The translations under genes were made by a program, and so were the position numbers. The notes below the pieces were generated by a model. It was not told the origin of the DNA. It worked only from the letters and a program-made list of their open reading frames with translations, and did not search any database. Source: Alphaproteobacteria bacterium (GTDB lineage Bacteria; Pseudomonadota; Alphaproteobacteria; Sphingomonadales; Sphingomonadaceae). From it: a stretch of DNA of 47,815 bases. Numbering within the stretch: the first letter of the stretch is position 1; each line of letters opens with the position of its first letter. The stretch is from contig JAUIJI010000007.1 of NCBI GenBank assembly GCA_030431435.1, positions 1-47,815 on the forward strand. The letters run 5' to 3'. Of this stretch, positions 1 through 47,815 are shown piece after piece.

Positions 1-2098
1 GTTCGGCATTGGTGAAGGTGCCGTTCTTTTCAAGGAAGGTCGAACCCGGCAGGAAGACGTGCGCGTAGTTCGCGGTCTCGTTCAGGAACAGGTCGTGCAC
101 GATCACGCAGTCCATCGCCTCGAGCCCGGCAGCAACGTGCTGGGTGTTCGGATCGGACTGCAGGATGTCTTCGCCCTGGATGTAGATCGCCTTGAAGGTG
201 CCTTCCACGGCGGCATCGAGCATGTTGGGGATGCGCAGGCCCGGTTCCGGATCGAGCGAGACGCCCCAGTCCTTTTCGAACATCTCGCGCGTGGCGACGT
301 CCGACAGGTGGCGATAGCCGGGCAGTTCGTGCGGGAAGCTGCCCATGTCGCAGGCGCCCTGCACGTTGTTCTGGCCGCGCAGCGGGTTCACGCCCACGCC
401 CTTGCGGCCGATGTTGCCGGTGCACATGGCGAGGTTGGCAATGGCCATCACGGTGGACGAACCCTGGCTGTGCTCGGTCACGCCAAGGCCATAATAGATC
501 GCGGCATTGCCGCCGGTGGCATAAAGGCGCGCGGCTTCGCGCAGGTCTTCAGCCGGAACGCGGGTGACAGGCTCCAGCGTTTCGGGGCTGTGGCGTTCTT
601 CCGATACGAAGGCTGCCCAGTCGGCATAGGCATCCGTATCGCAGCGTTCCTCGATGAACTTGGTGTTCGCGAGGCCTTCGGTCACGATGACATGCGCCAT
701 GGCGGTGAGCACGGCGACATTGGTGCCCGGCTGCAGCGGAAGGTGCTGCGCAGCTTCGACATGCGGAGTACGCACAAGGTCGATGCGGCGCGGATCGATC
801 ACGATCAGCTTGGCCCCTTCGCGCAGGCGCTTCTTCAGGCGGCTGGCGAAGACCGGGTGGCCGTCGGTCGGGTTGGCGCCGATCACCAGCGCGACATCGG
901 TGTGCTCGACAGAGTCGAAGTCCTGCGTGCCGGCGCTGGTGCCGAAGGTCGTCTTCAGGCCATAGCCGGTCGGCGAGTGGCACACGCGGGCGCAGGTATC
1001 GGTGTTGTTGGAGCCGAAGACCGAGCGGATCAGCTTCTGCACGAGGAAGGTTTCCTCGTTTGTGCAGCGGCTGGAGGTGATGCCGCCCAGTGCCTTGGGG
1101 CCATGCTCGGCCTTGATTTTGTTGATGCGACTGGTGGTGAAATCGAGCGCCTCTTCCCAGCTGACTTCGCGCCAGGGCTGGTCGATGCTCTCGCGGATCA
1201 TCGGGCTGGTGATGCGGTCCTTGTGGTTGGCATAGCCATAGGCGAAGCGACCCTTCACGCAGCTGTGGCCACGGTTGGCCTTGCCGTCCTTGTAGGGGAC
1301 CATGCGCACGAGCTGCTCGCCGCGCATTTCGGCGCGGAAGGTGCAGCCCACGCCGCAATAGGCGCAGGTGGTGACCACGGCACGCTCGGGCTTGCCGATG
1401 GCCTTGACGCTCTTTTCCTGCAGCGTGGCAGTGGGGCAGGCCTGCACGCAGGCACCGCAGCTGACGCATTCGGAGGACAGGAAATCATCCACGCCCTGAC
1501 CGGCAGAGATCATGCTGGCAAAGCCGCGACCATCCACGGTCAGCGCGAAAGTGCCCTGCACCTCGTTACAGGCGCGCACGCAGCGCGAGCAGACGATGCA
1601 CTTGGAGGCATCGAAATCGAAATAGGGGTTGGAGGTGTCGGTCGCCTCGCCCAGGTGGTTTGCACCTTCATAGCCATAGCGCACATCGCGCAGGCCCACG
1701 GCGGCGGCCTGGTCCTGCAGTTCGCAGTCGTTGTTGGCAGAGCAGGTGAGGCAGTCCAGCGGGTGGTCGGAGATGTAGAGCTCCATCACGCCCTTGCGCA
1801 GCTTGTCGAGGCGCGGGGTCTGCGTTTTCACCTTCATGCCAGGGCCGACAGGCGTGGTGCAGCTGGCGGGCGTGCCGCGCGCACCTTCGATCTCGACCAG
1901 GCACAGGCGGCAGGAACCGAAGGCCTTCACATTGTCCGTGGCGCACAGTTTGGGGATGTCACCACCGGCAACGGCGGCGGCGCGCATCACCGATGTGCCC
2001 GCAGGCACGGTGACTTCGCGGCCATCGATCGTGAGAGTGACCATCTCGTCCGACTTGGATTCAGGCGTGCCGAAATCCTTCTGGCGTTCGTATCCCAT
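1..2098 (-). CDS. fdsA: NAD-dependent formate dehydrogenase alpha subunit, 3' end cut by window edge
   Basis: Catalytic subunit of a cytoplasmic Mo- or W-bis-MGD formate dehydrogenase (formate + NAD+ to CO2 + NADH). About 699 residues are visible out of roughly 950 usual; the C-terminus lies beyond position 1. In order: 2Fe-2S domain (C52, C63, C66, C80), NuoG-like His/Cys cluster (H112, C116, C119, C125), two 4Fe-4S ferredoxin motifs (C167-C177 and C211-C221), the 4Fe-4S of the Mo domain (C245, C248, C252, C280), then the active-site motif ARVCHSPTG, whose C373 should be the metal ligand (Cys, not selenocysteine). The ATG overlaps the mobA stop by one base (TAATG), so the two are translationally coupled. 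Last visible gene of the formaldehyde/formate operon; fdhD may follow outside the window. Family assignment is firm. Confidence 0.96.
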   Translation of the reverse strand, partial: MGYERQKDFGTPESKSDEMVTLTIDGREVTVPAGTSVMRAAAVAGGDIPKLCATDNVKAFGSCRLCLVEIEGARGTPASCTTPVGPGMKVKTQTPRLDKLRKGVMELYISDHPLDCLTCSANNDCELQDQAAAVGLRDVRYGYEGANHLGEATDTSNPYFDFDASKCIVCSRCVRACNEVQGTFALTVDGRGFASMISAGQGVDDFLSSECVSCGACVQACPTATLQEKSVKAIGKPERAVVTTCAYCGVGCTFRAEMRGEQLVRMVPYKDGKANRGHSCVKGRFAYGYANHKDRITSPMIRESIDQPWREVSWEEALDFTTSRINKIKAEHGPKALGGITSSRCTNEETFLVQKLIRSVFGSNNTDTCARVCHSPTGYGLKTTFGTSAGTQDFDSVEHTDVALVIGANPTDGHPVFASRLKKRLREGAKLIVIDPRRIDLVRTPHVEAAQHLPLQPGTNVAVLTAMAHVIVTEGLANTKFIEERCDTDAYADWAAFVSEERHSPETLEPVTRVPAEDLREAARLYATGGNAAIYYGLGVTEHSQGSSTVMAIANLAMCTGNIGRKGVGVNPLRGQNNVQGACDMGSFPHELPGYRHLSDVATREMFEKDWGVSLDPEPGLRIPNMLDAAVEGTFKAIYIQGEDILQSDPNTQHVAAGLEAMDCVIVHDLFLNETANYAHVFLPGSTFLEKNGTFTNAE

Positions 2099-2619
2099 TA
2101 CTTCTGCTCCATCGCGGCCAGATCGGCCGGGGTGTTGATATTTGCCGGTGTGGATGCGCTCTTCACAGGCCGTGCGTTCACGGTCTTCGCGAAGGCAAGC
2201 ATCGAGTGGCGTCCTTCACTCTGGAGGATCGCCTCTGCCGCGCTTGCGGTTTCCACATTCCAATGCCCGATAACGGGCTGCGATTCAAGATAAGCCGGTG
2301 CGGGCGAGAGCTCTGCCAGGAGGTTTTCCGGCAAGGCCACGCTGTCCACGCCGCATGTCAGGATCGAGGTGTAGTCATGATCCTGGGCATGGCGCAGCCC
2401 GCCGGCAATACCGGCAAGAGGCCCCATGCCTGCGCGCGGCCAGTCGGGGATGCAGCGGGCAGGGCCATTCTCCCGCCCGACGATCACCACTTCCTCGCAC
2501 CATGCAGACAGCGCATCGACCGCACGGATGAGCAAGCTGCGCCCGTCCAGCTCGGCCAGCGCCTTGTCGCTGCCGAAACGGGTGCTCATGCCACCTGCGA
2601 GGACGACGCCGAGGATCAT
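2098..2619 (-). CDS. mobA: Molybdenum cofactor guanylyltransferase MobA
   Basis: Transfers GMP from GTP to Mo-molybdopterin to make the MGD cofactor that the adjacent formate dehydrogenase needs. 173 residues, a little shorter than E. coli MobA. The N-terminal nucleotide-binding motif LAGGMSTRFGSDKAL is at residues 7-21 and the metal-binding Asp is likely D92 in TCGVDSVALP. The C-terminus has the NINTPADL motif usual for MobA. It lies between fdsB and fdsA on the same strand; its stop overlaps the fdsA start, while a 124-bp gap containing a hairpin repeat pair separates it from fdsB. Placement inside the fds operon suggests cofactor maturation is co-expressed with its target. Identification is strong from both motif and context. 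Confidence 0.93.
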   Translation of the reverse strand: MILGVVLAGGMSTRFGSDKALAELDGRSLLIRAVDALSAWCEEVVIVGRENGPARCIPDWPRAGMGPLAGIAGGLRHAQDHDYTSILTCGVDSVALPENLLAELSPAPAYLESQPVIGHWNVETASAAEAILQSEGRHSMLAFAKTVNARPVKSASTPANINTPADLAAMEQK

Positions 2620-2637
2620 CAGGATTCTTCCTCTGAT

Positions 2638-2728
2638 CCGTTCGCCCTGAGCTTGTCGAAGGGCCGTCCTTCCTTCTGGCGCACGGCCACAAGAAAAAGC
2701 GGTGCTTCGACAGGCTCAGCACGAACGG
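2638..2728. repeat. Inverted pair of REP-like sphingomonad mini-hairpin repeats
   Basis: Two 28-nt copies face each other, at 2638-2665 (plus) and 2701-2728 (minus). They differ at five positions. Four of these form two compensatory base-pair changes in the short stem: GCCC/GGGC in copy 1 versus GTGC/GCAC in copy 2. The shared loop carries TGAGC(T/C)TGTCGAA. Covariation points to selection or copying as a hairpin. The pair sits between fdsB and mobA inside the operon, where it could affect mRNA stability or read-through. The motif resembles a repeat common in sphingomonad genomes (from memory). Confidence 0.8.
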
Positions 2729-2743
2729 AAAAAGAAATTGTCA

Positions 2744-4303
2744 TTACTCGGCCGCGTCCAGCGCCTTTTCCACGGCGTCAGGGTTGTTCACGAAGTCACC
2801 CGGCCAGTTCTTCAGTGCACTCATCACCGGATAGGGCGTGAAGCCGCCCAGCGCGCAGAGCGAGCCGAACTTCATCGTGTCACAAAGGTCCGTCAGCAGG
2901 GCTATTTCCTGCTCGACGCTGCGGCCCTTGTCCTTGGGCGTGTTGTGCATCTGCGGCGCGGTTTCCAGCGTATCACGCTCGCGCCCGCCGGAACGGATGC
3001 GGTCGATGATTTCGGTGCCGCGCACCGCGCCGATGCGGCAGGGCGTGCACTTGCCGCAGCTTTCCGCCGCGCAGAATTCCATCGCGAAGCGGGCCATCTC
3101 GCCCATGTCGGCGGTATCGTCGAACACGGTGATGCCGGCATGGCCGATCAGCGCGTCAGCATCGGCATATTCCTCATAGCCGAAGGCGATGTCGAACTGG
3201 TCAGGGTGGAGGTATGCGCCCAGCGGACCGCCAACCTGCACGGCCTTGACCGGACGGCCCGATGCCGTGCCGCCGCCGATGTCGTTGACAAGCTGGCCCA
3301 AAGTCATGCCGAATGGGGCTTCGAACAATCCGCCATGCTTGATGTTGCCAGCCAGCTGGATGGGCATGGTGCCCTTCGAGCGGCCAATGCCGCGCTCCGC
3401 ATATTCGGCAGCGCCACCTTCCTTGAGGATATGCGGCACGGCAGCGAGCGACAGCACGTTGTTGACCACGGTCGGGCGGCCAAGGAAGCCTTCGAGCGCG
3501 GGCAGCGGCGGCTTGGCGCGCACTTCGCCGCGCTTGCCTTCAAGCGAGTTCAGCAGCGAAGTTTCTTCGCCGCAGACATAAGCGCCTGCACCCACGCGCA
3601 CTTCGCATTTGAAGGGCGCGATGATATCCGCGCACAGCTTCAGTGCTGCATTGAGCTTGCGGATCGCATCGGGATATTCGCTGCGAAGGTAGATATAGCC
3701 CTGGTCAGCGCCGACGGCTTCACCGGCAATCGCCATGCCTTCGATCAGGGCAAAGGGATCGCCTTCCATCGCCATGCGGTCAGCAAAGGTGCCGCTATCG
3801 CCTTCGTCGGCATTGCAAACGATGTATTTCTTGGGGCCGGGTGCGCCGAGCACCGTCTTCCACTTGATGCCGGTGGGGAAGCCCGCACCGCCACGGCCAC
3901 GCAGGCCCGAGGCGGTCACTTCCTCGACAATCTGTTCCGGGCCGATCTGGCGCGCGCGCTTGAGGCCGGACCAGCCGCCATGCGCTTCATAGTCTTCAAG
4001 GCTCAGCGGGCGCGTCTTGCCAGCGCGGGCGAAGGTGAGGCGCGTCTGCGCGGCGATGAAGGGATGCTCTTCGATCGTGCCGATGGCCTTGTCGGACGAT
4101 CCGTCAAGGATGGCATCGACATCGTCCAGCGTTGCCGGGCCAAAACCCTTGCCATCGATCTCTACCAGTGGCTCGAGCCACTGCATGCCCCAGCTGGAGG
4201 TGCGGTGCACTTCGCAGCCCTTCTTTTCGAAGGCTGCGGCGAGCTTGTCTGCGCCTGCCGCACGGGCCAGCGCGTCGTCGGAAATCTTCACGATCTGGGT
4301 CAT
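2744..4303 (-). CDS. fdsB: NAD-dependent formate dehydrogenase beta subunit (NuoF-like diaphorase)
   Basis: FMN- and NAD-binding subunit that passes electrons from the Fe-S chain of the alpha subunit to NAD+. 519 residues. The N-terminal ~100 residues form a thioredoxin-like 2Fe-2S-type region that has lost most cluster cysteines, as is common in FdsB. The NuoF core follows with the FMN motif GRGGAGFPTG (136-145), the NADEGDSGTFADR region (165-176), and the 4Fe-4S motif ESCGKCTPCR (C416, C419, C422) with the fourth Cys in SLCALGG (C483). The start overlaps the fdsG stop by four bases (ATGA), so expression is coupled. 124 bp with an inverted repeat pair separate it from mobA. Soluble cytoplasmic enzyme. 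Confidence 0.96.
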   Translation of the reverse strand: MTQIVKISDDALARAAGADKLAAAFEKKGCEVHRTSSWGMQWLEPLVEIDGKGFGPATLDDVDAILDGSSDKAIGTIEEHPFIAAQTRLTFARAGKTRPLSLEDYEAHGGWSGLKRARQIGPEQIVEEVTASGLRGRGGAGFPTGIKWKTVLGAPGPKKYIVCNADEGDSGTFADRMAMEGDPFALIEGMAIAGEAVGADQGYIYLRSEYPDAIRKLNAALKLCADIIAPFKCEVRVGAGAYVCGEETSLLNSLEGKRGEVRAKPPLPALEGFLGRPTVVNNVLSLAAVPHILKEGGAAEYAERGIGRSKGTMPIQLAGNIKHGGLFEAPFGMTLGQLVNDIGGGTASGRPVKAVQVGGPLGAYLHPDQFDIAFGYEEYADADALIGHAGITVFDDTADMGEMARFAMEFCAAESCGKCTPCRIGAVRGTEIIDRIRSGGRERDTLETAPQMHNTPKDKGRSVEQEIALLTDLCDTMKFGSLCALGGFTPYPVMSALKNWPGDFVNNPDAVEKALDAAE

Positions 4304-4728
4304 GCGTTTTCTACCAGCTTTGTCACGGCTTCCTTGTCCAGCCGGATATGAAGGTCGTCACCCGTGCGCGCGGCGGGGCCGGAGCTGCACAGGCCGAGGC
4401 AATAGACGGTCTGGATTTTCACCCGGTCGCCTGCTGCGGCCTTGGCATCGCCAATGATGTTCTCGACGCCGCGTGCCTTGCAGGCTTCCGCGCGGCAGAT
4501 CTGCACCACGGGGCGCGTTTCCGGCTCCGGCGTGTAGTCATGGTAGAAGCTCACCACGCCGTGCACTTCGGCGCGGCTGAGGTTGAGGCCCTTGGCGATC
4601 AGCGCTTCGGCTTCGGTGTCGACGCAGCCGAATTCTTCCTGCACGTCATGCAGGATCGGCAGCAGCGGCCCTTCGCGGCCATGGTGTTCGGCAATGATCT
4701 CGCCGATTTTTTGTTCTTTTGTGCTCAT
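4300..4728 (-). CDS. fdsG: NAD-dependent formate dehydrogenase gamma subunit (NuoE-like)
   Basis: Small 2Fe-2S subunit of the formate dehydrogenase, related to NuoE. 142 residues from the ATG at 4728, chosen because it has a GAGAGA ribosome-binding site and gives the usual N-terminus; a longer in-frame start would run into fghA. The 2Fe-2S ligands are C78, C83, C110 and C114 in the CRAEAC and CLGLC motifs. It overlaps fdsB by ATGA and starts 8 bp after the fghA stop. Gene order fdsG-fdsB-(mobA)-fdsA matches the fds operon layout of Rhodobacter/Cupriavidus-type enzymes apart from the inserted mobA. Confidence 0.96.
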   Translation of the reverse strand: MSTKEQKIGEIIAEHHGREGPLLPILHDVQEEFGCVDTEAEALIAKGLNLSRAEVHGVVSFYHDYTPEPETRPVVQICRAEACKARGVENIIGDAKAAAGDRVKIQTVYCLGLCSSGPAARTGDDLHIRLDKEAVTKLVENA

Positions 4729-4736
4729 GTTCTCTC

Positions 4737-5576
4737 TCAGGCTTTGAGCCTTGCGGCGTGCCATTCGATGTGATCGGCCATGAAGGTCGAGATGAAGTAA
4801 TAGGAGTGGTCGTAGCCATCGTGGAGGCGGATCGTCGCGTCCATACCGGCTTTGGTGACAGCCTCTTCGAGCAGGTGCGTCTTCAATTGCTCTTCAAGGA
4901 AGTTGTCGGCGCGCCCCTGGTCCACCAGCAGGTCTGGCAGGCGGGCCCCGTCTTCGATCAGGACGCAGGCGTCATATTCGCGCCAGGCCGCCTTGTCCGC
5001 GCCGATATATCCCGTCAGCGCCTTCTCGCCCCACGGGCAATTGAGCGGGCTGACGATGGGCGCAAAGGCGCTGGTCGACTTGTACCGACCGGGATTGCGC
5101 AAGGATATGGTGAGCGCGCCATGGCCGCCCATCGAATGGCCGGTGATGCCTTGCCGCTCCATGTCGACCGGGAAGTTCTCGGCAACCAGCGCGGGCAGTT
5201 CTTCCTCGACATAGCGGCGCATGTGGAAATGCCCGGACCAGGGGGCTTCGGTCGCGTTGACATAGAAGCCCGCGCCCTTGCCAAAATCATAGCCTTCATC
5301 GTCAGGCACATCATCACCGCGCGGGCTCGTGTCGGGGCAAACGAAGATGATGCCGTTGTCAGCACAGGCCTTCCGGTATTCGCCTTTTTCCATGACATTG
5401 GCATGGGTGCAGGTGAGGCCCGACAGGTAGAACAGCACCGGCAGCTTCGCGCCGGCCTCATGCTCGGGCACGAAGACCGCGAAAGTCATGCTGGTGCCGG
5501 TGGCGGTGCTGTCGTGTGAATACACGCCCTGCGTGCCGCCGAAGGCCTTGTTCTCGCTGACGGTTTCCAAACTCAT
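4737..5576 (-). CDS. fghA: S-formylglutathione hydrolase
   Basis: Hydrolyses S-formylglutathione to formate and glutathione, the step between FrmA and formate dehydrogenase. 279 residues from the ATG at 5576, which has an AGGA ribosome-binding site and avoids overlap with the upstream VOC gene. Alpha/beta-hydrolase (esterase D family): nucleophile S148 in GHSMGGHG, with D224 (GRADNF) and H257 (YDHSYYF) as the likely rest of the triad. Oxyanion-loop sequence LSGLTCTHAN is at 51-60. Neighbours on the same strand are the VOC genes upstream and fdsGB downstream, so the whole chain from formaldehyde to CO2 is linked. Cytoplasmic. Confidence 0.97.
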   Translation of the reverse strand: MSLETVSENKAFGGTQGVYSHDSTATGTSMTFAVFVPEHEAGAKLPVLFYLSGLTCTHANVMEKGEYRKACADNGIIFVCPDTSPRGDDVPDDEGYDFGKGAGFYVNATEAPWSGHFHMRRYVEEELPALVAENFPVDMERQGITGHSMGGHGALTISLRNPGRYKSTSAFAPIVSPLNCPWGEKALTGYIGADKAAWREYDACVLIEDGARLPDLLVDQGRADNFLEEQLKTHLLEEAVTKAGMDATIRLHDGYDHSYYFISTFMADHIEWHAARLKA

Positions 5577-5587
5577 GCGTCCTGCCT

Positions 5588-5968
5588 TCAGCCCACTGCC
5601 TTGAGCAGGCACAGCTTGTGTCCGTCAGGATCGCGCAGATAGGCGAGGTAGAGCTTCTTCTCGCCGAAATCGCGCACGCCGGGCGGGTCTTCGCAAGCCG
5701 TGCCGCCATTGGCGAGGCCGGCTGCGTGCCAGGCATTGCCCTTTTCCTCACTGTCCACCGCGATGCCGATGGTGTTGCCATTGGCCGGATTGGCAGGCTC
5801 GCCATTGATTGGCTTGGTCACCATGAAGATGCCGCCATTGTGAGCATAGACGAGACGGCCCTTGGGATCATAGATGCCTTCCGGTCCGCCCAGCGCGGTG
5901 AAGGTGGCATCGTAGAACGCCTTGGACTTTTCGAGGTCGTTCGATCCGACCATGTGATGGCTGTACAT
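5588..5968 (-). CDS. VOC (glyoxalase-fold) family protein, copy 3 of 3
   Basis: Third of three tandem paralogues between frmA and fghA. 126 residues, a single vicinal-oxygen-chelate domain of two beta-alpha-beta-beta-beta units: N-terminal YSHHMVGSNDLEKSKAFYDA, central NGNTIGIAV, helix NAWHAAGLANGG, and C-terminal YLAYLRDPDGHKLCLL. The first metal-ligand His (residue 4) is kept; the usual C-terminal Glu ligand (NKIEAV-type motif) is replaced by Cys. VOC proteins include glyoxalase I, which acts on glutathione hemithioacetals. S-hydroxymethylglutathione is such a compound, so a role in formaldehyde handling is plausible but is only inference. Spacing to the flanking genes is 6-11 bp, so it is co-transcribed. 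Confidence 0.85.
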   Translation of the reverse strand: MYSHHMVGSNDLEKSKAFYDATFTALGGPEGIYDPKGRLVYAHNGGIFMVTKPINGEPANPANGNTIGIAVDSEEKGNAWHAAGLANGGTACEDPPGVRDFGEKKLYLAYLRDPDGHKLCLLKAVG

Positions 5969-5974
5969 GAGGGG

Positions 5975-6355
5975 TTATCCTTCGACATTGGTGGTGAAGG
6001 CACACAGCTTGTTTCCCACCGGATCGCGCAGGTAAGCGCCGTAAAGCTTGTTCTCGCCCATGTCGCGGCGACCGGGCGGGCCATCGCAGGTGCCACCGTT
6101 CGCCAAGCCAGCAGAATGCCATGCATCGACTTCCTGCTGGCTCTTGGCGGACAGGCCGATGGTGCCGCCATTGGCAAAGCTTGCCTCTTCCCCGTTGCGC
6201 GGGCGCACGACGCTGAAGAAACCGCTTTTGTAATCGCCGTAATAGGCGCTTTCACCCATGCGGTTGCCGGGAATCCCCAGCGCCCCGAAGGTCGCATCGA
6301 AGAATGATGCGGACGCTTCGGGATCATTGGTTCCCACCACGATATGGGTGAACAT
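5975..6355 (-). CDS. VOC (glyoxalase-fold) family protein, copy 2 of 3
   Basis: Middle paralogue, 126 residues from the ATG at 6355; a GTG two codons earlier is possible but would lengthen it relative to its sisters. Motifs: MFTHIVVGTNDPEASASFFD, NGGTIGLSAKS, VDAWHSAGLANGG and YGAYLRDPVGNKLCAF. As in the other two copies, the N-terminal His ligand remains, the second ligand position (often GTHVAF in relatives) is Thr, and the C-terminal Glu is Cys. Gap to copy 3 is 6 bp and to copy 1 is 11 bp. Specific function unknown; the shared substitutions suggest the three arose by duplication and keep one chemistry. Confidence 0.85.
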   Translation of the reverse strand: MFTHIVVGTNDPEASASFFDATFGALGIPGNRMGESAYYGDYKSGFFSVVRPRNGEEASFANGGTIGLSAKSQQEVDAWHSAGLANGGTCDGPPGRRDMGENKLYGAYLRDPVGNKLCAFTTNVEG

Positions 6356-6366
6356 CGACACGGCTA

Positions 6367-6747
6367 TCAGGCGTTTTCGTTCGGTGCGAAAGCGCAGATC
6401 TTGTTGCCATCGGGATCGCGCAGGTAAGCGCCATACATGTGGCCCGGCGAGCTTTCGCGCACACCCGGTGCTCCTTCATCGGTGCCGCCCGCAGCGAGAC
6501 CGGCTGCGTGCCATGCATCGACTTCGGCATAGCTCTTGGCCTTGAGGCCCAGCGTCGCGCCGTTCGAAACGCAGGCTGCTTCGCCATTGGCAGGCTTGCA
6601 CACGGCAACTGCGCCGTCGGCATTGGCATAGACTGTGCCGTGCGGCAGTTCATGGCCAGGGCCGACACCGATTTCGCTCATCGTGGCATTGTAGAACGCG
6701 CGCGACTTTTCGATGTCATTGGTGCCAAGGAAAACGTGATTGATCAT
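6367..6747 (-). CDS. VOC (glyoxalase-fold) family protein, copy 1 of 3
   Basis: First of the three tandem copies, 126 residues, with the best ribosome-binding site (AGAGGAG before the ATG at 6747). Motifs: INHVFLGTNDIEKSRAFYNA, NGATLGLKAKS, VDAWHAAGLAAGG and YGAYLRDPDGNKICAF; His at residue 4, Cys replacing the C-terminal Glu ligand. It starts 158 bp after the frmA stop; that gap holds two stem-loops, so the VOC-fgh-fds genes may be partly uncoupled from frmA. Known relatives are mostly annotated only as VOC or glyoxalase/bleomycin-resistance proteins; no substrate can be read from sequence alone. Confidence 0.86.
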   Translation of the reverse strand: MINHVFLGTNDIEKSRAFYNATMSEIGVGPGHELPHGTVYANADGAVAVCKPANGEAACVSNGATLGLKAKSYAEVDAWHAAGLAAGGTDEGAPGVRESSPGHMYGAYLRDPDGNKICAFAPNENA

Positions 6748-6778
6748 GGGTCAGTTGCTCCTCTCAAAACAACGCGAA

Positions 6779-6800
6779 ACACCCGAGGGGATTCGGGTGT
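6779..6800 (-). other. Stem-loop upstream of the VOC genes
   Basis: Inverted repeat ACACCCGA/TCGGGTGT (6779-6786 with 6793-6800, 6-nt loop) in the frmA-VOC gap, about 30 bp upstream of the first VOC start. It could be an operator, an mRNA leader hairpin or a processing site. No clear T-tract follows on either strand. Confidence 0.4.
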
Positions 6801-6863
6801 GCGTGACTCGGTTCATCACATAGCCGAAAACTTCGGTAATGTGAAAGAATGAATTGGCGATGT

Positions 6864-6898
6864 GCGGCACCTGCGAAACGCCTTGTCGCAGGTGCCGC
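6864..6898 (-). terminator. Strong stem-loop just after frmA
   Basis: Perfect 13-bp inverted repeat: GCGGCACCTGCGA at 6864-6876 and TCGCAGGTGCCGC at 6886-6898, with a 9-nt loop. It starts 8 bp after the frmA stop codon (minus strand). It lacks a U-run, so it may be a partial terminator or a 3'-end stabilising hairpin that sets frmA mRNA above the rest of the operon. Confidence 0.55.
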
Positions 6899-6905
6899 GA
6901 ATTCA

Positions 6906-8018
6906 TCAGAAGACGACGACCGAGCGGATGGATTTGCCTTCGTGCATCAGGTCGAAGGCGGTGTTGATCTCTTCCAGCCCCATGACGTGGGTGATCATCG
7001 GGTCGATCTCGATCTTGCCCTGCATGTACATGTCGACGATCTTCGGCACGTCGGTCCGGCCCTTCGCGCCGCCGAAGGCCGTGCCGCGCCAGTTGCGGCC
7101 CGTCACCAGCTGGAACGGGCGCGTGGCGATTTCCTTGCCCGCTTCGGCCACGCCGATGATCACACTGGTGCCCCAGCCGCGGTGGCAGGCTTCCAGCGCC
7201 GTGCGCATTACCTCGGTATTGCCGGTGGCATCGAAGGTGTAGTCCGCCCCGCCATCGGTCATCTCGACGATCTTCGCGACAATGTCCTCGCGGCTCATGC
7301 CCTTGGTGTTGAGGAATTCGGTCATGCCGAACTTGCGGCCCCATTCTTCGCGGTCGGGATTGATGTCGACGCCAATGATCTTGTTGGCACCGGCAAGCCG
7401 CGCACCCTGGATCACGTTCAGACCGATCCCGCCAAGGCCGAACACCACGACATTGTCGCCCACCTGCACCTTGGCGGTATTGGTGACAGCGCCCACGCCG
7501 GTCGTGACGCCGCAACCGATGTAGCAGCTTGACTGGAACGGTGCGTCCTTGCGGATCTTGGCGACGGCGATCTCCGGCAGCACGGTGAAGTTCGAGAAGG
7601 TCGAACAGCCCATGTAGTGGAAGATCGTCTCGCCCTTGTAGCTGAAGCGGCTGGTGCCGTCCGGCATCAGGCCCTGCCCTTGGGTAGCGCGGATCGCGGT
7701 GCAAAGGTTCGTCTTGCCCGACAGGCACGACTTACACTGGCGGCATTCCGGGGTGTAGAGCGGGATCACGTGATCATCCGGTGCGACCGAGGTCACGCCC
7801 GGGCCAACCTCGCGCACGATGCCGGCGCCTTCATGGCCCAGGATCGAAGGGAAGATGCCTTCGCTATCGAACCCGTCCAGCGTGTAGGCGTCCGTATGGC
7901 AGATGCCGGTGGCCATGATCTCGACCAGGACCTCGCCTTCCTTCGGGCCTTCGAGGTCCACTTCGACAATCTCGAGCGGCTTCTTCGCTTCAAAGGCTAC
8001 GGCGGCACGGGTTTTCAT
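6906..8018 (-). CDS. frmA: S-(hydroxymethyl)glutathione dehydrogenase / class III alcohol dehydrogenase
   Basis: Zn-dependent dehydrogenase that oxidises S-hydroxymethylglutathione (formaldehyde + GSH) to S-formylglutathione with NAD+; it also reduces S-nitrosoglutathione. 370 residues, normal length. Catalytic Zn ligands C40, H62 and C169 (GICHTD, GHEGAG, CGVTTG); structural Zn C92, C95, C98, C106; Rossmann motif GLGGIG at 194-199; and the class III signature MPDGTSRF. Start ATG at 8018 with an AAGGAGCG site. First gene of the formaldehyde operon on the minus strand. Two dyads lie in the 126-bp upstream gap; no FrmR or Gfa homologue is visible in the window. Confidence 0.98.
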
Positions 8019-8048
8019 CGGGATCGCTCCTTGCGTTATTGTCAGTCG

Positions 8049-8073
8049 TTTCCGGTTTGCGGCCTACCGGAAA
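8049..8073 (-). promoter_or_regulatory. Candidate operator upstream of frmA
   Basis: Perfect 8-bp dyad TTTCCGGT/ACCGGAAA at 8049-8056 and 8066-8073 with a 9-nt spacer, 31 bp upstream of the frmA start. A second imperfect dyad (GGGG at 8080-8083 with CCCC at 8089-8092, flanked by TGACA/TGTCA) follows at once. Both sit where a repressor or activator of frmA would bind. The regulator is not identifiable. Confidence 0.45.
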
Positions 8074-8101
8074 TTGACAGGGGTTCTACCCCAAATGTCA
8101 G

Positions 8102-8134
8102 CGGGCGGACCTGCTCTCCCAGCCAGTCCGCCCG
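8102..8134 (-). terminator. Stem-loop after the MFS gene
   Basis: Inverted repeat CGGGCGGAC (8102-8110) and GTCCGCCCG (8126-8134) with a 15-nt loop, ending 10 bp beyond the MFS stop on the minus strand. No U-tract, so termination is a guess. It may separate the transporter gene from the frmA operon. Confidence 0.45.
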
Positions 8135-8144
8135 ACAGATGTCG

Positions 8145-9560
8145 TCAGGTTGAGGCCTTGGCGCGCTCTGCTGCTTCCAGTTCCATATCCTCATCCGCAT
8201 CGCGGATCGGCATGAAGAAAAGTAGCAGCGCAGCCAGCACCGAGCCGATGCCCATCAGCAGCGAGACGGTGAGCAAATTGTCCACCCCGCCGTTGATATT
8301 GTCGAACAGCCAGCCAGCCACGACGGGCGACCCGGCTGCGCCCAGGCGGCCCACGCCAAGCACGAAGCCCGTGCCGCTGCCGCGCGCATAGGCGGGGAAG
8401 CTGAGGGCGAAGGCGGCGTAGTAGCCGACGATGGCCGCGTTCGAGAAGAACATGGTGAGCAGCGCGGCGATACGCCAGTCCCACAGGCTTTCGTGACCAA
8501 GGCCGAAATAGCCCACGGCAGCAACACCCAGAAGCGCGGCAATGATCGTCGGCGCCTTGATACCGAACTTCTTCAGGAAGAAGCCGAAGATCGCGCCGCC
8601 GATGGCCCCGCCGATATTGGCGTAGGTCAGGCTGCTGGCACCCTCTGCCGGGGTGAAGCCGGCCAGCGCCACGATCGTCGGGGCGTTCTTGAGGATGTAG
8701 TAGAAGGTGAAGGTGTGGAACATGTAGCCAAAGGCCAGCATCAGCGTGACCGGACGCAGGCGCGGGTTGGCCAGGATGTCCGTTGCCTTGGGCTTGGGGC
8801 CGGTTTCCAGTACTTCCGGCAGCGAATCGATCGCCGCCTTGCCGAAGGCCTTCAACGACTTGTTGAGCTTCTCCAGCGCGCCAGCCGGGCGGCGAGCCGC
8901 GTAGAAGGCCGGGGTTTCGGGAACCAGGAAGATCACCAGGGGGATCATCGCTGCGGTAACGACAGCACCGAAGATGAACACATCGTGCCAGGTGCCGACA
9001 ACCAGCAGCCATTCCTGCGCCGCAAAGCCGCCGATCACACCGCCGACCGGATAACCGATAACGTAGAAGGCCATGGAGACAGAGCGACCGGTCGAGCTGG
9101 TGACTTCGGCCACCACCGCGTTGGTCGCGGCCAGCATGCCGCCGATGCCGAGGCCGGTGATGAAGCGCCAAAGTACGATATCGGTCAGCCAGCCGGTGCC
9201 CGGTACGCCGGGCAGCAGCTGCCAGTAGGTGGCATGGCCTGCCAGCCACATGCCCACAGTCATCACCGCGAGGCAGGTGAGCATGGTAATCTTGCGGCCG
9301 TATCTGTCGGCCATTCCGCCGAGGATGACCGAGCCGAAGCCCATGCCGACAAGTTCGGCAGACAGGACCACGCCCAGCTGGGTGCGGTCGATGCCCCATT
9401 CGGCCATCATGCCCGGGCCGGCAAAGGCGCTCGACAAGACGTCGAAGCCATCCAGCGCGTTGAGAAACACCATCAGCACCACCACGGCGATTTGCCGCGA
9501 GCCCATGGGCGTGTCCTTGATTACTGCAATGGGGTTTGCGCCCCCGGCGGGTCCGGCCAT
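8145..9560 (-). CDS. MFS transporter, aromatic acid:H+ symporter (AAHS) type
   Basis: Inner-membrane uptake permease, 471 residues from the ATG at 9560 (AGGAGAGGATC site). About 12 hydrophobic segments. The first carries LNALDGFDVLSSAFAGPGM, matching the AAHS signature region (LDGFD in TM1), and the loop after TM2 has GGMADRYGRK, the MFS A-type motif. The central loop has the PETPAF motif. AAHS members such as PcaK and VanK import protocatechuate- and vanillate-type acids; its place beside a MarR regulator and a lignostilbene dioxygenase suggests a lignin-derived aromatic as substrate (inference). The MarR gene ends 34 bp upstream on the same strand. Confidence 0.88.
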   Translation of the reverse strand: MAGPAGGANPIAVIKDTPMGSRQIAVVVLMVFLNALDGFDVLSSAFAGPGMMAEWGIDRTQLGVVLSAELVGMGFGSVILGGMADRYGRKITMLTCLAVMTVGMWLAGHATYWQLLPGVPGTGWLTDIVLWRFITGLGIGGMLAATNAVVAEVTSSTGRSVSMAFYVIGYPVGGVIGGFAAQEWLLVVGTWHDVFIFGAVVTAAMIPLVIFLVPETPAFYAARRPAGALEKLNKSLKAFGKAAIDSLPEVLETGPKPKATDILANPRLRPVTLMLAFGYMFHTFTFYYILKNAPTIVALAGFTPAEGASSLTYANIGGAIGGAIFGFFLKKFGIKAPTIIAALLGVAAVGYFGLGHESLWDWRIAALLTMFFSNAAIVGYYAAFALSFPAYARGSGTGFVLGVGRLGAAGSPVVAGWLFDNINGGVDNLLTVSLLMGIGSVLAALLLFFMPIRDADEDMELEAAERAKAST

Positions 9561-9594
9561 TTTCAGATCCTCTCCTGAACTCTCTCTCGCGCCT

Positions 9595-10074
9595 TCAATC
9601 GTGGATTCGCGCCAGCATTTCCACCAGTTTTTCAATTTCCTCGTCTGTAAAACGGCTTTTCAGCCAGTTTTCATGGCTTTCGATGCAGTGTTTCGCCTGA
9701 TCAAGCACCTTTTCGCCGGCCCTTGTCAGGGACAGCGCCTGTTTTCGCCCGTCGTTTGGTGAACGTTTGCGCTGCAGATAGCCGCGCTCCTCCAGCCGGT
9801 TGACGATGGTCATGGTCGTCGCCCTGTCCATCTGCAACCGGTTGCCCAGTTCGATCTGGGCGATCTGCGGCTGGTCGCTTACCAGCCAGAGGATCGAGAC
9901 CTGCTTCTGCGTCAGGCCAAGATCGGCAAAAGTCTCGTTGAAATGGCGATAAACCGCGCCATGTGCGAGGCGGATATGGAAACCGACAATGCTGTCCAGC
10001 GCGCCGATCGCGTCGCCCGCATCATCCTTGTTCTTGATCAATGCGCCGCTTGCCACGCTATGGTTCCCGTCCAT
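9595..10074 (-). CDS. MarR-family transcriptional regulator
   Basis: Winged-helix regulator, 159 residues from the ATG at 10074; a longer TTG start at 10125 would cover the putative operator and is less likely. Core: TQKQVSILWLVSD, IELGNRLQMDRATTMTIVNRLEERGYLQRKRSPNDGRKQALSLT, which is the MarR recognition helix and wing, with a C-terminal dimerisation helix. MarR proteins of aromatic clusters usually repress until bound by an aromatic ligand or its CoA ester. Divergent from the lignostilbene dioxygenase gene (80-bp gap) and co-directional with the AAHS transporter, so it probably controls both. Confidence 0.92.
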   Translation of the reverse strand: MDGNHSVASGALIKNKDDAGDAIGALDSIVGFHIRLAHGAVYRHFNETFADLGLTQKQVSILWLVSDQPQIAQIELGNRLQMDRATTMTIVNRLEERGYLQRKRSPNDGRKQALSLTRAGEKVLDQAKHCIESHENWLKSRFTDEEIEKLVEMLARIHD

Positions 10075-10106
10075 TGGAGTGCCCGCCCTGCGGGTGTCTT
10101 GCCTAT

Positions 10107-10125
10107 TTGTTAGTAAAGCATACAA
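10107..10125. promoter_or_regulatory. Candidate MarR operator in the divergent promoter
   Basis: AT-rich imperfect palindrome TTGTTAGTAAAGCATACAA, with half-sites TTGTnnG and CnnACAA, in the 80-bp gap between the divergent MarR and dioxygenase genes. Size and symmetry fit a MarR site. It lies 30-48 bp upstream of the dioxygenase start, overlapping where a promoter would be. Confidence 0.45.
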
Positions 10126-10154
10126 TTCCGCGCAAGGAGAGGACTCGAAACACT

Positions 10155-11642
10155 ATGGCGCATTTCCCGGACAATCCGAACTTTACCGGCTTCAACACCC
10201 CCAGCAGGATCGAGGCGGATATCGAAGACCTCGTCCATGAAGGCGAGATTCCCAAGGGCATCGACGGCGCATTCTTCCGCGTGCAGCCCGATCCGCAGTT
10301 CCCGCCGCTGCTGGGCGATGACATCGCCTTCAACGGCGACGGCATGATCACCCGCTTCCACATCCATGACGGGCAGGTGGACTTCAAGCAGCGCTGGGCC
10401 AAGACCGACAAATGGTTTGCCGAACGCAAGGCCGGTCGCGGGCTGTTCGGCAAGTATCGCAACCCCACCACCGATGATCCCTCGGTGAAGGGCATGATCC
10501 GTTCCACGGCCAACACCAATGCCTGGATTTACGCTGGCAAGCTGTGGGCGATGAAGGAAGACAGCCCGGCGCTGGTGATGGACCCGGTGACGATGGAAAC
10601 CGAAGGGTTCGAAACCTGGGAAGGCACGATGAAGAGCGAAACCTTCACCGCCCATCCCAAGATCGATCCGGCCACCGGCAACATGGTGGCCATCGGCTAT
10701 GCCGCATCGGGCCTGTGCAGCGACGATGTCTCCTACATGGAGGTCGACAGCGACGGAAACCTTGTGCGCGAGAAGTGGTTCAAGGTGCCGTACTATTGCA
10801 TGATGCACGACTTCGCGATCACCGAGGATTACCTGGTGCTGCACATCGTGCCGTCCACCAGCAGCTGGGAGCGCCTCAACGCCGGCGAGATCCACTTCGG
10901 CTTCGATACGACCATGCCGGTCTATCTCGGCATCATCCCGCGCAGGGACGATTTGAAGGACGAGGATATCCGCTGGTTCAAGCGCGACAACTGCTTTGCC
11001 AGCCACGTGGTCAACGCCTGGCAGGAAGGCAGCAAGGTCCACTTCGTGATCCCCGAAGCGAAGAACAACATGTTCCCCTTCTTCCCCGATATCCACGGCG
11101 CGCCGTTCAACGGTGCCGAAGCGATGAGCAAGCTCACCCGCTGGACTGTGGACATGGCGAGCAATGGTGACGAGTTCGACGAAATCGAACAGCTGACCGA
11201 AACCGCCAGCGAATTCCCCCGGATCGACGATCGCTTCGCTGGCGTGAAGACGCGCTACACCTGGGGCCTCGAGATGGACATGAGCCGTCCCAACGAGCTG
11301 AAGGGCGGTAGCGCTGGCGGTTTCCTGATGAACTGCCTGTTCCTCAAGGATCTGGAAACAGGCGAAGAAAAGCACTGGTGGTGCGGCCCCGTTTCTTCCC
11401 TGCAGGAGCCCTGCTTCATCCCGCGCAGCAAGGATGCACCCGAGGGCGATGGCTGGATCGTGATGCTTTGCAACCGGCTGGAAAACCGCAATTCGGACCT
11501 GCTGATCTTCGATGCGCTCGATATCGAAAAAGGACCGGTGGCGACGGTCCACGTGCCTATCCGCCTGCGCTTCGGCCTGCACGGCAATTTCGCCCGTTCG
11601 GAAGATATCGGGCTAAAGGCGCCGGAACCGGTGCCCGCCTGA
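10155..11642 (+). CDS. Lignostilbene dioxygenase (carotenoid cleavage oxygenase family), NOV1-like
   Basis: Fe(II) dioxygenase that splits the central double bond of 4-hydroxystilbenes such as lignostilbene to two aromatic aldehydes (vanillin). 495 residues from the ATG at 10155 (AAGGAGAGG site). The four iron-binding histidines fall at H167, H218, H284 and H476, and the residues that recognise the phenol ring fall at F59, Y101 and K134. These are the numbers I recall for Novosphingobium aromaticivorans NOV1, implying very close colinearity. Seven-bladed propeller family; cytoplasmic. Divergent from MarR and upstream of a serine hydrolase gene. Activity on stilbenes rather than carotenoids is well supported by K134/Y101; the exact substrate is not known. 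Confidence 0.93.
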   Translation: MAHFPDNPNFTGFNTPSRIEADIEDLVHEGEIPKGIDGAFFRVQPDPQFPPLLGDDIAFNGDGMITRFHIHDGQVDFKQRWAKTDKWFAERKAGRGLFGKYRNPTTDDPSVKGMIRSTANTNAWIYAGKLWAMKEDSPALVMDPVTMETEGFETWEGTMKSETFTAHPKIDPATGNMVAIGYAASGLCSDDVSYMEVDSDGNLVREKWFKVPYYCMMHDFAITEDYLVLHIVPSTSSWERLNAGEIHFGFDTTMPVYLGIIPRRDDLKDEDIRWFKRDNCFASHVVNAWQEGSKVHFVIPEAKNNMFPFFPDIHGAPFNGAEAMSKLTRWTVDMASNGDEFDEIEQLTETASEFPRIDDRFAGVKTRYTWGLEMDMSRPNELKGGSAGGFLMNCLFLKDLETGEEKHWWCGPVSSLQEPCFIPRSKDAPEGDGWIVMLCNRLENRNSDLLIFDALDIEKGPVATVHVPIRLRFGLHGNFARSEDIGLKAPEPVPA

Positions 11643-11718
11643 TAAAGGCCTTGCCGTTGGGCACTTGATTTCGTCCCTCTCCTTACGCAAACCTGATGAC
11701 TTGAGGAGAGGGACAATC

Positions 11719-12972
11719 ATGAAAATTCGTCTGGCAATCACCGCCGCTGCACTCGTGCTGGCCGGGTGTGACGCGCAATCCGACATCGCGGTTGCCGATA
11801 CGGCGCCGATGTCGCAGCAGGAAACCGCAGGCAGCCTTGCGCCGTCGCCTGCGACTATCGCGATGCGCTGGCAATTGCTCAACCCCGACGTCAATTCCTT
11901 CACTTTCCGCAACACTCAGGACGTATTCGCCTGGCGCGCGGTGGAAGCTCCCGAAACGCCATGGGAATTGCGCAAGGTAACGGAAGAATTCGCCCTGCCG
12001 CTGGCCGATACGGCCGAAGGTGAGGCGGATTATGCCGTCTGGGCGGACCGCACGTTTACCAATGCGTTCATCGTGCTGCGCGACGGACAGATCGTGTTCG
12101 AGGATTACCGCAACCGGATGCATCCCGAGACGCCACATATCGGTTTTTCCATGACCAAGACGATCACCGCCATGCTGGTGGGACAGGCGCTGGAGCGCGG
12201 CGAGATCGAGAGCCTAGACGACCCGGCGAGCAAATATGTGCCGCAGCTGGCAAGCGGTGCCTATGGCGATGCAACCATCCGCCAGATCCTGCAGATGCGT
12301 TCTGGCGCGGACATCATGGAACGCTACGACTTCGGCGAAAACCCCAGCCTTGCCGGACGCATCCACGAAACCGCGATCATCAACAACCAGGCGCGCTTTG
12401 CCGATTTCGCAGTCGATATTCCCGCACGAGAGGCGCCGGGCACCTCGTTCAACTATGCCACGCTCGATACGGCGGTGCTCGGCTGGGTGTTGGAAGAAGC
12501 GACCGGAGAACGGATCGAAGACCTGATGGAAGCCCGCATCTGGCAACCCATGGGTGCGGAATTCGATGGCCATTTCCTTGCCGATGGTCCCGTGGGCGAA
12601 GGCCGGGCGCTCAATGGCATGGGCTTCAACGCCACATTGCGTGATTTTGCCCGCCTGGGCCAGCTGATGCTTGACGGCGGCATGGCTGGCGAAACCCGCG
12701 TTCTGCCTGAAGGCTGGGTTGGTCAGATGAGCGAGATGCTCCCCACCGGCGCACCTGCAGGCGCAGGCTATCCCGGCTATGGCTTCCAGACGTGGCAGGT
12801 GGATGGCGAGCCGGGTGCCTATTCGGCCGTGGGTCTGGCGGGGCAATACATATATGTGCACCCTGAAACCCGTACCGTGATCGTGAAGCTGAGCTATTAT
12901 CCGCCGGTCGAGCCGCAATGGCTGGACGGCGAGGTGATCGGCTATTTCGGCAAGGTTGCGAATACGCCCTGA
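11719..12972 (+). CDS. Lipoprotein serine hydrolase, class C beta-lactamase/NylB family
   Basis: 417 residues from the ATG at 11719 (GAGGAGAGG site, 76 bp after the dioxygenase). The N-terminus is a lipoprotein signal with lipobox LAGC (C17), so it should be anchored in the envelope. A beta-lactamase-fold serine hydrolase follows with nucleophile motif SMTK at 144-147 in HIGFSMTKT; the usual YxN motif appears as NYATLDT and the third motif as GLAGQYIYV, a pattern seen in 6-aminohexanoate-dimer hydrolase and esterase relatives rather than true beta-lactamases. Substrate unknown; an ester- or amide-cleaving role on exported aromatics is only a guess. May be co-transcribed with the dioxygenase and the DUF3237 gene. 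Confidence 0.85.
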   Translation: MKIRLAITAAALVLAGCDAQSDIAVADTAPMSQQETAGSLAPSPATIAMRWQLLNPDVNSFTFRNTQDVFAWRAVEAPETPWELRKVTEEFALPLADTAEGEADYAVWADRTFTNAFIVLRDGQIVFEDYRNRMHPETPHIGFSMTKTITAMLVGQALERGEIESLDDPASKYVPQLASGAYGDATIRQILQMRSGADIMERYDFGENPSLAGRIHETAIINNQARFADFAVDIPAREAPGTSFNYATLDTAVLGWVLEEATGERIEDLMEARIWQPMGAEFDGHFLADGPVGEGRALNGMGFNATLRDFARLGQLMLDGGMAGETRVLPEGWVGQMSEMLPTGAPAGAGYPGYGFQTWQVDGEPGAYSAVGLAGQYIYVHPETRTVIVKLSYYPPVEPQWLDGEVIGYFGKVANTP

Positions 12973-13037
12973 TCGCCTGCCCGGCGGGTTTCCTTGCAGG
13001 GAACACTGCTACACCAACAATCAAAAGAGGATTGCCG

Positions 13038-13499
13038 ATGATCAAGCCGGAACTGGAGTTTGTGTATGAAGCAGGCGGCGAGCTGGATGAGCCGCGCCAG
13101 ATCGGCGAGACCTTCGACGGCACGCGCCGGATTATCCCGATCTTTTCCGGGGGGTATGTGAAGGGGCCGAAGATCAACGGCCAGCTGATGGGCAATTCGG
13201 CGGACTGGCAGGTGACGCGACACGATGGCGTCACGGTGGCAGACGCGCTTTACGCGATCGAGACCGATGATGGCGAGCTGATCCAGATCCGCAATCGCGG
13301 CCTGCGCCACGGACCGGTGGAAGTGATGCAGCGGCTTGTAATGGGCGAGGATGTCGATCCGAGCGAGTATTATTTCCGCACCGTGCCCGAATTCATCGCC
13401 CCTAACGGCAAGTATGAATGGTTGAACAAGTCGATCTTCGTCTGCGCCGGTGCGCGTTATGCCAGCTCGATCAGGATGTGGGTCTGGCGCGTTACATGA
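13038..13499 (+). CDS. DUF3237 domain protein
   Basis: 153 residues, single DUF3237 beta-barrel domain: N-terminal LEFVYEAGGELDEPRQIGET, central FSGGYVKGPKINGQLMGNSADWQ and DALYAIETDDGELIQIRNRGLRHGP, C-terminal YYFRTVPEFIA and YEWLNKSIFVCAGAR. ATG at 13038 has an AAGAGG site; the gene follows the serine hydrolase by 65 bp. DUF3237 proteins are common near aromatic and steroid catabolic genes but have no settled function. No signal peptide. The C-terminal RYASSIRMWVWRVT fits the usual family ending, so the gene looks intact. Confidence 0.86.
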   Translation: MIKPELEFVYEAGGELDEPRQIGETFDGTRRIIPIFSGGYVKGPKINGQLMGNSADWQVTRHDGVTVADALYAIETDDGELIQIRNRGLRHGPVEVMQRLVMGEDVDPSEYYFRTVPEFIAPNGKYEWLNKSIFVCAGARYASSIRMWVWRVT

Positions 13500-13589
13500 C
13501 GCTCCGGATTCCTCGGCTTCCCGGTCAGAATTTGGGAACATGGGCAGTCGGCATGCTTTGACTCACCGTATACCAACGGAGGATCATCC

Positions 13590-14159
13590 ATGCGTTTCAC
13601 AATTCTGCCCCTTTCCGCGATCGCACTTTCGCTTGCAGCATGCGGGGACACCGTCCCTGCGGCTGATGAGGAATTGCAGGACGAGCTCGCCATGGACGGC
13701 ATGGAAGCGGTGCAGGCTCAGGAAGCCGTCGCCATGCTCACCATGGCTGACGGGACGGCTGTTGGGGAGGCGCGTGCCACGGGTTCTGCCGGCGGCGTGA
13801 CCATCAATGTCGAAGCGGTCGGGCTGGAACCGGGCCTGCACGGTGTGCATGTCCACGAAACCGGTTCATGCGAACCCGATTTCGCGGCGGCTGGCGGTCA
13901 CTGGAACCCCGGTGATACTTCGCACGGGCTGGAAGGTGATGACGGCCAGCACGCCGGTGACATGCCCAACCTCGAAGTGAACGAGAACGGGCTTGGAACG
14001 CTCAGCTACATGCTCTCGATCGATGCCACCTGGGACGGGCTGATGACCGGGGACGGTTCGGCCCTCATCATCCATTCCGGCCCTGACGACCAGATGACCG
14101 ATCCGTCCGGCGATAGCGGGGATCGCATTGCCTGCGGTGTCTTCACCGCACCTGCCTGA
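13590..14159 (+). CDS. sodC: Cu/Zn superoxide dismutase, lipoprotein form
   Basis: Dismutates superoxide in the periplasm. 189 residues; signal peptide with lipobox SLAAC (C18), so probably membrane-anchored rather than soluble. Metal ligands visible: Cu H87, H89, H112 and H162; Zn H104, H112, H121 and D124; disulfide C94-C182. The usual GGHFNP motif is GGHWNP here. An acidic linker (residues 25-45) joins the anchor to the domain. Followed by a strong rho-independent terminator, so it ends the plus-strand group begun by the dioxygenase; 90 bp separate it from DUF3237, so it may have its own promoter. Confidence 0.95.
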   Translation: MRFTILPLSAIALSLAACGDTVPAADEELQDELAMDGMEAVQAQEAVAMLTMADGTAVGEARATGSAGGVTINVEAVGLEPGLHGVHVHETGSCEPDFAAAGGHWNPGDTSHGLEGDDGQHAGDMPNLEVNENGLGTLSYMLSIDATWDGLMTGDGSALIIHSGPDDQMTDPSGDSGDRIACGVFTAPA

Positions 14160-14171
14160 CAAGAAGGTGTC

Positions 14172-14196
14172 AGCCCCGGCTGATGCCGGGGCTTTT
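14172..14196 (+). terminator. Rho-independent terminator of sodC
   Basis: AGCCCCGGC (14172-14180), loop TGAT, GCCGGGGCT (14185-14193), followed by TTTT. It lies 12 bp after the sodC stop and directly abuts the end of the convergent helicase gene. Confidence 0.9.
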
Positions 14197-16007
14197 CACT
14201 TGCGCGGTGGCTTTTTCTTGAACGGCTTGCCCTTCCTGACAGGCTTGCCGGGGCCGCCGCCATCGGCGTTGGGCTTGGCGCGATAGGGTTTCGCCCCGCC
14301 GCCCTTGCGGTGCGGTTTGGGGCTGACGCGCTGTCCCGCAGGGCCACCAGAATGGCCGCGCCTGCGGTTCTGCCGTGCCATTTCGCGCGGACCGGTGGCT
14401 GAGCGTTCGATGCCTATGCTCTCGTCGCCCGCCTCGCGTTCGGCCTCACCGGTGCGGTTGGCGGCATCGGCAAACTTGTCAGCGATATTGCGCGGGATCT
14501 GCACGAAGGTTTCAGCAGGGCCGATGCGGATCGCGCCGATCTCGTTCTTCGACACATGGCCGCGGCGGCACAGAGTCGGCAGGATCCACTTCGGGTCCGC
14601 GCCCTGGCTTCGGCCGATATCCATCCGGAACCACACCGTATCCTCGAAACCGGATCGGTGGCGCTGCTCCTGGGCGGCCTTGCGCGCTTCGGGCGTATTG
14701 GCGGTGAGCTCTTCGGGCTGCGGCAGCTTTGCACGATGCGCATTGACCAGCGCGGCGGCAACTTGCTCTGCGCCGAGTTGCTCCAGCAGGCGTGCACCGA
14801 GTTCGCGGTCTTCCTCGTCAATGTCCATCGGCTGCAGCAGTTTTTCGAGCAAGCGTTCGCGATCCTGCTTGCGGATCATTTCTGCTGTCGGCGGGTCCAT
14901 CCACTCGGCCTCGATCCGCGCATGGCGCAGCATCGATTCCACCCGCTTGCGGCGCGGATAGGGCACGATCAGTACCGCTGTGCCCTTCTTGCCCGCACGG
15001 CCCGTCCGTCCCGAGCGGTGCTGCAAAGCCTCGGCGTCGCGGGGAATCTCGACATGCACCACCAGCGATACGCCGGGCAGGTCGATCCCGCGTGCGGCCA
15101 CGTCGGTCGCCACGCACACGCGGGCGCGACGATCGCGCAGTGCCTGCATCGCGTGGTTGCGTTCGGACTGGGTGTGTTCGCCGGAAAGGGCGACGACGGC
15201 AAAGCCGCGCTCCTGCAAGATCGCGTGCAAGTGGCGCACCTTCTCGCGCGTGGCGCAGAACAGGATCGCGGTTTCCGCCTCGTGATAGCGCAGCAGGTTG
15301 ACCACCGCGTTCTCGACCTCGGGCGGGGCCACGGTCATCGCCTGATAGGCGATATCGCCGTGGCCGCGATTGTCATTGCCGATCGTGGAGATGCGCAGCG
15401 CCTCGTTCTGGTAGCGCCCGGCCAGCGCAACGATCTGGCGCGGCAGCGTGGCGGAGAACAGCAGCGTGCGGCGGCCTTGCGGCGTCGCGTCGAGGATTTC
15501 CTCCAGCTCTTCGCGAAAGCCCATGTCGAGCATTTCGTCTGCCTCATCGAGCACGGCTGCTCGCAGGCCCGTGAGGTTCAGCGCCCCGCGTTCGAGATGA
15601 TCGCGCAAGCGGCCCGGCGTGCCGACCACGATCTGCGCTCCGCCGCGCAGGTTCCGCCGTTCCTTCGAGGCGTCCATGCCGCCAACACAAGTGGCGATAT
15701 GCGCGCCAGCCTCGCGATAAAGCCAGCCGAGTTCGCGGCTCACTTGCAGCGCCAGTTCGCGCGTAGGGGCAATCACCAGCGCCAGCGGGCCGGTGTTGGC
15801 GGGCACGCGGCCATTCTCATCGAGCAGGTTCTCCGCCAGCGCGAGGCCGAAGGCGACAGTCTTGCCGGAGCCGGTCTGCGCGGAAACCAGCAAATCGCGC
15901 CCATGCGCTTCTTCCACCACCACGGCGGACTGGACATCGGTGAGGCCATCATAGCCACGGGCGGAAAGGGCGCTGGCGAGCAGCGGCGGAAGGTGCGAAA
16001 AAGGCAT
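14196..16007 (-). CDS. DEAD-box ATP-dependent RNA helicase with basic tail
   Basis: 603 residues. RecA1: AQTGSGKT (43-50), PTREL (81-85), DEAD (154-157), SAT (185-187). RecA2: TDVAARGIDLPG and HRSGRTGR (330-337). The C-terminus carries a DbpA/CsdA-type RNA-binding domain (WFRMDIGRSQGADPKWILP, about residues 462-480) and then a ~100-residue Arg/Gly/Lys/Pro-rich tail ending in KKKPPRK. Likely acts in ribosome assembly or cold-stress RNA remodelling, like CsdA/DeaD. Convergent with sodC; not part of the catabolic cluster but separates its two halves. Assignment to the DeaD/CsdA branch is probable, not proven. Confidence 0.95.
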   Translation of the reverse strand: MPFSHLPPLLASALSARGYDGLTDVQSAVVVEEAHGRDLLVSAQTGSGKTVAFGLALAENLLDENGRVPANTGPLALVIAPTRELALQVSRELGWLYREAGAHIATCVGGMDASKERRNLRGGAQIVVGTPGRLRDHLERGALNLTGLRAAVLDEADEMLDMGFREELEEILDATPQGRRTLLFSATLPRQIVALAGRYQNEALRISTIGNDNRGHGDIAYQAMTVAPPEVENAVVNLLRYHEAETAILFCATREKVRHLHAILQERGFAVVALSGEHTQSERNHAMQALRDRRARVCVATDVAARGIDLPGVSLVVHVEIPRDAEALQHRSGRTGRAGKKGTAVLIVPYPRRKRVESMLRHARIEAEWMDPPTAEMIRKQDRERLLEKLLQPMDIDEEDRELGARLLEQLGAEQVAAALVNAHRAKLPQPEELTANTPEARKAAQEQRHRSGFEDTVWFRMDIGRSQGADPKWILPTLCRRGHVSKNEIGAIRIGPAETFVQIPRNIADKFADAANRTGEAEREAGDESIGIERSATGPREMARQNRRRGHSGGPAGQRVSPKPHRKGGGAKPYRAKPNADGGGPGKPVRKGKPFKKKPPRK

Positions 16008-16158
16008 TGTTCAGGGCTTTCAGTCGCAGCGGCGGATGCACTCCAGCCTGCCGCGCAATAGGGTCTTTGGCCGAATCCCCCGATTGGGGAAACGGACCTT
16101 CGCGGGCGCCCCTACACGCAATTTGCGCGAAAAGCTTGTCCTGTTATTGGCTGACGTG

Positions 16159-17697
16159 TCAGGCGATGCGGATATCGAGCAGGGTCGGCGTGTTCTGGCC
16201 AAAGCTCCAGCCCAGCGCATCGTCCAGTTCATCCACGCTGGTAACGGTGCGCGCCGCCACGCCCTGCGCCTCTGCCAGCTTTGTGAAATCGAGGCCGGTC
16301 AGGTCGCAGCCAGGAACGTGGTTCATGCCGAATTCGCCCGAAAAACCGGTGAGCGCAGCGTAGGCCGAGTTGTTCAGGATGCAGAAGCTGGTGTTGGTCT
16401 GCTCCTGAAACGCCGTGAACAACCCCTGGATCGTGTACATCGCAGCGCCATCGCCCAGCACCGCGATCACCTTGTCATCCTGCCCCATGGCAACGCCCAG
16501 CGCACCGGGCAGCGAATAGCCAAGGCCGCCGCTGGCGCAGGAATAGAAGCCGCCCTCGCGGGTGATCGGAAGGGTGACATGCTCAGGACCGCGCGCGGTG
16601 GGCGCTTCTTCCACGATCACTGCCTCTTGCGGGCGCAATGCGGCCAAGCGTTTGAGTACATAGGCCGCGGTCATTTCCGGATCGGGATCGATCAGCTGGT
16701 GCGTCGTCCCGGTGAAATCGCGTGCGGGCAGTCGCTCTGTCAGGCTCTCAAACCCATTGCGGATATCGCCCAGCACACCGCTGCCGCCGGGAAGGTTGGA
16801 AAGGTGCTGCGGATCATCGGACAGCGCCATCAGCTGTGCACCTTCGGGCCAGTGCGGGCCGCTGCCCTCTACGTGATAGGTAAATACCGGCGCGCCTGCG
16901 ACCAGGATTGCATCATGCGGGGCAAGCGCGTCGCGGATCTGGTCTCGCCATGCGTTGAGGAAGCCTGCGAATTGCGGATGGTCCTCGGGGAAGGTCTCGC
17001 GCGCGGCATAGGGCGCCGCCCAGACCGACAGGCCGGTTTTTTCGGCCAGCGCAATTGCGGCATCCCATGCGCCGCCATTGGCGGCTGCCGTGCCGATCAC
17101 CAGTGCGGGATTCTTCGCATCCTTTATCATCTCGGCGATGCGGCTGATCCCGGCGGGATCGGGCATGGTGCGCAAGCTCAGGTCCGGCAGGGCGGGCATG
17201 GCGCATTCGCGCTCCCAGTCATCCACCGGGATGGACACGAATACCGGACCCATAGGCGGGGTCAGCGCCACGGCGAAGGCACGCGCCAGCGCGAGCGGTA
17301 CGTCCTCGGCTCGCGCAGGTTCGATGGCGAACTTGACGTATGGCCGCGGGAATTCGGTCGGGCGTTCCGCGCCCAGGAACGGGTCATGCGGCAGGATCGA
17401 ACGCGCCTGCTGGCCAGCGGTCACCACGATGGGGGCGTTGTTCTTCCAGGCGGTGAAGAGGTTGCCCAGCGAATGGCCCGTGCCTGCCGAAGAATGGAGG
17501 TTCACCAGCGCAGGCTTGCCGGAAGAGCGGGCAAAGCCATCGGCCATCCCCATGACCACCGCTTCATTGAGGCCCATCACATATGGGAAGGGCATGCCTT
17601 TGAGCATCGGCAGTTCGGTGCTGCCCGGATTGCCGAACAGGCGGTCCACGCCGAAATGCCGGAATACGGCAAAGCTTGCTTCTCTAACGTTGGTCAT
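16159..17697 (-). CDS. Benzoylformate decarboxylase-like TPP enzyme
   Basis: Thiamine-diphosphate enzyme, 512 residues from the ATG at 17697 (GAGAGAA site). Strong match to benzoylformate decarboxylase: GNPGSTELP with S26 (same number as Pseudomonas BFD), TPP-activating E45, H68 in NLHSSAGTGHS, and active-site H275 in GAPVFTYHVEG (H70 and H281 in BFD). TPP/Mg motif LGDGAAMY starts near 414, with LNNSAY about 25 residues on. It would decarboxylate an aryl-glyoxylate to an aryl-aldehyde. Last gene of the ALDH-ligW-MFS operon, 7 bp after the MFS stop. An aromatic 2-oxoacid substrate fits the context, but other phenylglyoxylate-like acids are possible. Confidence 0.88.
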   Translation of the reverse strand: MTNVREASFAVFRHFGVDRLFGNPGSTELPMLKGMPFPYVMGLNEAVVMGMADGFARSSGKPALVNLHSSAGTGHSLGNLFTAWKNNAPIVVTAGQQARSILPHDPFLGAERPTEFPRPYVKFAIEPARAEDVPLALARAFAVALTPPMGPVFVSIPVDDWERECAMPALPDLSLRTMPDPAGISRIAEMIKDAKNPALVIGTAAANGGAWDAAIALAEKTGLSVWAAPYAARETFPEDHPQFAGFLNAWRDQIRDALAPHDAILVAGAPVFTYHVEGSGPHWPEGAQLMALSDDPQHLSNLPGGSGVLGDIRNGFESLTERLPARDFTGTTHQLIDPDPEMTAAYVLKRLAALRPQEAVIVEEAPTARGPEHVTLPITREGGFYSCASGGLGYSLPGALGVAMGQDDKVIAVLGDGAAMYTIQGLFTAFQEQTNTSFCILNNSAYAALTGFSGEFGMNHVPGCDLTGLDFTKLAEAQGVAARTVTSVDELDDALGWSFGQNTPTLLDIRIA

Positions 17698-17704
17698 TGT
17701 TCTC

Positions 17705-19330
17705 TCAGACTTGTTCGCCACCTGCACGGGCGCGTTCGAGGATGCTGTCTTCGTCCTTGCGGAAGCGCCACAGCACGATCAACAACAGGATCACGATGAA
17801 CGGGCAGACAAGGTTCACCGAAATGATCGCATTGGCGAGGTCGCCGCCGTTCTGGTCCGAAATGATACCCACGAAATAGGGGCCAAGGCCAAGGCCGAGC
17901 AGCGTCTGGATGATCATGTAGGTGGAGAAGGTGATGCCCCTCATGCGCGGCAGCACCAGCCCCAGCATCAGCGCATAAGCGGGCGGCAGCCACAGCGTCA
18001 GGATCAGGCTGTAGATCACGAAGCGCAGGTAGAAATCGCCCGTTGTCTCGGCGCTGTATGTCCAGATGCCGAAGAAGGGGCTGATCGCGAGGCTGGCGAG
18101 GACCAGCCACACCATGCCGCGCTGGCCCATCTTTCCGGAAAGGAAATCGGACAGCGGGCCAGCCACCAGCGGGCCGATCACGCCGAGGAAGGCTGCGAGC
18201 AGGCCGAACTGAACGCCCGCCTGCGCCGGAGTGAGGCCGAAGTCGCGGATCAGCAGCGAAGGGGTAAAGCCCATCACGCCGTAATTGATCGCGGTCTGCA
18301 ATCCGCCCATCACCATCAGCAGGATCAGGCTGGGGCTGAGGATCACATTGTAGGCTGGGCGATCAGTCAGCTTGAAGCTCTGGAACAGGTTGAGCACGAC
18401 AAAGGCACCGAATGCGGCGACGCCCCATTGCAGGACGTGGGGGTCAAGCTGGAAGCCATAGATGTCGAGCGCCGGGCGCGGTGAGTAGCCTTGCGTGATC
18501 GAGACAAGCGCGTAGGCACCTGTAAGGATCACGGCCAGTCCGACGAGGTTGATCGTCCATTGCTTCGCCCCGGCATCGCGCCGCCACAGGTAATACCAGT
18601 TCGTGCCGGGTACGACAGATCCGAGGACATTGGCGCTGGCCTTGAACGGGGCAGGGTCAGGCGGGGTCTCGATCCCGTCCATCGCGCCGCGAACCGGCTC
18701 CTTCAGGCGATAGATCAGGTAGGCCAGCGGAAACCCGGGGAGGGAGGCGACGATGAAGGCGAATTGCCATCCGGCAAAATCCATCGGCGCGCCGCCGTCT
18801 GCGTAGCGGGTGTCCCACCATTCGGCGACGATGCCGCCCACGGTCATCGACAGGCCGAGGCCGAGTGCGAGGCCTATGCCGAGCCCTGCCATGCCCACAC
18901 CGCGACGGCTCTTGGGAAAGGTATCGAAGATGATCGAATTGGCGGCTGGCTGCGTCGCGCCTTCGCCAATGCCCACGCCGATGCGCGAAATGGCAAGCAA
19001 GGCAAATCCGCTGGCAAAGGCCGCCATCCCGGCAAACAGGCTCCAGGTGGCGAGGCAGATGGCGAGCAGCTTTGTACGCACCCAGCCATCCACCAGGCGA
19101 CCCAGCGGCAGCGAGAACAGCGCGTAGAACAGCGCGAACACGGTGCCGTAAAGCAGCCCAAGCTCTGCATCGCCAATGCCCAGGTCTTCGCGGATATTGG
19201 TGGCGAGGATCGACAGTATCTGCCGGTCGAGCAGGCTCATCGCCTGCGCGGCGGAAACCAGCGTCAGCGCATACCAGCCATAGCGGCTGACGCGGTTCGC
19301 ATCAGCTTTCGTGTCGGCGCTTGTGGCCAT
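17705..19330 (-). CDS. MFS transporter in the LigW operon
   Basis: 541 residues, 12 or more predicted membrane segments. N-terminal TM1 contains SLLDRQILSILATNI; the loop after TM2 has LPLGRLVDGWVRTK (MFS signature), and RIGVGIGEGATQPAANSIIFDTFP resembles Spinster-type MFS proteins. A long hydrophilic loop with PFKASANVLGSVVPGTNWYYLWRRDAGAKQW lies mid-protein, making it longer than most MFS permeases. ATG at 19330 with a GGGAGAGG site. It sits 40 bp after ligW and 7 bp before the BFD gene, so it probably imports the substrate of this operon. Import versus export cannot be read from sequence. Confidence 0.9.
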   Translation of the reverse strand: MATSADTKADANRVSRYGWYALTLVSAAQAMSLLDRQILSILATNIREDLGIGDAELGLLYGTVFALFYALFSLPLGRLVDGWVRTKLLAICLATWSLFAGMAAFASGFALLAISRIGVGIGEGATQPAANSIIFDTFPKSRRGVGMAGLGIGLALGLGLSMTVGGIVAEWWDTRYADGGAPMDFAGWQFAFIVASLPGFPLAYLIYRLKEPVRGAMDGIETPPDPAPFKASANVLGSVVPGTNWYYLWRRDAGAKQWTINLVGLAVILTGAYALVSITQGYSPRPALDIYGFQLDPHVLQWGVAAFGAFVVLNLFQSFKLTDRPAYNVILSPSLILLMVMGGLQTAINYGVMGFTPSLLIRDFGLTPAQAGVQFGLLAAFLGVIGPLVAGPLSDFLSGKMGQRGMVWLVLASLAISPFFGIWTYSAETTGDFYLRFVIYSLILTLWLPPAYALMLGLVLPRMRGITFSTYMIIQTLLGLGLGPYFVGIISDQNGGDLANAIISVNLVCPFIVILLLIVLWRFRKDEDSILERARAGGEQV

Positions 19331-19370
19331 AGTCTCGATCCTCTCCCTCCGCGCCAGACTGCGCCAGAAC

Positions 19371-20426
19371 TTACAGTTTGAACAGGCCTTCCGCGTTGGT
19401 CTGGAAGAATTTCTTCAGCGTTTCTGCGGGCAGGTCCATATCGTCCAGCAGTTCCACCTCGGCAGGCACATACTGATAGGGATAGTCCATCGCATACATC
19501 ACGCGGTCTTCGCCCATGACGTCCATCATCAGGCGGATCGAGGCGGGAGAGGGCAAGCCGCTGGTGGTGCCCCAGACATTGTTGCGCAGGTAATAATGGA
19601 GCGGGTGCTGCAAGGGCTTCAGGCGCTCGTAACGCTGCGAGCGGACACCGGCGTTGAACATGTAGTTCAGCCGGTCGATCCAGAACGGCAGGCCTTCCGC
19701 ACCGTGGCCCAGCACCAGCTGCAGGTCCGGATAGCGGTCAAACACGCCGGTCGTGAGCAGGCGCAGGGCGTGGTAGCTGGTTTCGATCGCAAAGCCGAAA
19801 ACGGCGCCTTCAAGGCCTGCTTCCACCATGCCGCCGATCATGTTGTCGGGCGGGCCTTGCGGGTGGATGTAGAGCGGGATGCCTTCTTCGGCGCAGGTGC
19901 GCAGGATCGGGTCGAACTGCGGCTCGTCGAGATAGGTCCCGTGGGTGTGGCTGTTCACCTGCACGCCGTGGAAGCCCAGCTCGGCCTTGCCGCGCTTCAG
20001 TTCTGCAGCGGACCATTCCGGGTCCTGCGGGGCGATGGCGGTCATGCCGTAGAAACGATCGGGATATTTCTCGCACGCCGCAGCGAGCTGGTCGTTGGCG
20101 CGGCTTGCGATGCCTTTCGCTTCCTCGACATCGTGGATCGACTGCACGCCGGGGCTGGTCAGCGCCAGCACCGCCTTGTCGATTCCGGCATCGTCCATCG
20201 CTGCGATGCGCAGTTCGCCAAGATCGAGCAGGCGCTCGCGGATGAAGGTCGTGCGTTCTGAGGGCGAGGTTCCGTAGAAACCCCACAGGGACACGGTGCC
20301 CTTGTCGGCCTTGCCTTCCTTCACCAGCCGCAGGATCGCGTCCATCTGCTCGGCAGTGGCAAAGGCTTCCTCTGTGGCGATGCGCAGGTAGCCGCGATCA
20401 CCGCCGGTCTTGAGTTCGTGAGACAT
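19371..20426 (-). CDS. ligW: 5-Carboxyvanillate decarboxylase, LigW-type amidohydrolase
   Basis: Metal-dependent, non-oxidative decarboxylase of 5-carboxyvanillate to vanillate, the last step of biphenyl (5,5'-dehydrodivanillate) lignin-unit breakdown. 351 residues from the ATG at 20426; an upstream TTG would add two residues. The Mn-site residues are E19 (ATEEAF), H188 (YIHPQG) and D314 (YAMDYPYQY), exactly the numbers I recall for LigW from Novosphingobium and Sphingobium. H241 and R252 also align. TIM-barrel amidohydrolase, ACMSD-like. It starts 6 bp after the ALDH stop. No ligXYZ genes are visible here. High confidence in family; substrate could also be a related meta-carboxy phenolic acid. 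Confidence 0.92.
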   Translation of the reverse strand: MSHELKTGGDRGYLRIATEEAFATAEQMDAILRLVKEGKADKGTVSLWGFYGTSPSERTTFIRERLLDLGELRIAAMDDAGIDKAVLALTSPGVQSIHDVEEAKGIASRANDQLAAACEKYPDRFYGMTAIAPQDPEWSAAELKRGKAELGFHGVQVNSHTHGTYLDEPQFDPILRTCAEEGIPLYIHPQGPPDNMIGGMVEAGLEGAVFGFAIETSYHALRLLTTGVFDRYPDLQLVLGHGAEGLPFWIDRLNYMFNAGVRSQRYERLKPLQHPLHYYLRNNVWGTTSGLPSPASIRLMMDVMGEDRVMYAMDYPYQYVPAEVELLDDMDLPAETLKKFFQTNAEGLFKL

Positions 20427-20432
20427 TTTCAA

Positions 20433-21866
20433 TTACCCCTCGTGAACCGCTTTCAGCACCATGCAGGCTTTCACGCCTTCGGGGCCGTCTTCGCTGCCGT
20501 GGCCGGACCACTTCACCCCGCCGAACGGAGCATCCGCGCCGCCGATCATGTGGGTGTTGACGCCAACCATGCCGGCTTCGAGCTGGTCTGCCAGGCGGCG
20601 CTGGCGATAGACATCGTTCGTCCAGCTGTAAGCGGCGAGGCCATAGGGCAGGCGGTTTGCCTCGGCGATCATGTCTTCTTCCGAACGGTAGGGATTGATG
20701 ATCGCGACGGGGCCGAACGGCTCCTCGTTCATGATGTCGGCATCCAGCGGCACTTCGGAAATGACGCTGGGCTCGAAGAAGAAGCCCTGGTTGCCGATGC
20801 GCTTGCCGCCGGTGCCCAGCTTGGCGCCCTTGTCCACCGCATTGGCGATGAACTTGTCGATCGCTTCGGGTCGGCGCGGGTTGGCCATCGGGCCCATGGT
20901 GGTGCCATCGACCAGGCCATCGCCCACGACCTGCGCCTTGGCACCTTCGATAAAGCCGTCACGGAACTTCTCGAACACGTCTTCCTGCACGATGAAGCGC
21001 GTGGGCGAAACGCAGACCTGACCGGCATTGCGATACTTGCCGCCCACGCAATTCTGCAGCGCCTTGTCCACGTCAGCATCGTTGAACACCAGCACCGGGC
21101 CATGTCCGCCCAGTTCCATGGTGGTGCGCTGCATGTTCTCGGTGGCGAGACGGGCGAGGTGCTTGCCGACAACGGTCGAGCCGGTGAAGGACAACTTGCG
21201 GATGATGGGCGAGCCGAGCAGGTGGGTGCTCACTTCATCGGGCACGCCGAACACGGCCTGCGCCACCTCCTTGGGAAGGCCAGCATCGAGCAGGCACTGC
21301 AGCACGCCAAGCGCGGATGCCGGGGTTTCCTCGGCACTCTTGAGGATGACCGAACAGCCCGCGGCAATCGGCGCGCCGAGCTTGCGGCCCGGATTGCCGA
21401 GCGGGAAGTTCCACGGCGCGAATGCGGCAACGGGGCCGACCGGTTCCCACCGCACGGTGGAGCGGGTGCCCTCAGGCCGCACCAGTTCGCGGCCGTAGAT
21501 GCGCGAGCATTCGCCAGCGTAGAAATTGAACAGGCCGACGTTCATCATCAGCTCGATCTTGGCTTCGTGAACCGGCTTGCCTTCTTCCATGGTGGCGATG
21601 CGGGCCATGTCGTCCGCCCGCTCCATCATCAGGCGGGCCGCGCCCTGCAGCACATGCGCGCGCTCCTGCGGGGTGGACTTGCGCCAGATCCTGAAACCGC
21701 GCTGCGCGACTTCGAGCGCACGGTCGAGGTCTGCCGCCTCTGCAAGCGGAAGTTCGGCCAGCGTTTCGCCCGTCACCGGATTGACGACATCAAAGGTGCG
21801 GCGGCCACCGCCGGACACCTTCTCGCCATCGATGATCATGTGGAGGGAGGGATAGTCGGTCATCAT
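20433..21866 (-). CDS. NAD(P)-dependent aldehyde dehydrogenase
   Basis: 477 residues, full-length ALDH. Motifs: APWNFP with N153, catalytic base E251 in MELGGHGP, nucleophile C285 in NAGQVCVSPTR, and NEEPFGP near 383. Closest in style to succinate-semialdehyde and aromatic aldehyde dehydrogenases (GabD branch). First gene of the ALDH-ligW-MFS-BFD unit: ligW begins 6 bp after its stop. In this context it could oxidise the aldehyde made by the BFD-like enzyme or the vanillin-type products of the stilbene dioxygenase (inference). Start could be 21866 or 21863 (adjacent ATG codons). A dyad lies 87 bp upstream. Confidence 0.92.
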   Translation of the reverse strand: MMTDYPSLHMIIDGEKVSGGGRRTFDVVNPVTGETLAELPLAEAADLDRALEVAQRGFRIWRKSTPQERAHVLQGAARLMMERADDMARIATMEEGKPVHEAKIELMMNVGLFNFYAGECSRIYGRELVRPEGTRSTVRWEPVGPVAAFAPWNFPLGNPGRKLGAPIAAGCSVILKSAEETPASALGVLQCLLDAGLPKEVAQAVFGVPDEVSTHLLGSPIIRKLSFTGSTVVGKHLARLATENMQRTTMELGGHGPVLVFNDADVDKALQNCVGGKYRNAGQVCVSPTRFIVQEDVFEKFRDGFIEGAKAQVVGDGLVDGTTMGPMANPRRPEAIDKFIANAVDKGAKLGTGGKRIGNQGFFFEPSVISEVPLDADIMNEEPFGPVAIINPYRSEEDMIAEANRLPYGLAAYSWTNDVYRQRRLADQLEAGMVGVNTHMIGGADAPFGGVKWSGHGSEDGPEGVKACMVLKAVHEG

Positions 21867-21952
21867 GCGCTCCTGTGCGAGGGAAAGGCGGCAGGTCGCA
21901 CGGCGCTTGCTCTATGGAAAGCGCGTCAATGACCCTACGACTCTCCCAATTC

Positions 21953-21967
21953 GTAAGTTGTGCTTAC
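21953..21967 (-). promoter_or_regulatory. Candidate operator upstream of the ALDH-ligW operon
   Basis: Dyad GTAAG-N5-CTTAC at 21953-21967, flanked by AATT on both outer sides (one-base offset), within an AT-rich island in an otherwise GC-rich 148-bp gap. It is the only clear symmetrical motif before the operon, and its placement fits a transcription-factor site. Regulator unknown; none is encoded next to it. Confidence 0.45.
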
Positions 21968-22014
21968 AATTGTGAGGGCGCGGGCGCGCTGTCAACGGGG
22001 TCTATCGTCGAACC

Positions 22015-23427
22015 CTATCGACCCAGCGCCTCCAGCCGTTCCACTTCCTCGCCATAGGGCTTGATCGCGCGCCACATGAAGAAGGTGGCCGTGGGCATGA
22101 ACACGCCTGCCACGATCAGCAATGCCTGCCACAGCTTCTGCGGATCGCCCACAACCAGATCGCTGACCGTGCCGATCACGAAACTGCCCATCGCGCCGAA
22201 GAAGGTGAACATGAACAGGTAGAATGCCGTCACCTGCCCGCGCATTTCATTGGGGGCGATGCGCTGGATCGCGGCGTTCTGTGCCGGGGCTCCGGCAAGG
22301 CCGCACAGCGCCGTCATCGCCATGCAGAACAGCGCAAGCTCGCCCGTCGGCATCAGCGGCGCAGCGATGGCGAAGGTGGTGGTGCAGGTGAAGATGATCG
22401 CGCAGGCACGGATGTTCCCGTCCTTGTACTTGCGGTTCATCCAGCTGACGAAAATCCCGCCCACGATGATGCCGGTGATGCTGGCAGCAAAGATCAGCGG
22501 GCCCAACAGGTTGCCGATCTCCGCCTCGTCCCAGCCATAGGTGCGGGTGATGAACGGCACGCGCCAGGCGGGCAGCCCCTGGCTTTCGATGGCAGATAGC
22601 GCCAGCGCGCCGAACAGCGGCCAGTAGACCGCGCCGCGCACATTGATCGCCTTCAGCGCGTCGAGACCGGTGAAGGCGAGGATCTTGCGGCCGATGGGCG
22701 CATCTTCGGGCAGCAGCCTTGTCGCATCGGGCGGAAGGCGGCGCGGCGGCTCTCGCACCATCAGGAACAGCACCGCGGCAAACAGCCCCGGTGCGCCAAT
22801 CATCAGCAGGATCAGCTGCCAGCTGAAGATTTCGAGACCAAGAAAGCCGATCCGCTCTGGCATGGTGTCAGTCCAGGCGATCAGCTGCCCGCCGCCCCAG
22901 GTGCCGAGCGACTGGCCCAGCACGAAGCCGACCTGCACCAGCGCGAAGACCAGCGGCGTGCGGATCGGGCGGAAAGCGTCAGCCAGCAACGAGTAGGAGC
23001 CCGGCCCATGCGCCGCACCGCCCGCGCCCACGAACAGACGTGTGCCGACCAGTTGCGAGAAGCTCTGCGCCAACCCGCCCAGCGCGGTGATGAAGCCGAC
23101 CACCGCGATCCCGGCGGACAGCACATATTTGCGCGGATAGATATCGACGAGGCGCGACAGCGGGATGCCGACGAACACGAAAGCGACCACGCTGGCCGGG
23201 CCGAGCAGGAAGCCCAGCGCGGTATCGCTAAGGCCGAAGCTGCCCTTCATCTTCTCGGCCAGCATGGCGAAAACCGTGGTGTCGAAGAAAGTGATGAACA
23301 TGGTCAGCACGATCACGAACAGCGCAAACCAGCCCCTGCCCTCGCTCGGCCATGGCATTGGCGCGGCTTGTGCCTTGACTTCATCGCCCGCGATGGTTGC
23401 TGCGGGCGCACCCGGGGTTAGCGCCAT
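22015..23427 (-). CDS. MFS transporter upstream of the LigW operon
   Basis: 470 residues from the ATG at 23427, chosen for its AGAGG site; an in-frame ATG at 23493 would add 22 polar residues. Twelve hydrophobic segments; TM1 contains MFITFFDTTVFAMLAEKM, the loop after TM2 has IPLSRLVDIYPRKYV, and RLFVGAGGAAHGPGSYSLLADAF matches MFS motif C-like spacing. Same general branch as the transporter at 17705-19330, giving three MFS permeases within 15 kb. Divergent from the SnoaL-like gene, with a shared ~125-bp promoter region. Substrate probably a lignin-type aromatic by context. Confidence 0.88.
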   Translation of the reverse strand: MALTPGAPAATIAGDEVKAQAAPMPWPSEGRGWFALFVIVLTMFITFFDTTVFAMLAEKMKGSFGLSDTALGFLLGPASVVAFVFVGIPLSRLVDIYPRKYVLSAGIAVVGFITALGGLAQSFSQLVGTRLFVGAGGAAHGPGSYSLLADAFRPIRTPLVFALVQVGFVLGQSLGTWGGGQLIAWTDTMPERIGFLGLEIFSWQLILLMIGAPGLFAAVLFLMVREPPRRLPPDATRLLPEDAPIGRKILAFTGLDALKAINVRGAVYWPLFGALALSAIESQGLPAWRVPFITRTYGWDEAEIGNLLGPLIFAASITGIIVGGIFVSWMNRKYKDGNIRACAIIFTCTTTFAIAAPLMPTGELALFCMAMTALCGLAGAPAQNAAIQRIAPNEMRGQVTAFYLFMFTFFGAMGSFVIGTVSDLVVGDPQKLWQALLIVAGVFMPTATFFMWRAIKPYGEEVERLEALGR

Positions 23428-23553
23428 TGGGAATGCCTCTTCCGTTTCCGTTTTCTCGCCACTGCCCTTCGCATCCCCGGCTGCGGAAGGCATAGACGCA
23501 GATCAAACAAGCGTCGCAAATTGTCGCGATTCGTATTCGAGAGGAGAAGCTGA

Positions 23554-24069
23554 ATGAAATATCCGGAGAACTACGCGCAGGACCGTGCCGAGATCGAGGA
23601 TCTCATGTCGCGCTACCTGTTCGCCATGGATTACAATGACTTCGATACCTACGCCGATACCTTCACCGAGGATGGCACGCTGGATTATGCCACCGGTTCG
23701 GTGACGGGCCGCGAAAACATCCGCGCCGAAGCCAGGCTGTTCAAGGAGCGCGTCGGCAAGATGTTCGTGGATACGGACGGCAACCCCTCGCTGCTGCGCC
23801 ACGTGCTGTGCCATTCGACGATCCGCGTGGAGGGCGACAAGGCGTGGCACACCGGTTTCTGGTTCGAGTTCGACAACTCGGGCGAGCGCAACGCCGCCGG
23901 TCGCCAGACCATCGAGATGGGCACCTATGGCATTTACGAAGACCAGCTGAAGCGCGTCGATGGAGAGTGGAAGTTCTACTATCGCAATATCCGCAATGAA
24001 TTCCTCGAAGGGCGCGACTCCGGCACCGTGAACCCGGTGCTGGCGATGGACGCGGCGGCAGCAAAGTAA
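23554..24069 (+). CDS. SnoaL/NTF2-fold protein, candidate gamma-formaldehyde lyase
   Basis: 171 residues with a GAGAGGAGAAG site. NTF2-like cone fold: N-terminal helix with AEIEDLMSRYLFAMDYNDFDTYADTF, then EDGTLDYATGSVTGREN, a strand with LRHVLCHSTIRVEGDKAWHTGFWFEF and a C-terminal DGEWKFYYRNIRNEF. The DxxxLxxxYxxAxDxxDxDxY pattern is the SnoaL_4 type. Sphingomonad LdpA and PcfL, which remove the gamma-carbon of lignin dimers as formaldehyde to give stilbenes, belong to this fold (known from literature, family level only). With a stilbene dioxygenase and formaldehyde oxidation genes nearby, that role is attractive, but SnoaL relatives also include isomerases and dehydratases. Divergent from an MFS gene. 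Confidence 0.8.
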   Translation: MKYPENYAQDRAEIEDLMSRYLFAMDYNDFDTYADTFTEDGTLDYATGSVTGRENIRAEARLFKERVGKMFVDTDGNPSLLRHVLCHSTIRVEGDKAWHTGFWFEFDNSGERNAAGRQTIEMGTYGIYEDQLKRVDGEWKFYYRNIRNEFLEGRDSGTVNPVLAMDAAAAK

Positions 24070-24116
24070 GCCCGGGTGAAGGCGCCATTCATCTGGCCGG
24101 GGCTAGGGGGCGGGCG

Positions 24117-24479
24117 ATGAAACGCCTGCTCCTCGCCTGTGCCCTTGCCATTTGCGCCGCGCCCCTTGCCGCGCAACCGGCAGAACCCGTTCGACTCAAC
24201 CTTGAGCAACGCATGCTGGTGCGCTGTTCCGCCGCCTTCGCCATGGTCGCTTTCAGCCAGGAGAATGGCGACGCGCAGGCGCTGCAATATCCGCCGCTGG
24301 GCGAACGCGGGAAGGAATTCTTCGTGCAGGCCAGCGCGCGGGTGATGAGCGAGACGGCGCTGGATATTGAAGGCATCGAAGCGCAATTGTCTGCCGAGGC
24401 GCAGGATATCCACGACAAGGGCGATCTGCCGCGCGTGATGCCACCTTGTCTTGAACTTCTTGAGCAATCAGGATTGTAG
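24117..24479 (+). CDS. Small secreted protein of unknown function
   Basis: 120 residues. Cleavable signal peptide MKRLLLACALAICAAPLAAQ, then a mature domain of ~100 residues, mostly helical by composition, with two cysteines (RCSAAF and PPCLEL) that could form a disulfide, a pattern seen in small periplasmic proteins of sphingomonads. No enzyme motif recognised. It lies 47 bp after the SnoaL-like gene and 33 bp before fzlA, same strand. Codon use and GC match neighbours, so it looks like a native gene. Confidence 0.75.
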   Translation: MKRLLLACALAICAAPLAAQPAEPVRLNLEQRMLVRCSAAFAMVAFSQENGDAQALQYPPLGERGKEFFVQASARVMSETALDIEGIEAQLSAEAQDIHDKGDLPRVMPPCLELLEQSGL

Positions 24480-24512
24480 TCCAATCGCGCATGCTGCAAG
24501 AGCGGAAGTTCC

Positions 24513-25184
24513 ATGTGGACGCTGTATCACTTTCCCCTTTGCCCGTTTTCCCGGAAGACCCGCCTTGCCTTGAGCGAGAAGGAAGTCGGCTTCGATCCGG
24601 TGGGCGTGCAGCCCTGGGATGCACCGGATGATTTCTACCAGCTGAACCCCGCTGGCCGCACGCCGGTTCTGCACGATGCCTCTGCTCGCATCACGCTGGT
24701 CGATAGCCAGGCGATCTGCGAATATCTGGAAGAGACGGTGGACCGGCGCCCGCTGGTGCTGGGAAGCGCCGTGCAACGCGCCGAAATCCGCCGACTTGTC
24801 GCCCTGTTCGACCAGATTTTCTTTGCCGATGTCACCCACCCGCTGATGCATGAGAAGATGAAGAAGCGGCTGATCCTGCGAACCGCACCTGATTCGGGCA
24901 CGCTGCGCAATGCCATGCGGCTGGCCCACGAACATCTCGACTATATCGATTGGCTGGTCGGTTCGCGCCGCTGGCTGGCGGGCACGCAATTGAGCCTCGC
25001 CGATTTCGCCGCTGCGGCCCAGCTGTCCGTGGTCGATTACCTCGGCGGGCTGGACTGGAGCGGGCATGACGAGGCGCATGGCTGGTATCGCGTCATGAAG
25101 AGCCGCCCCAGCTTCGGCCCCCTGCTGGCGGACAAGATGGAAGGCCTGCCGCCGCCGCGCCATTATGCGGACGTGAACTCCTGA
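24513..25184 (+). CDS. fzlA: GST-like protein, probable FtsZ-binding division factor FzlA
   Basis: 223 residues. N-terminal thioredoxin-like domain (LYHFPLCPFSRKTRLALSEK; LNPAGRTPVLHD; DSQAICEYLEE) and C-terminal helical GST domain with WLVGSRRWLAGTQLSLADFAAAAQLSVVDYLGGLDW. The pattern DYIDWL ... LSLADFAAAA ... DY-GGLDW and the ending PPPRHYADVNS match Caulobacter-type FzlA, which binds curved FtsZ filaments and is required for constriction in alphaproteobacteria. FzlA has GST fold without known GST activity. It is followed 154 bp on by a PBP1A gene, consistent with a cell-envelope neighbourhood. A catalytic GST cannot be excluded. Confidence 0.82.
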   Translation: MWTLYHFPLCPFSRKTRLALSEKEVGFDPVGVQPWDAPDDFYQLNPAGRTPVLHDASARITLVDSQAICEYLEETVDRRPLVLGSAVQRAEIRRLVALFDQIFFADVTHPLMHEKMKKRLILRTAPDSGTLRNAMRLAHEHLDYIDWLVGSRRWLAGTQLSLADFAAAAQLSVVDYLGGLDWSGHDEAHGWYRVMKSRPSFGPLLADKMEGLPPPRHYADVNS

Positions 25185-25338
25185 AGGCTGTTTCCAATCA
25201 TTTCCCGTGGGATAAGTGACCTCCTGCAAGCTGAGCAGCGTTCACCCTGCGTTACGTTTGGCTTATGCAAAGGGGCAGCATAGTTATGACCGCTCGCGGG
25301 CGCTGCATTCCTGCGCCTGACCGGTTGGAAGGGGCCAG

Positions 25339-27531
25339 ATGGCTGTAAAAAGGGGCTCGCGCTCCAGAGCATCCCGGAAGAAAAAACCCGCAGCCGCGGC
25401 AAATCGCGGCTGGAAGGGCACTTTCTGGCTGTGGTTCAGGCGGCTGTTCATCGCCGGTGTTGCTGTCGGCATCCTTGGTGCAATAGCGCTGGGCACGGCG
25501 GTGTTCTTTGCCCAGCGCGACATGCCGTCCTATTCCGCGCTCATGTCCAGCCAGACGGGGCAATCGATCATCGTGCGCGCGCGCGACGGGTCAGAGATCG
25601 TCGCTCTCGGCCCTTCCTATGGCGAATGGCTGCATGACGATGAAATCCCTGCCGTAATGAAGCAGGCGATGGTCAGCGTGGAGGACCACCGTTTCTATTC
25701 GCATCCCGGCATCGACCCGCTGGGCCTGGCGCGCGCTGTCTATAATGCCTTCAGCGAGGACCGGCAGGTTTCCGCCACCTCCACCATAACCCAGCAGCTG
25801 GCGCGGAATATCTTCCTCAATTCCAACCGCACATGGGATCGCAAGCTCAACGAGGCGATCCTGGCGCTGGCGCTGGAATGGAAATTCTCCAAGGAACAGA
25901 TCCTCGAGCTTTATCTGAACAAGGTCTATTTCGGCGGCGGGGCCTATGGCATCGATTCCGCCAGCCGCAAGTTCTTCAGCCATTCCGCGCGTGAACTGAG
26001 CCTGGAGGAAGCGGCGATCATCGCCGGTCTTGTGAAAGCGCCGAGCCGTTACTCGCCAACCGCCGATGTCGATGCTGCAGTCAGCCGCGCCAATGTGGTG
26101 GTGGGACAGATGGTTCGTTACGGCGATCTGGACCCGGCGCTCGCTCGCACGGTCGATGTTGAAGCCGTAAAACTGCGTGAGGAGGCTGGCCAGGATTCGA
26201 TCCGCTATTTCACAGACTACGTCCTGCCCCAGCTGGACCTGCTGCTCTCTGGCGAGACGTTCGAGCCGATCGAGGTGTGGACCACGATTGACACCGGCAT
26301 GCAAGCGGCTGCCACCACTGCCATCCAGTCCAACGTCCCCAATGGCACACAGGGCGCGCTGGTCAGCCTTGACCGCGACGGTGCGATCCTGGCGATGGTG
26401 GGTGGTACGGATTACGTTACCAGCAATTACAACCGCGCGGTAACCGCGCTGCGCCAGCCGGGGTCTTCGTGGAAGCTGTTTGTCTATCTCGCCGCGCTCG
26501 AGGCAGGTTATGTTCCCAGCTCTTCGGTCAAGGATGTGCCGGTAACAATTGACGGCTGGAGCCCGCGCAATTCCAACGGGCGCTTCACTGGCGAGATCGA
26601 TGTGCGCACCGCCTTTGCCTATTCGGTCAACACGGTGGCGGCGCAGCTGGGCAATGAGGTCGGTTTTTCCAACGTGGCCAACATGGCGCGCCGCTTTGGC
26701 ATCACAACAGAGATTTCGAGCTATCCGTCCATGGTTCTGGGAACCAATGAGGTCCGCTTGATCGACATGACGCGCGCCTTTGCTGCCGTGTCGGCACGCG
26801 GTCAGTCGATCGAGCCCTATGGCATCATCCGCGTGACGACTGCCGATGGCGAGGAGCTCTACAAGCGGCAGGAACCGCGCCGCTATACGCTGGTGCCCGA
26901 TTATGTCGCAGCCGGCATTACCGACCTGCTGCAGACCGCCGTCAACACCGGCACCGGTCGCGCGGCGCAGATCGGGAGGCCCGTTGCCGGCAAGACCGGC
27001 ACCACCAGCGATAACAAGGACGGCTATTTCGTCGGCTTCTCCAGCGGTATCACCACCGGCGTGTGGATGGGCCGGGATGACAACGCCCGCGTGGCTGGCC
27101 TGCAGGGCGGCACCGCGCCCGCGCGCGCCTTTGCTGCCTTCATGCGCTATGCCGTGCGCGACCGGCCGGAAGAGGAATTCGATACCGACCTGCAGTTGCC
27201 CGAATGGCAATTGGAGCCCGATGACGAGTTCTATTTCGGCGATCCGGGCGACTATTACTACATCGACGAGCAGGGCAATTTGATCGAGCCGGATGGTACG
27301 CGCGTTATCCAGGGAGGCGCTGGCGTTGTCGAAGGAGAAGGCAGCAATCAGGGGCGGCAGGGGTCCACTGTCCAGGGGAATTCAGTCGACACCATGGGCC
27401 TGCCCGAACCGCCGCAAGCTGCGGACGATGACTTCCTCGAGCGGGCGACTGGCGGTGCCTTGCCTGAAGATGATGGGCGCGGGAACGTGACTGTGCGGCG
27501 CGGGGCTGATCCACCGCGCGGCGCACCGTAA
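25339..27531 (+). CDS. Bifunctional penicillin-binding protein 1A family
   Basis: Peptidoglycan glycosyltransferase/transpeptidase, 730 residues. Basic cytoplasmic tail (1-34), one membrane segment (~35-58), GT51 domain with catalytic E115 in EDHRFYSHPGID and the STITQQLARN and LYLNKVYFGGGAYGID motifs, then a transpeptidase with SSWK (S376, K379), SVN (429-431) and KTG (551-553). The C-terminal ~110 residues are acidic and Gly/Pro-rich (for example DPGDYYYIDEQGN) and probably disordered in the periplasm. Slightly shorter than E. coli PBP1A, lacking the OB insert. Followed by a bidirectional terminator. Confidence 0.96.
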   Translation: MAVKRGSRSRASRKKKPAAAANRGWKGTFWLWFRRLFIAGVAVGILGAIALGTAVFFAQRDMPSYSALMSSQTGQSIIVRARDGSEIVALGPSYGEWLHDDEIPAVMKQAMVSVEDHRFYSHPGIDPLGLARAVYNAFSEDRQVSATSTITQQLARNIFLNSNRTWDRKLNEAILALALEWKFSKEQILELYLNKVYFGGGAYGIDSASRKFFSHSARELSLEEAAIIAGLVKAPSRYSPTADVDAAVSRANVVVGQMVRYGDLDPALARTVDVEAVKLREEAGQDSIRYFTDYVLPQLDLLLSGETFEPIEVWTTIDTGMQAAATTAIQSNVPNGTQGALVSLDRDGAILAMVGGTDYVTSNYNRAVTALRQPGSSWKLFVYLAALEAGYVPSSSVKDVPVTIDGWSPRNSNGRFTGEIDVRTAFAYSVNTVAAQLGNEVGFSNVANMARRFGITTEISSYPSMVLGTNEVRLIDMTRAFAAVSARGQSIEPYGIIRVTTADGEELYKRQEPRRYTLVPDYVAAGITDLLQTAVNTGTGRAAQIGRPVAGKTGTTSDNKDGYFVGFSSGITTGVWMGRDDNARVAGLQGGTAPARAFAAFMRYAVRDRPEEEFDTDLQLPEWQLEPDDEFYFGDPGDYYYIDEQGNLIEPDGTRVIQGGAGVVEGEGSNQGRQGSTVQGNSVDTMGLPEPPQAADDDFLERATGGALPEDDGRGNVTVRRGADPPRGAP

Positions 27532-27553
27532 GGGGCCTGGCAAAGGGCAAGAG

Positions 27554-27590
27554 AAAGGGCCGCTCCCCGAAAATGGGAAGCGGCCCTTTT
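27554..27590. terminator. Bidirectional terminator between the PBP1A and protease genes
   Basis: AAAGGGCCGCT (27554-27564) pairs with AGCGGCCCTTT (27579-27589); an inner CCC/GGG extends the stem past a bulged A. TTTT follows on the plus strand and a T-rich run on the minus strand. It lies between convergent genes, 22 bp after the PBP1A stop, and serves both. Confidence 0.9.
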
Positions 27591-27629
27591 CATTGGGCTG
27601 GCGTGGAGCGGCTGGCTCCGCGCGCCTTG

Positions 27630-29147
27630 TCAGTCCTCGTCGCGCAAGCGGATGGGCACGGTGCGGGAAGGCTGGTTGCGCGGGTTGATGCGCATCAGCA
27701 TGGCTTCGCGACCGTCTTCCTGCACAGCGCGGATCTGTGCTTCCAGTTCGGCCTGTGTCAGCACTTCCTGGTAGTTCGCGCTCTCGATCACCATCCCGCG
27801 CGACAGGCCCTTGCGAGCTGCATCGGAATTGCTGTCGACGTCGATGATGACAAGGCCTTCATAGTTGCTATTGCCCAGCTGGCGCGCGATTACCGGGGTG
27901 ATCTCGCGCACGCGCAGGCCCAGTACGTCCTCGATCAGCTGGCTTTCATCTTCTGCCTGCGGCGGTTCCGGCTCTTCCGCATCGGGATTGAACTGCTGTG
28001 CTTCCAGCTCCTCGCGGCTCGGACGTGTGCCCACGGTGACGCGCACCGTCTGCCGCTCGCCATCGCGAATGAACTCGATCGGCACGCGCGTGCCCGGTGC
28101 GATGTTGGCGACGAGATAGGACAGGCTCTGATCACGCGTGATCGGCTCACCATCTACCGTGATCACCACGTCACCGGCCCTCAGGCCAGCTTCCTCTGCA
28201 GGTTCACCCGGCTGCACCGCCTGGATGAACTCGCCGCTGTTTTCGGGGATGCCAAGCGCGTCAGCATAATCCTCGTCCACCGGCACGATCTGCACGCCGA
28301 GATAGCCGCGCTCGATCTCGTCACCATTGATCAGCGCCTCGACGATCGGGGCAGCGACATTTGCCGGAATGGCAAAGCCGATCCCGATATTGCCGCCGGT
28401 CGGCGAAATGATGTTGTTGTTGATGCCGATGACATTGCCCTGCATGTCGAACAGCGGGCCACCGGAGTTGCCCGAGTTGATGCTGGCATCGGTCTGGATA
28501 TAGCGGTCGAACGCACCGCGCCGCCCGGTCGTCCGGTTGATGGCAGACACGATGCCTGCGGTAACGGTGCCATCGAGGCCGTAGGGGTTGCCGATAGCGA
28601 TCACCCAGTCACCCACACGCGCTTCGGTTGCTCCACCCATGTGGACGAAGGGGAAATCATCGCCTCGAGTAATCTTGAGCACCGCAAGGTCGCTGTCCGG
28701 ATCGGTTCCGACAAGCTCCGCCTCGTATTCATCGCCGTTGGACAGCTGGACCGTCACTTCTTCCAGCGTCAGCCGCCCGTCGGGCCGGACCACGTGGTTG
28801 TTGGTGACGATGTAGCCATCGGCCGTGACAATGAAGCCTGATCCGAGTGACTGGCCTTCACGCGTAACCGATCCGCGCCGTCCTTCGATGGTCAGGCTCT
28901 GCCTGGTGGAAATATTGACCACCGCGGGCATCAGCGCCTGCGTCAGCTCGGCAAAGCTCGATGGGGCACCGGCAGCGGGCACCGCATCGGCGATCTGCAG
29001 ATCATGGTTCTGCGCTACCTGCGCGCCTGCCGGAAAACCGGTGATCAGGCTGATGGCTGCCCCGCCGGCAAGCAGGGCCGAGGTGATGCCGTAAGAATAT
29101 CGCACTGGCTTCACGTCCTTGTTCATCCTCTTGTTTCGTGTTCTCAT
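27630..29147 (-). CDS. degP: Periplasmic serine endopeptidase DegP/HtrA family
   Basis: Envelope protease/chaperone. 505 residues from the ATG at 29147 (GGGAG site); an in-frame ATG at 29126 would also work. N-terminal signal/anchor (~17-43) with basic lead. Trypsin-like domain with triad H118 (TNNHVV), D153 (DSDLAVLK) and S228 (GNSGGP). Two PDZ domains follow: GYLGVQIVPVDEDYA (first) and the C-terminal region with LGLRVREITP (second), joined by an acidic linker. Stop is 39 bp from the shared terminator. 115 bp separate its start from the hflC stop on the same strand, a typical hflK-hflC-degP/mucD arrangement in alphaproteobacteria. Confidence 0.95.
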   Translation of the reverse strand: MRTRNKRMNKDVKPVRYSYGITSALLAGGAAISLITGFPAGAQVAQNHDLQIADAVPAAGAPSSFAELTQALMPAVVNISTRQSLTIEGRRGSVTREGQSLGSGFIVTADGYIVTNNHVVRPDGRLTLEEVTVQLSNGDEYEAELVGTDPDSDLAVLKITRGDDFPFVHMGGATEARVGDWVIAIGNPYGLDGTVTAGIVSAINRTTGRRGAFDRYIQTDASINSGNSGGPLFDMQGNVIGINNNIISPTGGNIGIGFAIPANVAAPIVEALINGDEIERGYLGVQIVPVDEDYADALGIPENSGEFIQAVQPGEPAEEAGLRAGDVVITVDGEPITRDQSLSYLVANIAPGTRVPIEFIRDGERQTVRVTVGTRPSREELEAQQFNPDAEEPEPPQAEDESQLIEDVLGLRVREITPVIARQLGNSNYEGLVIIDVDSNSDAARKGLSRGMVIESANYQEVLTQAELEAQIRAVQEDGREAMLMRINPRNQPSRTVPIRLRDED

Positions 29148-29262
29148 CCCGGCTCCCTTATCGAGGGCGCGGGAATGGCTAAGTCCCAGACAGGCATACC
29201 TGCCAGACGCGCCTGAACAGGTTTTGAACGACAAGTGTAGTCGATCGTTCCCGACAGCCCGC

Positions 29263-30096
29263 TCAGTCTCCGCGGAACTGGCGCAGGTACTCGTTATCCG
29301 GGCTCATGATGATGGCGCTCGCGCCCTCGCCAGTCTCGAACGCCGAGCGGTAGGACTGCATGGCGCGGTAGAAATCATAGAACGCCGGATCGCGGTTGTA
29401 GGCATCGGCATAGATGCGCGCGGCTTGCGCATCGGCTTCGGCACGGATGATCCGTGCATCGCGGCGGCCACCGGCGCGGATCGTTTCGGCTTCTTCCAGC
29501 CTGTCGGATTCCATGCGGGTGAAGGCTGCCTGCAGCGGCGTGCCATCGGGCAGGTCAGCGCGCTTGATGCGCACGTCGAGCACCTGCGCGCCATATTGCC
29601 GGGCGGACCGGTCAAGCTGCGCGGTGATGTTGGTCATGGCAGTCGTGCGCGCATCGGACAGCAGGTCCGCAAAGGTGCGACGGCCCAGTTCCTGGCGCAG
29701 CACTGATCGCAGGATCGGCTCCAGCTGGGTGCGCAGGCGCCCCTCGTCACCGGTGGTTTCGACCATCAGCACCGGATCGATGATGCGGAAGCGGGCATAG
29801 GCATCCACCTCGAGGCGCTGCTGGTCCACGGCAAGCACCTGTTCGCGCTCCATGTCCAGATCGAGCACGCGGCGATCGACCATCTGCACCCGTTCATACA
29901 CGGGGATGCGATACCAGATGCCGGCACCGGTCTGGCCGTAAGGGTCAGCCGGGTCGAAACGGTTGATCGTGTAGACCGGCTGGCCGGCGCGGATCTTCAC
30001 GCCCTGGTGCGTTTCGGGGACCACGACCAGCGTGGTGAGCGCCACGACGACCACTGCGAGTACGGCGAGGATGGTGAACTTGTGATTTTCCCACAT
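29263..30096 (-). CDS. hflC: HflC, SPFH-domain regulator of FtsH
   Basis: 277 residues from the ATG at 30096 (AGGAGG region within the hflK end). One N-terminal membrane segment (~8-27), then an SPFH/prohibitin domain (VVPETHQGVKIRAGQPVYT; RMVDR-type VQMVDRRVLDLDMERE) and a long coiled coil (AEADAQAARIYADAYNRDPAFYDFYRAMQSYR), whose ARIYADAYNRDPAFYDFYR motif is diagnostic of HflC. Forms a membrane complex with HflK that encloses FtsH and tunes its proteolysis. The hflK stop and hflC start are one base apart, so expression is coupled. Confidence 0.96.
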   Translation of the reverse strand: MWENHKFTILAVLAVVVVALTTLVVVPETHQGVKIRAGQPVYTINRFDPADPYGQTGAGIWYRIPVYERVQMVDRRVLDLDMEREQVLAVDQQRLEVDAYARFRIIDPVLMVETTGDEGRLRTQLEPILRSVLRQELGRRTFADLLSDARTTAMTNITAQLDRSARQYGAQVLDVRIKRADLPDGTPLQAAFTRMESDRLEEAETIRAGGRRDARIIRAEADAQAARIYADAYNRDPAFYDFYRAMQSYRSAFETGEGASAIIMSPDNEYLRQFRGD

Positions 30097-30097
30097 G

Positions 30098-31261
30098 TTA
30101 CTGGCCTCCTGCCGGCTGGGCTTGCGGTGTGGCGGCAGCTTCCTGCGCATGGCGGCGAATTTCGGGAAGCGGCAGGTATGGCGTCACGCCATCGGCTTCC
30201 ACAATGGTCTTGTCGGTCTTTGAAAGCACGGCTTCCATCGTTTCGTAATAGAGGCGCTGGCGCGTGACCTGCGGGGCCAGGCGGTATTCCTCGTAGATAT
30301 TGTTGAAAGCGGCTGCCTCACCCTCTGCGCGGGCGAGCTGCTGCTGTTCGTAACGGCGCGCGTCGTTCATGTCGCGCTCGGCGTCCTGGCGCGCGGCCAG
30401 CACGTCGTTGAAGGCCTCGATCACTGCTGCAGGCGCGTCGGTCTTCTCGATTTCGATACCCTGCACGGCGATGCCCGATTCCAGCGCATCGAGTACGGCC
30501 TGCATGTTCGTGCGCACGTTCAGTTCGATATTGGCGCGGCCTTCACCCGTCAGCACGGTATCGAGATTCTGCTCCGCGATCGCGGCGCGCATGGCGGCTT
30601 CGGCCACTTCGTTCACCGTGTCCTGCGGTTCGGCCAGCTGGAACCGGTACAAGGTAAGGTCCTTGATGTTCCAGCGGATAAGATAGCTCAGGTCGACCAG
30701 GTTCTGGTCCGCCGTGAGGATCAGCTTTTCTTCCTGCGCGTTCTCGGGAATGCGTTCGAGGCGGATTTCGCTGACATTTTCCACATCGACCACATGCAGG
30801 GGCCAGGGCAGCGTGAAGTTCGTGCCCGGTCCCAGGCCATGCGAATAGCGCCCGCCAAGCCATGTCACGATGGCGCGTTCCTGCGGCTGGATGAAATGGA
30901 CGCTGGAGAAAATCAGCCATACGGCCACGATTCCGGCAACTGCCAGCGGGAACAGGCTTCGGCCGCCGGGACCGGTCGGCATGCGGAAGTTCGGGCCGCC
31001 ACCGCCGCCGCCAGCGCGACGCGGGCCTTCGGGGCCGCGATTCTTGAAGATATCTTCTATCGAGGCAGAGCGGCGCGGGCGATCTCCCTGTCCGCCGCGC
31101 TCACCGCCCGAGCCGCCACCCGGCAGCCAGGGGTTGCGCGGGCCGTCGCTTCCGCCGCCGCTGGACGGAGCATCATCCGAGGGGCCATCGCCCCCGTCGT
31201 CTCCGCCGCCATTGCCACCACTGGACCCGGGCTTGCCCCAGGGATTGCGCTTTCCGGCCAT
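30098..31261 (-). CDS. hflK: HflK, SPFH-domain partner of HflC
   Basis: 387 residues from the ATG at 31261, chosen because HflK proteins usually begin close to an NPWG motif (here MAGKRNPWGKPG); an ATG at 31303 is possible. The first ~95 residues are Gly/Pro/Asp-rich and disordered (GGGNGG-like stretches, NPW repeated at residues 6 and ~44), then one TM helix (LFPLAVAGIVAVWLIFSSV), an SPFH domain and a coiled coil with AEGEAAAFNNIYEEYRLAP. C-terminal tail is Ala/Gln-rich. Upstream, mrp is divergent with a 135-bp shared promoter region. Confidence 0.95.
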   Translation of the reverse strand: MAGKRNPWGKPGSSGGNGGGDDGGDGPSDDAPSSGGGSDGPRNPWLPGGGSGGERGGQGDRPRRSASIEDIFKNRGPEGPRRAGGGGGGPNFRMPTGPGGRSLFPLAVAGIVAVWLIFSSVHFIQPQERAIVTWLGGRYSHGLGPGTNFTLPWPLHVVDVENVSEIRLERIPENAQEEKLILTADQNLVDLSYLIRWNIKDLTLYRFQLAEPQDTVNEVAEAAMRAAIAEQNLDTVLTGEGRANIELNVRTNMQAVLDALESGIAVQGIEIEKTDAPAAVIEAFNDVLAARQDAERDMNDARRYEQQQLARAEGEAAAFNNIYEEYRLAPQVTRQRLYYETMEAVLSKTDKTIVEADGVTPYLPLPEIRRHAQEAAATPQAQPAGGQ

Positions 31262-31396
31262 GGCCAGTGCGATCCTTTCGATAAATCCGCCTGATCTCTC
31301 CATGCCAACCTGTATAGGTAGGAAATCGGCAAAAAACAGGGGAGGGGCGTGCAATTTTCGCTGCATGGCGCGCCAACAGTCGCTAGCAGGGGCGCC

Positions 31397-32365
31397 ATGA
31401 GCAATACAGAAGCTGTCCAGCAAGCCATTCCCGCAGAACTTTCCGGCATGGTCCGATCAGCGAAATTCGCTGATGGCGTGGCCACGATCATCGCTGATGC
31501 AGGCGGCCTTGGCCGCAGCGCAGCGGCGCAGTTGCAGAAGGAACTGGAAGAGGCGGTCGGCGCGGTCGAAGGCGTGAATGAAGTGCGCGTGGCGCTGATG
31601 GCGGACAAGGTGAAGCGCCGCATCATTGCAGTGGGTTCAGGCAAGGGCGGTGTGGGCAAGAGCACGCTCACGGCCAATCTTGCGGTTGCGCTGGCGAAGC
31701 TGGGCAAGAAGGTCGGCGTGGTCGATGCCGATATCTACGGCCCCAGCCAGGTCATGCTGCTCGATCCCGCACGCTCTCGTCCGAAAGCGGAAGGCAACAC
31801 GCTGATCCCGGTGGAGAGCGAGTTCGACGTCAAGCTGCTGTCGATGGCACAGCTGGTCGAAGGCGGGAAGGCCATCGCCTGGCGCGGGCCGATGGTGGGG
31901 CAGGCGCTGACGCAGATGATGGAAGCGGACTGGGGCGATGCTGAAGTGCTGCTGGTCGACCTGCCGCCGGGCACGGGCGATGTGCAGCTGACCATGATGC
32001 AGAAGTTCAAGCCCGATGCTGCGGTGATCGTCACCACTCCGCAGGACTTGGCGCTGATCGATGCCACCCGTGCGATTGACCTGTTTCGGCAGGCTGAAAT
32101 TCCTGTCGCTGGTATCGTCGAGAACATGGCCGGCTATGCCTGCCCGCATTGCGGCGAAGTGTCTGATCCCTTCGGCGCAGGCGGTGCGGAATCGGCGGCG
32201 CAATCCATGGGATATGAGTTCCTCGGCCGTGTTCCGCTGCACGTGGCCATCCGCGTGGCCAGCGATACCGGCACACCGCCTGCCGCCAATGATGGCGAAC
32301 ACGGCGAGGCATTCACCGAGATCGCGGCGCGCCTCGCCGTCTGGCTGGACGCACGGCAAGGCTGA
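31397..32365 (+). CDS. mrp: Mrp/ApbC-type iron-sulfur cluster carrier ATPase
   Basis: P-loop ATPase that carries 4Fe-4S clusters to client proteins. 322 residues from the ATG at 31397. N-terminal ~65 residues form a short MIP18/DUF59-like domain, followed by the deviant Walker A GKGGVGKST (82-90), DADIYGPSQ (switch I), VDLPPGTGD (switch II) and the cluster-binding CPHCG in GYACPHCGEVSDPF. Cytoplasmic. Divergent from hflK; 36 bp downstream is a molybdenum hydroxylase subunit gene, a possible Fe-S dependent system though that subunit binds no cluster itself. Confidence 0.96.
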   Translation: MSNTEAVQQAIPAELSGMVRSAKFADGVATIIADAGGLGRSAAAQLQKELEEAVGAVEGVNEVRVALMADKVKRRIIAVGSGKGGVGKSTLTANLAVALAKLGKKVGVVDADIYGPSQVMLLDPARSRPKAEGNTLIPVESEFDVKLLSMAQLVEGGKAIAWRGPMVGQALTQMMEADWGDAEVLLVDLPPGTGDVQLTMMQKFKPDAAVIVTTPQDLALIDATRAIDLFRQAEIPVAGIVENMAGYACPHCGEVSDPFGAGGAESAAQSMGYEFLGRVPLHVAIRVASDTGTPPAANDGEHGEAFTEIAARLAVWLDARQG

Positions 32366-32401
32366 CGGCATTCTCGTGGCGATCAAGGAGGGCAGGCGAG
32401 G

Positions 32402-34675
32402 GTGAAGCTGACGCGGCGCAATGTGCTGGCCGGAGCTGCCGTTGGCGGCGGGCTGCTTGTCGCCTGGTCATTCATCCCGCGCAGTTACGAGAGTCCGCTG
32501 GAACCGCAGGAGGGCGAGACCGCTTTCGACGCTTGGCTCAAGATCGCCGAGGATGGCGTGATCACGGTTGCCGTGCCGCAGCTGGAAATGGGGCAGGGCA
32601 TCACCACCCTTCTGCCGCAAGTCGTGGCGATGGAGCTGGGGGCGGACTGGCGGCAGATCGCTGTCGAGCCTGCACCCGTCAGCGGGGCCTATGCCAATTT
32701 CCCGCTCGCCGCGCGCTGGTCTGCGCTGTGGGAGCCGACCATCCCCGCCCTCGCCAACGAGGCCGACGAGTTCTGGCTGCAGCGCTGGGCGCAGGCCAAC
32801 CGCTTTACCGCTACGGCCGAGGGGGTGAGCATGGCGGCTTATGAAATGCCCTGTCGTCTCGCCGCAGCTTCCGCGCGCGCGATGCTGGAAATGGCGGCTG
32901 CAGAGCGGTGGCAGGTGGATTGGGAACAGTGTGACGCCTCCGGCGGCTTCGTTATCCATGGAGAGCAGAGGCTGACCTTTGGCGAACTTGCGGCAGAGGC
33001 TGCCGGGTTCTCACCACCATCTCCGCCGCCGCTGCGGTCTGAACCGCCAAGCGATCCAGCGATGGTGGCGGGCGAAGATGGCGAAGAGCGGGAGATCAGC
33101 TTTCCCCGGCTTGACCTGCCTTCGAAAGTCGACGGGTCCTGGCTCTTTGCCGGCGATGTGCGCTTGCCGGACATGGTGTATGCCGCAATCCGCCACGGCC
33201 CGCGCGACCGGGCGGAATTGACCGGATACGATGTCGAAGAGGCCGCCGGAATACGCGGGCTGGTGGGCATTGTCCGCGGCAAGCGCTGGCTGGCGGCTGC
33301 AGCGACCAACTGGTGGGCAGCGGAACAGGCACTCACCGCGATGAACCCGCGTTTCGCAGCGGAGAATATCGTCCGCACGGAACGTATCGAGGCATCGCTC
33401 GACAATGGCGTGCGGCGCGGCGCGGCACAGCGTATCCATGAACGCGGGCAGGCAGATGCAGGCTACAGCCCAGATTTCGCCTTGCGCTATGACATCGCAC
33501 CCGGCGTGCACGCCACACTGGAAACCGCCACCGTCACAGCGCGGCTGGCAGATGGTCGGTTGGAATTGTGGATGGCCAGCCAGGCCCCCGAAGCGGCACG
33601 GGCGGCGGCGGCAAAGGCTATTGGCATGTCTTCGGCAGACGTGGTGCTCTATCCCATGCCGGCAGGCGGCAGTTTTGACCGTAGGCTGGAACATGAGCAG
33701 GCGATCGAGGCCGCATTGATCGCGCGCGAGATCGGCAAGCCGGTGCAGCTTGTCTGGTCGCGCGGGGAAGAGCAACTCGCGCTCCAGCCGCGGCCCCCTG
33801 CGGCAGGCCTGATCGGGGCGCAACTGACGACGGATGGCAGGATCAACGCCATGCGGGTGCGCGTTGCCGTGCCGCCAGCCGCGCGCGAATTCGGCCAGCG
33901 GCTGTTCAACAATTCCACCAGCTGGGCTGCGATCGAGGCTGTGCAGGGCGAAGCAGATCCGCTCGCGCTGGAAGGGCTCGACATGCCCTATGCCATCCCC
34001 AACCTCGCCGTGGATCACATACCCGTCGAACTGCCGCTGCCGGCAGGCCGGATGCGCGGAAATGCCCATGGCTATACCTGTTTCATGCTCGAGAGTTTCA
34101 TCGACGAACTGGCGACGCGCGGCGGGCATGAGCCGATGAGCTACCGCATCGCCATGCTTGGCGGGGATGCACTGCTTGTGGATTGCCTGCAACGCGCCGC
34201 GCGCCTTTCCGAATGGGACGGCGGCGCGCGCGGGACCGGGCAGGGCATGGCGTGCCACCGCCTGACTGCGGGCGGGGCCACCGGGCGGATCGCGGTGGTC
34301 GCTTCGGCTGCTGCGGGCGAAGGTGGCGTGCGCGTCAGCCGCATTCACGCGGCGGTCAATATCGGGCGGGTGGTCAATCGCGACATCGCTTTGCAGCAGA
34401 TCGAAGGCGGTCTGATGTTCGGGCTTGGCAATGCGCTGGGGTGCGCCACTGGATATGACGAAGGTCGCCCCACCGCGCAGCGTCTGGCGGACTTGCAGAT
34501 ACCCACGCTGGCAGAAGCGCCGCAAATCACGGTCGAGCTGGTCGAGAGCGCGGAGGAGAGCTTTGACCCGGGCGAGATCGGCGTGCCCGCCATCGCCCCT
34601 GCTGTCGCCAACGCGCTCTATTCCGCCACGGGCTTGCGCCTGCGCCGCTTGCCGCTGCTGTCGGGCGGCCTCTAA
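32402..34675 (+). CDS. Orphan molybdenum hydroxylase large subunit (isoquinoline 1-oxidoreductase beta type, IorB-like)
   Basis: 757 residues from a GTG at 32402 with an AAGGAGGG site. N-terminal Tat-like signal KLTRRNVLAGAAVGGGLLVA, then the IorB/xanthine-dehydrogenase family fold: VAVPQLEMGQGITTLLPQVVAMEL (Moco contact), SKVDGSWLFAGDVRLPDMVYAAIRHGP, MPAGGSFDRRLEHEQAIEAALIARE and a C-terminal GEIGVPAIAPAVANALYSATG, where E in GEIG is the catalytic-base position. No 2Fe-2S small subunit or cytochrome gene lies next to it, unlike most Ior sets. Likely binds molybdopterin-cytosine dinucleotide and oxidises an aldehyde or N-heterocycle; substrate unknown. Confidence 0.88.
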   Translation: MKLTRRNVLAGAAVGGGLLVAWSFIPRSYESPLEPQEGETAFDAWLKIAEDGVITVAVPQLEMGQGITTLLPQVVAMELGADWRQIAVEPAPVSGAYANFPLAARWSALWEPTIPALANEADEFWLQRWAQANRFTATAEGVSMAAYEMPCRLAAASARAMLEMAAAERWQVDWEQCDASGGFVIHGEQRLTFGELAAEAAGFSPPSPPPLRSEPPSDPAMVAGEDGEEREISFPRLDLPSKVDGSWLFAGDVRLPDMVYAAIRHGPRDRAELTGYDVEEAAGIRGLVGIVRGKRWLAAAATNWWAAEQALTAMNPRFAAENIVRTERIEASLDNGVRRGAAQRIHERGQADAGYSPDFALRYDIAPGVHATLETATVTARLADGRLELWMASQAPEAARAAAAKAIGMSSADVVLYPMPAGGSFDRRLEHEQAIEAALIAREIGKPVQLVWSRGEEQLALQPRPPAAGLIGAQLTTDGRINAMRVRVAVPPAAREFGQRLFNNSTSWAAIEAVQGEADPLALEGLDMPYAIPNLAVDHIPVELPLPAGRMRGNAHGYTCFMLESFIDELATRGGHEPMSYRIAMLGGDALLVDCLQRAARLSEWDGGARGTGQGMACHRLTAGGATGRIAVVASAAAGEGGVRVSRIHAAVNIGRVVNRDIALQQIEGGLMFGLGNALGCATGYDEGRPTAQRLADLQIPTLAEAPQITVELVESAEESFDPGEIGVPAIAPAVANALYSATGLRLRRLPLLSGGL

Positions 34676-34717
34676 GGCCGTAGTGCAAGACGCGGCAATC
34701 GAGCTAAAGGGCAGGGC

Positions 34718-35740
34718 ATGACCTGGCAGAAACAACAGCTTCCCGCAGACCATCCCCCCGTCAACAGCGGCGGCGTGGGTGTATTGCTGGTCAATCTCGG
34801 CACTCCCGATGCGCCGACACCCAAGGCGGTGAAGACATACCTCGCCGAATTCCTGTCTGACCCGCGCGTGATCGAAATTCCGCAGATTGCATGGCAGCCG
34901 ATCCTGCGCGGGGTGATCCTCAATGTGCGCCCGAAGAAGAGCGCGCATGCCTACCAACAGGTCTGGACCGATAAAGGCTCTCCGCTCGCCGCGATCACGG
35001 CAGAGCAGGCAGAAAAGCTGCAGGTGCGGTTGGGCGAAGGCGTGCAGGTCGACTGGGCGATGCGCTATGGCAATCCGTCGATCCCGGACAAGCTTCAGGC
35101 GATGATGGATGCAGGCTGCGAGCGGATCGTGCTGGCGCCGCTCTATCCGCAATATTCGGGTGCGACCACGGCCACCGTGGTCGACAAGGCGAGCGAGGCG
35201 CTGGGAAAGATGCGCTGGCAGCCGAGCCTGCGGGTGATGCCGCCCTATCATGACGACCAGGCGCATATCGATGCGCTGGCGAAGGATCTCGGCGCGCAGC
35301 TGGATGCGCTGGCCTTCACCCCGGAAGTGCTGCTGCTGTCCTTTCACGGCATGCCGCAGCGCACGCTGGAGCTGGGCGACCCCTATCACTGCCAGTGCAT
35401 GAAGACCGCGCGCCTGCTCGAGGCTGCGCTCGCCCGGCCCGATATCCGCATGGTGACGACTTTCCAGAGCCGCTTTGGTCCTGCCAAATGGCTCGAACCG
35501 GCGACGGATACCGTGCTCGAAGCCGAAGCCGCCAAAGGCACAAAGCGCCTCGCCATCGCCGCACCCGGTTTTTCTGCCGATTGCCTCGAAACGCTGGAAG
35601 AACTGGCGATCAGGGGCAAGGAGCAGTTCACCGAGGCAGGGGGCGAGGACTTCGCTGTGCTGTCCTGCCTCAATGCAGGCGATCAGGGCATGGCCATGCT
35701 TGAAACTTTGGTGCGGCGCGAACTGGCAGGCTGGATTTGA
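34718..35740 (+). CDS. hemH: Ferrochelatase
   Basis: Inserts Fe(II) into protoporphyrin IX, the last step of protoheme synthesis. 340 residues, normal length. Motifs: VLLVNLGTPDAPT (22-34), YPQYSGATT (144-151), catalytic H210 in SFHGMP and E291 in PGFSADCLETLEE. DPYHCQCMKT (221-230) has two cysteines that could be part of a cluster-like or redox site, seen in some bacterial ferrochelatases. 42 bp after the Mo-hydroxylase gene, 28 bp before the small membrane protein, same strand, so possibly co-transcribed. Confidence 0.96.
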   Translation: MTWQKQQLPADHPPVNSGGVGVLLVNLGTPDAPTPKAVKTYLAEFLSDPRVIEIPQIAWQPILRGVILNVRPKKSAHAYQQVWTDKGSPLAAITAEQAEKLQVRLGEGVQVDWAMRYGNPSIPDKLQAMMDAGCERIVLAPLYPQYSGATTATVVDKASEALGKMRWQPSLRVMPPYHDDQAHIDALAKDLGAQLDALAFTPEVLLLSFHGMPQRTLELGDPYHCQCMKTARLLEAALARPDIRMVTTFQSRFGPAKWLEPATDTVLEAEAAKGTKRLAIAAPGFSADCLETLEELAIRGKEQFTEAGGEDFAVLSCLNAGDQGMAMLETLVRRELAGWI

Positions 35741-35768
35741 GCGGGATTGTCCGCCACATGCCCGGCGC

Positions 35769-36350
35769 GTGACAGAATATCTGATCCTCTTTGCGGTGGT
35801 CTTCGCGATCAACCTGCTGCCCGCTTTCGGGCCGCCGACATGGTCCGTGATCGTGCTGTTCGGCCTGACAACAGACCTGCCAGTTTTCGGCATCGTGCCG
35901 GTCGGCGCGGCGGCGGCGGCATCGGGGCGTTATCTGCTGGCCCACGGCTTTCGCATCCTGGCCGGCTACGTTTCGCAGGAGACCAAGGACAACCTTGCCG
36001 CCGCGCGCCACGCCTTCGAAAAGCGCAAGCACCATGGCTGGGCGGCGCTCGGCCTGTTTGCCTTGTCGCCGGTTCCCTCGGCGCAATTGTTCGCCGCCAT
36101 CGGTCTCACCAATATACGCATATTGCCCTTTACCGCGGCGTTTTTTGCCGGACGGCTGGTGTCCTATTCGATCTATGCCGGTTCCGCGCATCTGGTGGCA
36201 GAGGAACTGACGCTGGCCGATACCTTCCGCGAAGCGCTGACCAGCCCCTGGGGCATTGCGCTGCAGCTGCTGATGCTGGCCATGCTGGTGGCGCTGGTGC
36301 GCATTCCGTGGGCACGCATCCTGGGGCCTGCGGAAGAAAAGCAGGACTAG
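35769..36350 (+). CDS. Small integral membrane protein, VTT/DedA-like
   Basis: 193 residues from a GTG at 35769; the start is uncertain because no ATG is available upstream in frame without overlapping hemH. About five membrane segments: LILFAVVFAINLLPAF, TWSVIVLFGLTT, VPVGAAAAASGRYLLA, GLFALSPVPSAQLFAAIGL and a C-terminal LQLLMLAMLVALVRIP. Between them lies a charged loop with ETKDNLAAARHAFEKRKHHG. The FxxxPxPSAQLF and FFAGRLVSY motifs resemble the VTT (SNARE-associated Golgi) family, whose members handle lipids or maintain membrane potential. Specific function unknown. Its stop is one base from the convergent DUF1674 gene. Confidence 0.75.
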   Translation: MTEYLILFAVVFAINLLPAFGPPTWSVIVLFGLTTDLPVFGIVPVGAAAAASGRYLLAHGFRILAGYVSQETKDNLAAARHAFEKRKHHGWAALGLFALSPVPSAQLFAAIGLTNIRILPFTAAFFAGRLVSYSIYAGSAHLVAEELTLADTFREALTSPWGIALQLLMLAMLVALVRIPWARILGPAEEKQD

Positions 36351-36351
36351 T

Positions 36352-36507
36352 TCAGAAGTCGATGGCGATCCCGTCCTTCACCCAGTCGCCATAGCGGGTG
36401 GGGGAGAGCTCCTCGTCATCCTTTGCCTTTGAGGGTGCGGGCGGCGGATCGTTGCTCCAGTGGGCAGGCTTGGTGAAGCCTTCGGGACGTTTGGTTGCGC
36501 GTTTCAT
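36352..36507 (-). CDS. DUF1674 / SDHAF4-like succinate dehydrogenase assembly factor
   Basis: 51 residues from the ATG at 36507. Short, basic N-terminus (MKRATKRPEGFTKPAHW) and the family hallmark SPTRYGDWVKDGIAIDF at the C-terminus. In mitochondria SDHAF4 binds FAD-loaded SdhA before complex assembly; bacterial DUF1674 proteins are presumed to do the same. Almost end to end with the convergent membrane-protein gene and divergent from rsmB (59-bp gap). Too short to be easily called by eye but the C-terminal motif is decisive. Confidence 0.88.
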   Translation of the reverse strand: MKRATKRPEGFTKPAHWSNDPPPAPSKAKDDEELSPTRYGDWVKDGIAIDF

Positions 36508-36566
36508 AGCTTCTGCAACATGGGCGCACTGGCGCTGCGATGCAATGCGCACTAAGGCCCGTGCCG

Positions 36567-37826
36567 ATGGCGAAACGTCCCCAGTTCCTTTCCGATACGC
36601 CCGCCGGCCTGCCCGCGCGGCTGGCTGCGCTCAAACTGCTCGATGCGGTGTTTCGCCGTGGCGAGACACTGGACGTGGCCGAAAAGGCTGCGTTGCGCGG
36701 TGTCGATGCCCCGGCGGACAGGGCGCTGGCTCGCGCTCTGGCGGGCGAAGTGCTGCGCTGGCTGGTCGATCTCGATGTGCTGATCGACAGTGCGATGAAG
36801 AAGCCGCTGCCTGACGATGCCAAGCCGCGCATGGTGCTGCGGCTGATGCTGGCAGGCTGGCTGCGGCTGGAGACGCCGCCGCATGCGGTCATCGCGACGG
36901 GTCTGGGATTGCTGGCAGGTGGTCCGCGCAGGCTGGCGCATGGGGTCTTCTCGACCCTGACCAAGCGCGAGGTCAGCCTGCCTGACGTGCCGACACTGCC
37001 CGATGCGGTGATGATGCGCTGGCAAGACAGGGCCTTCGATATCGCACCGGGCCTCGTCGCTCCGCCGCCGCTGGACCTGACGCTGCGCGATCCGGGGCAG
37101 ACCGACGCGCTGGCAGAAAAGCTTGGCGGCACCAGCCTGATGCCCGGACATGTGCGCTTGCCGCGCGGGCAGGCGGTGGAACAGATCGACGGTTTCGCCG
37201 AAGGCGCTTTCTGGGTGCAGGACCTTGCCGCCGCGCTCCCGGCGAGGCTGCTGGGCGAAGGCAAGGGCCGCCGCGTGCTGGACCTGTGCGCCGCGCCGGG
37301 TGGCAAGACACTCCAACTGGCGGCTGCCGGATGGGAGGTGACCGCGCTCGATATCAGCAAGAAGCGGCTCGAGCGATTGCATGAAAACCTCAAGCGCACC
37401 GGGCTTTCTGCAAAGGTCGTGGTGGCCGATGCGCTGGAATGGCAGCCAGATGCGCCGTTCGATGCCATATTGCTCGATGCGCCATGTACTGCCACCGGCA
37501 CCTGCCGCCGCCACCCGGACGTGCTTCACCGCATCAGCCAGCACCACGTGCTGGAAATGGCGGAGCTGCAATCCGCGCTGCTGGACCGCGCGCAAAGCTG
37601 GCTGGCTGATGGCGGGCAGCTGGTCTTCGCCACCTGCTCGCTGGAAGAAGAGGAAGGCGAGCAGCAGGCCGAGCATGTTGCGCTCAAACCCGATCCGATC
37701 CGCGCAGAAGAGCTGCCCGCAGGCCTCGCGCCCACTGCCGAGGGCTGGCTGCGCACCCATCCCGGCATGCTCTCGGACCCAGGCGGGCTCGACGGCTTTT
37801 TCATCGCCCGCTGGCAGAAGCACTAG
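36567..37826 (+). CDS. rsmB: 16S rRNA m5C967 methyltransferase RsmB
   Basis: 419 residues from the ATG at 36567. N-terminal NusB-like RNA-binding domain (~1-140: ARLAALKLLDAVFRRGETL, RALAGEVLRWLVDLD), then a class I methyltransferase with DLCAAPGGKT (239-248), DAPC (C307) in LLDAPCTATGTCRRHPD and TCS (C357) in FATCSLEEEEG; the two cysteines are the catalytic pair of m5C enzymes. SAM-dependent, acts on the 30S subunit rRNA. Normal length for the family. Downstream gap of 74 bp leads to an acidic repeat protein. Confidence 0.96.
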   Translation: MAKRPQFLSDTPAGLPARLAALKLLDAVFRRGETLDVAEKAALRGVDAPADRALARALAGEVLRWLVDLDVLIDSAMKKPLPDDAKPRMVLRLMLAGWLRLETPPHAVIATGLGLLAGGPRRLAHGVFSTLTKREVSLPDVPTLPDAVMMRWQDRAFDIAPGLVAPPPLDLTLRDPGQTDALAEKLGGTSLMPGHVRLPRGQAVEQIDGFAEGAFWVQDLAAALPARLLGEGKGRRVLDLCAAPGGKTLQLAAAGWEVTALDISKKRLERLHENLKRTGLSAKVVVADALEWQPDAPFDAILLDAPCTATGTCRRHPDVLHRISQHHVLEMAELQSALLDRAQSWLADGGQLVFATCSLEEEEGEQQAEHVALKPDPIRAEELPAGLAPTAEGWLRTHPGMLSDPGGLDGFFIARWQKH

Positions 37827-37900
37827 TGCTACGGGCGTTAACCCGCTGCTAACCATCCCTGCACATTCAATAGTGAGCATATCGACCTAAACCTGCCCTC

Positions 37901-39124
<1,224 letters not shown>

Positions 39125-39143
39125 AGCTCCGCCGGGCCTTCTC

Positions 39144-39407
39144 TCAGTCAGTCCTGACACGCCACAGCCACACCGCCAGCGCGGCCATCCCGCCGATGGT
39201 GACAGCCCATGTCCAGCTGCCGTCCAGCGCGACCGGAAGCGAGATCAGCGCAGTGGCAGCAATGGCGAACAGCCAGGCGATGCCTGCCTTCATGAAGCCG
39301 CGCGCCTGATAGAACAGCATATTGCCAATCACCAGCATCACCAACGTCCCCACGATGAACTGCTGGAGTTGCAGCTCGCCCGGATCGAACATTGGCGGGG
39401 GTGGCAT
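39144..39407 (-). CDS. Small membrane protein of unknown function
   Basis: 87 residues; ATG at 39407 overlaps the msrA stop by one base (TAATG), so the two are coupled. Three hydrophobic segments: FIVGTLVMLVIGNMLFY, AGIAWLFAIAATALISLPVAL and WAVTIGGMAALAVWLW, ending in RVRTD. A later start at MFDPGELQ is possible. No domain recognised. The coupling to msrA suggests co-expression, not a known shared role. Confidence 0.75.
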   Translation of the reverse strand: MPPPPMFDPGELQLQQFIVGTLVMLVIGNMLFYQARGFMKAGIAWLFAIAATALISLPVALDGSWTWAVTIGGMAALAVWLWRVRTD

Positions 39408-39940
39408 TACTTGACCTTACTGGCGAAACTCTTGCGCAATTTCATAAGCTTGGGCGGGATGACCGCAAGGCAATAGGGATTGCGCTGGCCTTCGCCCTGC
39501 CAGTACTCCTGGTGGTAATCCTCTGCCGGATACCACGTGGCCGGACCTTCAATGGTGGTCACGGCCTGCTCGCCCGCATGCCCTTCATTCCAGCGCGCAA
39601 TCGCGGCCTCGGCCTCTTCCCTTTGCGCATCGTCCAGCGGGAAGATCGCGCTGCGATACTGCGTGCCCACGTCATTGCCCTGGCGGTTCAGCTGGGTCGG
39701 GTCATGCGTGCCCATGAACATGTCATAGATTTCGGCGAGCGAGACCACGTCCGGATCGAAGGTCACCTTGATCCCCTCGGCATGGCCCGTGGTGCCTGAG
39801 CAGACCTGCTTGTAGGTGGGGTTTTCAACCGTCCCGCCGATATAGCCGCTTTCCACGGCGGACACGCCGATCACGTCGTTGAACACTGCCTCGGTGCACC
39901 AGAAGCATCCGCCGGCGATGATAGCCTGTTCGTGGGCCAT
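39407..39940 (-). CDS. msrA: Peptide methionine-S-sulfoxide reductase A
   Basis: Repairs methionine S-sulfoxide in proteins. 177 residues from the ATG at 39940 (AAGGAG site). Catalytic GCFWCTEAVF (C12, with C15 nearby), GYIGGTVENPTYKQVCSGTTGHAE (second Cys) and the DPTQLNRQGNDVGTQYRS motif. The tail has EDYHQEYWQ. No signal peptide, so cytoplasmic. Divergent from the secreted methyltransferase-like gene. Start choice is supported by the ribosome site. Confidence 0.97.
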   Translation of the reverse strand: MAHEQAIIAGGCFWCTEAVFNDVIGVSAVESGYIGGTVENPTYKQVCSGTTGHAEGIKVTFDPDVVSLAEIYDMFMGTHDPTQLNRQGNDVGTQYRSAIFPLDDAQREEAEAAIARWNEGHAGEQAVTTIEGPATWYPAEDYHQEYWQGEGQRNPYCLAVIPPKLMKLRKSFASKVK

Positions 39941-40047
39941 GAAACGCACTCCTTTGTTGCCTGGAAGATGGGGACGAAAGTGCGCCTTGTCATCCCTAGG
40001 CAGAAGGCTAGGCTGTCCTGCAAAGTTCCAATCGGGAGAGACCCCTC

Positions 40048-40965
40048 ATGCGTAAGCTTGCCCTTTTTCTTGCCGCCACGGCTGTGACAATTTCCGCGCC
40101 CGCCATGGCGCAATCGACCGGTGAACGGATCTTGCGCGGTGTGCTCGATCGCGTGCTCGGGCCGGAACAGCAGCAGGTTGAAGAGGAGGCGGAGCTGGTC
40201 ACCGCCGAACCGTCAGCAATGGAAGCTGCACTCAATCACGAAAGGCGCGCCGAGGACCGCGTTCGCGACCAGTATCGCCATCCGGCGCAGACGCTCGATT
40301 TCTTCCGCATCGAGCCGGGCATGACCGTGGTCGACTACATGCCGGCAGGCGGCTGGTATGCCCGCGTAATCATCCCCTACCTCGGCCGCAGCGGTACCTA
40401 CATCGGCCTCAACCCGGAGCTGCATCCCGAACTCACCGGCTATTGGGACATGTATCGCAATGCCTCCAGCCGCATTCCCGCCGATGCGCGCCAATGGGTG
40501 GGCAATGATGGCGCGCGCGTCTTCGGCCTCAACACCGATGATGAACTGGACAATTGGGAAGGCGTGGCGGACCGCGTCACCATTTTCCGCGAGATCCACA
40601 ATATGCGCCGCTTCGGCTGGTTCCATGATTCGATGGTCGCCATCCGCCACCTGCTGAAGGATGACGGGCTGCTGGGCGTGGTGCAGCACCGGGCGCGGGC
40701 CAATGCGCCCATTTCCTATGTGCTGGGAGACCATGGCTACCAGCGCGAGCAAGATGTGGTGGCGCTAATGTCCGCCTATGGCTTCGAGCTGGTGGAGCGT
40801 AGCCAGATCAACGCCAACCCGAGCGATCCGGCAGACTGGGAGATCGGTCCCTGGCAATTGCCGCCGGGATATAACGGCGCTCCAGAAGGCAGCGCCGAAC
40901 GCGCCCGCCGCGCTGAAATCGGCGAGAGCGATCGCATGACTCTGCTGTTCCGCAAGGTGCAGTAG
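40048..40965 (+). CDS. Secreted methyltransferase-fold protein (COG4798-like)
   Basis: 305 residues with a clear Sec signal peptide (MRKLALFLAATAVTISAPAMA, cut before QS). The mature part has a class I SAM-methyltransferase-like core: FFRIEPGMTVVDYMPAGGWYARVIIPYLG replaces the usual GxGxG loop, then GTYIGLNP, and LLKDDGLLGVVQH. The HNMRRFGWFHDSMVAIRHLLKDDG region matches the family of predicted periplasmic methyltransferases. SAM is not known to be abundant in the periplasm, so the fold may have another use. Alone on its strand between msrA and aguB. Signal and fold are clear; activity is not. Confidence 0.8.
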   Translation: MRKLALFLAATAVTISAPAMAQSTGERILRGVLDRVLGPEQQQVEEEAELVTAEPSAMEAALNHERRAEDRVRDQYRHPAQTLDFFRIEPGMTVVDYMPAGGWYARVIIPYLGRSGTYIGLNPELHPELTGYWDMYRNASSRIPADARQWVGNDGARVFGLNTDDELDNWEGVADRVTIFREIHNMRRFGWFHDSMVAIRHLLKDDGLLGVVQHRARANAPISYVLGDHGYQREQDVVALMSAYGFELVERSQINANPSDPADWEIGPWQLPPGYNGAPEGSAERARRAEIGESDRMTLLFRKVQ

Positions 40966-41015
40966 GGCAAGGCCAAGATTTACAGCGGCGCGGCGGCAGA
41001 ATAAGGGGCGAGGCC

Positions 41016-41891
41016 ATGACCAAGCTCACTGTCGCCGCCCTGCAGCTCGCCCTCGGTTCGGAGAACGAAGCCGAGAACATCGATGCCGTCTCCGCGCTGG
41101 TGGAGGAAGCGGCGGGCAAGGGCGCGCAGGTGGTGCTGCCGCCGGAGCTGTTTTCCGGCCCCTATTTCTGCCGCGAGGAGAAGGACGAATTCTTCGCGCT
41201 GGCCCGCCCTACCGCCGAGCATCCCTCGGTCATCGCCATGCAGGCGCTGGCTGCAAAGCTGGGCGTGGCGATCCCCACCAGCTTCTTCGAGCGTGACGGG
41301 CACCATTATTACAACACATTGGCAATGATCGATGCCAGCGGCGAGATCCAGGGCACTTACCGCAAGAGCCATATTCCGGACGGGCCGGGCTATGAGGAGA
41401 AGTTCTATTTCCGCCCCGGCAATGACGGGTTCAAGGTGTGGGACGTGCCGACCGAGAGCGGCACTGCACGCATCGGCATCGGCATCTGCTGGGACCAGTG
41501 GTATCCCGAAACCGCCCGCTGCCTCGCGCTGAAAGGCGCGCAGGTGCTGCTCTATCCCACCGCCATCGGTTCCGAGCCCAAGGATGCCAAGATGGACACC
41601 AGCCGCATGTGGCGCCGCGCGATGATCGGCCATGCGGTGTCCAACTGCATGCCGGTGGTCGCCGCCAATCGCATCGGCCATGAAGGTTCGCAGGAAGCAG
41701 GCAATACGTTCTACGGCCACAGCTTCATCTGCGACGAATGGGGCGATTACGTGGAGCAATTCTGCCGCGAGGAGACGGGCGTTCTGGTCGCCACGCTGGA
41801 TCTCGATGCTGCGCGCAAGCATCGCGCCAGCTGGGGCTTCTTCCGCGATCGTCGCCCGCAACTCTATGGCCGGATTGCCGAGGACATTTGA
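41016..41891 (+). CDS. aguB: N-carbamoylputrescine amidase
   Basis: Nitrilase-family hydrolase that converts N-carbamoylputrescine to putrescine, CO2 and ammonia. 291 residues; catalytic triad E44 (PPELFSGPYFC), K117 (TYRKSHIPDGPGYEEKFYF) and C158 (GICWDQWYPE). The end HRASWGFFRDRRPQLYGRI is diagnostic of AguB. No aguA (agmatine deiminase) is adjacent. Its stop overlaps the folK TTG start (TTGA), so these two are coupled. Cytoplasmic. Confidence 0.95.
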   Translation: MTKLTVAALQLALGSENEAENIDAVSALVEEAAGKGAQVVLPPELFSGPYFCREEKDEFFALARPTAEHPSVIAMQALAAKLGVAIPTSFFERDGHHYYNTLAMIDASGEIQGTYRKSHIPDGPGYEEKFYFRPGNDGFKVWDVPTESGTARIGIGICWDQWYPETARCLALKGAQVLLYPTAIGSEPKDAKMDTSRMWRRAMIGHAVSNCMPVVAANRIGHEGSQEAGNTFYGHSFICDEWGDYVEQFCREETGVLVATLDLDAARKHRASWGFFRDRRPQLYGRIAEDI

Positions 41892-42385
41892 ACCCGCATC
41901 TCTATCTCCTCGCGCTTGGGTCGAACCAGCGCCATCCGCAATTCGGTCGTCCGCGCGATGTGCTGGAGGTGGCGTTGGATCTGATGGCTCCCGATGTGGG
42001 TGAAGTGCTCGCCCGCTCGCCGGTCATCACCAGCGCGCCCGTCGGCCCGTCCCAGCGTCAATACGCCAATGGTGCTGCCGTCGTCGCTTCGAAATGGGCT
42101 CCGTGTGACATGCTTGTCGCGCTGCAGGCGGTGGAACAGGCGATGGGTCGCAAGCGCATGGGCCAGCGCTGGCGTTCGCGTACGCTCGACCTTGATATCA
42201 TCCTTTGGTCAGGCGGGATCGTGGCGGAGCAGGACCTGCAAATCCCGCATCCCCGCTTCCGCGAACGCACCTTCGTGCTCGGCCCCGCCGCCGCTATAGC
42301 ACCTGACTGGCGTGACCCGGTCACTGGCCTGACCGTCAAACAGTTACATGCCCGCTTGACCCGCAAACGCCCCGTCCCTAGGTGA
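41888..42385 (+). CDS. folK: 2-amino-4-hydroxy-6-hydroxymethyldihydropteridine diphosphokinase
   Basis: Pyrophosphorylates 6-hydroxymethyl-dihydropterin in folate synthesis. 165 residues from a TTG at 41888 that overlaps the aguB stop (TTGA). Motifs: LALGSNQRHP, RWRSRTLDLDIILW (metal-binding DLD), LQIPHPRFRERTFVLGPAAAIAPDW. Start is inferred from the LYLLALGSN alignment; no ATG precedes it in frame. Short for the family by a few residues at the C-terminus, otherwise normal. The last housekeeping gene before tRNA-Lys. Confidence 0.9.
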   Translation: MNPHLYLLALGSNQRHPQFGRPRDVLEVALDLMAPDVGEVLARSPVITSAPVGPSQRQYANGAAVVASKWAPCDMLVALQAVEQAMGRKRMGQRWRSRTLDLDIILWSGGIVAEQDLQIPHPRFRERTFVLGPAAAIAPDWRDPVTGLTVKQLHARLTRKRPVPR

Positions 42386-42412
42386 CGCCTCCGGATACCG
42401 TTATCCCCTTGG

Positions 42413-42488
42413 GGGCCCTTAGCTCAGTCGGTAGAGCAACTGACTTTTAATCAGTAGGTCGCTGGTTCGAACCCAGCAGGGCTCACCA
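42413..42488 (+). tRNA. tRNA-Lys (anticodon TTT)
   Basis: 76 nt including an encoded CCA. Acceptor stem GGGCCCT with AGGGCTC (one G-U pair), D-arm AGCTCAGTCGGTAGAGC, anticodon stem ACTGA/TCAGT with loop CTTTTAA giving anticodon TTT, and T-arm GCTGGTTCGAACCCAGC. Accessory, phage-like DNA begins directly after it, so this is a likely attachment site. No second copy of its 3' end is seen in the window. Confidence 0.97.
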
Positions 42489-42692
42489 CCTTTTCAGCAA
42501 GTTAGTGCGAAGAGGGCGGCGATTTGCGCCAGAACGGCCGCAGCAGCAATCAGATAGCAATCAGGCAAGAGGTGCGTCACCTTGGACAAGGGTGCGAGAA
42601 ATGCTGCGGTAATGAACGCAGGCGTATTTGCCGCCTTGACGGAGGGCGAGCAATACACGATTCTTTGACCGACACGGCGAAGGAGGCCGAAA
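42489..42692. other. Gap between tRNA-Lys and the toxin-antitoxin pair
   Basis: 204 bp with no supported gene; short reading frames lack start signals and coding character. A weak promoter-like TTGACG occurs at 42636-42641 ahead of the DUF433 gene, with GATTCT at 42659-42664 (17-bp spacing). Composition is a little richer in A/T than the chromosome to the left. No integrase fragment is visible. Confidence 0.5.
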
Positions 42693-43385
42693 ATGGAGCA
42701 TCGTCAGATAGAGGCGGATCCGCTGCTTGCCGGCTTTTATAGTCCGGCTGAGGTGTCGCGCCTGCTCCAAGTCGCCTCTCCGAAACTCCGGGGATGGCTA
42801 AACGGATGGTCGAACAGCGCGAGCGGGCCGATCATTGAGCGGGACTTTCAAGGCACCCGCACGATTAGCTTCCTCGATCTAATGGAGCTTCGCTTTGTCG
42901 AGGCTTTTCGGAATCAGGGCGTATCAATGCCAACGTTACGCGCTGCCGCGACTAGAGCTCGGAAGGAGTGGGATCAGCCGCACCCGTTCGCTCTGTCGAG
43001 GGCGCGCTATCTCACCGACAGACGGAGCGTGTTTGCCCAAGTTGCCGAACAGGAAGGCGACAAGGTCACATGGGACATGGCCACGGGCCAACATGAAATG
43101 TGGGACGTCATTGAGGCGACGATCGCAAAAGGTGTCGAGTTTGATCCCCAATCCGATCTTGCGCTTCGTTGGTATCCACGGCCCCTCGAGTTCCCAATGA
43201 TCTCTATCGATCCGGCGGTCGCGTTTGGCAAACCAGCGTTGATTAAGGAAGGCATACCGACCGCGGCAATCCGGCGAATGTGGAAGGCCGAGGGGGGCAG
43301 CATAAGCCGCGTTGCAGAAGCATTTCGAATTGACCTGGACGCGGCGCAGGCCGCAGTCGAATATGAGATTCAGACAGCAAATTGA
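42693..43385 (+). CDS. DUF433 antitoxin with N-terminal MerR-like helix-turn-helix
   Basis: 230 residues. N-terminal region FYSPAEVSRLLQVASPKLRGWLNGW looks like a MerR-type winged helix start; the C-terminal ~70 residues are a DUF433 domain: MISIDPAVAFGKPALIKEGIPTAAIRRMWKAEGGSISRVAEAFRIDLDAAQAAVEYE. DUF433 proteins are antitoxins of PIN-like (DUF5615) toxins; most are ~80 residues, so this is the long form with an added DNA-binding part. Overlaps the toxin gene by four bases (TTGA). It lies just beyond tRNA-Lys in accessory DNA. Likely represses its own promoter. Confidence 0.85.
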   Translation: MEHRQIEADPLLAGFYSPAEVSRLLQVASPKLRGWLNGWSNSASGPIIERDFQGTRTISFLDLMELRFVEAFRNQGVSMPTLRAAATRARKEWDQPHPFALSRARYLTDRRSVFAQVAEQEGDKVTWDMATGQHEMWDVIEATIAKGVEFDPQSDLALRWYPRPLEFPMISIDPAVAFGKPALIKEGIPTAAIRRMWKAEGGSISRVAEAFRIDLDAAQAAVEYEIQTAN

Positions 43386-43840
43386 GGATTCGTGCTGACG
43401 AACATATCGCGCCAGCGATTGTCGAGGCGATCAATCTGGTTGCCATCGGAGATGGATTCGATTTGACCTCAGTGCTGATAGAGGGTTTTCGTGGAAGTAC
43501 AGATGTCCATTGGATAACTGCTTTTGCGAGCGATGGTGGCCAAGCAATTCTCACAGCGGACACCGACTTTCTGAAGCAACCTCCCCAAGTGCTGGCGATC
43601 GAGCGCACGGGCCTCCGGATCATCCATCTGCCCAATGCCTGGGCAAATGCGAGCCGCTCCGCACAAGCCGGACATCTGCTATCTTGGTGGGAGCGAATTG
43701 AGGCGCAGCTAATGGTGATGAAGCCTCGTGAATGCTACACGATGCCTTTCCTCAATTCAGAGGCAGCTTTGAAGAAGGTCGCAATCGACTTCCAGCGGAT
43801 GAATAAGCGGGCAAAGAAGGCGGAGCGACGAGGCCGCTAG
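43382..43840 (+). CDS. PIN-like (DUF5615) toxin of the TA pair
   Basis: 152 residues from a TTG at 43382 that overlaps the antitoxin stop. N-terminal RADEHIAPAIVEAI, then TDVHWITAFASDGGQAILTADTDFL: acidic residues D6, D41, D60 and D62 match the Asp/Glu set of PIN-like nucleases (LLDENLSP ... GxxDxxI ... ILTxDxDF). The C-terminal ~60 residues (FQRMNKRAKKAERRGR end) are basic and longer than typical DUF5615 toxins, perhaps for RNA binding. Predicted ribonuclease neutralised by the upstream DUF433 protein; activity not tested by sequence. Confidence 0.83.
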   Translation: MRIRADEHIAPAIVEAINLVAIGDGFDLTSVLIEGFRGSTDVHWITAFASDGGQAILTADTDFLKQPPQVLAIERTGLRIIHLPNAWANASRSAQAGHLLSWWERIEAQLMVMKPRECYTMPFLNSEAALKKVAIDFQRMNKRAKKAERRGR

Positions 43841-43995
43841 GGCGCCCGATGAACCATATCCCAAGTTATATTGCGCATGGGCCGCTCGTTCGTTGAGACA
43901 ACGACACATTGCGCACCTCCTCTCAGCCTCGCTGTCATTGGAATTAATTTCAGTTTCAGGCAGTCTGGTGGCGCCTATTGCATTGATTAGCGAGC

Positions 43996-44511
43996 CTAGA
44001 GATTTATCTCCGCCGCAGCAGCAGTGTAGGTAAGTTCCCATGACGACTGGCCGAGGCCCGCGCCGCCGAAGACCCCATTGGTGAACTGCTTGAATCGCAG
44101 CACCGCGCCGTCACGCGTCCATTGCACGATCTCGCCCTGCCTCTCGAGGATGTTACCCGCGCGACCGCGCTGGATTAGCGGCTCGCCATACCGCGCTGAA
44201 AGCGCACCCAGCACCCTGTCGGAGCACCTTCCTGCGATCGACCCCCGGCCTTTGACTTTGACAGTGTCGACAAAGCCGTTTTCGTGCTGGATTTCGACCT
44301 CGGCTTCACAACCTTCGAGAATGACAACGTCTTCCACCTCAGTCTGATTGCGATGGTACTTTATGCGGCCACGCTCTTCTGGGTAGATCGCCCGCACTTC
44401 GTCTACGCTCATGCCCGCTTCCACGCGGTCCCAGAGCAAGACTCTGTCCTGCGCATTGGCAGGAGTGGCAAGCGCGGTCGCCAGCAATACCGTGATGAGT
44501 TGCAGCTTCAT
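43996..44511 (-). CDS. Secreted protein of unknown function
   Basis: 171 residues with signal peptide MKLQLITVLLATALATPANA. The mature region starts QDRVLLWDRVEAGMSVDEVRAIYPEERGR, a pattern (GMSxxEVRxxYP) seen in small periplasmic proteins related to BamE/SmpA-like domains, then VILEGCEAEVEI and AGRCSDRVLGAL with two Cys. Family similarity is weak. Opposite strand to the TA pair; it begins a GC-poorer stretch. Intact by length and signal. Confidence 0.7.
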   Translation of the reverse strand: MKLQLITVLLATALATPANAQDRVLLWDRVEAGMSVDEVRAIYPEERGRIKYHRNQTEVEDVVILEGCEAEVEIQHENGFVDTVKVKGRGSIAGRCSDRVLGALSARYGEPLIQRGRAGNILERQGEIVQWTRDGAVLRFKQFTNGVFGGAGLGQSSWELTYTAAAAEINL

Positions 44512-44811
44512 ATTCCCCCCATTTTAGAACTGCTGACCTCGCGGCCCTGTATTCACAGCTATACCATCGGTCGGCCGATATACAACGCAGTTCCTAGTAG
44601 ACGCACTACTTCGCTTGGCTACGCGGGAGTACTTGTACCTGCGTTTCGATTAATGGGCAAAACTGAGTGCGGCTCTGGACTCTCGTCTAGTAGTGGGGAA
44701 TCTTAACGATGGGCCGATTGCTGTGAGTCCGGCGCTCCTTTGACCACGGGAGGTGCGTACGGTGCCTCAGGGTGGGCGGCCCATCCGCCCTAAGTCATAG
44801 GAGAACCACCA
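44512..44811. other. Intergenic leader region before the 43-residue gene
   Basis: 300 bp without a supported gene. It contains a short hairpin, GGGCGG (44774-44779) with CCGCCC (44785-44790) and a 5-nt loop, about 10 bp before an AGGAGA ribosome site at ~44799. The hairpin could act as a leader structure. Elsewhere in the gap I see no clear promoter. Confidence 0.5.
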
Positions 44812-44943
44812 ATGGCAAAGGGAACTCGCGGACGGGATGCTGGCAACGGCCAATTCATCACCGTCAAGGAGGCTGAGCGTCGCAAGAAGACTGCGATTGT
44901 TGAGCGCTTCGACAAGGATAAGAACGGTCGGCCGAAGAACTGA
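44812..44943 (+). CDS. 43-residue basic protein, conserved-looking small ORF
   Basis: 43 residues, ATG at 44812 with an AGGAGA site. Sequence pattern: KGTRGRDAGNGQFITVKEAERR then KKTAIVERFDKDKNGRPKN. The motif RDAxTGxFVxxxxAxxxPxTTVxE is found in many short bacterial proteins that databases often mislabel as multidrug transporters, with no membrane segment. A 13-bp hairpin terminator follows 18 bp after the stop. A free-standing, well-expressed cassette (RBS + ORF + terminator) in accessory DNA; function unknown. Confidence 0.75.
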   Translation: MAKGTRGRDAGNGQFITVKEAERRKKTAIVERFDKDKNGRPKN

Positions 44944-44961
44944 GCCGTTCTGATCTGAGGT

Positions 44962-44994
44962 GGTCGCTGAGAGCCTTATGCGCTCTCAGCGACC
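44962..44994 (+). terminator. Terminator of the 43-residue gene
   Basis: Perfect 13-bp stem, 44962-44974 with 44982-44994 (GGTCGCTGAGAGC and its complement), 7-nt loop, then TTT and AGG. Strong hairpin with a short T-run directly after the small gene. Confidence 0.8.
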
Positions 44995-45046
44995 TTTAGG
45001 TCTAGAGCAACGGAAACGGACTGACTCGAAAATTGCACCTTTCGAC

Positions 45047-45202
45047 TCATCCAAACGTCACCACCAGAAACACCACAAAGAACGCGACACACAGCGCAGC
45101 CGCATAGCGTTCAGCGCGGGGCGATCCGCCACGTGAGGCAGGCTCCGTTTCGCTCCAACGGGCTCTCGACAAGGCCCCTCTCCCTAATAGATTGCCGACC
45201 AT
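45047..45202 (-). CDS. Possible small single-TM protein
   Basis: 51 residues from an ATG at 45202 (no good ribosome site) or longer from a GTG at 45235. C-terminal ALCVAFFVVFLVVTFG is one hydrophobic segment preceded by GGSPRAERYAA. It lies after the phage-type genes on the same strand and may be a tail-region or lysis accessory protein, but no family is recognised. Weak call. Confidence 0.35.
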   Translation of the reverse strand: MVGNLLGRGALSRARWSETEPASRGGSPRAERYAAALCVAFFVVFLVVTFG

Positions 45203-45269
45203 GGATCGCGCGTTGGCTAACCTTCCCAACCACACACTGAATGATACACCTCGCGCAACTACAGAGTGT

Positions 45270-45524
45270 CTAATCCACGCCCTTTAGCTTAGACGGTCCA
45301 TGGCTATCTGTCTTGTCGATTATGCGATCAATAAGATCTGCAATCTCCGCGAGCATCTGGCCAGCCTCATCCTTCCCGATGGCGTCGAGACGCATTGATC
45401 GTGCAATTGCCTTGCCGTCAATCAGTCCTGCTTGGTCCAAGCTGCCGATGAGAATGGCCAGGCCGCGCGCGTTGGCTCCTACTTGCTGCCCCAAAGTTTG
45501 GCATGTTCTTTCAATAGAATTCAT
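45270..45524 (-). CDS. Small protein coupled to the phage tape-measure gene
   Basis: 84 residues. ATG at 45524 overlaps the tape-measure stop by four bases (ATGA), so it is translated with it. Helical composition: NSIERTCQTLGQQVGANARG, LIGSLDQAGLIDGKAIARSM, AGQMLAEIADLIDRIIDKTDS. No signal or membrane segment. Position directly downstream of a tail tape-measure gene suggests a small tail assembly or accessory protein; not recognised otherwise. Confidence 0.6.
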   Translation of the reverse strand: MNSIERTCQTLGQQVGANARGLAILIGSLDQAGLIDGKAIARSMRLDAIGKDEAGQMLAEIADLIDRIIDKTDSHGPSKLKGVD

Positions 45525-46640
45525 AGTCGTCTCCTGTTCGCTTGCCCGAGCGTGAACGCCGCTGCCTGGCGCATCTTCCCCTCCGCTGTAGCTTGGTCGA
45601 ATTCCACGACAACTTGCGAGCTCTTTTCAATAATCCTCGCATCCAGATCACCGCTCAACTGCAGCCGCACTGTGGCCACACCCCCGTCGCTGACACCGGG
45701 CATGGCAAGGCTCTGGTTCGGGGTGATGTTGCCCGCCGCATTGGGGGTGAACAGCTCCGGCCCGTTCTCGCCCACGAGATACGCTTTGCCCGTGCTGACC
45801 GGCCCGCCGGTGGCACGCGCGCCACCGAATATCGAGCCGATGGCCGCGCCGATACCGGACAGAAGCCCGCCGCCACCGCCACCAGTGCGCAGCGCATCGG
45901 CCAGCGGTCCAAAGATGTTCTGGTCAAGAAAGATGGACAGCAGTTCTTTCAGGAACGGGTCTTTCACGCCAAGTTCGCTGCTGATCGTATCGACAATCGT
46001 GTCGTTCATGCGCCTGATCTGGCGCGCGGTCGCCTCCTCTACGCGCGCGTCCACATCGCCCGCATTCTCGGCATAGCGTTCCAGCGGACCGGCAAACTGG
46101 CGTTCTGTGACGCCTTTTCTCGCCCCAGCGGTCTTGTTCAGCGCGTCAAGGGCAATCTGTGCACGCTCGCGCTCGGTCTTGGCCAAGTCCTGATTGGCAA
46201 TGGTCGCTTCCAGCTTGGCGCGCAGGTATTCATCCTCGGCGGCAAGAATGCGAAGGGCGATTTCGCGGCGCTCGGCATCTGTTCTGGCAAGGTCGAACTG
46301 CAGGCGCAGGGCATCGCGCTCGGCCTCGTAGCGCTCGTCGGCAAGGTCTTGCTCGTCGCGCGCGATCTGCCGACGCTCCTCTGCCGCAATGGCATCGCGC
46401 TCGGCATTGGCGATGGCCTCAATGGACAGGCGCAATTGCTCGCGCTGCGCGTCGTTCAAGTCTGCGTCGGCTTCGATCGATGCAAGGGCCTGCTGTTCGG
46501 CAATGGCCACCTGTTCGCGGCGCAGTGCGGCCTCTTGCTCGGCACTGGTAGCAAGGTCCAGCTCGGCGCTGATAATCCGAATGCGGTTGGCCGCGAGTTC
46601 ATCTTCGAACTGGCGCTGGATATCGGCGGCGGAGGGGCCG
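45521..46640 (-). CDS. Phage tail tape-measure-like protein, 5' part missing at contig join
   Basis: C-terminal ~370 residues of a tail length-tape-measure-type protein; the N-terminus is lost at ~46,640 where sequence of another origin begins. Visible: a long coiled coil rich in Ala/Glu/Arg/Gln (heptads such as RREQVAIAEQQALASIEADADL, LADERYEAERDALRLQFDLA), a Gly-rich hinge (LRTGGGGGGLLSGIGAAIGSIFGGA) and the common tape-measure end motif ATGGPVSTGKAYLVGENGPELFTP. The last residues bear LSGDLDARIIEKSSQVVVEFDQA. Downstream small gene overlaps its stop. With tRNA-Lys this indicates a prophage or remnant. The translated frame continues past 46,640 but is not tape-measure sequence there. Confidence 0.82.
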
Positions 46641-46660
46641 GAGGGCTTCTCCGATATCTG
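46620..46660. other. Chimeric junction between sphingomonad phage DNA and foreign DNA
   Basis: Left of here the minus strand reads as phage tape measure (SAADIQRQFEDEL); right of here the plus strand reads continuously as a kinase in another frame (EGFSDIWHTFQARGG) with markedly higher GC and different codon use. Neither gene has its natural end at this place: both are cut. Exact break is uncertain to ~20 bp. Confidence 0.75.
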
Positions 46661-47815
46661 GCACACCTTCCAGGCGCGGGGGGGCGAGACGCTCGCCCCC
46701 GACGCGAGCCTGACCCTCGACGCGGGGGCGATGACCCTCGCGCCGTCCGACGGGCTGATCGGCCCCGCCCAGGTCGACCCGACCTCGCTCGCCTCGCTCC
46801 GGCTCGACGGCGCCGCGCCCGACTTCACGCCGGGCGACCTGCTCGGTCGGGGCGGCATGGGCGAGGTCCGGAGCGCGGTCGACCACACCCTCCGGCGCGA
46901 GGTCGCGCTCAAGACCGTCAGCCGCGGCGTCGGGACGCGCTCCTCGGCGGCGCTCCTGCAGGAGGCGCTGTTCACGGGCTACCTCGAGCATCCGAACATC
47001 GTCCCGGTCCACCGCCTGGGGGCGGACGAGGAGGGCCAGCCGGCGTTCGTGATGAAGCGCGTGGTCGGGACGAGCTGGCGCGACCTGCTCCGCGACCCCG
47101 ATCACCCCGGCTGGTCGGCCCTGGCCGACGATCGGCTGCGCGCCAACCTGGAGATCCTGGGCGACGTGTGCAACGCGGTCCACTTCGCGCACAGCCGCGG
47201 CGTCCTGCACCGGGACATCAAGCCCGCGAACGTGATGGTCGGCGAGTTCGGCGAGGTCTACCTGGTCGACTGGGGGCTCGCGATCCGGCTCGACCGGCTC
47301 GAGCAGGCGCCCGACTCGATCGTGGGGACGCTGGCCTACATGGCGCCCGAGATGCTCGAAGAGCCGACGCAGCTCACGGAGCGGACCGACGTCTACTTGC
47401 TCGGCGCGACCCTGCACGAGGTCTTGTCCGGCAAGCCGCGCCACGACGGCTCGGCCCACTACAACGTGATGCTGAGCGTCTACCGGAGCGAGCCCCAGGA
47501 CTTCCCGGTCGAGGTCCCGCGGGAGCTGACCACGCTCTGCAATCAGGCCACGGCCCGCGAGCCCGAGCGGCGCCCCGCGAGCGCGCTGGAGCTCAAGCGC
47601 GCCCTCGAGCGCTACCTGGAGCACCGGGGCTCGATCGCGTTGGCCGAGCGCGCCGGCGAGCGGCTGGCCGTCCTCGAGCAGGAGGCCAAGGCGGGCGCGG
47701 CTGAGTCGCGCCTGGCCGCGCTCCTGGCCGAGTGTCGGTTTGGCTTCGAGCAGGCCCTGCACACCTGGCCCGAGAACCCCGGCGCGCGGAGCGGCCTGCA
47801 GCGCTGCCTGGAGGG
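46641..47815 (+). CDS. PknB-type Ser/Thr protein kinase fragment from a different genome
   Basis: Open frame with no stop to the window end (391 codons plus 2 bases), partial at both ends. Kinase core: glycine loop GRGGMGEVRSAVDHTLRREVALK (Lys of VALK), catalytic loop HRDIKPANVMV, DFG position as VDWGLA, and GTLAYMAPE; then a bacterial-style C-terminal stretch (ERRPASALELKRALERYLEHRGS) leading into a TPR-like ALHTWPENPGARSGLQRCLEG. The DWG variant and the C-terminal pattern are typical of Myxococcota and Planctomycetes kinases. GC is visibly higher than the rest. Not expected in this sphingomonad; most likely from joining of unrelated reads. Confidence 0.85.

Follow-up and report, generated by a model that had tools for sequence, protein, structure and literature searches.

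Three tandem genes for small VOC-fold proteins lie between frmA and fghA in the window, the 47,815-nucleotide stretch of Sphingomonadaceae DNA analysed here, and the link between such VOC genes and the formaldehyde genes is real. In this Sphingomonadales family, the VOC genes look like a regular accessory component of glutathione-dependent formaldehyde oxidation. In this pathway, FrmA converts S-hydroxymethylglutathione to S-formylglutathione, which FghA hydrolyses; the glutathione-formaldehyde adduct itself forms fast without an enzyme. We give an even chance to the proposal that the three proteins, VOC1 to VOC3, are non-canonical VOC-fold accessory proteins that handle glutathione-aldehyde adducts for FrmA and FghA. 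The observation made in an earlier, sequence-only reading of this DNA is confirmed and its interpretation is partly supported, as detailed below. The genes of the locus follow each other on the minus strand in the order frmA, VOC1, VOC2, VOC3, fghA, two formate-dehydrogenase-type subunits, and a MobA-like gene:

6906..8018, minus strand: frmA, S-(hydroxymethyl)glutathione dehydrogenase / class III alcohol dehydrogenase (TIGR02818 equivalog)
6367..6747, minus strand: VOC1, VOC-family protein of 126 aa with Cys at the C-terminal ligand position (PF00903)
5975..6355, minus strand: VOC2, 126 aa from an ATG start (PF00903; in a supported clade of five, all linked)
5588..5968, minus strand: VOC3, 126 aa, of a large widespread type (PF00903; AlphaFold2 pLDDT 96.4)
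4737..5576, minus strand: fghA, S-formylglutathione hydrolase, with its ATG at 5576 (TIGR02821 equivalog)
4300..4764, minus strand: thioredoxin-like [2Fe-2S] subunit, probably of an NAD-linked formate dehydrogenase (PF01257; role from context)
2744..4303, minus strand: Nuo51-type FMN/4Fe-4S subunit, probable formate dehydrogenase subunit (PF01512, PF10589; role from context)
2098-2619: MobA-like gene, after the formate-dehydrogenase-type subunits in gene order

Both flanking genes scored above the cut-offs of their NCBIfam equivalogs (frmA, 609.8 bits against 543.95 for TIGR02818; fghA, 417.4 bits against 281.7 for TIGR02821) and form an frm cluster on one strand, 1.3 kb apart. All three VOC proteins exceed the Pfam gathering threshold of 20.6 bits for PF00903 (Glyoxalase), with 32.5, 29.0, and 22.0 bits. 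The sequence-only reading had described three paralogues of 126 residues spaced 6–11 bp apart. This holds for the gaps between VOC1 and VOC2 (11 bp), VOC2 and VOC3 (6 bp), and VOC3 and fghA (11 bp), but the larger gap of 158 bp between frmA and VOC1 had gone unmentioned. VOC2 has an alternative GTG start at 6361, which would add two residues (128 aa). The three proteins are 47–51% identical to each other (59/125, 58/124, and 63/124), and with VOC2 as query they are the sole matches in their own genome at E up to 0.01. This genome holds 19 PF00903 matches in all, i.e., 17 further ones besides VOC1 and VOC2. Judging from context, the formate dehydrogenase subunits 3′ of fghA probably carry out the next pathway step. 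On its other side, frmA is adjoined by an RPE65-family gene (possibly lignostilbene-dioxygenase-like) that is divergent from MarR and MFS genes (8145-11642); such an oxygenase/MarR/MFS group would fit the breakdown of aromatic dimers as a source of formaldehyde.

We surveyed 63 genomes of the window's family, Sphingomonadaceae, representing 62 genera, using a VOC cut-off of E up to 1e-12 and counting a VOC gene as linked when no more than 3 kb separated it from a co-oriented frmA or fghA. frmA is present in 62 of these genomes, fghA in 55, and a VOC gene of the window's subfamily in 61. Linked VOC genes were found in 42 of the 63 genomes, one copy in 32, two in 8, and three in 2, with none in the remaining 21. 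Altogether, 54 of 132 VOC matches were linked (54 near frmA and 48 near fghA), compared to about 0.3 expected for genomes of 3.2 Mb. Linkage was concentrated in the closest relatives, comprising 50 of the 65 best-scoring matches and only 4 of the other 67. Thus, a scatter of the orthologues away from frmA, which the sequence-only reading had named as evidence against its idea, was not seen for 42 of 63 genomes and 50 of 65 best matches, although 78 of the 132 matches, mostly lower-scoring members, do lie away from frmA and fghA. This conserved linkage lends good support to the reading's assignment of the VOC proteins to the glutathione-dependent oxidation of formaldehyde.

A second set consisted of the window and 80 frmA regions chosen by genus among the matches listed. 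A VOC gene follows frmA in 46 of these 81 loci, i.e., in 44 of 65 within Sphingomonadaceae and 2 of 16 in other Sphingomonadales families of this chosen set. Where a locus holds both genes, the VOC end lies within 60 bp of fghA in 28 of 38 cases. The other recurrent genes that we sought at the 81 loci were rarer than VOC: a cupin gene in 11, and genes that we take to be YbaK-like in 5 and PurU-like in 3. Recurrent genes of this sort are seen at L022, L024, L059, and other frm loci, as well as at positions 5779-6642 of L241. Across Alphaproteobacteria, linkage is rare, with one case (G297) in 144 genomes besides three Sphingomonadaceae when the tables were compared by eye, and a second linked case, G386 (L119), whose frmA is cut by the contig end.

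To these surveys we added named loci, the best 80 of 161 relatives from a contig search, with flanks of up to 6 kb (some contigs were shorter). frmA or fghA is present in the fetched flank of 36 of the 80 and absent in 44. At all 26 loci where the match resembles VOC1 most (L124-L149), the matched gene lies beside frmA; 10 of the 54 others are linked. The closest named relatives with the same layout, among the matches listed, include Aurantiacibacter and Alteraurantiacibacter species. frmA or fghA is also present in regions L088, L090, L092, L094, L095, L103, L111, and L119. Where the loci are split, VOC can occur with either gene: in L090, L092, L094, and L095, fghA has a VOC gene immediately 5′ of it and frmA is missing from the fetched flank, whereas the seven records L140-L146 (six from Novosphingobium, one a Sphingomonadaceae MAG) have VOC1 immediately after frmA and show no fghA in the flank fetched (just 1.3 kb for L142).

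The number of VOC copies at the frm locus ranges from 0 to 4. Alteraurantiacibacter buctensis (L137, 6001-7541) has four tandem VOC genes between frmA and fghA. In L124, a second VOC copy lies in short pieces between VOC1 and VOC3 (6397-6573) and is possibly a copy being lost. A Sphingomonas parapaucimobilis plasmid carries an annotated frmA-VOC-VOC-purU-fghA series with overlaps of 1–4 bp, followed by folE; the name purU is that of the plasmid annotation. Together with the cupin, YbaK-like, and formyltetrahydrofolate-deformylase-like genes at other frm loci, purU and folE suggest a tie to folate one-carbon metabolism. The three plasmid matches examined in Sphingobium, Agrobacterium, and Roseomonas have no frm genes beside VOC.

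Unlinked relatives occur in Shewanella, Halopseudomonas, Acidovorax, Caulobacter, Bradyrhizobium, and others, and L091 is an unlinked sphingomonad gene of the VOC1 type. Tandem VOC pairs without frm genes nearby are seen in L164, L188, L110, and L113. Clustering of the neighbours at 65 free-standing VOC loci revealed no telling common neighbour among the 22 largest clusters examined; the biggest cluster of genuine neighbours, which encode an ABC ATPase-like protein, covers 8 of the 65 loci. A cluster of 34 was rejected as a neighbour gene since it represents the VOC gene read in a frame of the opposite strand. Because 44 of the 80 named loci lack frmA and fghA in the fetched flank and the free-standing loci share no telling neighbour, formaldehyde may have no part in the family's basic function.

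A tree of 109 VOC sequences (75 linked and 34 unlinked; 127 columns; 32 of 106 forks left open) placed VOC1 in a supported clade of 10 rows, 9 of them linked, and VOC2 in a supported clade of 5 rows, all linked, whereas VOC3 fell inside a large widespread type without a supported small set. A fresh tandem triplication was therefore rejected as the origin of the three genes. The linked and unlinked labels change 12 times on the tree, with at least 6 changes forced by supported branches (29 for shuffled labels), which implies repeated arrivals at, or departures from, the frm locus by members of the VOC family. As judged from substitution rates between orthologues, the VOC genes are under purifying selection, with dN of 0.09–0.26 and dS of 0.79–1.2 for VOC1. 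Constraint is weaker than in VOC1 for both VOC2 (dN 0.14–0.43, dS 0.85–1.8) and VOC3 (dN 0.24–0.28, dS 0.78–0.87).

VOC3, the one protein that we folded, gave an AlphaFold2 model of a VOC barrel with a mean pLDDT of 96.4. Its second beta-alpha-beta-beta-beta module is complete (E67-70 H74-86 E97-100 E105-112 E118-125) and the second strand of its first module is only 2 residues long in DSSP; both VOC modules are present and the Foldseek matches are VOC structures. The model places His4 on strand one, Thr66 immediately ahead of the second module, and Cys120 on the final strand. The retained His, the Thr in the middle, and the Cys at the C-terminal ligand position were correctly read from all three proteins in the earlier note. 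Of the 75 linked sequences, 73 have the His/Thr/Cys set, as do 23 of the 34 unlinked ones; since so many unlinked sequences carry it, the set characterises the subfamily and does not point to formaldehyde. We defined a 4QB5-like VOC subfamily, called after the nearest solved entry, by these three residues plus N63, G64, R99, D113, and K118, and the latter five are present in 109 of 109 sequences, VOC1-3 included.

Metal-dependent glyoxalase I has four metal ligands: His, Glu/Gln, His, and Glu. VOC1-3 lack this set: His4 is kept, but Thr66 stands opposite a His and Cys120 opposite a Glu in the alignment with 4Z04, and on the strand of the remaining ligand none of the 75 linked sequences has Asp or Glu at positions 48-51, with 2 Glu at position 47. 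L210, another glyoxalase-domain protein of the same genome, has Glu opposite Cys120 in the alignment. Because of Thr and Cys at the ligand positions and the lack of Asp/Glu at 48-51, a classical VOC metal site is unlikely in VOC1-3. The His/Cys pair in the pocket may serve thiol chemistry or simple binding. Isomerisation of the glyoxalase I type requires a carbonyl adjacent to the hemithioacetal, normally a metal too, and S-hydroxymethylglutathione has no adjacent carbonyl to isomerise. With the metal ligands gone and this carbonyl absent, classical glyoxalase I chemistry is unlikely, and the analogy to glyoxalase I drawn in the sequence-only reading is weak.

The gap between frmA and VOC1 holds two elements:

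6864..6898, minus strand: hairpin with a 13-bp stem just after the frmA stop codon, from the fold of the 161-nt gap region
6815..6846, minus strand: conserved dyad TTTCACA-N3-CCGAA-N3-TTCGG-CTATGTGAT, upstream of VOC1

The fold of the 161-nt region as a whole has a z of -5.9, and the hairpin stretch differs in sequence in three other species compared. With up to 3 mismatches, the dyad is present in 14 of 298 Sphingomonadaceae genomes (5 of 96 genera), in one copy each, and the reversed control pattern had no match among the matches listed for these 298 genomes. All 14 copies lie at the frm locus, 13 directly upstream of the VOC gene closest to VOC1 and one directly upstream of fghA. In L233, L234, and L240, which have an extra VOC gene between frmA and VOC1, the dyad adjoins VOC1. 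When up to 4 mismatches are allowed, 14 of the 26 named loci of the VOC1 type have it. L233-L236 and L240 have lost part of the palindrome. TTCACA and TATGTG, 17 bp apart, resemble a -35/-10 promoter with the dyad in its spacer, which makes the dyad a candidate regulated promoter/operator of a VOC1-VOC2-VOC3-fghA unit. A simple promoter scan of positions 2600-8300, which did not score the dyad, gave no sigma-70-type site, and Rfam has no family at the dyad site. Frame 0 of the dyad (FHK.E.FGYVM) has no stop codon within the motif in any of 26 loci (L132 and L239 belong to one genome); 5 of the 30 rows of the frame table are opposite-strand readings of the same site. The loci do not share a start codon, a stop codon, or flanking sequence, and substitutions occur at all three codon positions; therefore, a small protein was rejected and we read the dyad as a DNA element.

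Three findings favour a role in the formaldehyde pathway: the linkage, the occurrence of VOC with either gene at split loci, and selection. As a relative has a glutathione-bound structure, the VOC proteins most likely handle a glutathione-aldehyde adduct. Each of them would bind such an adduct in its barrel, with the His/Cys pair, not a chelated metal, as the working site. A VOC protein might then deliver S-hydroxymethylglutathione to FrmA, or it might convert side adducts, i.e., hemithioacetals of other aldehydes or rearranged glutathione-formaldehyde adducts, into products that FrmA or FghA could process further. Substrates would then differ between the diverged copies. A more elaborate version, which we put forward only tentatively, has metal-free His/Cys VOC proteins of several subfamilies as a third pathway component that acts on S-hydroxymethylglutathione or side adducts and is partly under its own conserved promoter. 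Against any such role stand the 21 of 63 genomes without VOC at the locus, the 14 of 16 frmA loci of other families that lack it, the tandem VOC pairs far from frm genes, and the speed of adduct formation in the absence of an enzyme.

Three other explanations have to be weighed. The VOC proteins could form a glyoxalase pair with FghA for the clearance of mixed aldehydes, turning hemithioacetals of 2-oxoaldehydes (methylglyoxal, glyoxal) into S-acylglutathione for FghA to hydrolyse. The closeness of VOC and fghA (within 60 bp in 28 of 38 loci) fits such a pair, and the 20-fold higher activity of Escherichia coli YeiG on S-lactoylglutathione than that of FrmB makes the pairing with FghA possible (review PMC4776306, in extract). 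We consider it unlikely, however, with the ligands replaced by Thr and Cys, no Asp/Glu at 48-51 in 75 linked sequences, and 17 further PF00903 matches in the genome that could serve instead. Alternatively, VOC could join glutathione and formaldehyde for FrmA as a Gfa-like glutathione carrier or S-hydroxymethylglutathione synthase. Its position beside frmA and the solved relative 4Z04, titled as a glutathione complex, are in line with this, as is the precedent of Paracoccus denitrificans Gfa, which was reported to bind glutathione (PMC4682968, in extract). Yet no match to PF04828, the Gfa domain, was found in VOC1-3 at E up to 0.1, one carrier would not obviously need three diverged copies, and the genome has four GFA-domain matches over the cut-off (L204-L207, on other contigs), so that this reading, too, seems improbable. 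The statement of the sequence-only reading that no Gfa is visible therefore applies to the window but not to the genome. A search of the 81 frmA loci with a single GFA query from the same genome, which is a weak probe, found no match.

Finally, the VOC genes could be passengers, a small-gene family of labile copy number that sits near frmA by shared locus ancestry and not by function. Free-standing members, sometimes in tandem elsewhere, copy numbers of 0 to 4 at the locus, and the partial copy in L124 are what one would expect of passengers. The linkage found in 42 of the 63 genomes (62 genera) is not, nor are the several subfamilies at the locus with their short gaps, the retention of VOC next to frmA or fghA at split loci, and the signs of purifying selection, and we regard this explanation as very improbable.

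Whether the first step of glutathione-dependent formaldehyde removal is assisted by an enzyme has been stated to be unclear (PMC4682968, in extract), and a VOC family present beside frmA and/or fghA in 42 of 63 genomes is a candidate for aiding this step or for cleaning up side adducts. The link also bears on lignin-degrading sphingomonads, in which formaldehyde is released from aromatic dimers (PMC11323797, in extract). In Novosphingobium aromaticivorans, a mutant in FdhA (the frmA homologue, Saro_0874) accumulates formaldehyde from a lignin dimer, and Saro_2822 is the predicted FghA; a text search of the article gave no match for glyoxalase or VOC (PMC11323797). Likewise, a review of bacterial formaldehyde metabolism gave no match for glyoxalase, VOC, or Sphingo (PMC8879981). 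In the open-access literature that we searched, we found no report tying VOC or glyoxalase genes to frmA/fghA in sphingomonads, and no mention of '4QB5'.

Compared to known systems, VOC1-3 belong to a different protein family from Gfa (PF04828). P. denitrificans Gfa was reported not to speed up adduct formation and a carrier role was proposed for it (PMC4682968, in extract), and in Rhodobacter sphaeroides gfa adjoins adhI (PMC4776306, in extract). VOC3 shares the VOC fold with E. coli glyoxalase I (1F9Z; Foldseek TM 0.63) but is distant from it in sequence (profile E 0.0008), and the metal-ligand set of 1F9Z is not found in VOC1-3. The E. coli enzyme binds Ni through a His/Glu/His/Glu set. Closer is 4Z04, a probable lactoylglutathione lyase of Brucella melitensis whose title gives it as a complex with glutathione: it ranks second by sequence profile (5e-20) and is the next fold entry after 4QB5 (fifth row, TM 0.79), but it is only 23% identical to VOC3 and carries a Glu at the place of Cys120 and a His at that of Thr66. 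Nearest of all solved entries is 4QB5 (profile E 2.7e-54; Foldseek TM 0.92 and 56% identity to the VOC3 model), a glyoxalase/bleomycin resistance protein of Albidiferax ferrireducens T118 that is named by family only and shares with the VOC1-3 subfamily the starting His and the Cys in NKICAL.
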